Source: an uncultured Bacteroidales bacterium
GTDB taxonomy: Bacteria; Bacteroidota; Bacteroidia; Bacteroidales; UBA932
Reading direction: 5' to 3'
Length of the DNA stretch: 35,704 bases
Assembly: GCA_900321655.1 (NCBI GenBank)
Contig: ONWU01000034.1
Location: 1 to 35,704 of the forward strand
Shown here: positions 1 to 35,704 of the stretch, piece after piece
Layout: every line of letters starts with the position of its first letter
How positions within the stretch are numbered: position 1 is the first letter of the stretch
Notes under the pieces: model-generated
What the model saw: the letters and a program-made list of their open reading frames with translations, nothing else
Told to the model about the DNA's origin: nothing
Databases searched by the model: none
Program-made: the position numbers and the translations under genes

Positions 1-582
1 CTGGGTGGGCTTGGTCTTGAGCTCCTGGGCTGCGTGGAGGTAGGGGATGAGGGTGAGGTGGATGGTCATACAATCCTCTTCCGGCAGCTCCCACTGCAGT
101 TGGCGCACGGCTTCCACAAAGGGCTGGGATTCCATATCCCCCACCGTTCCGCCTATCTCCGTGAGGATGACGTCATAATCCCCCGTTTGTCCTAAAAGGA
201 GCATCCTCCGCTTGATTTCGTCCGTGATGTGCGGGACAATCTGTACGGTTTTGCCCAGGTAGGCGCCTTCGCGTTCGCGGGTGATGACGGTGTAGTAGAT
301 CCGGCCGGTGGTCACATTGTTGGCCTGGGAGGTATGCACGCCCAGGAAGCGCTCGTAGTGTCCCAGGTCCAGGTCTGTTTCCGCTCCGTCTTCCGTGACG
401 TAGCACTCTCCGTGCTCGTACGGGTTGAGGGTTCCGGGGTCTATGTTGATGTAGGGGTCGAATTTTTGGATGGTGACTCTGAGGCCCCTGGCCTGCAGGA
501 GTTTCGCCAGCGACGAAGCAATGATGCCCTTCCCGAGAGAGGACGCAACTCCGCCTGAAATGAAAATAAACTTGGTGTTCAT
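1..582 (-). CDS. pyrG: CTP synthase, N-terminal part (runs off window)
   Basis: This is the first 194 codons of CTP synthase, which aminates UTP to CTP with ATP and glutamine in the cytoplasm; the glutaminase half lies outside the window. The start is the ATG at 582, giving [20 protein letters not shown], the family's P-loop-bearing N-terminus. Further synthase-domain motifs follow: [39 protein letters not shown], and [12 protein letters not shown]. No stop or frameshift is seen. A strong promoter lies 38 to 68 bases upstream of the start, so it is probably transcribed on its own even though mazG points the same way just upstream. Confidence 0.97.
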
Positions 583-619
583 GCGTTGGAATTGCCTTAT
601 GGTATCCTATAACGGGGCA

Positions 620-650
620 CAAAAGTACGAATAAATCCTAAGTGCACAAA
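620..650 (-). promoter_or_regulatory. pyrG promoter (Bacteroidota type)
   Basis: On the minus strand TTTG (650-647) is followed after exactly 19 bases by TACTTTTG (627-620), a full match to the TTTG-N19-TAnnTTTG pattern of Bacteroidota housekeeping promoters. The predicted start point is near 613-615, leaving a leader of about 30 bases before the pyrG ATG. Confidence 0.8.
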
Positions 651-680
651 CAATTTTTTTCAGTTTTTTAAAGGGATGCC

Positions 681-1484
681 TTACAGGCCTTTGGCCTTGG
701 CCTCGTCCCAGAGGGCGTCCATCTGGGAGAGGGTCATATCCTTGAGCTGGCGGCCGCTTTTGAGGGTTTCGGCCTCGATGTAATTGAAGCGGCGGCGGAA
801 TTTTTCGGCCGACCGGCCGAGGGCTGCCTCCGGGTCCACCCCATAGAGGCGGGCGGCGTTGATGACGGCGAAAAGCAGGTCTCCAAACTCCATTTCCCGC
901 TTGATGGCATCTTCCGTGGAAACGGCCTCGGAAACTTCTGTCACCTCTTCCTGCACCTTGTCCCAGACGTCTTCCTTCTTCTCCCAGTCAAAGCCGCAGC
1001 CGCGGGCCTTCTCCTGCATGGAAAGGGCCTTGAGCATAGCGGGCATGGCCTTGGGAATGCCGCCCATCACGGTCTTGTTGCCGTCCTTCTCCCTGGCTTT
1101 CACCAGCTCCCAGGTGTCGGCAATTTCTTTGGCCGAAGTGGCTTTCCCGGCCTCGGGACCAAAGACGTGCGGATGGCGGAAGACCATCTTGTCGCACACC
1201 TTGTTCATGGAATCGGCAATGTCAAAGGCGCCTTCTTCCTCCCCGATGCGGGCGTAGAAGACCATATGGTACAGAAGGTCTCCAATTTCCTTGGCCGTGC
1301 CCTGCCGGTCTTTTTCCAGGATGGTGTCCGACAGCTCGTACACTTCTTCCTCCGTCATGGGACGGATGGTCTCCATCGTTTGGGCGGCGTTCCAGGGGCA
1401 CTTCTCCCGGAGGGCGTCCATAATGTCCAGCAGGCGGCCGAAGGCGGCCAGTTTTTCTTCGCGGGTATGCATGGAATTATTCAT
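681..1484 (-). CDS. mazG: Nucleoside triphosphate pyrophosphohydrolase MazG
   Basis: MazG hydrolyses NTPs and dNTPs to monophosphates and pyrophosphate, a house-cleaning role. Two MazG repeats are visible. The N-terminal one has REKCPWNAAQT, the acidic EEEVYELSD helix and KEIGDLLYHMVFYARIGEE. The C-terminal one has EVTEVSEA and EFGDLLFAVINAARLYGVDPE, the EExxE...ExxD metal-binding pattern. A longer reading frame reaches 1508, but codons 1-8 of that version lie over the -7 element TATATTTGC, so the start must be 1484 (MNNSMHTREEK) or the next ATG at 1472 (MHTREEK). From memory, relatives begin near HTREE, so 1472 is equally plausible. About 260 residues is the normal family length. Confidence 0.93.
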   Translation of the reverse strand: MNNSMHTREEKLAAFGRLLDIMDALREKCPWNAAQTMETIRPMTEEEVYELSDTILEKDRQGTAKEIGDLLYHMVFYARIGEEEGAFDIADSMNKVCDKMVFRHPHVFGPEAGKATSAKEIADTWELVKAREKDGNKTVMGGIPKAMPAMLKALSMQEKARGCGFDWEKKEDVWDKVQEEVTEVSEAVSTEDAIKREMEFGDLLFAVINAARLYGVDPEAALGRSAEKFRRRFNYIEAETLKSGRQLKDMTLSQMDALWDEAKAKGL

Positions 1485-1493
1485 TTTCGAAAC

Positions 1494-1502
1494 GCAAATA
1501 TA
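1494..1502 (-). promoter_or_regulatory. -7 element for mazG
   Basis: TATATTTGC on the minus strand matches the TAnnTTTG -7 element. The predicted start point falls near 1487-1489, only a few bases before the ATG at 1484. No good -33 element is seen. The site lies back to back with the -7 element of the divergent CoA-transferase, 13 bp away. Confidence 0.55.
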
Positions 1503-1515
1503 CAACAAATTGTAC

Positions 1516-1524
1516 TATATTTGC
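1516..1524 (+). promoter_or_regulatory. -7 element for the CoA-transferase
   Basis: TATATTTGC on the plus strand matches TAnnTTTG and lies six bases before the ATG at 1531. Transcription would begin at or next to the start codon, so the mRNA may be leaderless or nearly so. The -33 region overlaps the mazG promoter and start codon and shows no clear TTTG. Confidence 0.55.
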
Positions 1525-1530
1525 CCGCTG

Positions 1531-2793
1531 ATGACTAAGATCCCCTACATATCGGCCCGGGAAGCAGTCCGTGCTGTCCGCAGCGGAGACCACGTGCACC
1601 TGAGCAGCGTGGCCAGCGTTCCGCAGATTCTCATAGAAGCCCTCGCAGAGCGTTCCTCAGAATTGGAGGACGTCCACTTCCATCACTTCCATACGGAGGG
1701 AGACGCCCCTTATGCGGAGGGTGGTCCTTTCTTTGACCAGGGCTTTTTTGTGGGCCCCAATGTCCGTAAGAACGTGCAGGAAGGCCTGGCCGATTATATC
1801 CCCGTCAATCTTTACGAAACCCAGTCCATGTACCGCACCGGGGCCCTGGCCTGCGATGTGGCTATGGTGCAGGTGTCGGAGCCGGAAAACGGGATGGTGT
1901 CGCTGGGTACGTCCGTAGACTGTTCCCTGGCGGCCCTGGACGTGGCCCGGGAGCGCATTGCCGTGGTCAATCCGAATGTTCCCTTTGCCCTTGGCAATCT
2001 GGTCCCCCTGGAGCGTTTCACGGCCTTGGTACAGGACAGCCGTCCGCTCATCACCAAGGAGTATGCCTCCCCCTCGGAAACAGACCTTCAGATTGGCCGC
2101 ATCTGTGCAGAACTGGTTCCGGACGGGGCCTGCCTGCAGATGGGAATCGGCGCCATGCCCAATGCCATCTGTGCCGCCCTCAAGGGCCATAAGCACCTGG
2201 GTCTTCACACGGAAATGTTCTCCGACGGTGCCCTGGCCCTCATCAAGAGCGGGGTCATTGACGGAGAAAACAAAGCCATCGACAAGGGGAAGGTAGTGGC
2301 CTCGTTCCTGCTGGGTTCCCAGGAGGTCTATTCCTTCATAGATCACAATCCGCAGGTGCAGATGCTGGATATCGCCTACACCAACGACCCTCGCGTGATT
2401 GCGCAGAACCCCGGGATGGTGTCCATCAATTCGGCCATCGAGATAGATCTCACCGGCCAGGTTTGCGCCGACTCCATCGGCACCCGCATCTATTCCGGAA
2501 CGGGCGGGCAGCTGGATTTCGTGCGCGGGGCCAAGCTGTCCAGGGGCGGCAAGGCCATCATTGCGTTGGCTTCCCGCACCACCAAGGGAATGGCCAAGAT
2601 TGTTCCCACCCTGAAGCCCGGAGCCGGCGTGGTAACCCCCAGGGCCGATGTCCAATGGGTGGTCACGGAATTCGGCGCGGTGAATCTGTATGGAAAATCC
2701 CTCCAGGAGCGCGCCAGGCTGCTTGCCGGCATAGCCCATCCTCAGGACCGGGAAGCCCTGGAGCGTGCGGCCTTTGAACGCTTCGGCCGATAA
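1531..2793 (+). CDS. Acetyl-CoA hydrolase / 4-hydroxybutyrate CoA-transferase family protein
   Basis: This 420-residue protein belongs to the family that includes Clostridium 4-hydroxybutyrate and butyryl-CoA:acetate CoA-transferases (AbfT/Cat2-like). It probably moves CoA between acetate and a short acyl-CoA in fermentation; the exact substrate cannot be read from sequence. Visible family features are MGIGAMPNA (about residues 204-212), the segment GLHTEMFSDG (224-233) whose Glu228 is the expected catalytic glutamate that forms the glutamyl-CoA intermediate, and GGQLDFVRGA followed by SRGGKAIIAL. The start at 1531 (MTKIPYIS) is chosen because upstream in-frame codons are antisense mazG sequence and include the -7 element. 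sstT follows after 18 bases, probably on the same transcript. Confidence 0.9.
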   Translation: MTKIPYISAREAVRAVRSGDHVHLSSVASVPQILIEALAERSSELEDVHFHHFHTEGDAPYAEGGPFFDQGFFVGPNVRKNVQEGLADYIPVNLYETQSMYRTGALACDVAMVQVSEPENGMVSLGTSVDCSLAALDVARERIAVVNPNVPFALGNLVPLERFTALVQDSRPLITKEYASPSETDLQIGRICAELVPDGACLQMGIGAMPNAICAALKGHKHLGLHTEMFSDGALALIKSGVIDGENKAIDKGKVVASFLLGSQEVYSFIDHNPQVQMLDIAYTNDPRVIAQNPGMVSINSAIEIDLTGQVCADSIGTRIYSGTGGQLDFVRGAKLSRGGKAIIALASRTTKGMAKIVPTLKPGAGVVTPRADVQWVVTEFGAVNLYGKSLQERARLLAGIAHPQDREALERAAFERFGR

Positions 2794-2811
2794 TTACTAA
2801 ACCCTGCCCCT

Positions 2812-4023
2812 ATGAGACTCTCGCTTTCCGAGCTGGTTAAAAGATGGACCGTTTCCAGCCTGATTCTCCGCATTTTCATCGGCCTGGTCCTGGGGGCCGT
2901 CCTGGCCCTGCTCCTGCCCGGCTGGACGTGGATAGGAATCTTTGGAAAGCTCTTTGTGGGGGCCTTGAAGGCCATTGCTCCCATCCTGGTGGCGATGCTG
3001 GTGGTTTCCTCCATCGCAAGGGCTAACGGCGGCCTGGGCTCCCGTTTCAGAACGGTCATCGGCCTGTACATTGTGAGTACGCTGGGTGCCGCCCTGGTGG
3101 CCGTAGGAGCCAGTTTCCTTTTCCCGGTCACCATCCAGCTGCAGGATGTGGCCCATACTTCCGCCCCCGCCGCCCTTTCGGATGTATTCTCCAACCTGCT
3201 CTCCAATATGGTCACCAATCCCGTGACCTCCCTGGCTACGGCCAATTACATCGGCATTCTCTTCTGGTCCATCCTCATCGGGCTGGGGCTCAAGACCGTT
3301 GCCTCGCCGGCTACCCTCCAGGTTATTGCAGACCTGGCCGATGTGATTTCCCTTGTTGTCCGCTGGATCATCCAGTTCGCGCCCTTCGGCATTATGGGCC
3401 TGGTGTTCTCCGCCGTTTCGGAAAATGGCCTGGAGATTTTTACCACCTACGGAAAACTGATCCTGGTGCTGGTGGGCTGTATGCTTTTCAATACCCTGGT
3501 CCTCAATCCCTTGTGGTCCTTCATCGCCACAGGAAAGAATCCCTATCCGCTGCTTTGGGTCTGCCTGAAGGAAAGCGGCCTGCAGGCTTTCTTCACCCGT
3601 TCATCGGCCGCCAATATTCCCATCAATATGGCCCTTTGCAAAAAGCTGGGGCTGGACCGGGATTTCTATTCGGTAAGTATTCCGCTGGGGGCCACCGTCA
3701 ATATGAACGGTGCGGCCGTTACCATTACGGTAATGACCCTGGCCGTGGCCCATACCCTGGGCATTGAGGTGAGTTTTCCCAGCGCGGTGTTCCTTAGCGT
3801 GGTGGCCACCCTGGGGGCCTGCGGCGCTTCGGGAGTGGCCGGCGGCTCGCTCCTGTTGATCCCCCTGGCATGCTCCTTCCTGGGCATAGGCAATGACATC
3901 GCCATGCAGGCGGTGGCCGTGGGCTTTATCATAGGGGTGGTTCAGGATTCTGTGGAAACGGCGCTCAACTCCAGTGCCGATGTCTTTTTCACCGCTACGG
4001 CTGAGTACCGGGAGCAGCATTGA
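2812..4023 (+). CDS. sstT: Serine/threonine:Na+ symporter SstT
   Basis: SstT is an inner-membrane sodium-coupled importer of serine and threonine in the DAACS (glutamate-transporter fold) family. The 403-residue product is strongly hydrophobic with about eight helices. It carries GKLFVGALKAIAPILV near residue 45, the re-entrant-loop motif FFTRSSAANIPIN near 260-272, and GATVNMNGAA, all family hallmarks. Length is close to that of the E. coli protein (about 414). The gene starts 18 bases after the CoA-transferase. Its last 29 bases overlap the 3' end of the convergent AraC-type gene, leaving no room for a conventional terminator between them. Confidence 0.95.
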   Translation: MRLSLSELVKRWTVSSLILRIFIGLVLGAVLALLLPGWTWIGIFGKLFVGALKAIAPILVAMLVVSSIARANGGLGSRFRTVIGLYIVSTLGAALVAVGASFLFPVTIQLQDVAHTSAPAALSDVFSNLLSNMVTNPVTSLATANYIGILFWSILIGLGLKTVASPATLQVIADLADVISLVVRWIIQFAPFGIMGLVFSAVSENGLEIFTTYGKLILVLVGCMLFNTLVLNPLWSFIATGKNPYPLLWVCLKESGLQAFFTRSSAANIPINMALCKKLGLDRDFYSVSIPLGATVNMNGAAVTITVMTLAVAHTLGIEVSFPSAVFLSVVATLGACGASGVAGGSLLLIPLACSFLGIGNDIAMQAVAVGFIIGVVQDSVETALNSSADVFFTATAEYREQH

Positions 4024-5080
4024 GCTTGGCTTTCACGGCGTAATAGCTGGGACGGGAGCCGAAGCCCGAGGCTTCGATGGCTTCTCCCAGCGTGGCTTCG
4101 GGATTTTCCAGAAGATACGTCTCCACATACGCAAGGCGCAGGCGGTTCACGTACTCAAAGAATCCGCCCAGTTCGTTTTTCATAAGGCCCGATATATAGG
4201 TGCGGTTGTAGCCGCAGCGCTCCGCCACTTCGTGCAGGGTCAGGTGCGGGTCCAGGAAGGCTTTCTGCTGCTCTACCACGGTGCGGATGGCCTGCAGCAT
4301 CTCCTCCTTCTTTTTCTGGGAAATGGCGCGTTTGTAAACCACCCCGGCCTGCTCCGGAGAGTCCTCTTCCACGGGCCGGTTGCGGTTGGGATGCAGGGCT
4401 GTGATCACGAAGATAACGGCCGACAGGGCCACGAATAGCATAATGACGGCCATCACGGAAGGACGGTCCAGCAGGGTGCCGGTCCAGCAGAGGACTACGT
4501 TGATTCCTACGAACATCAGCCAGATGCGGGCCTGTACCACGGGGAAATCGGCCGGGTTGGAATAGTCGTCGGAATCGAAGCGGCTCACCCAGATGCGTAC
4601 GACGGCCACGGAGGTGAAGCAAACGGCTGTTATCAGCAGGCCCAGGATGTGCAGGACAAAGGTTTCAATGGTGGGGAAGTGCAGCTGGTCTCCGGGGATG
4701 ATGGCCAGCACCAGGGCGGCCAGAAGCGCGATCCCCACCGGAATACCGGCCAGGACCGTGGGCCACTCCCATTTTTTCCACTGCATCACGCTCCCGAAAT
4801 AGGAGAACAGGATGAGGGTGAAGTGGTACAGGGTTACCGGCAGGAAGAAAATCTTTACCAGGAACCAGGCGTCCGTGCTTTGCGGCTGGAAAACGTAGGG
4901 GAGCAGGCACAGGGAACTGAGCCAGGCCATCGTCACGAACGGCCGGCCGGGGTAGTAGTACCTGGGATTGCGGTTGTAGGGCGGGCACATGTGGAACCAG
5001 CGCACCGCCGCGCATACCAGGCACACGGCTACATAGACCGCCGCCGCTACGCCGCAGAGATAAGGGAGGGTAGGGGACAT
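3995..5080 (-). CDS. Membrane-anchored AraC-family transcriptional regulator
   Basis: The first 230 or so of 361 residues form about six or seven hydrophobic helices. The rest is a cytoplasmic AraC-type DNA-binding domain with two helix-turn-helix units: LTLHEVAERCGYNRTYISGL (about 278-297) and ATLGEAIEASGF...PSYYAVKAK near the C-terminus. Such proteins are common in Bacteroidales and are presumed to pass a membrane signal to DNA; the signal is unknown. The start at 5080 lies only 3 bases after the hipT stop, so it is probably the last gene of the hip operon transcript. Its 3' end overlaps sstT by 29 bases on the opposite strand. Confidence 0.85.
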   Translation of the reverse strand: MSPTLPYLCGVAAAVYVAVCLVCAAVRWFHMCPPYNRNPRYYYPGRPFVTMAWLSSLCLLPYVFQPQSTDAWFLVKIFFLPVTLYHFTLILFSYFGSVMQWKKWEWPTVLAGIPVGIALLAALVLAIIPGDQLHFPTIETFVLHILGLLITAVCFTSVAVVRIWVSRFDSDDYSNPADFPVVQARIWLMFVGINVVLCWTGTLLDRPSVMAVIMLFVALSAVIFVITALHPNRNRPVEEDSPEQAGVVYKRAISQKKKEEMLQAIRTVVEQQKAFLDPHLTLHEVAERCGYNRTYISGLMKNELGGFFEYVNRLRLAYVETYLLENPEATLGEAIEASGFGSRPSYYAVKAKLNAAPGTQP

Positions 5081-5083
5081 AGT

Positions 5084-6031
5084 TTATCCTATTTTGTTAA
5101 GTCTTTCGTTAAGTAGCTGAATATATGCATTTTTGAGGTCTTCCGGGAGGAAAGATCCGTTAATCAGGGCCGTCCATTTGGGGAGACAGTCACGTAGACG
5201 GCCTATCATCTTTTCCGAAACCGGGCGCGCCAGTCCGCTCTCTTCCATGGCAAGGAGAAAAGAGTCCTTGTCGAATCCTCTCTTCTCTCCGCCAATGGTC
5301 AGGGTCATGGCCATTTCTTCCGTGTCCTGAGGGTCTGCCAACACTACGGGAAGAAGGTCGTATGCGGGGGCAAGCGTATATTCCCGTCCTCCCATATCAA
5401 TCAGAGAGAAGTTCTTGCAGTGCATATCGGAATTGCCCGTAATCCAGGAGAATACAACTACTTCCCAGAAGCGCTGGACATCCAGCATAGGGGCCGATGA
5501 GTATCGTTTGACGGTATCGGCCAGCTGCGGATAGGTCCCGAAGTATTTGTGCTCGGTGAGCCGGTTGGACAGTTGACACATATCCAGCATGGAAATCTTT
5601 CCGCCTTTTGCGTCCCGGTCTATCCGTTTGGTCAGGTAGCCCAGTTCTCCATCGGCCATGGGGATGAGAGTATGTTCTACCGTTCGGATACCGGCGGCCG
5701 ATGCCATTTTCATGGTTACGTCTTCCAGTTCCGGGAGGCATCTGTATTGTGCGCTTTGTGGCTTGAAAATGTACCGGCCCCACAGGCCTACGATGGTAAA
5801 CCGGGGCGGCTCGTTCTTCTCTCCGCGGTCCAGGTCCAGGGACATTTTGGCCTGGACACCTGTTACGGATGCGCTGGTCTGGATAACGCGACGGGCCAGT
5901 TCGGACATATTGTCCCGGGAATACGGCAGTGAAGGAGCTTCCGTCGTTCCGAAGAACTTACGGGCACAGGACGCGTGGAAATGGGATTTTCCCTCTTCCA
6001 GCTGGCCGTAGCAGAAAAGACACTTACTCAT
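5084..6031 (-). CDS. hipT: HipT-type Ser/Thr kinase toxin (HipA C-terminal domain, split system)
   Basis: This 315-residue HipA-fold kinase lacks the N-terminal subdomain, which is encoded separately by the gene before it. That is the arrangement of HipBST systems, where HipT phosphorylates a translation-related target. Kinase features are: the Gly-rich loop SASVTGVQAK (53-62), holding Ser/Thr residues at the place where HipT-type kinases autophosphorylate; FKPQ with Lys90 as the ATP-binding lysine; GNSDMHCKN (199-207) with catalytic Asp202; and AYDLLP with Asp225 as the metal-binding Asp. The N-terminus carries CLFC...HFHASC (Cys4, Cys7, His19, Cys22), a likely zinc knuckle. I use the ATG at 6031; a TTG two codons earlier is possible. 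It overlaps hipS by 8 bases. Confidence 0.88.
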   Translation of the reverse strand: MSKCLFCYGQLEEGKSHFHASCARKFFGTTEAPSLPYSRDNMSELARRVIQTSASVTGVQAKMSLDLDRGEKNEPPRFTIVGLWGRYIFKPQSAQYRCLPELEDVTMKMASAAGIRTVEHTLIPMADGELGYLTKRIDRDAKGGKISMLDMCQLSNRLTEHKYFGTYPQLADTVKRYSSAPMLDVQRFWEVVVFSWITGNSDMHCKNFSLIDMGGREYTLAPAYDLLPVVLADPQDTEEMAMTLTIGGEKRGFDKDSFLLAMEESGLARPVSEKMIGRLRDCLPKWTALINGSFLPEDLKNAYIQLLNERLNKIG

Positions 6032-6347
6032 TTTCAACGGGAGTTACGCTGATGTCACCTATACAATCCTTGCAACAGGCCATCAGCAGGGACATCCTGT
6101 CGCGGGGATCTATCTTCCAGGACTTGGATGCGATGTCCAGCAGCCATCCTTCGGGAATGAGCCCGTCAAAGACGGGGAACATCATTTCCTTCTCGTAAGG
6201 TTCTGCCGTGAGCGGCATAGTGGGGCTTAGCGGAACGGCGTTTGCCGATGCAAGATATCCGGGCTCATAGGAAAAATGATATCCTTCCTCGTCTTCGGTA
6301 AGGACGCCGCAGAAGGTGTTCTGGACATAAATACGAGCCTGTTTCAT
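6024..6347 (-). CDS. hipS: HipS-like protein (HipA N-terminal subdomain 1)
   Basis: This 107-residue protein corresponds to the N-terminal subdomain of HipA. Features are the opening strand ARIYVQNTFCGVLTED, FSYEPGYL, the conserved PLSPTMPLT, and FDGLIPEGWLLDIASK, then a small C-terminal helical part ending CIGDISVTP. In characterised HipBST systems the separate HipS acts as the antitoxin against HipT while HipB mainly represses; I infer the same roles here. The start ATG overlaps the hipB stop (ATGA, 6344-6347), and its 3' end overlaps hipT, so translation is coupled and stoichiometric. Confidence 0.88.
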   Translation of the reverse strand: MKQARIYVQNTFCGVLTEDEEGYHFSYEPGYLASANAVPLSPTMPLTAEPYEKEMMFPVFDGLIPEGWLLDIASKSWKIDPRDRMSLLMACCKDCIGDISVTPVENE

Positions 6348-6544
6348 ACCATTTCCATCTTAACCGGCCCCAGCTCTTCGCCGAACAGGGCCAGGACTTG
6401 ATTCACTTTGTCCATCCGCAAGGTCTTTTTGCCCTGCTCCATTTCCCTTACAAAACGGAGCCCTACTCCCGAGCGTTCGGATAGCTCTATCTGGGTTAGT
6501 CCGTAGGCTTTGCGTTTGGCCTTGATATGTTCTGGAATTGTCAT
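6344..6544 (-). CDS. hipB: HipB-like XRE-family DNA-binding regulator
   Basis: This 66-residue protein is almost entirely one XRE/Cro-type helix-turn-helix: IKAKRKAYGLTQIELSERSG, then VGLRFVREMEQGKKTLRMDKV, with a short tail. It is the first gene of the hip operon and should bind the operator sites just upstream and repress the operon. The ATG at 6544 lies about 20 bases after a TATATTTG -7 element that overlaps operator-like site 1, a direct route for autorepression. Confidence 0.9.
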   Translation of the reverse strand: MTIPEHIKAKRKAYGLTQIELSERSGVGLRFVREMEQGKKTLRMDKVNQVLALFGEELGPVKMEMV

Positions 6545-6547
6545 TTC

Positions 6548-6647
6548 TATACCTTTTCGGGTACAAATATAACAAAAATTTTAATTTTTATACCATATCG
6601 GGGATAATTTTTGTGTATTCCGCTCATATTATACCCGAAAGGGTGCG
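6548..6647. promoter_or_regulatory. Three HipB operator-like sites on a 41-bp pitch
   Basis: Three copies of TATACC-N6-GG lie at 6548-6565, 6589-6606 and 6630-6647, each starting exactly 41 bp after the previous one and all in the same orientation. Right halves are GGTACA, GGGATA and GGTGCG, so site 2 is the most symmetric. The pattern resembles the known E. coli HipB operator TATCC-N8-GGATA. Site 1 overlaps the hipB -7 element; site 3 ends two bases before the ATG of the divergent small ORF at 6650. The repetition and even spacing are seen directly; HipB binding is inferred. Confidence 0.7.
6564..6571 (-). promoter_or_regulatory. -7 element of the hipBST operon
   Basis: TATATTTG on the minus strand (6571-6564) is a full match to TAnnTTTG and lies 19 bases before the hipB ATG, giving a leader of roughly 13 bases. 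It overlaps the right half of operator-like site 1. No clear TTTG is seen at the -33 distance, which lies in AT-rich sequence between sites 1 and 2. Confidence 0.6.
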
Positions 6648-6649
6648 AT

Positions 6650-6766
6650 ATGAGCGAGTTTACAAGTTTGTTAACGGATTTTTACAACTTGTTGACGCAG
6701 ATTTACAAGTTTTGGACTCAGACGATACATCCGTTCGCGCGGGCGTACGTATCTTTGGGTCCATAA
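6650..6766 (+). CDS. Possible 38-residue protein with three heptad repeats
   Basis: An ATG two bases after operator-like site 3 opens a 38-codon frame. After MSE it reads as three seven-residue units, FTSLLTD, FYNLLTQ and IYKFWTQ, then a tail TIHPFARAYVSLGP. The DNA shows three 21-base units (6659-6679, 6680-6700, 6701-6721), each opening with a variant of TTTACAA. The heptads would make an amphipathic helix. AAAGGGTG precedes the ATG, although Bacteroidota rarely depend on such sites. I know no family for it. A promoter element for the next gene lies inside its 3' end, so the alternative is that this is only a repeat-bearing intergenic region. Confidence 0.35.
   Translation: MSEFTSLLTDFYNLLTQIYKFWTQTIHPFARAYVSLGP
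6750..6757 (+). promoter_or_regulatory. -7 element for the small-ORF/fimbrillin operon
   Basis: TATCTTTG is a full match to TAnnTTTG and would start transcription near 6763, about 15 bases before the ATG at 6778. A -33 TTTG at the right distance is not seen. Confidence 0.5.
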
Positions 6767-6777
6767 ACCGTGAATAT

Positions 6778-6903
6778 ATGGATTGGCAAGACATCCTGAT
6801 GATTGTAATTGCGGCCCTGCTCCTTCTGGTGTGGGTGCCGGTGCTTTTTATTGCCGTGCGCAGAGCGCTGCAGGCTGATGAGAAAAACAGAAAAGAGCAA
6901 TAG
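6778..6903 (+). CDS. 41-residue single-pass membrane protein, unknown
   Basis: The frame begins MDWQDILMIVIAALLLLVWV and ends with a positively charged tail (VRRALQADEKNRKEQ): one transmembrane helix of about 22 residues with the charged end probably in the cytoplasm. A longer in-frame version from 6538 is rejected because it would start inside hipB control sequence. The ATG follows a good -7 element and the stop is 2 bases before the next small ORF, so it is the first gene of an operon leading to the fimbrillin-like lipoprotein. I do not recognise a family. Confidence 0.55.
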   Translation: MDWQDILMIVIAALLLLVWVPVLFIAVRRALQADEKNRKEQ

Positions 6904-6905
6904 CG

Positions 6906-7028
6906 ATGGAAACAAAACTGGTGTATGAAGCTCCCGTAGTGGAAGTGGTGGAGCTGAGGCCGGAAGGAATCATTTGTGAATCCAGGCAGTACACTCTTCC
7001 GGGCTATGGAAATGCAGAAGAAATCTAG
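6906..7028 (+). CDS. 40-residue protein (METKLVYEAP type), unknown
   Basis: This small protein has no signal peptide or membrane segment. It opens METKLVYEAPVVEVVELRPE, followed by EGIICESR and a tail LPGYGNAEEI. Small proteins of this build (a Y.xP...V.V.EL...EG(I/V)(I/L)C.S core) are, from memory, frequent in Bacteroidales and often sit beside fimbrillin-like or other surface genes, but their role is not established to my knowledge. It starts 2 bases after the membrane mini-protein and ends 12 bases before the lipoprotein gene, with no room for another promoter. A leader-plus-Cys layout raises the thought of a peptide precursor, but no modification enzyme is nearby. Confidence 0.55.
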   Translation: METKLVYEAPVVEVVELRPEGIICESRQYTLPGYGNAEEI

Positions 7029-7040
7029 GGGGGAAGGCCG

Positions 7041-7931
7041 ATGAAAACGAAAGGATGGATTTTTTTGGCCCTGGCGGCCGTTGCTGCCTGCCAGAAGGCG
7101 GAAGATGATTTTGTGGCGGAGAAGCCCAAAGCGTTGGAGGGTCCTTATACCCTTACGCTGGAAGCCACCAAGGGGGAGGATACCAAAGCGTTGAAGCTGA
7201 TTAATTCCGGGAGCACACTAACCGCCTTATGGCGAGACGGAGAAACGGTAGCCGTGTACCAGGGCGGCACCTATCTGGGCCAACTGGTGGCTACGGCCGA
7301 TGATACGGATGAAACCAAAGCCACGCTTTCCGGAACGCTGGAGTCTGTTGCCGGCGTTGCCAATAACGCGGTCCTTACCCTGCTCTTCCCGCGGAAGGAC
7401 TGGGACTATACCGGGCAGAATGGAGGTGCGCCCAATGTTGTCTCCAAGATAGATCGCCTGTACGATTACGCTACGGCAAATGTTACTGTGGCTTCGGTAG
7501 ACACGGGCAATAAGACTATTACTACCACTTCCGCCGCTTTCGAAAACCAGCAGAGCATATACCGCTTTGGTTTCAAAGTGAACGATACACCTCTTCTCGT
7601 GAAGGAATTCACCGTGTCGTCCAACCACAATAAACTGGTCACTTCCCGCAGTTACAGTGGCGGATGGACTTCCACTTACGGCAACCTTACCGTTACTCCG
7701 GATATAGCCGTTAGCGATCTGCTGTATCTTTCCGTGCGCAATGAGAATGACAATACTTCGGAGGCCGACAAGTTCTCTTTCTTTGTAATAGGATATAACA
7801 ATGCCCTGTACCTGGGAGAGAAAGACATCCCCGGCGATAAGCTGGGCAACGGCAAGTTCATCAGTGCCCAGAACATTGCCGTAACCAAGTCCAATCTGGC
7901 CCAGAGCGGCACCGCAACTGTAGTTTGGTAA
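7041..7931 (+). CDS. Fimbrillin-like (FimA/Mfa superfamily) lipoprotein
   Basis: This 296-residue protein has a lipoprotein signal peptide with lipobox AVAAC (Cys17), so it is exported and lipidated, probably destined for the outer surface. The N-terminal domain shows the fimbrillin pattern: DTKALKLINSGSTLTALWRD, GETVAVYQGGTYLGQL, and ATLSGTLESV, followed by a second beta-rich domain. Bacteroidales fimbrillins are polymerised into fimbriae by donor-strand exchange after Arg-gingipain-type cleavage, or act as tip/anchor proteins; no shaft or anchor partners are seen here. It starts 12 bases after the 40-residue ORF and ends 3 bases before the Gly-rich gene, so the two exported proteins are very likely made together. 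Confidence 0.75.
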   Translation: MKTKGWIFLALAAVAACQKAEDDFVAEKPKALEGPYTLTLEATKGEDTKALKLINSGSTLTALWRDGETVAVYQGGTYLGQLVATADDTDETKATLSGTLESVAGVANNAVLTLLFPRKDWDYTGQNGGAPNVVSKIDRLYDYATANVTVASVDTGNKTITTTSAAFENQQSIYRFGFKVNDTPLLVKEFTVSSNHNKLVTSRSYSGGWTSTYGNLTVTPDIAVSDLLYLSVRNENDNTSEADKFSFFVIGYNNALYLGEKDIPGDKLGNGKFISAQNIAVTKSNLAQSGTATVVW

Positions 7932-7934
7932 GCT

Positions 7935-9878
7935 ATGAAAGCAAAAGCAATCTTAACAAGTCTTCTCGCTCTCGTCGCGCTGGCCCTGACAGGCCCGGTG
8001 GCGTGGAGCGATGCCATCACCAAAACCTACTGCTTTCACGGTGGGTCTGGCGGCAGTAATACTACGTTTCAGGGCTACTTCTATGAGGAGGGCAAAACGG
8101 GTGCGCATTACATATGCTATCCATCGCCGTGGACCTATGGCGAGATCGGGAACATCCACGCCTCCCTGGCCGACGGAATCACTATCAACATCTCCAGCTC
8201 AAACAACCAAATCTTCGTCCAAACCAGTAGCAGCCTTGCCGTGGCTGGCAATGTCACCGTCACGGTGGGCGGCGGCAACATACACAACTATTACATCTGG
8301 CACGTTGAGCTCTATAACACCGCCAACCAAGCCGTCATCAACGATTCCAACTGGGATGATGAGGATCCGGAGAATACCCATTCGTTCAGTAAGACCATTA
8401 ACCCGGGTTATTTCTACAAGCTGGTAGTTACCTACTCCACAGACGATATCTACCTCATAGACGAATCCTCCACCACCATCAGCGGCGTGGACGAAGAATA
8501 TTTATATGCCGGCTCACCCATTTCGCCCAAGCCGGAGGTGGAGTGCAACGGAAGGATACTTATCCGATTCACACATTATAGATGCGGCTACAGTAAATAC
8601 GATTCTCCTGGAACGGCTACACTCACGATTGAAGGCTTAAGCCCCTTCCACGGCGAGGTTACTCGGGACTATATTATTGTCGATCCCGCATTGGTGCCGG
8701 TGGAATGGAAGGCTGGCAGTACGGTTGAGGTGACGGAAGACTATACTGTGTCGTCAAGCATCAATGTGACAGGTACCGGCAATGTCAATCTCGTGATAGC
8801 CGATGGCGTGACGCTGACGGCTAAAAGGGGCATCACTATCGCCGACGGTGCAACGCTGACGGTTGAAGGGCCCGGTTCGGTCAATGTAAAAGGAAGCGTG
8901 GGCTACAATGGCAGTGATGGCAGTAATGGCGGCGCTGGTGGCGCTGGCGGTATGGGGGGCGCAGGAATTACCGGCTCGCTTATTGTTAATGGAGGCAGCA
9001 TTAGTATCTCTGGCGGCAGGGGCGGAACTGGCGGAACTGGCGGCAATAGCTACAGTGGCGGCGCTGGCGGCGCTGGCGGTATGGGGGGCGCAGGAATTAC
9101 CGGCTCGCTTATTGTTAATGGAGGCAGCATTAGTATCTATGGCGGCGCTGGCGGCGCTGGCGGCAAGGGCGGGTACGGTGTAGGCGATGGCGGCGAGGGC
9201 GGCGCTGGCGGCACGGGCGGCGCCGGCGGCGCTGGCATCTGCAATTCGCTTGTGGTTAATGGTGGTAGCATTTGTATCAATGGCGGCAAGGCGGGCTTGG
9301 GCGGCGAGGGCGGCCAGGGCGCCTCTAGCGGCAGGCCGGGCTATACCGGCAGGTACGGTGTAGGCATCGGCGGCACAGTCACCTGCACGGTTTTCGGTTA
9401 TGTTATTCAGGAGAGTACCAACGAAAGTAATTGGGATAACCTGTCCTCGGGCAGTACCAGCAACAGGCGATACGTGAGGGTTCTGGAAAGCAATACCATT
9501 TCCCTCTCGGCCCAGCAAGCCAACTTTGCCGGCCAGACTCATTACTGGACCACTTTCTACCATTCTTCAAATAGCTACACCCTTCCCTCAGGTGCACGGG
9601 CCTTCTATATGGGCTCCGACCATGCCCTTAATCTCATTGGCGACGGATCTGTCATCCCGGCAGGCTGCGCCGTGGTAATTATGGCAGATTCGGCCTCCCT
9701 TGAGATTACCTGTCCGTCTAATTCGGCTCCTTCTGTAACAGGCAACATCCTCCGGGGTACGTCATCGGCCATCCAGGCCCCTTCGGGTGCACACGTGATG
9801 AGCCAGGTGGGGGAGACCTTCGGCTTCTTTGGGTACTCCGGAGAGATCCCCGCCGGCAAGGCGTACTACGTGGAATAA
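7935..9878 (+). CDS. Secreted glycine-rich repeat protein, unknown function
   Basis: The 647-residue product starts with a Sec signal peptide (ILTSLLALVALALTGPVAWS, cut about residue 25). Residues 25-260 are a beta-rich region without a family I recognise. Then comes INVTGTGNVNLVIADGVTLT...GATLTVEGPGSVNV, which looks like a short right-handed beta-helix stretch, followed by a Gly-rich region (about 325-475) of repeats of the type GGAGGAGGMGGAGITGSLIV, NGGSISI. The C-terminal 150 residues (including IPAGCAVVIMADS and a closing IPAGKAYYVE) look like a Bacteroidales beta-sandwich. No C-terminal sorting domain is evident. Start 3 bases after the fimbrillin-like gene argues for co-expression, perhaps as a surface adhesin or matrix protein; that is inference. 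Confidence 0.8.
   Translation: MKAKAILTSLLALVALALTGPVAWSDAITKTYCFHGGSGGSNTTFQGYFYEEGKTGAHYICYPSPWTYGEIGNIHASLADGITINISSSNNQIFVQTSSSLAVAGNVTVTVGGGNIHNYYIWHVELYNTANQAVINDSNWDDEDPENTHSFSKTINPGYFYKLVVTYSTDDIYLIDESSTTISGVDEEYLYAGSPISPKPEVECNGRILIRFTHYRCGYSKYDSPGTATLTIEGLSPFHGEVTRDYIIVDPALVPVEWKAGSTVEVTEDYTVSSSINVTGTGNVNLVIADGVTLTAKRGITIADGATLTVEGPGSVNVKGSVGYNGSDGSNGGAGGAGGMGGAGITGSLIVNGGSISISGGRGGTGGTGGNSYSGGAGGAGGMGGAGITGSLIVNGGSISIYGGAGGAGGKGGYGVGDGGEGGAGGTGGAGGAGICNSLVVNGGSICINGGKAGLGGEGGQGASSGRPGYTGRYGVGIGGTVTCTVFGYVIQESTNESNWDNLSSGSTSNRRYVRVLESNTISLSAQQANFAGQTHYWTTFYHSSNSYTLPSGARAFYMGSDHALNLIGDGSVIPAGCAVVIMADSASLEITCPSNSAPSVTGNILRGTSSAIQAPSGAHVMSQVGETFGFFGYSGEIPAGKAYYVE
8941..9138 (+). repeat. 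Two identical 69-bp repeats at 129-bp spacing inside the Gly-rich gene
   Basis: The 69 bases 8941-9009 recur without change at 9070-9138, with the match reaching further left through one mismatch. A third, diverged unit lies around 9228-9285. The repeat unit is 43 codons, so gain or loss keeps the frame. Identity at synonymous positions points to recent duplication or ongoing recombination. Confidence 0.9.
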
Positions 9879-9899
9879 GGGAATCTCAGATAATTTTGC

Positions 9900-9907
9900 T
9901 ATCTTTG
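9900..9907 (+). promoter_or_regulatory. -7 element for prfA-queF
   Basis: TATCTTTG followed by C matches TAnnTTTG. The predicted start point is near 9913, about 14 bases before the prfA ATG. The -33 position lies at the end of the Gly-rich gene and shows no clear TTTG. Confidence 0.6.
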
Positions 9908-9926
9908 CAGGCTAAATACAATTGCT

Positions 9927-11024
9927 ATGGCAGAGAATACGCTGTTGGAGAAGGTATTGAGCCTTCAGGATAAATACAAGAAACTGGAAGAGCAGCTCGC
10001 AGACCCTGAGGTAATCGGGGATATGAAGAAGTTCGTCCAGCTGAACAAGGACTACAAGGAGCTGCAGCCCATCATTGCCGCCGGCCTCGAGTACGAGCGT
10101 CTGGTCAATGAGTTGGCGCAGGCCAAGGACATCCTTATGAACGAGAAGGACGAGGACCTCAAGGAGATGGCCAAAGATGAGATAGCCCAGATAGAGCCCA
10201 AGCTCCCGGAAATGGAGCAGAACATCAAGCTCCTCCTCATCCCGGCCGATCCGGACGACAGCAAGAACGCCATGGTGGAAATCCGCGGCGGTACCGGCGG
10301 TGACGAGGCCGCCATCTTTGCCGGAGACCTCTTCCGTATGTACCAGCACTTTGCAGAGCGCCGCGGCTGGAAGCTGGAAATCACAGACCAGGCTCCCGGC
10401 ACCTCCGGCGGCTACAAGCAGATTGTATTCAAGCTCTCCTCCTCCACCGACGGCGTATACGGCGTGATGAAATACGAATCCGGCGTGCACCGCGTACAGC
10501 GCGTGCCCCAGACGGAAACCCAGGGCCGCATCCAGACATCGGCCGCTTCCGTGGCCGTGTTCCCGGAAGCCGGTGAGTTTGATATCGAGCTCAATCCGGC
10601 CGATATCCGCAAAGACCTTTTCTGCGCCTCCGGCCCCGGTGGTCAGGGCGTGAACACCACCTATTCGGCCGTGCGCCTCACCCACATCCCCTCCGGTATT
10701 GTGGTGCAGTGCCAGGAGGAGCGTTCCCAGCTCAAGAACCTGGACCGCGCTATGGAAGAGCTCCGTACCCGTCTGTACAATATGGAGCACCAGAAGTACC
10801 TGGACGGCATTGCCGCCAAGCGCAAGACTATGGTATCCACCGGTGACAGATCGGCCAAGATCCGCACGTACAACTATCCTCAGGGCCGCGTGACGGACCA
10901 CCGCATCGGCTGGAGTATGTACAACCTGCCCGTGTTTATGGACGGAGACATCCAGGAGTGTATAGACCAGCTGCAGATTGCGGAAAACGCAGAGCGGCTC
11001 AAAGAAGCAGGGGAGGAAGCATAA
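9927..11024 (+). CDS. prfA: Peptide chain release factor 1
   Basis: RF1 ends translation at UAA and UAG. All expected parts are present in 365 residues: a helical N-terminal domain; the codon-recognition loop [10 protein letters not shown] with PQT at 194-196 (the PxT stop-codon motif); the peptidyl-tRNA hydrolysis motif [10 protein letters not shown] with GGQ at 238-240; and [20 protein letters not shown]. Length and ends are normal for the family. It has its own promoter after a 48-base gap from the Gly-rich gene, and is followed after a single base by queF, so the two are cotranscribed. Confidence 0.97.
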
Positions 11025-11025
11025 T

Positions 11026-11481
11026 ATGGCACGCAACCCCGAAGAACTCAAGGCGCTGGGCCACAAGGCCGAATATAGCCAGAATTACGCTCCCGAGGTG
11101 CTGGAAACCTTTGAGAACCAGCATCCGGACAATGACTACTGGGTGCGTTTCAACTGCCCGGAATTCACCACGCTGTGCCCCATCACGGGGCAGCCGGACT
11201 TTGCGGAAATCCGCATCAGCTATGTGCCGGATGTGAAGATGGTGGAGTCCAAATCTCTGAAACTGTACCTGTTCAGCTTCCGTAGCCACGGAGATTTCCA
11301 CGAAGACTGCGTGAACACCATTATGAAGGACCTCATTAAGCTGATGGATCCTAAATACATTGAGGTGACGGGCTTCTTCACGCCCCGCGGCGGTATCTCC
11401 ATCTATCCCTACGCCAATTACGGCCGCCCCGGGACCAAGTGGGAGCAGCTGGCCTGGGAGAGGCTTTCCAAGCACGAATAG
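11026..11481 (+). CDS. queF: NADPH-dependent 7-cyano-7-deazaguanine reductase QueF
   Basis: QueF reduces preQ0 to preQ1 in queuosine tRNA-modification synthesis. The 151-residue product is the short, unimodular (YkvM-type) form. The catalytic cysteine Cys51 lies in [12 protein letters not shown] together with Asp58, and the NADPH-binding QueF motif [22 protein letters not shown] begins at residue 73. The true start is the ATG at 11026, one base after the prfA stop; a longer frame overlapping prfA has no family support. Other queuosine genes are not in this window. A terminator follows 27 bases after the stop. Confidence 0.96.
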
Positions 11482-11508
11482 TTGATTCTGACATATTTTA
11501 GAAACCTT

Positions 11509-11552
11509 CGGGAATCTGCCGGATAGTATGTTGCAGGTTCCCGATTTCTTTT
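11509..11552 (+). terminator. Terminator after queF
   Basis: CGGGAA-t-CTGC (11509-11519) pairs with GCAG-g-TTCCCG (11533-11543), ten pairs around one mismatch with a 13-base loop, followed by the T-rich run ATTTCTTTT. It ends the prfA-queF unit. Confidence 0.75.
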
Positions 11553-11562
11553 GTATGTTTGC
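11531..11562 (+). promoter_or_regulatory. Promoter at the left end of the AT-rich island
   Basis: TTGC (11531-11534), 19 bases, then TATGTTTG (11554-11561) followed by C gives a near-consensus Bacteroidota promoter, overlapping the queF terminator. It would start near 11568 and reach the TPR regulator gene at 11860 after a leader of about 290 bases, or make a separate small RNA. The -33 half is weak. Confidence 0.45.
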
Positions 11563-11568
11563 AGTAGA

Positions 11569-11811
11569 TTATTGAAATAGACGATTTCTTGAGAGAAATC
11601 CTTTTTGACGGACATTCCTGAAACTTGGAAATTTTAATGGCTTAGTGTCTGGCAATAGGATATCCCTCGTGCTTTGCACGGGGGACCTATGATAGTAAGC
11701 CAGGCTTTCCAAGGCCTCAGGACTATTTGCGGCCCCCTGTGCTTTTTTTACGTCCGTCAGCATCAATAGTTTGGCTGTCGGCGTTGTTGCATAGAGTTTT
11801 TTGTCACCCAT
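11569..11811 (-). CDS. Possible 80-residue protein or structured leader, unknown
   Basis: This is the only protein-like frame in the 378-base gap between queF and the TPR gene. It begins MGDKKLYATTPTAKLLMLTD and has SPEALESLAYYHRSPVQS, DILLPDTKPLKF and a basic C-terminus, with no signal or membrane segment. I do not recognise a family with confidence. On the opposite strand the same DNA would be the leader from the 11531-11562 promoter and holds a hairpin (11664-11684, CCTCGTGC / GCACGGGG with a TTT loop). So it may be a real small gene or a shadow of a structured RNA. Confidence 0.3.
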   Translation of the reverse strand: MGDKKLYATTPTAKLLMLTDVKKAQGAANSPEALESLAYYHRSPVQSTRDILLPDTKPLKFPSFRNVRQKGFLSRNRLFQ

Positions 11812-11859
11812 AATTCATTGTAAGTAATCGTCGGCAGCCTTTTCTATTACATAGAAGAA

Positions 11860-13512
11860 ATGAAAAGATTTATCATTTTATTCTTTATTATAGCGTTGAG
11901 CAGCGCTTGTTCGGTCAAAAGGGAAGTGGCCGAAGTTTGGAATTATGTTCAGGAGCAGCCGGATAGTGCTCTCTTCGTATTGAATTCTTTAAACGCCAGT
12001 TCATATGCTGGCCGGACCTTGGCCAATTATCAACTGCTTAAGGCAATGGCTCTGGATAAGAATTACATTGATGTCGCGTCTGATTCTCTGGCAAAGCCTG
12101 CTTATGAGTTCTTTCACCGCCATGGGCCTAAGGAGAAGGAAATGATGAGCCTATATTATCTGGGGATGTCGCAGTATTATTCGAAGAATTATAACAATGC
12201 GGTCGTGTCCCTGGATTATGTCTCCAATCTGGCGGAGCAGTGTGAGAATCCAAGGTATATTGCCCTTTCCCAAATCTATCTGAGTCACATATACCATCGT
12301 CGTTACAATTTTACGGAAGCTATATCTGCTGCCCAAAGAAGCATTCCTTTTTTTGAATCTTTACCGGACAGCAGTTATCAAGTAAGATGGGCCAGGTTGC
12401 ATTTGGCTGACTGTTTTGTAGGGAAGAGACAGTTTGATGATGCAAATGATATATACAGTTCATTGGCAGGTCTTTTCCCATCCGATTCCGCTCTTATTAG
12501 GCAGGTGCTCCCTCATTTTGCATGGAGTATGTTATTGTCCGGGGAGGAGAATGCTTTAGAGGCGTTTAATATCTACCAGAAGGCATTTAAAGTCTACCAC
12601 GCAAAGTTAGATTGTTATAACCTTCATCATTATGGGATGACATTGCTTTCTCTTGGTAAGGAAGAAGCAGCCTCGGCGATTATTCATGAATTGGAGGATT
12701 TTACTGATTATCCAGAACTTCAACATGACTTGAAGTTTCGTCTGCTTAAAAAAAGAGGTGATTACAAGGCGGCACTTGGTGAATACGAATTGTTGACTGG
12801 ACGTCAAAATGAGGTGGCAAGGGAAATGATGTACTCCTCTTTATACAAATATCAACGCGATTTTCAGCGCCTATCTTTAGAAAATACTCAATTGCAGTTT
12901 AAGGTTGAGCGAGAGCGCATGCTGATTATTCAGGCTATTATACTGCTGTTTGTAATTATTATTGGTTGGTTTGCTGTATTTTGGTGGCGTCGAGCAAAAA
13001 GGGAAAAGGAACAACTGGTATCTAGTATAAAGGATATGACTATATCTCTGGCTCAATATCAAGAGCAAAACACTCACTTGGAAGACGAACTTGAACTCGT
13101 CCGACAAAAATATGTAGGAGCTTACAAGAAGCAGTTCCAAAAGATAGCATCGCTAGTTGAGTACTATCGAACAACAAGTGGCAGGTCAGATGGACGGGAT
13201 TTAGTGTACAAACAGGTTATGGAATTATCGAGTACGGTTGGAAAGGACCGCGAGTCTATGAGGGCTTTGGAGCGGAACGTTAATGCCGCATTGGATAACG
13301 CGATGAGCAAGTATCGAGAAGCCTTTTCAGGAAAGAGCCTGGAACATTACGACTTGGTGTGTTACTTTATGGCAGGCTTTCCTGCATCACTCATTGAATT
13401 GCTGACCGGGATTCCCAAGAGCACGTTATATTCCAAGAAGAGCAGGCTGCTGGATGAACTAGCGGCCAGTCATTCTCCTTATAAGGACCTCTTATATCGG
13501 TCCATAAAATAG
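11860..13512 (+). CDS. TPR-repeat lipoprotein/membrane regulator with C-terminal HTH-like domain
   Basis: This 550-residue protein begins with a lipoprotein-like signal (IALSSAC, Cys17). Residues about 25-330 are helical TPR-type repeats (for example AYEFFHRHGPKEKEMMSLYY, YYSKNYNNAVVSLDYVSN, HIYHRRYNFTEAISAAQRSI). A transmembrane helix spans about 354-376 (MLIIQAIILLFVIIIGWFAV), followed by basic residues and a coiled coil (about 380-430). The C-terminus has PASLIELLTGIPKSTLYSKK and SRLLDELAAS, which reads as a helix-turn-helix. This build (outer TPR sensor, one helix, inner DNA-binding end) is typical of Bacteroidales regulators found beside NVEALA and 6-bladed-propeller genes. I infer that it controls the downstream operon. 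A strong terminator follows. Confidence 0.75.
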   Translation: MKRFIILFFIIALSSACSVKREVAEVWNYVQEQPDSALFVLNSLNASSYAGRTLANYQLLKAMALDKNYIDVASDSLAKPAYEFFHRHGPKEKEMMSLYYLGMSQYYSKNYNNAVVSLDYVSNLAEQCENPRYIALSQIYLSHIYHRRYNFTEAISAAQRSIPFFESLPDSSYQVRWARLHLADCFVGKRQFDDANDIYSSLAGLFPSDSALIRQVLPHFAWSMLLSGEENALEAFNIYQKAFKVYHAKLDCYNLHHYGMTLLSLGKEEAASAIIHELEDFTDYPELQHDLKFRLLKKRGDYKAALGEYELLTGRQNEVAREMMYSSLYKYQRDFQRLSLENTQLQFKVERERMLIIQAIILLFVIIIGWFAVFWWRRAKREKEQLVSSIKDMTISLAQYQEQNTHLEDELELVRQKYVGAYKKQFQKIASLVEYYRTTSGRSDGRDLVYKQVMELSSTVGKDRESMRALERNVNAALDNAMSKYREAFSGKSLEHYDLVCYFMAGFPASLIELLTGIPKSTLYSKKSRLLDELAASHSPYKDLLYRSIK

Positions 13513-13537
13513 AGCTGATAATCAACTATTTACACGT

Positions 13538-13584
13538 CGTGCAAGATGCTGGTTTTGACAATCATCTTGCACGGTTCGTTTTTG
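13538..13584 (+). terminator. Terminator after the TPR regulator
   Basis: CGTGCAAGATG (13538-13548) pairs perfectly with CATCTTGCACG (13563-13573) around a 14-base loop, followed by GTTCGTTTTTG. It separates the regulator from the peptide/propeller operon. Confidence 0.8.
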
Positions 13585-13703
13585 TTTGATAATCAGCGAC
13601 TTGCCGTGCGATTTTACGACGGATATGCAAGATTGTTTTAGAAAAAAAGATGTTGATATTTGTTTTTTTGTTACAACATTTGCGGTGACAAAAAACAAAA
13701 CTT

Positions 13704-14078
13704 ATGCAACATTTAATCATTCCCTTTTGCTTGGCGGCCGCCATAGTGCCGGCCTTGTCTCCTGTTTCAGCTAATGATGAAATAAAGGAGATTGTTATTG
13801 TAGTTAAGGGTGGGGAAGAAGCTCCTCATCGCGCTCCTGCCCAAATCCCCATCAGTGGTTATGTGGACACGACTGTCGGCGTAGTCTTTCTTTCCTTTTC
13901 CTCCCCTTGTGGAACGGTGGAAACATCGTTCTGCAACCTCTCATCAGGTGACTCCTTTGACGTGACGGTAAACGGAAGCGGGAGTGTTATGATTCCCGCC
14001 ATTCTTCCGGCCGGTTCATGGCGAGTCACTTTCTCATTATCCACTGGTACCGAATATATCGGCGAATTTGAATTCTAA
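13704..14078 (+). CDS. Secreted DUF3244-like small beta protein
   Basis: The 124-residue product has a Sec signal (IIPFCLAAAIVPALSPVSA, cut about residue 23) and then a compact beta-sandwich-like domain. Features are the region APAQIPISGYVD, a hydrophobic strand VGVVFLSFSSP, CGTVETSFCNL with two cysteines that could form a disulfide, a strand VMIPAILPAGSWRVTFSL and the ending GTEYIGEFEF. This matches the general look of DUF3244 proteins of Bacteroidales (PI.....F strand, G.v.V, aG.y.v.f, Y.G.F end). Function is unknown. It is the first gene of an operon with 12- and 15-base gaps to the next two genes. No clean TAnnTTTG element was found ahead of it. Confidence 0.6.
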   Translation: MQHLIIPFCLAAAIVPALSPVSANDEIKEIVIVVKGGEEAPHRAPAQIPISGYVDTTVGVVFLSFSSPCGTVETSFCNLSSGDSFDVTVNGSGSVMIPAILPAGSWRVTFSLSTGTEYIGEFEF

Positions 14079-14090
14079 TACTATAAGACA

Positions 14091-14336
14091 ATGAAAAACA
14101 AGAAAACTATTATTTCAATTGCGCTTGGAGCGTTAATGATAATTCTTTCTTTAACATCAATTTCTTTGTGGGCAGATGATGTGCCTTATACAGAATGTCG
14201 TAATAACCCTGGTTTGAACAATGGACATTGCATGGAGAGGGCAGAGGGAAATGGTTATGCTTGTATCTCATCACACTGGCCGCGTGATTGTTACAAGACA
14301 ACGACTGTTGATGACGAATTACAGCCGGGAAACTAA
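14091..14336 (+). CDS. Small secreted Cys-rich peptide, NVEALA-like
   Basis: This 81-residue protein has a strong signal peptide (ISIALGALMIILSLTSISLW) and a mature part of about 52 residues with four cysteines at 36, 47, 58 and 67, spaced 11, 11 and 9, which could form two disulfides. The position (after a TPR regulator, before DUF4221 and propeller lipoproteins), the size and the Cys-rich tail with GxC and DC match NVEALA-family peptides of Bacteroidales. The literal NVEALA motif at the signal end is absent, so this is a diverged member or an analogue. No role for the family is established to my knowledge; an exported signal, ligand or antimicrobial peptide are all possible. Confidence 0.6.
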   Translation: MKNKKTIISIALGALMIILSLTSISLWADDVPYTECRNNPGLNNGHCMERAEGNGYACISSHWPRDCYKTTTVDDELQPGN

Positions 14337-14351
14337 TATGTTGGTTTTCTG

Positions 14352-15512
14352 ATGAGAGCAAGGGTGTTTTTTCTGTTTTTCATTTTACTGCTAAATTGTT
14401 CCATTGGATGCGATGTGGCAATTCAGCATCCTCCAGTTATCAAGAACATGGTCGCGTGTATAAATTCCTTGAAGGATGTTAGTTTTACGGAGCACCTTTT
14501 CCAATTGGATAGTATTTCCTCTCCAGTAATTACTTTTGGAAAAATTATTGACCAGGGAAGTGAGCCCACAGTTCTCTCTTTCCTGAACGAATGGGATAAT
14601 TCGATTTATTTTTATGACTATTTGTCGGGAAAGTATATCGAGAAGCGGACTTTTCCACACTCTTGGCCCATTCAGGGATATGAAATCCAGAAAGACACCC
14701 TGCTCTTGTATAGTTATGATAGAGAGGAGTTAATGCTTATCTTCGGAGATAATAGTAGAACTCTTCAAATCACACGGGAGCAAAATAATGGTAACAGTTT
14801 GCTTTTAATGCCTTTTTTAATGACCAGGTCACCTATTATTTTGTGCAAAAATGGACAGATTGTAATGCCCCTTTTTTCCCCAGGGGCAATAAGACTCGAA
14901 GATGAAAAAAAGAGGAAGGCAATAAGATTGTTAGATTCGAAAAGTGAAATATTCAGAGATTGCGTTTTGTTCCCCGAATATGCCATGGAGATGAATTGGG
15001 GAGGTGGTCTTACATATCTTCAGCCTTATATAGAACAAGGACCTTCTGGTAATATTGTCATTAGTTTCTCATTCAGTCATGATATTTATGAATATATTCT
15101 TGATTCGGATGAATTATTGTCTTATTATGCCGGAAGTGGCCGAATAAATAGCATTTCCTCCTTCAAGACTCACTCTTATAGGACTGTACAAGATAAATCG
15201 TCGCTGTGGGAATGGTATATGAGGAATCCTTCATATGAGGGTATTTTATATGATAAATACCGTCATTGTTATTATAGGTTTGCCAGACTTCCTTATTCGG
15301 AAAAAGAATCTATTCCATTATTTGGTAATCATAAACCCGTAGTAATAGTCGTTCTAGATGAAAATTTCAATTATATCGGAGAGCGGTGCCTGAAGTCAGA
15401 TGTCCCCTATAATTCCTTTTGTAGTTTTGTGTCTCCCGGAGGCTTAATGATTCAGGTTGATGACGGGAGAGAAGATCAACTATGTTTCCATGAATACTCG
15501 TTTAATATATAG
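14352..15512 (+). CDS. DUF4221-family lipoprotein
   Basis: The 386-residue product has a lipoprotein-like signal (FFILLLNCSIGCD, Cys20 or Cys16) and a long all-beta body that is probably a propeller. Diagnostic stretches are YEGILYDKYRHCYYRFARLP near residue 300 and VVIVVLDENFNYIGE near 335, as in DUF4221 proteins. Function is unknown; these proteins recur in Bacteroidales clusters with NVEALA peptides and 6-bladed propellers. It starts 15 bases after the Cys-rich peptide and its last 23 bases overlap the next gene. Confidence 0.7.
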   Translation: MRARVFFLFFILLLNCSIGCDVAIQHPPVIKNMVACINSLKDVSFTEHLFQLDSISSPVITFGKIIDQGSEPTVLSFLNEWDNSIYFYDYLSGKYIEKRTFPHSWPIQGYEIQKDTLLLYSYDREELMLIFGDNSRTLQITREQNNGNSLLLMPFLMTRSPIILCKNGQIVMPLFSPGAIRLEDEKKRKAIRLLDSKSEIFRDCVLFPEYAMEMNWGGGLTYLQPYIEQGPSGNIVISFSFSHDIYEYILDSDELLSYYAGSGRINSISSFKTHSYRTVQDKSSLWEWYMRNPSYEGILYDKYRHCYYRFARLPYSEKESIPLFGNHKPVVIVVLDENFNYIGERCLKSDVPYNSFCSFVSPGGLMIQVDDGREDQLCFHEYSFNI

Positions 15513-15921
15513 GATAGGATGCATTCTTATCTGTGCGTTGTCTATAATTTGTTGCTCATCTTCATCAATTTCCGAGTATGGAAAAGTACTTTCTGATAAA
15601 GTAATCTCTGTTTTGAGTAAAGATTTGGAGTCTTATGATAGCATTATCATAATTCCGGGAACAGGATGTACGGGTTGCATCGGGAATGCAGAAAGATTTT
15701 TTGTTCAACATGTGGGAGACAGCAGAATGTTGTTTATCCTGACAGGAATAGTATCAAGAAAGAATTTGGAGATCAAGTATAGGCGGAGTGGATTCCTTGA
15801 GCGTGACAATGTAATGGTAGATGAGAAGAACATTTTTTATTTTCCTGAGTTTCACGACTCGATATATCCATATCGTCTTATGCTGAAGAACGGAGTAATC
15901 CAAAAAGTAAAGATATTATGA
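15490..15921 (+). CDS. Small lipoprotein with exported CxxC motif
   Basis: The 143-residue product starts at the ATG at 15490, giving MNTRLIYRIGCILICALSII then CCSSSS, a lipoprotein signal (Cys21/22). A longer frame from 15457 lacks a sensible signal and is rejected. The key feature is IIIIPGTGCTGCIGNAERFF, with Cys60 and Cys63 after a beta strand and before a helix, as in thioredoxin-fold proteins, though the protein is short. A role in redox handling or metal binding outside the inner membrane is an inference; it might act on the disulfides of the neighbouring Cys-rich peptide. It overlaps the genes on both sides (23 and 4 bases). Confidence 0.7.
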   Translation: MNTRLIYRIGCILICALSIICCSSSSISEYGKVLSDKVISVLSKDLESYDSIIIIPGTGCTGCIGNAERFFVQHVGDSRMLFILTGIVSRKNLEIKYRRSGFLERDNVMVDEKNIFYFPEFHDSIYPYRLMLKNGVIQKVKIL

Positions 15922-16985
15922 CCTCTCACTCCATTTCATTCGTGAGTATTCTGGCAGGACTCCTTGTATTTTGTGGATGCGTAAAATCCTCATCAGCCAT
16001 TCCCGTACTGGACATTGAAGGGCATCTGAATATACGCGCTTCTTCACCGAAGGAAGATATTCTGCAAGTTGAGAGTCCGATTCATATCTCACTCCCGGAT
16101 TCCCTATTGCTTAGATTTCCTGCTATAGCGGGTGCGGATAACAAACTTATGGCCTTATTTGATGACAGTAAGATTGTGCTGGTCGATTTGTCCGAGGGAC
16201 GTGCTGTTCAGGCTGTTTCCAGAAAGGGGAATGGCCCGGAAGAGTACCTTGACATAGGAGGCGTGTCGGTAGCGTGGGAAGACCGCGAACTACTTGTCTT
16301 TGATATCCAGAAACTTCGCACTCAGGTTTATTCCTTTGAAGGAGAATATAAAAGAACGATTCCTTCTCCCAGCAAGGCGTGTTCCGGAGTAAGCAGAGTT
16401 GGAAGCCGTCTTTTCTGGACTGTCGCTTCGCGGGGGAAACCTTTGCCTGCTTATTATGTGACAGATTTGGATGGAGTGCTCACAGATTCTTCCAGGACCC
16501 ATTTTCCCAGATTCCGTTCGTCATTCATGTCCTTGTCCAGTACACTTCTTTCCGGAAAAACTGAATACGACTCTTTGTTGTTGCAGGTATGGAGCGATAC
16601 GGTATATCGCGTTACTCCCAAGGAACCGGACTCCCCCTTGTTGGTTATATCCCTGGGGGAGAAAGGCATGCCCTTAAAGTATTTGGAGCAATACGAAATG
16701 TACAGGAAAAATATTGATGGCTCAATTATCCCGGGAGGCTGGAGTTTTGTCAATCCTTATCTGTTCCTCGGTTATTACTATGGACAGAAGGCTTACAGGG
16801 ATATTTGGGATATACGGAATCAGACGTTAGTGGGGCGCAACATTCTGAGTGAACAGAACTATGCATCAGACACGTCTTTCTGGCCATCTTTCTGTTCTTC
16901 TGACGGAATTTTATATAGTGTTTCAGATAAAACTTCTGGACTGGCAATCATAAGTGCGCGAATAGCAGAATCAATAGTTCGTTAA
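15918..16985 (+). CDS. 6-bladed beta-propeller lipoprotein (DUF4934-like)
   Basis: This 355-residue protein has a lipobox VFCGC (Cys21) and a repetitive all-beta body. The propeller signature is SRKGNGPEEYLDIGG near residue 105, a motif shared by Bacteroidales 6-bladed beta-propeller lipoproteins of the BF3164/DUF4934 kind. Other blade-like stretches are LLVFDIQKLRTQVYSFEGEY, GSRLFWTVASRGK and QVWSDTVYRVTP. It probably sits on the outside of a membrane and binds a ligand, peptide or glycan; the ligand is unknown. It overlaps the CxxC gene by ATGA and closes the operon; a decayed transposase follows on the other strand. Confidence 0.8.
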   Translation: MTSHSISFVSILAGLLVFCGCVKSSSAIPVLDIEGHLNIRASSPKEDILQVESPIHISLPDSLLLRFPAIAGADNKLMALFDDSKIVLVDLSEGRAVQAVSRKGNGPEEYLDIGGVSVAWEDRELLVFDIQKLRTQVYSFEGEYKRTIPSPSKACSGVSRVGSRLFWTVASRGKPLPAYYVTDLDGVLTDSSRTHFPRFRSSFMSLSSTLLSGKTEYDSLLLQVWSDTVYRVTPKEPDSPLLVISLGEKGMPLKYLEQYEMYRKNIDGSIIPGGWSFVNPYLFLGYYYGQKAYRDIWDIRNQTLVGRNILSEQNYASDTSFWPSFCSSDGILYSVSDKTSGLAIISARIAESIVR

Positions 16986-16998
16986 TTTGTTCCCAGGC

Positions 16999-17517
16999 CT
17001 AAGCGGCTCTGGATGTAAATAAAACCAGTTCTTTGAAAAGTTTGTCAATAACTTGTGGGTTCGGTCGCAGACCGGACACGCAAATAAATCGCTCACAGGA
17101 AGATACAGAAAACGGAACTCCAAGGTCCTTACAGGCGGCCTTAGCCAGGTTGATACTGGCGAAGGAAGCGTTGAAGTGGAACTTCAGCTGAAAGCGTGTT
17201 CTGTAGCAGTCGATTACATCACGGGTTATCATAGACTCGTCCGTACTGAAGTAGATCTGCCACTTTTCTATCGAGTTCTCATCCGGATACCAGATGGCAA
17301 CCTTGATGAAGCGTTTGAGGGACTTCGAGTAGGCCTTGAGGCCAAACAGACGCCCCTTGTTCACGTGGAGTTCAACGCAGCGGGTAGGGTCAAGGTTGGC
17401 AAAGTCAATCTTGCCGTCGTACCATCTGAGATGGCCCCGCTTGACCGAAGTATTGTAAGGATAATAAGCCGTTGATAATTGGCGATCCGGTGAATTATCC
17501 CTCTGTTTTAAGATTAA
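16999..17517 (-). pseudogene. Decayed IS4-like DDE transposase remnant
   Basis: An open frame on the minus strand runs from a stop at 17520-17518 to TAG at 16999, with no ATG; the first usable codon is a GTG at 17364. Transposase-like sequence begins before that GTG (YPYNTSVKRGHLRWYDGKID, then FANLDPTRC) and continues with VAIWYPDENSIEKWQIYFSTDE, then DVIDCYRTRFQLKFHFNASF, ASINLAKAACKDLG, and GLRPNPQVIDKLFKELV. In relatives the RFQxEF helix is followed by about 30 residues that carry catalytic sequence before FNAS; here RFQLKF joins FNAS directly. So the N-terminus is lost and the core has an in-frame deletion: it is dead. It lies between two propeller genes in the AT-rich island. No terminal repeats were recognised. 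Confidence 0.75.
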
Positions 17518-17535
17518 TTAGAAAAACGATATACA

Positions 17536-18621
17536 ATGAAACTAACTAAAGAATTGTTGTTGCTAGTAATAGTGCTCTCCATTTTGTCTATCTTGTGGTC
17601 TTGCACAGGAAAGGACGTTTATCAAGCGCCCAAGTTTCCCAAGACGGAGTCTCGCAGTTTTGAGTTGCTGTCGGGAGACCTGATACTGGGTATCACTAAA
17701 TCAATGCAGGTATATAATGGAGAAATAATTGTTTGTTCAACGGCACCAGATGGTAATTGGCTCCATATATATGACCGAACGAACGGAGAGATGAAAGCTT
17801 CTGCCATCCCGCAGGGGAGAGGTCCGGGAGAAGGGCTTAATCTCCACTCCTCGTATTTGGATATGAGCACGGAAACGCTATGCTATTATGATTTCAATAT
17901 GCATAAGCTTTTATCAATAGATTTGAAGCAGACTGAATCGGGAGGCGCTTATGTGACCAGTGAGCTTGACCCCTGTCTTCCAATGAATCGGGCGAATGCT
18001 TTAATACCTGTCCCCCAAGGCGGTTTTTTGCTATGCAATTATTTTATATCGTTTGAAAAGCAGAATAAAGAAGGGCTCAACCGGTATATGTACTTTGACG
18101 CCGCAAGGTCCTTGAAGGCAGAGTATGTCGAATGGCCTGAGTTAGAAGAAAATGCTCTGTTAAGTTTGTATGCTTATCCTGAAACGGCGTTTGATTCGGA
18201 CGGGATGCACTGGGTCGTAGGGACACAATATGGGGCTATATTAGAATCTTTTTCTTTGAAGAATGGAGAAATCATCAGGGAATGGATTCGATACTTCTAC
18301 CCTACGGATATGGGCGCGCATATGAATGATGCGGGCAACAGCGAAAGCGTATTGGGCTTTTCTAAGATTTGTGTGAAAGAGGGAATCATTTATTCCGTCG
18401 TGGATTTTGACCATTCACTCAAGCAGATTATAAGTAAAGAATTTAAACAGAATCCCGAGACGCTGAATTCGAAGATTGCTGTTTTTAGTCGGGAGGGTAA
18501 ACCAATACGACTGATTGAAACCGGAGTACGGGTTAACGAAATTGCCGTTGATGATGGATGCTTGTTTGCAGTGATTGAGACATCTGATGGAAAAGAATGT
18601 CTTGCCAAAATGCAGTTGTAA
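17536..18621 (+). CDS. Second 6-bladed beta-propeller lipoprotein (BF3164-like)
   Basis: The 361-residue product has a long lipoprotein signal (LLLLVIVLSILSILWSC, Cys23) and a beta-propeller body. The family motif QGRGPGEGLNLHSS lies near residue 95, then LCYYDFNMHKLLSIDL, a blade ALIPVPQGGFLLCNYF, and near the end KIAVFSREGKPIRLIE...NEIAVDDGCLFAVIE. It matches the TolB-like 6-blade propeller proteins typified by BF3164. Function and ligand are unknown. The gene starts only 18 bases after the edge of the transposase remnant, so its original upstream region may have been replaced; no good -7 element was found there. Confidence 0.75.
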   Translation: MKLTKELLLLVIVLSILSILWSCTGKDVYQAPKFPKTESRSFELLSGDLILGITKSMQVYNGEIIVCSTAPDGNWLHIYDRTNGEMKASAIPQGRGPGEGLNLHSSYLDMSTETLCYYDFNMHKLLSIDLKQTESGGAYVTSELDPCLPMNRANALIPVPQGGFLLCNYFISFEKQNKEGLNRYMYFDAARSLKAEYVEWPELEENALLSLYAYPETAFDSDGMHWVVGTQYGAILESFSLKNGEIIREWIRYFYPTDMGAHMNDAGNSESVLGFSKICVKEGIIYSVVDFDHSLKQIISKEFKQNPETLNSKIAVFSREGKPIRLIETGVRVNEIAVDDGCLFAVIETSDGKECLAKMQL

Positions 18622-18669
18622 TAAAAAGCATAGTGTTATCCAAATAATTGAAACCTCTTTGTTAGTGTC

Positions 18670-18861
18670 TTGGGAAAAGACCCTTTTGCCGGCACGCTAA
18701 AGTGTGTTAAGGATAATGATGTTTATTTTCTTTTAGACGCGGCCCTTATGCCCCAAATCTCCCCAGAGATTCTTCCCCTTTTAAAGAACCCGGAAGTTTT
18801 GAATGGGATTAAGCCCATGGACAATTATATAATCGCCGTTTTTCATGTGAAAGTTGACTAA
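18670..18861 (+). pseudogene. Fragment resembling the C-terminus of a propeller lipoprotein
   Basis: A 63-codon frame with no ATG (only a TTG at 18670; in-frame stop a few codons earlier) ends in NYIIAVFHVKVD. A final strand of the kind DN(P/Y)II.VFH.K is typical of the last blade of Bacteroidales 6-bladed propeller proteins, so I read this as the left-over 3' end of a deleted copy. It has no signal peptide and probably makes no product. It ends 14 bases before the TolC-like gene and marks the right edge of the AT-rich island. Confidence 0.4.
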
Positions 18862-18875
18862 TAATTTTTGCCAGT

Positions 18876-20357
18876 TTGAGAAAGATCATAAGTGTATTAA
18901 TTGTCTCGCTTGTTGTGCAGGCAGGCGCCTGGTCACAGAATATGACCCTTCAGCAGGCCATTTCTGTAGCCAGGGCTAATTCCGTGCAGGCTCTGGAGGC
19001 CCGTCAGGAGTTTATCTCCGTATACTGGGCCTGGAGGGCCTACCAGGCCAGTCGTCTTCCCTCACTGCACCTGTACGGCAACCTGGGAAACTTCAACCGC
19101 TCCCTTACTTTGTTGCAGAGTCCGGATGATGGCTCCATGCGCTATGTCGGTTCATTCAACATGCAGAACGGGATGGGCTTGCAGGCCCGCCAGAACATCC
19201 CGTTCACGGGAGGTACCCTCACCGTGTATACAGACCTGAATCGGATAGACCAGTTTGGAACGGACGCCCGTGTCACCTGGTACAGCCAGCCCGTGACCAT
19301 CTCCTACCAGCAGCCCCTGTTCGCCTATAACCAGTTCAAATGGGACAAACTCATCGAGCCCAAAGCCTACGAAACCGGCCGGAAGAAGTATGTGGAAGCC
19401 ATGGAGCGGATTTCCTTGCAGGCAGTTACGGCCTGGTTCAAACTCCTGAAGGCCCGGCAGACACAGTCTACGGCGAGAACCAACTACGACTATACCGTGA
19501 AAATGCGGGATGTGGCGGCCGAAAGACTGCGCCTGGGGACGGTGAACCGGGACGAGTACCTGCAGCTGGACCTGCGGGTCCTCAATGACAGCATCGCGCT
19601 GAATGAAAGTTCCATCCGTGTACGGGAAGCCCGGATGGAGCTGAATTCCCTGCTGGGCTTCGACGAGCTGGCCGAGATAGAGCCCGTGGTGGACGAAGCG
19701 CTTCCCTCCATCGTCCTGGACTACGAGACGGTCCTGGAGAAGTGCCTGGCCAATTCCTCCTTCTCCCTGAATAACGAGATCAGCCTTCTGGAAGCCCGGT
19801 CGGCCGTTGAAAAAGCCAAGGCCCAGAGAGGCGTTACCATGAACCTGAACGCCCGTTTCGGCCTGTCCAAATCCGGAGTAGCCTTGCCGGAAGCCTATCG
19901 GAATCCGCTGGACCAGGAAGTGTTCGGGCTCAGTTTCTCTATCCCTGTTTTTGACTGGGGACAGGGAAAGGGCCGGGTTGAAAAGGCCAAGGCGGCCCAG
20001 CAGGTGGTGGTGGCCAAGGTGCAGCAGGACGAGAACGACTACCGGAGAAAGATATTCACCGCCGTGGCCCAGTTCAACCACCAGCGGGGCCAGTGCGAAG
20101 TGTCACGCCGCGCCGCCGTCGTATCGGCTGAACGGTATACCCTGGTGATGGACCGCTTCCGGAGGGGCAGTGCCACCGTGCTGGAATTGAATACGGCCCG
20201 GAACGAAAGCGATGCGGCCCTGAACCAGCATCTGACGGATCTGGGCAATTTCTGGATTTACTATTATACTTTGCGGCAATATGCCCTCTTCGATTTTATC
20301 GCGGGGGAGGACATTGCCTTGGACGAAAACGAACTCAGTTCCTATGAAAACAAGTAG
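18876..20357 (+). CDS. TolC-family outer-membrane efflux protein
   Basis: This 493-residue protein has a signal peptide (KIISVLIVSLVVQAGAWS, cut before QN) and two outer-membrane efflux repeats: helical stretches around MTLQQAISVARANSVQALEA and, in the second half, SLLEARSAVEKAKAQRGVTM and VLELNTARNESDAALNQ. It would form the trimeric exit duct of the RND pump encoded just downstream. No ATG precedes the signal peptide: the frame opens at a TTG (18876) 20 bases after an in-frame stop, so a TTG start is needed, unusual for Bacteroidota. It overlaps the membrane-fusion gene by 14 bases. Confidence 0.9.
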   Translation: MRKIISVLIVSLVVQAGAWSQNMTLQQAISVARANSVQALEARQEFISVYWAWRAYQASRLPSLHLYGNLGNFNRSLTLLQSPDDGSMRYVGSFNMQNGMGLQARQNIPFTGGTLTVYTDLNRIDQFGTDARVTWYSQPVTISYQQPLFAYNQFKWDKLIEPKAYETGRKKYVEAMERISLQAVTAWFKLLKARQTQSTARTNYDYTVKMRDVAAERLRLGTVNRDEYLQLDLRVLNDSIALNESSIRVREARMELNSLLGFDELAEIEPVVDEALPSIVLDYETVLEKCLANSSFSLNNEISLLEARSAVEKAKAQRGVTMNLNARFGLSKSGVALPEAYRNPLDQEVFGLSFSIPVFDWGQGKGRVEKAKAAQQVVVAKVQQDENDYRRKIFTAVAQFNHQRGQCEVSRRAAVVSAERYTLVMDRFRRGSATVLELNTARNESDAALNQHLTDLGNFWIYYYTLRQYALFDFIAGEDIALDENELSSYENK

Positions 20358-21417
20358 TATCTTTCCGCTGGGTATCCTCCTGCTCCTGACCGGCTGCTTC
20401 TCTTCCGGAAACAAGACGGAAAAAGAAGGCAGGCTCACCCCCACGGAAGCCTATAACGAAGTGGAAGTGATCACCCTTGCCCGCACAGACTTCCACCGCC
20501 AGCTGCTCTCCAACGGAAAACTGGTGGCGGCTTCCCGCGCCAGCCTCGCTTTCTCCAGCGCCGGTCCCATTGCGGGCATCTGCGTAAAAAACGGCCAGTG
20601 GGTGAGTAAGGGAACGCTTCTTGCCACCGTGTCCCGTCCAGACTTGGAACTGGAAGTGAAAGAGGCGGAAGGCGCTTTGGAAAAGGCCCGGATGGAAATG
20701 TATGACTACCTGGTAGGGCAGGGGTATCCGGCAAGGGATACGCTTTCGCCGCCGGAGGACATCCTTTCCGCCGCCCGGATGCGGTCCGGCTACACATCGG
20801 CCCTCAATGCGTTGGCAAGGGCCCGGATGAACCTGAAAGGGACGGTGCTCAAGGCTCCGTTCGGCGGCCGGGTTGCCGATATCCGACTGCATTCTCACGA
20901 CCTTTCCGGTTCGGAACCTTTTTGCACCCTGGTGGACGACAGTTCTTTCGACGTGGATTTTACGGTGCTGGAATCGGAATACGCTTTCCTCTCCAAGGGC
21001 CTCCCGGTAGTGGTTACGCCCTTTGCAGACGCTTCGCTCTCTTGCAAGGGCACGGTGACAGACATCAACCCCCTGGTGGATAAGAACGGACAGGTGCTGG
21101 TCCGCGCCAGTGTAAAGGGGGTGAAGGGGCTCCTGGACGGTATGAATGTGAAAGTGACGGTGGAGCGCCTCATTCCCGGCCAGCTGGTGGTTCCCCGCAG
21201 CGCCGTGGTCATCCGCGACAACCGGGATGTCCTTTTTACCTACACGGATGACGGCAAGGCCCACTGGACCTACGTGAACATCCTTTATTCCAATGGAGAC
21301 AGCCACGTGATCGCGCCCAACCGGGACCGGGGAGCGCAGCTCTCCGAGGGAGACCGTGTCATCATCAGCGGAAATCTCAATCTGGCCGACGGCTCTTCGG
21401 TTACCCTTAAGAAATGA
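20344..21417 (+). CDS. RND efflux membrane fusion (periplasmic adaptor) lipoprotein
   Basis: This 357-residue HlyD/AcrA-like adaptor joins the inner-membrane RND pump to the TolC-like duct. The signal peptide ends in a lipobox LLTGC (Cys18). The barrel-sandwich hybrid halves are visible as AGPIAGICVKNGQWVSKGTL (about 75-94) and LKGTVLKAPFGGRVADI (about 163-179), joined by a short helical hairpin. The beta-barrel and membrane-proximal domain follow (VVPRSAVVIRDN, EGDRVIISGNLNLADGS). I use the ATG at 20344; longer in-frame starts lie inside the TolC-like gene and lack a signal. ATGA overlap with the next gene shows coupled translation. Confidence 0.92.
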   Translation: MKTSSIFPLGILLLLTGCFSSGNKTEKEGRLTPTEAYNEVEVITLARTDFHRQLLSNGKLVAASRASLAFSSAGPIAGICVKNGQWVSKGTLLATVSRPDLELEVKEAEGALEKARMEMYDYLVGQGYPARDTLSPPEDILSAARMRSGYTSALNALARARMNLKGTVLKAPFGGRVADIRLHSHDLSGSEPFCTLVDDSSFDVDFTVLESEYAFLSKGLPVVVTPFADASLSCKGTVTDINPLVDKNGQVLVRASVKGVKGLLDGMNVKVTVERLIPGQLVVPRSAVVIRDNRDVLFTYTDDGKAHWTYVNILYSNGDSHVIAPNRDRGAQLSEGDRVIISGNLNLADGSSVTLKK

Positions 21418-24400
21418 TGCTGGAGCGTCTCATACACAGGCCGATAGCCATTACCATGGTGCTTCTGTCCCTGGTTGTGCTGGGGCTGGTATCCCTTCGC
21501 CTGCTGCCGGTTTCGCTCATCCCCGATACGGACATCCCTTACATCACGGTTCAGGCGGCGGATGCTTCCCTGTCGGCCCGCGAAATGGATGAGAGCGTGG
21601 TGAAACCGCTGCGGGAGCAGCTCATGCAGGTGGGAGGGCTGCAGGACATTACCTGCGAGTCGCGTGACGGCTCCGGCACCCTCCGCCTTACTTTCAACCA
21701 CGGGGCCAATATGGATTACCTCTTCATAGAGGTGAATGAGAAAATAGATCGCAGCATGGCGTCGCTTCCCAGGATGGACCGCCCCAAGGTGCTCAAGGCC
21801 GATGCCAGTGACCTGCCCGCCTTCTTCCTGAATGTGACCCTGCCCGGCGGCGGCAGTTTCACCCAGCTGAGCCAGTTCTGCGAAGATGTGCTTTCCAAAC
21901 GTCTGGAACAGCTGGAGCAGGTGGCCATGGTGGATGTGAGCGGGACGCTGGGAGAGGAAATACTGATTATTCCCGATGAAAAGGCGCTCTCCCAGGCAGG
22001 CCTGAGCGGAGAAGCTTTTGAGGCGGCCATCTCCAGGACCAACATCCGTCTGGGCTCCCTGTCCATCCGGGACGGGGCCTACCGGTACAATGTAAAATTC
22101 GATTCCCATTCCTCCACGGTGGAAGACATCGCTTCCATCTGGCTGGATGTCAAAGGGAGGCTTTTCCAGGTGAAAGATCTGGCACAGGTGTCCAAAGTTC
22201 CCTCCGGCCGGACGGGGCTGGTCCGCTCCGACGGGGAGCAGGCCGTGAGCCTGGCCGTCATCAAACAGCGGGAAGCCCGGATGAGCGAGCTGAAAGATGC
22301 CGTGGATACCCTTTTAAGCAGTTTCCGGGAAGATTATCCGGCCCTTCGTTTCACCCTTACCCGGGATCAGACGCAGCTGCTGGAGTACTCCATCCACAGC
22401 CTGCTGTGGAATATCCTCCTGGGCGTACTGTTGGCCTGCGTAGTGGTTTTCCTGTTTATGAAGGATTTCCGGAGCCCGGCCCTGGTGTCCCTCACCATGC
22501 CCTCCGCACTGGTTATCTCCATGCTGGTTTTCTACCTCGCCGGCATGTCCCTGAATATTATCTCCCTCTCCGGTCTGCTCCTGGGGGTGGGTATGATGGT
22601 GGACAATACCATCATCCTTATAGATAACATCACTTCCCGCTGGCAGCGGGGCAATTCGTTGCAGGAGGCGGTCCTCTCCGGAACCCGGGAGGTAGCGGGC
22701 CCCATGCTCAGTTCCGTTCTCACCACCTGCGCCGTCTTCATTCCGCTGGTCTTTGTCAGCGGCCTCTCCGGGGCCCTGTTCCGTGATGAAGCCCTGGCCG
22801 TGACGGTGGTGCTGCTCTCGTCCTATCTGGTTACCATTTTTGTGATTCCGGTCTATTACTGGTGGTGGTACAAAGGCCAGCCGGCTTTCCGGGCCCATTC
22901 CTTCCTGTCCCGGCTTTCTTTTGAAGATACGCTAAATCGCTGGGATCACCGGCGTATGGAATGGTGGATTGGGCACCATCGGCTTTGCTGGGGGGTGCTG
23001 GCCTTCTCGGCGCTGGGCCTTATCCTGTGCCTGGCGCTTATGCCCAGGGAGCGTCTGCCCCGTCTGACCAGGACGGAGGCCATCCTGCACCTGGACTGGA
23101 ACCGGAGGCTCTCCATCGAGGAAAATGAACGCCGCTGCGCGCAGCTGGAAGCGGTGCTGGGCCCTTTTGCCGAGCAGACGACCGCCCTAGTGGGCTCCCA
23201 GCAGTTTGTCCTGGAGCACAGCGGCCAGCAGGGAATCCAGGAGATACAGCTGTATTTCCGCTGCCCGGATATGCCCACCCTGGAAAAGGCGCAGACGGCC
23301 CTGGAGCGGCATCTTGCCGCGGAAGCCGCCGAGTCGGCCTGGCATTTCTCCGAGGCCGGAAACCTGTTCGACCAGGTTTTCTCCTCTCAGGAGGCCCCGC
23401 TGGTAGCCCGCCTTCGTCCCTTGAAGACACAGGAATTGGAAGTGAGGGATTTGGAGGAGATGCTCTTTGCCCTTTCGGCGGCCCCTCCGGTCACGGAAAC
23501 CAATGTCCTGTTTGTGGCCGATGCCCAGAAGATGGCCCTTTACGGCATCTCCTATGCCACCCTTTCGGGCGTTCTGAAAAGCGCCTTGAATGAAAACCAC
23601 CTGTTCTCCATTGTGCAGGGAAGCCATACCCTGCCCGTGATTACCGGCCGGAACCGGGATAACCTTCAGGTGCTGTTGTCGGAAACGATGATAGAGCAGG
23701 ACGGACGCAGCATCCCCGTTGCCGCCATTATGAACCAGGGCTATTCCCGGGACCTTAAGTCGCTCCTTTCCGGCCCCGAAGGAACCTTCTATCCCGTGGA
23801 ACTGGAGGTGGAAGACCGGGATGTCCCCCGGGTTATGCAGCAGGTGAGGCAGACGGTGCGGGACAACGGCCGGTTTGAAGTGTCCTTTTCCGGGGCCTGG
23901 TTTTCCAACCGGAAAATGATGCAGGAGATGCTCTGGACCCTTCTGGTGGCCCTCGTCCTTCTGTATCTTATTCTGGCGGCGCAGTTTGAATCGCTGCTGC
24001 AGCCTTTTATTATCCTGCTGGAGATTGTGGTGGATCTGTTCGGAGCGCTTGCGGTGCTGTGGGTTCTGGGAGAGAGCATTAATCTGATGTCCCTCACAGG
24101 CCTGGTGGTGGTGGCGGGTATTGTCATCAATGACTCCATCCTCAAGATAGACACCATCAACAAGCTGCGGAGAGCGGGGATGAACCTTCGGGAAGCAGTT
24201 GTAACGGCGTCTTCCCGCCGGATGAAAGCCATTCTGATGACGTCCCTCACTACCGTGGTGGCCGTCCTGCCTTTCCTCTCAAGAGGCAGTATGGGGGCAG
24301 ATCTGCAGTATCCGATGTCTCTGGTGATTATTGTCGGGATGGTGCTGGGCACCCTTGTGAGCCTGTTCCTGGTTCCGGCTATGTATTATGGGGTGTATGC

Positions 24401-24419
24401 CGGAAGAGAAAAGGCATAA
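21414..24419 (+). CDS. RND efflux permease, first subunit (AcrB/HAE1 type)
   Basis: The 1001-residue proton-driven inner-membrane pump has the RND plan: TM1 (AITMVLLSLVVLGLVSLRLL), a large periplasmic loop, TM2-6 with LSGLLLGVGMMVDNTIIL, TM7, a second loop, and TM8-12 with LTGLVVVAGIVINDSI. Relay positions: TM4 has Asp397 followed by Asn398 (AcrB has Asp-Asp) and TM10 has Asn906 where AcrB has Lys, a pattern seen in other RND branches. Substrate cannot be told. The next gene is a second, clearly different RND permease, so the pump may be a heterotrimer as in MdtBC. It overlaps the adaptor gene by 4 bases and the second permease by 32. Confidence 0.93.
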   Translation: MMLERLIHRPIAITMVLLSLVVLGLVSLRLLPVSLIPDTDIPYITVQAADASLSAREMDESVVKPLREQLMQVGGLQDITCESRDGSGTLRLTFNHGANMDYLFIEVNEKIDRSMASLPRMDRPKVLKADASDLPAFFLNVTLPGGGSFTQLSQFCEDVLSKRLEQLEQVAMVDVSGTLGEEILIIPDEKALSQAGLSGEAFEAAISRTNIRLGSLSIRDGAYRYNVKFDSHSSTVEDIASIWLDVKGRLFQVKDLAQVSKVPSGRTGLVRSDGEQAVSLAVIKQREARMSELKDAVDTLLSSFREDYPALRFTLTRDQTQLLEYSIHSLLWNILLGVLLACVVVFLFMKDFRSPALVSLTMPSALVISMLVFYLAGMSLNIISLSGLLLGVGMMVDNTIILIDNITSRWQRGNSLQEAVLSGTREVAGPMLSSVLTTCAVFIPLVFVSGLSGALFRDEALAVTVVLLSSYLVTIFVIPVYYWWWYKGQPAFRAHSFLSRLSFEDTLNRWDHRRMEWWIGHHRLCWGVLAFSALGLILCLALMPRERLPRLTRTEAILHLDWNRRLSIEENERRCAQLEAVLGPFAEQTTALVGSQQFVLEHSGQQGIQEIQLYFRCPDMPTLEKAQTALERHLAAEAAESAWHFSEAGNLFDQVFSSQEAPLVARLRPLKTQELEVRDLEEMLFALSAAPPVTETNVLFVADAQKMALYGISYATLSGVLKSALNENHLFSIVQGSHTLPVITGRNRDNLQVLLSETMIEQDGRSIPVAAIMNQGYSRDLKSLLSGPEGTFYPVELEVEDRDVPRVMQQVRQTVRDNGRFEVSFSGAWFSNRKMMQEMLWTLLVALVLLYLILAAQFESLLQPFIILLEIVVDLFGALAVLWVLGESINLMSLTGLVVVAGIVINDSILKIDTINKLRRAGMNLREAVVTASSRRMKAILMTSLTTVVAVLPFLSRGSMGADLQYPMSLVIIVGMVLGTLVSLFLVPAMYYGVYAGREKA

Positions 24420-27400
24420 ATGGACTGTTTCGCCTTTTACGGCGATTCTCCTGATGGTGGCATTGTCCGTTGCGGGCATTGCCAGCGCGCCTCTTCTCAA
24501 TATCCAGTATACGCCCACGGCTCCGGGACGGGAGGTGGAAGTCTCCTTCCGCTATCCGGATGCATCGGCCCAGGTGGTGGAGGGGGAGGTGACTTCCCCG
24601 CTGGAAGGGGTGCTTTCCACCCTGGGCGGTATCACGGAAGTCTCTTCCGTTTCCCAGAAAGGGGGCGGGAGGGTGAGTGTCCGCTTCGCCAAGGGAAAAG
24701 ACATGGATGCCGCCCGTTTCGAAGTGGCCTCGGCCATCCGGAATGTCTATCCGTCCCTCCCGGGAGGGGTTTCGTATCCGGACATCCGCGTGGCCCGGCA
24801 GAGCACAAGCCGGACGGGCTCTGAACTGGTGTATGTGCTGAAGGGGAATATGCCTTCCCTGGAGATAGAAAAATATGCCAGGGAGCACCTTCTGGGCCCT
24901 CTTTCTTCCCTGGCGGAGGTGGATGGAATCGTGCTGAGCGGGGCCACCCCCTTCCAATGGGTGATAACTTTCGATGCCCGGAAGGCCGAGAGCCTGGGCC
25001 TGTCGGCCTCGGAGATAGCAGCGGCTTTCCAGGGCAATTTTGCCGATGAGGTGCTGGGTATGGTGCATACGGCCGACGGGGTTCTTTCCGTTCGTCTTTC
25101 TGGCGCGGAAAGCGCGGATTTCGGCTCCATCCCCGTCGCGAAAGTGGGGGAGAGGATCGTGTATCTGCGGGACCTCGCCACCTGGCGCTACGAGGAGCAG
25201 CTTCCCAGCTCCTATTACCGGGTAAACGGGCTCAATACGGTGGTGATGGCCGTGAGTACGGTCCCCACTTCCAATCTGCTGCGGGCGGTGGCATCGGCCC
25301 GCGGGATGATGGAGCGGCTGGAAGCCTCTTTCCCGGACGGTATATCGGCTTCTGTCGCCTATGACGCGTCCCGTTTTGTAGAGGAGGAACTGGGGAAGAT
25401 TTATCGCCGGACGGCCCTTTGCATCCTTATCCTGCTGGCCTTTGTCCTGGTGGTGAGCCGCAGCGGGCGCTATCTCTTCGTGATGGCCTCCACCCTGGCG
25501 GTGAATATCCTGTCGGCCCTGGCCTTCTATGCCCTGCTGGGCATCCAGATCCACCTGTATACCCTGGCCGGCATCACGGTTTCCCTGAGCATTATCATAG
25601 ACACCTCCATCGTGATGGCCGACCATTTTTCCCGCTGGAAGAACAGGAAGGTGTTCCCGGCCATCTTTGCCGCCACTGTCACCACGGTGGGGGCGCTCCT
25701 CACGGTGCTGCTGCTCCCGGAAAGCGAGAGGGTGAACCTGACGGATTTTATCTGGGTAATTGTCATCAACCTCACCCTTTCCCTGGCTGTCGCTTATCTC
25801 TTTGTCCCTTCCCTTACCGCCCTGGTTTTGCCGAGGGAGAAAAAAGCGGCGGGCAGTCCCCGTCGGCTCAGGCGGCTGGCGGTACTGGAGTATGCCTTCG
25901 GGAGATATATCGGATGGGGCGTGCGGCATCGGCTGCTGCTCGGCCTGCTGTGCGTAATGGCTTTCGGCATCCCGGTCTTCCTGCTTCCTTCCGGCAAGGA
26001 CTGGGGAAAGGCGGGAGAGATCCTGTCCTCTTCTTTCGGCCTTTTTTACCGCACTATGGATCGGGCCAATTTTTACCGGGAACCATCGCGGAAACAGCTG
26101 ATTATCAGAGCTGGTATGCTGGAGGGAAGCAGCGTGAACCAGCTGAACGAAGTGGTCCGGTATATGGAGAATTACCTGGCCGGTTTTCCCCAGATAGAGG
26201 TGTTCACAACCAATATCTCCAGTTACGACAACGCCACCCTGGTGGTGGAGTTCAAGCCCGAGTATGAGAACAGTTCCTTCCCCGTGGAACTGAAGTCCAT
26301 GGTGACAGCCATGGCCATCGATTTCGGCGGGGCCAACTGGAGGGTGTATGGGATAGATGACCGTTCTTTCAACAACAATGTGGTGGCGGATTACAAGGAC
26401 AGCCATATCCTGCTGGAAGGGTACAATTACCAGCAGCTCAGTGCCTTTGCCGCCCGTCTGATAGACCATCTTTCCCTTAACCCGAGGGTGTCGGAACCGG
26501 AAATCTGGAGCTCCGAGTGGAGCGGGCGGCCGGTAATGGAGTGGAACCTGGATTATGATTTTGAGGCCATGACCGCGGCCGGAGTGAATCCCTATCACTA
26601 CTACGACGCCCTTTCCTCCCTGCTATATGACAAGCCGGTGGGCCCCGTGCTGCTGGGAGGGGAGATGGAACAGGTTGTGCTGCGCTCTTCGGATGCGGAG
26701 AAATATGATCTCTGGCACGTGATGAATGCTCCCATTGCCGTGGATTCCCTCAAGATGACCCTCTCCACCGTGGGAAATATAGTGAAAAAGAGAAGCGGGA
26801 ACGTCATCCGTAAGACCAACCAGTCTTACCAGCTGGACGTCTGTTTTGATTTCATCGGCAGTTATACCCTGAAAAGGCATTGCATCGAGGAGGCTCTCCG
26901 GTATATGAACGATACGGTGCTTCCCCTGGGCTACAAGGCCAGGGATGGACAGCCGAGCTGGGACGGGGAGCAGAAAAAAAGGTATGCCTGGCTCATCCTT
27001 CTGATTGTCGGCATCCTTTTCGTCTTGCTGTCCATCAGTTTGGAGTCCGTGCGGCTGCCGCTTGCCGTCATAGGGATGATTCCGGTCTCCTTCATAGGCG
27101 TTTTCCTCTCCTTCGGCCTGTCCGACTTTTCCTTTGACCAGGGAGGATATGCCTCTTTTGTCATGCTTTCCGGCATAGTGGTCAATGCCGGTATCTACGT
27201 GATAACCGCCTATAAGCAGCTGGGAGGCGTGCAGAAGCCTTCGCCGATGGCGCGCGTGAGTACCTATGTAAGGGCATTCCGCTACAAGGCGGTTCCCATT
27301 TCCCTGACGGTCCTTTCCACTGTGCTGGGGCTTCTTCCTTTCCTTTCTGACGGGCCGCAGGAGGTGTTCTGGTTTGACTTCGCAGTAGGAACCATCAGCG

Positions 27401-27465
27401 GCCTGGTCTTTTCCCTCCTGGCTCTGGTATTCCTGCTGCCCGTATTTGTGGTCAAGAGGGCTTAG
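24388..27465 (+). CDS. RND efflux permease, second subunit
   Basis: This second RND permease has 1025 residues. TM1 is near residue 15 (SPFTAILLMVALSVAGIASA). Porter motifs include PGREVEVSFRYPDASAQVVE and YPSLPGGVSYPD. TM4 holds GITVSLSIIIDTSIVMADHF with Asp405-Thr406; TM10 holds LSGIVVNAGIYVITAY with Asn933. So, like its partner, it keeps only the first relay Asp in TM4 and has Asn in TM10. The two permeases differ widely in sequence, which argues for division of labour rather than recent duplication. The start at 24388 overlaps its neighbour by 32 bases; an in-frame ATG at 24397 is an alternative. Its 3' end overlaps fabF by 4 bases on the opposite strand. Confidence 0.92.
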   Translation: MGCMPEEKRHKWTVSPFTAILLMVALSVAGIASAPLLNIQYTPTAPGREVEVSFRYPDASAQVVEGEVTSPLEGVLSTLGGITEVSSVSQKGGGRVSVRFAKGKDMDAARFEVASAIRNVYPSLPGGVSYPDIRVARQSTSRTGSELVYVLKGNMPSLEIEKYAREHLLGPLSSLAEVDGIVLSGATPFQWVITFDARKAESLGLSASEIAAAFQGNFADEVLGMVHTADGVLSVRLSGAESADFGSIPVAKVGERIVYLRDLATWRYEEQLPSSYYRVNGLNTVVMAVSTVPTSNLLRAVASARGMMERLEASFPDGISASVAYDASRFVEEELGKIYRRTALCILILLAFVLVVSRSGRYLFVMASTLAVNILSALAFYALLGIQIHLYTLAGITVSLSIIIDTSIVMADHFSRWKNRKVFPAIFAATVTTVGALLTVLLLPESERVNLTDFIWVIVINLTLSLAVAYLFVPSLTALVLPREKKAAGSPRRLRRLAVLEYAFGRYIGWGVRHRLLLGLLCVMAFGIPVFLLPSGKDWGKAGEILSSSFGLFYRTMDRANFYREPSRKQLIIRAGMLEGSSVNQLNEVVRYMENYLAGFPQIEVFTTNISSYDNATLVVEFKPEYENSSFPVELKSMVTAMAIDFGGANWRVYGIDDRSFNNNVVADYKDSHILLEGYNYQQLSAFAARLIDHLSLNPRVSEPEIWSSEWSGRPVMEWNLDYDFEAMTAAGVNPYHYYDALSSLLYDKPVGPVLLGGEMEQVVLRSSDAEKYDLWHVMNAPIAVDSLKMTLSTVGNIVKKRSGNVIRKTNQSYQLDVCFDFIGSYTLKRHCIEEALRYMNDTVLPLGYKARDGQPSWDGEQKKRYAWLILLIVGILFVLLSISLESVRLPLAVIGMIPVSFIGVFLSFGLSDFSFDQGGYASFVMLSGIVVNAGIYVITAYKQLGGVQKPSPMARVSTYVRAFRYKAVPISLTVLSTVLGLLPFLSDGPQEVFWFDFAVGTISGLVFSLLALVFLLPVFVVKRA

Positions 27466-28718
27466 CCCTTATACGGCCGGAAGGCGAGGCAGGCGTTGTG
27501 CCCGCCAAAGCCGAAGGAGTTGGAAAGGCCCAGCGTAAGGTCTGTCCTGACGGCGGTGTTGGGCGTGTAGTCCAGGTCGCATTCCGGGTCTGGCGTATCC
27601 AGGTTGATGGTAGGAGGAACGATGCCCTCCTTCAGGGCCAGGATGGTGGCGATGGCCTCGGCCGCGCCGGCGGCGCCGAACATATGGCCGGTCATAGACT
27701 TGGTGGAGGAAATGTGTGCCTTGTAGGCATAGTCTCCCAGGGCGGTCTTGCAGGCCAGGGTTTCGGCCACATCGTTCAGATGGGTGCCCGTTCCGTGGGC
27801 ATTGATATACAGATTGTCTTTCTTTTCGTCAAATCCGGCTTCCTGCAGGGCGTCGCAAATGGAGCGGGCCTGGGTGGTGGCATCCGGACGGGGCGCCGTA
27901 GCGTGGTAGGCGTCGCAGGTGTTGCCGTAGCCCACAATCTCTCCGTAGATGGTGGCGCCGCGCTCCAGGGCGTGCTCCAGGGATTCCAGGATGATGACGG
28001 CGGCACCATCTCCCATCACAAAGCCCTGACGGTTCAGGTTGAAGGGCAGGGAAGAGTACTTGGGATCCGTGGCGCGGGTGAGGGCCTTGGCATTGTAGAA
28101 ACCGGCCACGCCGAGGGGAATGGTGGCGTGCTCGCTGCCGCCGGCGATGATGGCGTCGGCATACCCGTGCCGCACGGCGCGGAAAGCCTCCCCGATGCAG
28201 TGGGAAGAAGTGGCGCAGGCCGTCACAATGTCCAGGCAGGGGCCCTTGGCCTGGTGCTTGATGGCAATGTGACCGGCGGCGATATTGGAAATCATCGTGG
28301 CGATGAACAGCGGGGAAATCCACTTGCCCGTAGGATCTTCAATCATCTTGAGCGTTTCCCTGTACTGCACGTCGAAGCCGCCGATGCCGGAACCTACATA
28401 TACGCCCAGGCGGAAAGGGTCTATGTTGGCGTTCTCTCCATCCGCGACGAGGCCGCTCTGCTGCATGGCCTGCCAGGCCGATGCCATGGCGTATAGCGTG
28501 AAATTGTCCTGCTTGCGGATGAACGGCTTGTCCATGCCGAACTTTTCGGCATCGAAATCCTTGACTTTGCCGGCAAAGGTAACAGGCATATCCTTGAAGG
28601 ATTCCACGTAGTCTATTCCGCATACACCGCTGATGAGGTTGTTCCAAAAAGTCTGGACGTCCTGTCCTATGCAGGAAACAACCCCCATTCCAGTAACTAC
28701 AACGCGTTTCGGTTCCAT
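27462..28718 (-). CDS. fabF: Beta-ketoacyl-ACP synthase II
   Basis: FabF condenses malonyl-ACP with growing acyl-ACP in fatty-acid elongation. The 418-residue thiolase-fold protein carries the Cys-His-His triad: Cys168 in VTACATSS, His309 in NAHGTGTHLND and His346 in KSMTGHMFGAAGA with Lys341. The Gly-rich end LGLSNSFGFGGHNACL is also standard. The N-terminus MEPKRVVVTGMGVVSCIG is the usual family start. It is a single gene here, with its own strong promoter divergent from murQ; acyl carrier protein is not adjacent within the window. Confidence 0.97.
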   Translation of the reverse strand: MEPKRVVVTGMGVVSCIGQDVQTFWNNLISGVCGIDYVESFKDMPVTFAGKVKDFDAEKFGMDKPFIRKQDNFTLYAMASAWQAMQQSGLVADGENANIDPFRLGVYVGSGIGGFDVQYRETLKMIEDPTGKWISPLFIATMISNIAAGHIAIKHQAKGPCLDIVTACATSSHCIGEAFRAVRHGYADAIIAGGSEHATIPLGVAGFYNAKALTRATDPKYSSLPFNLNRQGFVMGDGAAVIILESLEHALERGATIYGEIVGYGNTCDAYHATAPRPDATTQARSICDALQEAGFDEKKDNLYINAHGTGTHLNDVAETLACKTALGDYAYKAHISSTKSMTGHMFGAAGAAEAIATILALKEGIVPPTINLDTPDPECDLDYTPNTAVRTDLTLGLSNSFGFGGHNACLAFRPYKG

Positions 28719-28752
28719 ATATAAGTTCTTTCTTTGTCAGTTATTTAACCTA

Positions 28753-28783
28753 CAAAGATAGGCAAAATGAGCGATATTACAAA
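28753..28783 (-). promoter_or_regulatory. fabF promoter
   Basis: On the minus strand TTTG (28783-28780), exactly 19 bases, then TATCTTTG (28760-28753): a full TTTG-N19-TAnnTTTG promoter. The leader to the fabF ATG is about 28 bases. Confidence 0.8.
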
Positions 28784-28785
28784 AA

Positions 28786-28817
28786 TTGGTATATCCCGAG
28801 TTTTTTGCATAACTTTG
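28786..28817 (+). promoter_or_regulatory. murQ operon promoter
   Basis: TTGG (28786-28789), 20 bases, then TAACTTTG (28810-28817) gives a near-consensus promoter firing right, three bases from the -33 element of the divergent fabF promoter. The leader to the murQ ATG at 28839 is about 16 bases. Confidence 0.65.
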
Positions 28818-28838
28818 TGTGACCCATTTATCTTAACC

Positions 28839-29648
28839 ATGAAAACGACTGAACAAAGTTCGAATTACGAACACCTGGACACGATGACCACCCGGGAAAT
28901 CCTGGAAGGCATCAACGAGGAGGACCGTCACGTCCCCGTGGCCGTAGCTCAGGCCATCCCCGCTATTGAAAAACTGGTTGACGGAATTGTAGAACGCGTC
29001 CCCAAGGGCGGCCGCGTTTTCTATACCGGTGCCGGTACTTCCGGCCGTCTGGGTATTGTAGACGCCTCAGAGATCCCCCCCACCTATGGCGTTCTGGATA
29101 CCTTCATCGGCATTATGGCCGGTGGTGACGGCGCCATCCGCAATGCCGTGGAAGGCGCAGAAGACGATGCGGCCCAGGGCTGGAAAGACCTCCAGGCCTT
29201 CAATCCCACGCCCAACGATGTACTGGTGGGCATCACCGCTTCCGGCGGTGCTCCCTACGTGGTGGGTGCCCTTGAGAAAGCCCGGGAGCTGGGAATGCTC
29301 ACCGGAGCCATTACCAACAACGAAGACAGCGCCGTCTGCAAGGCGGCGGAGGTGGCTATGGTGGCCAAGGTGGGCCCGGAATTTGTGACGGGATCCACCC
29401 GTATGAAATCCGGCACATCGGCCAAGCTCATCCTCAATATGATTTCTACGGCAACCATGATCCGCCTGGGCCACGTGAAGGGCAACAAGATGGTGGATAT
29501 GCAGCTCACCAACAAGAAGCTGGTAGACCGCGGCACGCGAATGATCATGGAAGGCACCGGCATTACAGACTATGAGAAGGCCAAGGCCCTGCTCCTGCAG
29601 TATGGCCAGGTGAGAGCCGCTGTAGATGCCTTTTTGAAACAGAAATAA
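28839..29648 (+). CDS. murQ: N-acetylmuramic acid 6-phosphate etherase MurQ
   Basis: MurQ splits the lactyl ether of MurNAc-6-phosphate to give GlcNAc-6-phosphate and D-lactate in cell-wall recycling. The 269-residue SIS-domain protein has TGAGTSGRLGIVDASEIPPT with the catalytic-type Glu78, the second acidic segment AVEGAEDD (103-110), GITASGGAPYVVGAL, and GPEFVTGSTRMKSGTSAKLI. The start is the ATG at 28839 (MKTTEQSSNYEHLDT): the 24 extra codons of the longer frame lie over the promoter. It begins a tight five-gene operon (gaps of 4, 6, 1 and 1 bases). Confidence 0.95.
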   Translation: MKTTEQSSNYEHLDTMTTREILEGINEEDRHVPVAVAQAIPAIEKLVDGIVERVPKGGRVFYTGAGTSGRLGIVDASEIPPTYGVLDTFIGIMAGGDGAIRNAVEGAEDDAAQGWKDLQAFNPTPNDVLVGITASGGAPYVVGALEKARELGMLTGAITNNEDSAVCKAAEVAMVAKVGPEFVTGSTRMKSGTSAKLILNMISTATMIRLGHVKGNKMVDMQLTNKKLVDRGTRMIMEGTGITDYEKAKALLLQYGQVRAAVDAFLKQK

Positions 29649-29652
29649 ACCT

Positions 29653-30090
29653 ATGTGGCAAAGAATTCAAACCCTGTATCTGCTTGTATCGGCCGGCCTT
29701 CTGGCAGCCCTGTGCTTTGGAACGGCCTATAAAGTTGCCTCTCCCGAAGGCCTGCAGGCCGTCAGCTACTGGCAGCTGGAAAGCCCTTATTTCGGCATCC
29801 TGCTGGGCCTGGTGGCTTTTCTGGTGTTGCTGGCCCTGGTGGTGTACAAATCCCGTATCCTCCAGATGAGACTGGCCGTCCTTTCCGGCATTATCGCCCT
29901 GGGTATGCAGCTGTGGCTGGCATACCTGTACTTAACGCTGGAAGGCCCCGTCTTCCGCTGGACGGCCATCTTCCCGCTGCTGGTATGTATTTCCAATATG
30001 CTGGCCGCCCGGGGAGATTTCCAGGACCAGCTGATGGTGGAAAGCGCCTACCGGGTTCGTGAAAGAAGAAAACGAAACAGAAAAAAATAA
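29653..30090 (+). CDS. DUF4293-family membrane protein
   Basis: This 145-residue integral membrane protein has four predicted helices (TLYLLVSAGLLAALCFGTAY; PYFGILLGLVAFLVLLALVV; RLAVLSGIIALGMQLWLAYL; RWTAIFPLLVCISNMLAA) and a very basic tail ending RERRKRNRKK. The start MWQRIQTLYLLVS and four-helix layout match DUF4293, a Bacteroidota-specific family of unknown function. It starts 4 bases after murQ. Confidence 0.85.
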   Translation: MWQRIQTLYLLVSAGLLAALCFGTAYKVASPEGLQAVSYWQLESPYFGILLGLVAFLVLLALVVYKSRILQMRLAVLSGIIALGMQLWLAYLYLTLEGPVFRWTAIFPLLVCISNMLAARGDFQDQLMVESAYRVRERRKRNRKK

Positions 30091-30096
30091 CCATTT

Positions 30097-31029
30097 ATGA
30101 AACCTACACTTCTCGTTCTTGCTGCCGGTATGGGCAGCCGTTATGGCGGTCTCAAACAGATGGACGGCCTGGGTCCCCACGGAGAAACCATCATCGACTA
30201 TTCCATCCACGATGCCGTGGAGGCCGGTTTCGGCAAGGTGGTGTACATCGTGCGTGAATCTTTCAAGGCACAGATGGAAGAGGCCGTGAAACAGAAATAC
30301 GCCGGGGTAAAGACGGTTGACGGAGAACCCCTGCAGTTTGTTTTCGTGACGCAGGAGCTGAACAAGGTTCCCGCCCGTTTCACCGTGCCGGAAACCCGCG
30401 TCAAGCCCTGGGGTACCGCCCACGCCGTGATGATGGCGGCCGATGTGATCAAGGAACCCTTCGCCGTCATCAACGGAGACGACTTCTACGGCAAGGAATC
30501 CTTCCGGATCCTGGGAGACTGGTGCCGTGCCCACGAGGGCACCAGCGGCCAGTACTGCATCGTAGGCTTCGAGCTGGAGAACACCCTCAGTGAGAACGGT
30601 AGCGTGTCCCGCGGCATCTGCTCCTACGACGCCAAGGGCAACCTCACGGATGTGGTGGAGCACCTGGAAATTGCCCGGGAGGCCGACGGCAAGGTGTACG
30701 GCAACAATTCCGTCACCGGGGAAACCCACGTCCCGCTGGCTGCCAAGGCCCTTTGCTCCATGAATATGTGGGGCTTCACCCCGGACTATTTTGCCAAGAG
30801 CGCCAGGCTGTTCGACACCTTCCTGGAGGAGAACATCCACGAGCCCAAGAAGGAATTCTACATCCCCTATGTGGTGGATGTCATCGTGAAGGAAGGGAAG
30901 GGCTCCTGCGAGGTGCTTTCCACGCCTTCCCGCTGGTTCGGCGTCACCTACAAGGAGGACCGTCCCGGTGTGGTGGCCAAGTTCGCCGAACTGGTAGAAA
31001 AAGGTATTTATCCCAGCCCGCTGTATTAG
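30097..31029 (+). CDS. Sugar-phosphate nucleotidyltransferase family protein
   Basis: The 310-residue product has a nucleotidyltransferase (GT-A-like Rossmann) core. The N-terminal signature is LVLAAGMGSRYGGLKQMDGL, with GxGxR-type phosphate binding and a lysine; VINGDDFYG carries the metal-binding Asp pair; PWGTAHAVMMA binds the base. It should couple a sugar-1-phosphate to an NTP, but the sugar is unknown. Lying after murQ, an amino-sugar or MurNAc-related substrate is possible, but the signature differs from the MurU I remember, so I do not assign it. A 6-base gap from DUF4293 and 1 base to the next gene show operon membership. Confidence 0.82.
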   Translation: MKPTLLVLAAGMGSRYGGLKQMDGLGPHGETIIDYSIHDAVEAGFGKVVYIVRESFKAQMEEAVKQKYAGVKTVDGEPLQFVFVTQELNKVPARFTVPETRVKPWGTAHAVMMAADVIKEPFAVINGDDFYGKESFRILGDWCRAHEGTSGQYCIVGFELENTLSENGSVSRGICSYDAKGNLTDVVEHLEIAREADGKVYGNNSVTGETHVPLAAKALCSMNMWGFTPDYFAKSARLFDTFLEENIHEPKKEFYIPYVVDVIVKEGKGSCEVLSTPSRWFGVTYKEDRPGVVAKFAELVEKGIYPSPLY

Positions 31030-31030
31030 A

Positions 31031-31966
31031 ATGGTACCTCCCCTGTTCAAAAAATCCCGCAAGGTAAACAACTACGATCTTTATGCCAACCACGCCTGGT
31101 TTGTTCCGGGCGTGGGCGGTATGTTCAGCCTCTTGGGCTGGTTCCTGATCGGCAACCTCCTGGGCAGCCTGCTGCTGGCAGTATGCTATCTCTTTCTGCC
31201 GAAGTCGGTGATAGACGATTATTCGATGCTGGTGGTGTATCCGCTCAGCTTCCTGCCCGCGATGGTGTATGCCGCGCAGAAGAGCCAGAAAAACAGCCTC
31301 TTCGATACGGGATACAAGCTTAACAGCAGCCATTTCGGCCCTTTCAAGGCCTGGCAGATCGTAGTCATCACGGTGGCTCTCACCTTTGCCACTATGATGT
31401 CCTTTGATTACATCAACTACCTCCATTTCAAGCTCACCACCTCCACTCCTGCGATGAAGGCCTTCTACGACCAGATAGTAGAGTTGCTGGGCTCTATGAC
31501 GGGCGGTCCCTTCTGGAGTTCTTTCCTCCTGGTGGCCATTTTCGCCCCCATCTTTGAGGAATGGCTGTGCCGGGGTATGGTCCTTCGCGGGCTCCTTACC
31601 AAGATGAAACCTGTCTGGGCCATCGTGGTATCGGCCCTTTTCTTCGCCCTTATCCACATGAACCCCTGGCAGGCTCTCAATGCCTTCATTATCGGCGTTG
31701 TGATGGGCTATGTGTATTACAAGACCGGCTCCCTCTGGCTCACCATGCTCATCCACTTCGTGAACAACGGAGCGGCCGTGGTGCTTTCCCAGTTCTCTTC
31801 CCTGGAAGCGGTGGATTTCTGGATAGACTATTTCCCCACGGGTACGTACATCGCCCTTTCCGTGGTGGGTGTCCTTCTGTTCTGCGCCTGCATCCTGGCC
31901 TTCCGCCGCATTCCGCTGGAGCAGAAGCGGGGCAACATAGATACCGTTACCCTTAACATCGACTAG
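31031..31966 (+). CDS. CPBP-family intramembrane glutamic protease
   Basis: This 311-residue multi-pass membrane protein belongs to the CAAX protease/bacteriocin-processing (Rce1-like) family. The three motifs are present: EEWLCRG (Glu176, Glu177, Arg181), FFALIHMNP (His209) and HFVNN (His242, Asn245/246). About eight hydrophobic helices flank them. Members cleave membrane-bound substrates or serve in immunity to bacteriocins; the target here is unknown. The start at 31031 is one base after the nucleotidyltransferase stop. The C-terminal tail past residue 290 is soluble. Confidence 0.9.
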   Translation: MVPPLFKKSRKVNNYDLYANHAWFVPGVGGMFSLLGWFLIGNLLGSLLLAVCYLFLPKSVIDDYSMLVVYPLSFLPAMVYAAQKSQKNSLFDTGYKLNSSHFGPFKAWQIVVITVALTFATMMSFDYINYLHFKLTTSTPAMKAFYDQIVELLGSMTGGPFWSSFLLVAIFAPIFEEWLCRGMVLRGLLTKMKPVWAIVVSALFFALIHMNPWQALNAFIIGVVMGYVYYKTGSLWLTMLIHFVNNGAAVVLSQFSSLEAVDFWIDYFPTGTYIALSVVGVLLFCACILAFRRIPLEQKRGNIDTVTLNID

Positions 31967-31967
31967 G

Positions 31968-32282
31968 ATGGAGGAGAAAAAGGACAGATGGGCCTGGCTC
32001 AAGCGGAGTGACCACAATTACCTGGTTCCCTTCGTAATCGTATCCACTACGCTGGTGGCGCTGTGGCTGTTGTTCTTTGCCCATAACAGTGTCATCTCCT
32101 GGATTGGCGCCACGGTGGAGGAACGCAATCAGGAGAAGGAAATGGCCCGCCTGCAGCGGGAAATCGAGGAGATGGACCGCGAAATCCAGAACCTGAGAAA
32201 CAATCCGGACACCCTGGAAACCTTCGCCCGCGAAACCTATCACTTCGCCGCCCCCGGGGACGATGTGTATATAGTGGAGTAG
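31968..32282 (+). CDS. FtsB/DivIC-family septum formation initiator
   Basis: The 104-residue protein has a short cytoplasmic N-terminus, one transmembrane helix (about 20-40, LVPFVIVSTTLVALWLLFFA), then a periplasmic coiled coil (about 50-77, rich in Glu/Arg/Leu: RNQEKEMARLQREIEEMDRE). It ends with the family's conserved bit DTLETFARETYHFAAPGDDV, the ...E..AR..y...ppgE.vy pattern of DivIC/FtsB. It bridges FtsL and FtsQ-type partners in the divisome. Last gene of the murQ operon, with a terminator about 60 bases on. Confidence 0.9.
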   Translation: MEEKKDRWAWLKRSDHNYLVPFVIVSTTLVALWLLFFAHNSVISWIGATVEERNQEKEMARLQREIEEMDREIQNLRNNPDTLETFARETYHFAAPGDDVYIVE

Positions 32283-32341
32283 GCTCCGGGCCTGCCGCGT
32301 CCTCCGTGCCTGCCGGGTTTCAGTCCTTGGCCTTGAAACAG

Positions 32342-32374
32342 TCCCTGACCGGTTCTTCTTGTCAGGGATTTTTT
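32342..32374 (+). terminator. Terminator of the murQ-divIC operon
   Basis: TCCCTGAC (32342-32349) pairs perfectly with GTCAGGGA (32361-32368), 11-base loop, followed directly by six T residues: a classical intrinsic terminator. The rest of 32283-32386 shows no gene. Confidence 0.88.
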
Positions 32375-32386
32375 GTGGATGCACCC

Positions 32387-32557
32387 GCCGGGCTTCGGGG
32401 CTCAAGCCGGGGGGCGGGCCCTTGCCGCGTTGACCGGGAATTGCCGTTCTGCGCCTTGCAGTTGTCGACGCGGCAGGCGAATCGGCCCCAGGGCACGTTT
32501 TCCTTGCCGCGTTGCCCGAAAATCGCCGTTCTGTGCCTTGCAGCTGTCAACGCGGCA
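32387..32557 (+). repeat. Left composite REP-like repeat (two 53-bp elements A1, A2)
   Basis: Two 53-bp elements, A1 32423-32475 and A2 32505-32557, lie in the same direction 82 bp apart, start to start. Each begins TGCCGCGTTG and ends with TGTC(G/A)ACGCGGCA, so the ends pair over about 12 bp around a loop of nearly 30 bases with a shared core (GCC(G/A)TTCTG, GCCTTGC). They are separated by a 29-bp spacer containing AATCGGCCCCAG and CACGTTTTCC. A further shared lead-in, GCCGGGCTTCG, starts at 32387. The whole unit recurs at 33627-33794 in the same orientation, the two copies bracketing the Y1 transposase gene. Confidence 0.92.
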
Positions 32558-32593
32558 TGGCGAGAACATACAGATTTTTCTTGCGAGGCGCTG

Positions 32594-32623
32594 GTGTTTC
32601 TTGCAATTTTTCGTAAGAAACAC
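32594..32623. repeat. Hairpin upstream of the RAYT gene
   Basis: GTGTTTCTTGC (32594-32604) pairs with GTAAGAAACAC (32613-32623), eleven positions with one G-T wobble and an 8-base loop AATTTTTC. It has no counterpart near the right repeat copy. It may be a terminator for upstream read-through or a transposase recognition hairpin. Confidence 0.6.
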
Positions 32624-32656
32624 TCAAAACGCCCCCTAAAACAACACAACTTTTCA

Positions 32657-32685
32657 ACCGGCCGTTGACAAATCGAATGGCCGGT
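32657..32685. promoter_or_regulatory. Palindrome over the RAYT promoter
   Basis: ACCGGCCGTT (32657-32666) pairs with AATGGCCGGT (32676-32685): ten positions with one wobble, 9-base loop. It ends 14 bases before the RAYT ATG. A weak promoter (TTGAC at 32665, TACCTTGC at 32688-32695) runs through it and would give an almost leaderless mRNA. The palindrome is a candidate site for autoregulation or for binding of the Y1 protein. Confidence 0.5.
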
Positions 32686-32699
32686 ATTACCTTGCGGCC

Positions 32700-33620
32700 A
32701 TGAAAGAAGCGTATCATATCTGTTTCACTTCACACGGGGAAGTAATGTTCCGGGACGAGGAAGACCACGGGGCATTTCTTAATCTTCTTGCACTTCGGGC
32801 CTTTTCTCACGACTGCGGGGTTTTGGCTGATGCCGAAATGTCCACCCACGTTCATCTAGGCCTTCTTACATCCGTTCCTACGGAGCTGGCGGCGGCTTTG
32901 CGTATGTCCTACACGAAGTATTTCAACCATAAATATGGCAGGAAAGGAAGGATGGGGGAAAAGTATACTTTCGTGTTAAAGGTGGACGGGTATGTCCATA
33001 TGATGGTCCTGCTGAACTATATTCTGAGAAACGGGCTTCATCACGCAGCCGCAGCTACTGCATTCGGGTATCCCTACTGCTCGTCCCGGGACCTGTTTAC
33101 CAAAGACATCGGCCTGTTTACGGAGCCCTCCGTCCTGATGAGCCGGGCCGATATCACATCCTGCCTTCCCCGGCACTCGGAATTCCCGGATCACTACCGT
33201 ATGAATGCCAAAGGAGTCTTTGTACGGGACAGTTTTATGGAGCTTCGGATAGCGGAACAGTATTATGCTTCTCCACGCAATTACCTGTACCAGATGAACC
33301 GTCTCACGGACGAGAGCTGGTCCAAGGAACAGGAAAAGGATAGAACCGGAAGACCTTTGACACTCAGCGATATAGAAAATGTAACCGACCGAGACATAGC
33401 ACAAATGCTGAAAAACGAATCGGGCCGGTCTTTCAGTAGTTCCCGTCTGCAGGACCTGGATGTGTGCCGCCTCATAGACAAAGATATTCTTCCCTCCTAC
33501 GGGGTGTCATCCGTCTATCAGCTAACGGATTTCCAAAAGAGAAGGATCGCAGACCAGTTGAAATACGAGTTCAGGCTTCCCCTGCACCAGATTGCCCGCT
33601 GTCTGGTGCTGCCTCTTTGA
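32700..33620 (+). CDS. REP-associated tyrosine (Y1/HUH) transposase, RAYT
   Basis: The 306-residue protein has the Y1 transposase core of the IS200/IS605 superfamily in its first 120 residues. The HUH motif is MSTHVHLGLL (His50, His52), followed by AAALRMSYTKYFNHKYGRKG, MGEKY, and LLNYILRNGLHH, whose Tyr107 is the expected nucleophile (YI.RNP.. in relatives). The remaining 185 residues are specific to Bacteroidales-type members and end in a helical LPLHQIARCLVLPL that resembles an HTH opening. It is not an ordinary insertion sequence: no IS605 ends or TnpB. The near-identical composite hairpin repeats on both sides mark it as a RAYT, a domesticated class thought to move or maintain REP elements. 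Confidence 0.85.
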   Translation: MKEAYHICFTSHGEVMFRDEEDHGAFLNLLALRAFSHDCGVLADAEMSTHVHLGLLTSVPTELAAALRMSYTKYFNHKYGRKGRMGEKYTFVLKVDGYVHMMVLLNYILRNGLHHAAAATAFGYPYCSSRDLFTKDIGLFTEPSVLMSRADITSCLPRHSEFPDHYRMNAKGVFVRDSFMELRIAEQYYASPRNYLYQMNRLTDESWSKEQEKDRTGRPLTLSDIENVTDRDIAQMLKNESGRSFSSSRLQDLDVCRLIDKDILPSYGVSSVYQLTDFQKRRIADQLKYEFRLPLHQIARCLVLPL

Positions 33621-33626
33621 CAGCCT

Positions 33627-33794
33627 GCCGGGCTTCGCGCCTTTCCGGCTTCCGGCCCTTGCCGCGTTGCCCGTAAATCGCCATTCTGGGCCTTGCCGCT
33701 GTCGACGCGGCAGGTGAATCGGCCCCAGAGCACGTTTTCCTTGCCGCGTTGCCCGGAAATTGCCGTTCTGTGCCTTGCGGCTGTCAACGCGGCA
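33627..33794 (+). repeat. Right composite REP-like repeat (two 53-bp elements B1, B2)
   Basis: This is the second copy of the composite unit. B1 33660-33712 and B2 33742-33794 are again 53 bp each and 82 bp apart, with a 29-bp spacer differing from the left one at two positions. B1 shares the inner GTCGACG end with A1, and B2 shares GTCAACG with A2, so the two-element unit was copied as a whole. The lead-in GCCGGGCTTCG (33627-33637) follows 6 bases after the RAYT stop. The last 11 bases of B2 form the 3' end and stop codon of folP on the opposite strand. Confidence 0.92.
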
Positions 33795-34692
33795 GGCAGA
33801 GAGAGAAGAGCCGGGCCGTTTGGATGGCGGGCACCACGTCGTGCACGCGGAGCCAGGTGGCGCCCCGCTCCAGGGCGGCATAATTCAGGACTTGTGTTGC
33901 GGGCATTGCTTCTTCGGGGGTGATGCCCAGCGGCTTGTAAATCATACTTTTGCGGGAAAGGCCGACGAGAATTTCCTGCGGGAAGGCCTCCTTTATTTCA
34001 CTCAGTCGCCGGAGCAGCTGGTAGTTCTGTTCCACCGTCTTGGCAAAGCCGAAGCCCGGGTCCAGGATCCATTCCCGGATGCCGGCATCGGCCGCTTTCT
34101 TTTCAAAGGCCTTGAAATAGCGGATCACCTCCGCCACCACATCGTCGTAGTCCGTGAGGGATTGCATCGTCTCCGGCGTGCCCCGCATATGCATAGCCAC
34201 GTACGGAAGCCCCAGGCGTCCTACCGTTCCCAGCATCTTAGGATCCATTTCTCCGGCCGATATGTCATTCACCAGGAAGGGGCCGATGGTATCGTATACC
34301 CGCCGGACGATTTCTGCCCTGTATGTGTCAATGGAGACGGCAGGGTACTCCCTCCCGGGGGACTCCGTTTCGCTTCGCTTCACTCCGACCCCTCCCACTG
34401 CCTCCGGCAGCGGGCCCCTCCCCCTACCCCTGTGCGGGGGTGCACAGGCCCCCGGGAGGGAGTACCCTGCCAGTTCCGTCAGCACGGGCTCCAGGCGGGA
34501 CCATTCCTCCTCCAGGGAGGGCTGGACGCTGCCGGGACGGGTGCTGCAGGCGCCGAGGTCCACTACATCGGCCCCTTCGGCCCACATCTGGCGGATGCGG
34601 GCCACGGCATCGTCCCCTGAAGTGCGGCTCCCTGCGTAGAAGGAGTCCCCGTTCAGGTTCACGATGCCCAGGATGTGGATATTGCCTATCAC
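33784..34692 (-). CDS. folP: Dihydropteroate synthase with a 39-residue in-frame insertion
   Basis: FolP joins p-aminobenzoate to 6-hydroxymethyl-dihydropterin pyrophosphate in folate synthesis. All TIM-barrel motifs are intact in 302 residues: ILGIVNLNGDSFYAGSR, VVDLGACSTRPGS, SIDTYRAE, FLVNDISAGE, MHMRGTPETMQ, ILDPGFGFAKT, VGLSRKSMI and RVHDV. Residues 78-116, between AGY and PAVSIDTY, are an Arg/Gly/Pro-rich insertion encoded by a palindromic element (34349-34461); without it the protein would be about 263 residues. The insertion falls in the loop before strand 3, so activity may survive. The start is a GTG whose bases overlap the upstream TGA stop (GTGA). The last codons and stop come from REP element B2. 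Confidence 0.93.
   Translation of the reverse strand: MIGNIHILGIVNLNGDSFYAGSRTSGDDAVARIRQMWAEGADVVDLGACSTRPGSVQPSLEEEWSRLEPVLTELAGYSLPGACAPPHRGRGRGPLPEAVGGVGVKRSETESPGREYPAVSIDTYRAEIVRRVYDTIGPFLVNDISAGEMDPKMLGTVGRLGLPYVAMHMRGTPETMQSLTDYDDVVAEVIRYFKAFEKKAADAGIREWILDPGFGFAKTVEQNYQLLRRLSEIKEAFPQEILVGLSRKSMIYKPLGITPEEAMPATQVLNYAALERGATWLRVHDVVPAIQTARLFSLCLPR
34349..34461. mobile_element. 113-bp MITE-like inverted-repeat element inside folP
   Basis: The element begins TCCCTCCCGGGGG (34349-34361) and ends with its exact reverse complement (34449-34461). It is flanked on both sides by GTAC, and beyond that by GGCAGG on the left and CCTGCC on the right. Removing the element and one GTAC restores a palindromic site GGCAGGGTACCCTGCC and the protein text AGYPAVSIDTY. 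Element plus duplication is 117 bp, 39 codons, with no stop in the folP frame. Inner hairpins are present: CTGCC-TCC-GGCAG (about 34397-34409) and CCTGTGC/GCACAGG (about 34429-34448). No coding capacity of its own. Mover unknown. Confidence 0.85.
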
Positions 34693-35591
34693 AGGAGGGT
34701 TACTATCTTTTCCAGCCAGAGGGCGTCCGTGGCATCGAACATAGCCAGTTCCTTGCTGTCGATATCCAGGACGGAGGTGATGGCTTCTCCTTCAAAAACC
34801 GGCACGACAATCTCGCTGCGGGAGAGGGAGGAGCAGGCGATGTGGCCGGGGAAAGCTTCCACGTCCGGCACCACCAGCGTACGTTTTTCTTTCCAGGCGC
34901 TGCCGCAGACACCCTTTCCGAAGCCGATACGGAAGCAGGCCGAAGGGCCCTGGAAGGGGCCGAGGACCAGCTGCTCTCCCTGCACCCGGTAGAAGCCGGT
35001 CCAGAAGAAGTGCATCCGCTCGTGGATGAGGGCGGCCATATTGGCCATACGGGCAATGGAATCCGTTTCTCCTTCCAGGATGAGCTTGATATCCTGGTAC
35101 AGGCGCAGGTAACGGAAAGCTTTCAGGGGTACGTGGCAGTAGCCCTCGGGGTTCTTGTCCAGATAGTCCTGGTGGCGTTCTTCGGCCAGGTAGAAGTTGC
35201 GAAGCGGCTCCAGCTCCACCACCAGGGGGGCTCCCACACGGCGGGCCTCGGCCTCAAAGACGGGCTGTACCTCGGCCTTGTCGGCCTCTTCCTTATAATA
35301 GACGCCCGTGCGGTAGCGCGTGCCGATGTCTCCTCCCTGCCGGTTCAGGCTGAGCGGGTTGATGATGGTGAAATAGAGCTCCGTGAGTTCTTTCAGGCCG
35401 ATGCGCTTTTCGTCGTAAGTGACGCGTACCGTTTCGGCGAAGCCGGTGGTGTCTGTATACACCTGTTCATAGCTGGGGTTTTCTCCGTTTCCGTTGGCAT
35501 ATCCCGCTACTGCTTCCTTTACCCCGTCCACTCCGGCGAAGAAGTGCTGGGCGCCCCAGAAGCAACCGGCGGCAAAATAGATTTCTTTCAT
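34689..35591 (-). CDS. MsrA-fRMsr fusion: peptide Met-S-sulfoxide and free Met-R-sulfoxide reductase
   Basis: This 300-residue protein joins two repair enzymes. Residues 1-160 are MsrA: AAGCFWG with catalytic Cys10, NPSYEQVYTDTTGFAETVRV, RQGGDIGTRYRTGVYY and HQDYLDKNPEGYCHV with a possible resolving Cys152. Residues about 162-300 are a GAF-type free methionine-R-sulfoxide reductase (E. coli YebR/MsrC-like): ANMAALIHERMHFFWTGFYR, LGPFQGPSACFRI, GKGVCGSAW, GHIACSS, SEIVVPVF and SVLDIDS. The three cysteines used by that enzyme are kept (Cys219, Cys229, Cys253). The fusion covers both stereoisomers, one in proteins and one in the free amino acid. Its stop overlaps the folP start, so folP is downstream in the operon. 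Confidence 0.9.
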   Translation of the reverse strand: MKEIYFAAGCFWGAQHFFAGVDGVKEAVAGYANGNGENPSYEQVYTDTTGFAETVRVTYDEKRIGLKELTELYFTIINPLSLNRQGGDIGTRYRTGVYYKEEADKAEVQPVFEAEARRVGAPLVVELEPLRNFYLAEERHQDYLDKNPEGYCHVPLKAFRYLRLYQDIKLILEGETDSIARMANMAALIHERMHFFWTGFYRVQGEQLVLGPFQGPSACFRIGFGKGVCGSAWKEKRTLVVPDVEAFPGHIACSSLSRSEIVVPVFEGEAITSVLDIDSKELAMFDATDALWLEKIVTLL

Positions 35592-35672
35592 TTAAAGTCC
35601 GTTTACATTAGTGTCCACTAAAAAATCATAAAAGTTCTTTGAAAATATTGAAAGTTAGGTAATTACAAAGGT

Positions 35673-35704
35673 TTTGCGAGTCAACCGATTTGAATTTATC
35701 TTTG
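35673..35704 (+). promoter_or_regulatory. Promoter at the right edge, reading out of the window
   Basis: TTTG (35673-35676), 20 bases, then TATCTTTG (35697-35704) gives a near-consensus Bacteroidota promoter at the last bases. The region 35592-35672 before it is AT-rich and holds no gene; it must also contain the msrA-fRMsr promoter, for which I see no clean match. Confidence 0.6.

Follow-up and report, generated by a model that had tools for sequence, protein, structure and literature searches.

An enzyme gene that is interrupted by a long palindrome and nevertheless keeps its reading frame raises two questions: where such a segment comes from, and what keeps its arms complementary once they are part of a coding sequence. 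We address them for a folP gene of an uncultured Bacteroidales bacterium (GTDB lineage UBA932), located in a window that comprises the whole analysed stretch of 35,704 nucleotides of contig ONWU01000034.1.

The folP palindrome and its predicted protein segment

The interrupted ORF (33784-34692, minus strand) encodes a dihydropteroate synthase (DHPS), as indicated by matches to Pfam PF00809 (E 4.3e-62) and to TIGR01496, where it reaches 234 bits at a cut-off of 162.6. Its reading frame continues uninterrupted across the insert, and from this open frame we infer that the palindromic segment is translated as part of FolP. The AlphaFold model of the insert-bearing protein has a mean pLDDT of 87 and finds its top structural matches in Escherichia coli DHPS. 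Residues 83-112, which follow the second helix and precede the third strand, form the sole stretch with a pLDDT below 50, and an alignment of 40 FolP rows contains no invariant column within the insert. As far as the predicted structure can tell, the segment most probably forms a disordered surface loop that an otherwise normal DHPS tolerates.

On the DNA level, the element, which we call family A, spans 137 nt (34337-34473, minus strand) and consists of two 25-nt arms around an 87-nt core. In gene orientation, the 5′ arm lies at 34449-34473 and the 3′ arm at 34337-34361, the latter with its 23 core-adjacent nucleotides perfectly paired; both were defined by the inverted repeat and by arm pairing. 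The core (34362-34448) contains sub-hairpins and is conserved among the copies. An inverted-repeat search on the window returned arms of 26 nt at 34339-34364 and 34446-34471 that are 96% complementary. The outer boundaries follow from a profile over 129 copies, in which arm pairing amounts to 0.67-1.0 up to offset 24 and falls to 0.23-0.47 beyond it, the register of each copy being the best pairing among nine shifts. Control arms with swapped partners pair at 0.29-0.67, with the exception of one invariant position. The initial annotation had described a 113-bp element with 13-bp terminal repeats; these dimensions give way to the 137-nt span and to arms that in folP continue through the GTAC sequence to 23 perfect pairs.

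The folP strand is predicted to fold into an RNA of -90.8 kcal/mol versus a shuffle mean of -64.5 kcal/mol (z -6.55), a value reached by none of 200 shuffles, and the element stretch folds much better than its shuffles on both strands. Across copies, the core measures about 80-165 nt and is flanked by 25-nt inverted arms, resulting in whole copies of about 130 to 215 nt. The core is conserved and the arms mostly vary from copy to copy. No Rfam family reached its gathering score in the window, and six copy-bearing loci gave sub-gathering matches only.

A genus-wide family inside conserved genes

Copies of the element are widespread among related genomes. A DNA search found matches in 17 of 41 genomes, the window's own among them, and a 17-base core pattern, with a single mismatch allowed, is present in 44 of the 121 genomes searched within the genus, although this pattern also matches other sequences and several of its loci are incomplete elements. 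A covariance model (R1) was built from 37 copies including the folP copy of the window, which it recovers at 34347-34464 with an E-value of 1.6e-21. Of 300 genomes from the genus, 212 contain a match to this model at an E-value of 1e-5 or better; copy numbers per genome are lower bounds because at most ten candidates were scored in each. When 198 genomes from 150 genera of the order were scanned at E 1e-6 under strict filters, at the price of missing weak matches, the sole hit was the genome of the window; another genome listed for its genus gave no match. Among the closest named relatives, many are recorded as Bacteroidales genomes of rumen or other ruminant origin. One core pattern had no exact match in viral contigs. 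In the window's genome, contigs C2, C12, C37 and C46 end inside copies, with agreeing visible ends and beside an apparent terminator. Since four contigs end within a copy, the copy number of this genome is underestimated.

Part of the family resides within genes. Of the 125 distinct copies, 37 lie in a frame that stays open across them and into the sequence on either side, and all 20 ORFs scanned from these candidates matched a Pfam family; the unscanned ones comprise nine folP loci and eight that were judged to be in the wrong frame or intergenic. The matches include TruB, MurB, prephenate dehydrogenase, methionyl-tRNA synthetase, an MnmA-type tRNA transferase, TruA, a SpoU methylase and DNA polymerase III gamma/tau, and in several of the scanned ORFs the insert separates the matched domains or adjoins them. 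The seven copies that were found whole in the window's genome all lie in frame in conserved genes, namely in folP, truB, mtaB, tilS, trmB, ygiQ and yggS, with the family match of tilS and trmB located only ahead of the insert. Genes carry the element in either orientation and use several of its frames. Inserts at one and the same place in more than one genome were found in truA, tyrA, murB, trmH and a gene that we take to be hutI-like. The initial proposal of a palindromic mobile element that sits in frame in folP and is read as a new protein segment is supported. Neither of the outcomes that the initial annotation had named as refuting it occurred: FolP sequences beyond a single clade do not have the segment, and related genomes contain many copies.

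Stop codons are scarce in the elements. The 30 coding copies average 3.73 open frames of six and the 95 other copies 3.08, versus 1.98 and 1.80 in the respective letter shuffles. Core lengths taken modulo 3, a comparison that the initial annotation had suggested, show a preference for multiples of three in the coding set (22/30) that does not extend to the other copies (33/95; Fisher p 2.8e-4); the coding set was selected by open frame and is therefore blind to frame-breaking copies. After removal of the nine folP copies, 13 of 21 coding cores are still multiples of three by hand count (p 0.027). Two loci, L018 and L120, had misplaced core ends in the pooled copy analyses, and their core lengths are also multiples of three.

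Enzymes that modify tRNA are numerous among the interrupted genes (truA, truB, tilS, trmB, mtaB and mnmA). Separately, short in-frame inserts whose translations resemble CHFERS or CHSERSEES occur in truA (L328, L335) and murB (L098), perhaps also in folP (L145) and in a further truA (L341). They presumably represent a repeat type common in intergenic DNA of Bacteroidota.

Repeated use of one loop and the maintenance of paired arms

The history of the folP insertion was analyzed with a FolP tree built without the loop. It contains 53 rows, obtained from the 56 of 69 loci that fitted the search pattern after removal of duplicates and hand treatment of two. A clade of 30 rows (support 99/97) has loops of 9-74 residues, whereas of the 23 rows outside this clade 19 have a 12-residue loop and the remaining four have loops of 9, 22, 29 and 40 residues. 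FolP sequences outside the clade do not carry the segment, and the 16-bp palindrome previously proposed as pre-insertion site is absent as an empty site from all folP rows examined. Family A occupies the loop in 12 of the 30 clade rows, seven times in one orientation and five times in the opposite one, a distribution that needs at least four orientation changes. By our labels, the other clade rows comprise four deleted forms, two probable remnants, four with a second core, three with other inserts and five with none. Two short, near-palindromic loops (L136 and L141) are nested inside insert-bearing lineages and look like deletion remnants. The shortened folP inserts preserve the reading frame. 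In L140, L144, L148 and L150, the same loop is occupied by a second family of palindromes that has a different core; the arms of this family pair as well, best in L140, L144 and L150.

Within folP, the arms change together. We compared 11 of 23 folP rows, excluding one near-duplicate, three deleted forms, four with the second core and four with other inserts, and found 292 of 308 arm cells paired, with at least two Watson-Crick types at 18 of 28 arm offsets. When partners were shuffled 2000 times, the mean dropped to 224 paired cells of 308 and the maximum was 263. In register, 241 of 253 arm pairs match versus 66-102 after sliding by 1-4 columns, a comparison in which the register is favoured by the placement of the left arms according to best pairing. 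Arm pairing is poor in the deleted forms L130 and L132 and in the other inserts L131 and L145. L135 and L163 share an identical 29-nt left arm, with the core of one reversed relative to the other. Cores from outside folP are 95-100% alike to the folP cores over the aligned part, and since they are equally alike, a reversed core could also stem from a new insertion; what speaks for an inversion in place is the arm shared by L135 and L163.

In our assessment the folP insert probably represents a mobile palindromic element of the non-autonomous kind, whose arms are kept paired by template switching. To move, the element would fold as a single strand and enter exposed hairpin loops; of the copies that land in essential genes, those that stay in frame within a tolerant loop would be the only ones to survive. 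Once inserted in a gene, the two arms would template each other at replication, a process by which they could change and stay complementary and by which the core could flip; deletions that keep the frame would also arise in inserted copies. The poorly paired arms of L130, L132, L131 and L145 and the presence of several same-armed copies in some genomes (seven in G053) speak against this reading. Such a mechanism has precedents, as excerpts of PMC8604942 describe template switching in yeast coding DNA that homogenizes arms and inverts spacers, and those of PMC8794818 describe hairpins that are made and mended by template switching.

The foremost alternative, to which we give a limited chance, is that selection on DNA or RNA structure, for instance as transposase substrate or regulatory RNA, keeps the arms complementary. 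The long stable fold and the sub-hairpins of the core would fit this explanation, and copies outside genes have paired arms, too. However, a copy that has landed in folP would not be expected to experience selection for mobility, yet the folP arms covary. Likewise, one genome (G080) contains copies with near-identical cores and different but still paired arms, and the deleted form L138 retains perfect arms around what is left of its core, although L130 and L132 do not.

Somewhat less probable still, and in our opinion unlikely, is that the insertion itself copies the target in inverted form, so that one arm would stem from the host and the second would be the reverse complement of the first. 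In line with this, copies whose cores are nearly identical bear different arms. Inspection by eye provides two further examples in its favour: arm and flank in murB of G163 read GHTPTALTP versus GHTGALTP in a relative with an empty site, and the 3′ arm and flank of folP in L127 read GREFPPISIDT versus outgroup sequences like REFPDARVSIDT or KEFPPVPVSIDT. Against it, copies located at different sites form groups with identical arms, among them seven copies in G053 as well as copies in G289 and other genomes, and in the pooled copies the information in the arms stops at offset 24.

The sites of insertion speak for the main reading. Of 97 copies, 14 lie inside a separate stem of at least 7 bp, two of them (L275 and L311) apparently at a single orthologous site; about 0.7 would be expected, which identifies hairpin loops as preferred sites. 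Speculatively, a mobile hairpin might enter existing hairpin loops and, during insertion or shortly afterwards, turn the host edges into a perfect inverted repeat, and the arms would then derive partly from the host gene. Family A could in that event be a lasting generator of new in-frame loops, readable in both directions, in essential enzymes across the genus, a scenario that we consider unlikely.

The target-site analysis gave no sign of the GTAC duplication that had been proposed for this copy. Palindromic 4-mers at the corresponding place (offsets 13-16) occur in 6 of 101 distinct arms with 6.5 expected, and being no commoner than expected they led us to reject it. Direct repeats of 4 nt or more showed no clear enrichment across copies; the largest 4-nt count (31 versus 24, offset 3) falls within a fixed CCGG-like segment. 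Direct repeats of 2-3 nt are slightly in excess around offsets 19-25, for example at offset 25, where 91 copies yielded 10 repeats of 2 nt versus 4.9 and five of 3 nt versus 1.2. There may be a very short target duplication at the outer ends.

Two further explanations were considered. Removal of the segment after transcription or translation, whether as an intron, through bypass of the hairpin or as an intein-like piece, has a parallel in yeast mitochondria, which bypass palindromes inside genes according to extracts of PMC6649704, but we regard it as very improbable: frames are open through the insert and shortened forms stay in frame, neither of which an excised piece would need, and the element is used in both orientations and several frames. 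That a 113-bp element with 13-bp ends was inserted at the GTAC of a 16-bp palindrome is hardly credible, for the letters of this single copy can be cut in this way but the arm profile, the 4-mer counts and the 12-residue outgroup loops contradict it.

Relation to known palindromes and genomic neighbourhood

The closest counterpart is found in Rickettsia. The Rickettsia palindromic elements (RPE) are described in extracts of PMC2229807 as palindromes of 105-146 bp that are present both in intergenic DNA and as in-frame fusions within conserved genes. The comparison had already been drawn in the initial annotation and holds with respect to size and to in-frame insertion in conserved genes: the folP element has 137 nt, folds strongly and belongs to a family found in frame in conserved protein genes. 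The differences lie in the phylum and in the arms, which in RPE lose identity over time (as reported in the available parts of PMC6649704), whereas most folP arms here remain paired and covary. Family A moreover occurs in both orientations, and the same protein loops are reused by several families, features given here for the Bacteroidales side of the comparison. Family A works like RPE yet is a family of its own, genus-wide, with recurrent loops and mostly paired arms.

Other systems resemble family A in part. Nematomorph mitochondrial genes contain perfect coding inverted repeats with arms that evolve together, possibly caused by template switching (PMC6649704, in excerpt). Family A shares with these animal mitochondrial palindromes the inverted repeats within coding sequence and the co-evolving arms but is a mobile family with a shared core. 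Bacterial MITEs such as Correia/NEMIS and ERIC are, in the portions of PMC2229807 that deal with them, short and non-autonomous, bear terminal inverted repeats and in many cases have open frames fused to genes. Family A has terminal inverted repeats as well, in the form of its 25-nt arms; its copies show no clear duplication of 4 nt or more, next to the slight excesses of 2-3 nt repeats near the outer ends, and its terminal repeats, unlike those of MITEs, are mostly copy-specific. Homogenization of arms and flipping of the spacer in coding DNA would be common to family A and to yeast template switching, although the yeast arms have 10-16 bp with spacers of a few bases (PMC8604942, in part), and the folP arms have 25-29 nt around a core of about 87-132 nt. 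Finally, REP units of RAYT transposases measure 20-40 bp in the sections of PMC3733652 concerned, and an identification of family A as REP element was rejected, its units of about 130 nt or more being above that size.

In the open-access literature, as far as its accessible portions go, we recognized no description of in-frame palindromes in Bacteroidales; PMC5771137 treats repeats of Porphyromonas gingivalis and names MITEs. The family would be a further extensive natural example of mobile palindromes that turn into protein segments, in gut bacteria far from Rickettsia, and offers hundreds of species for comparison. Because the arms keep pairing in coding sequence, template switching in bacteria could become measurable over evolutionary time. 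The fact that the same loops are hit many times also raises the question of which protein surfaces accept 30-60 new residues.

Two neighbours of folP deserve mention. The ORF at 32700-33620 (plus strand) is presumably RAYT-like on account of an HVH motif, matches no Pfam, NCBIfam or PHROGs family and has relatives in 18 of 31 genomes, its own included. It is flanked by 149-nt direct repeats (32417-32565 and 33654-33802) that are 89% alike. As a mover of family A it was rejected, since a comparison by eye sets its repeats apart from the element and no link was found. On the other side, an ORF at 34689-35591 (minus strand) shares four bases with the start of folP and combines an MsrA domain in its first half with a further C-terminal part of an unnamed family.
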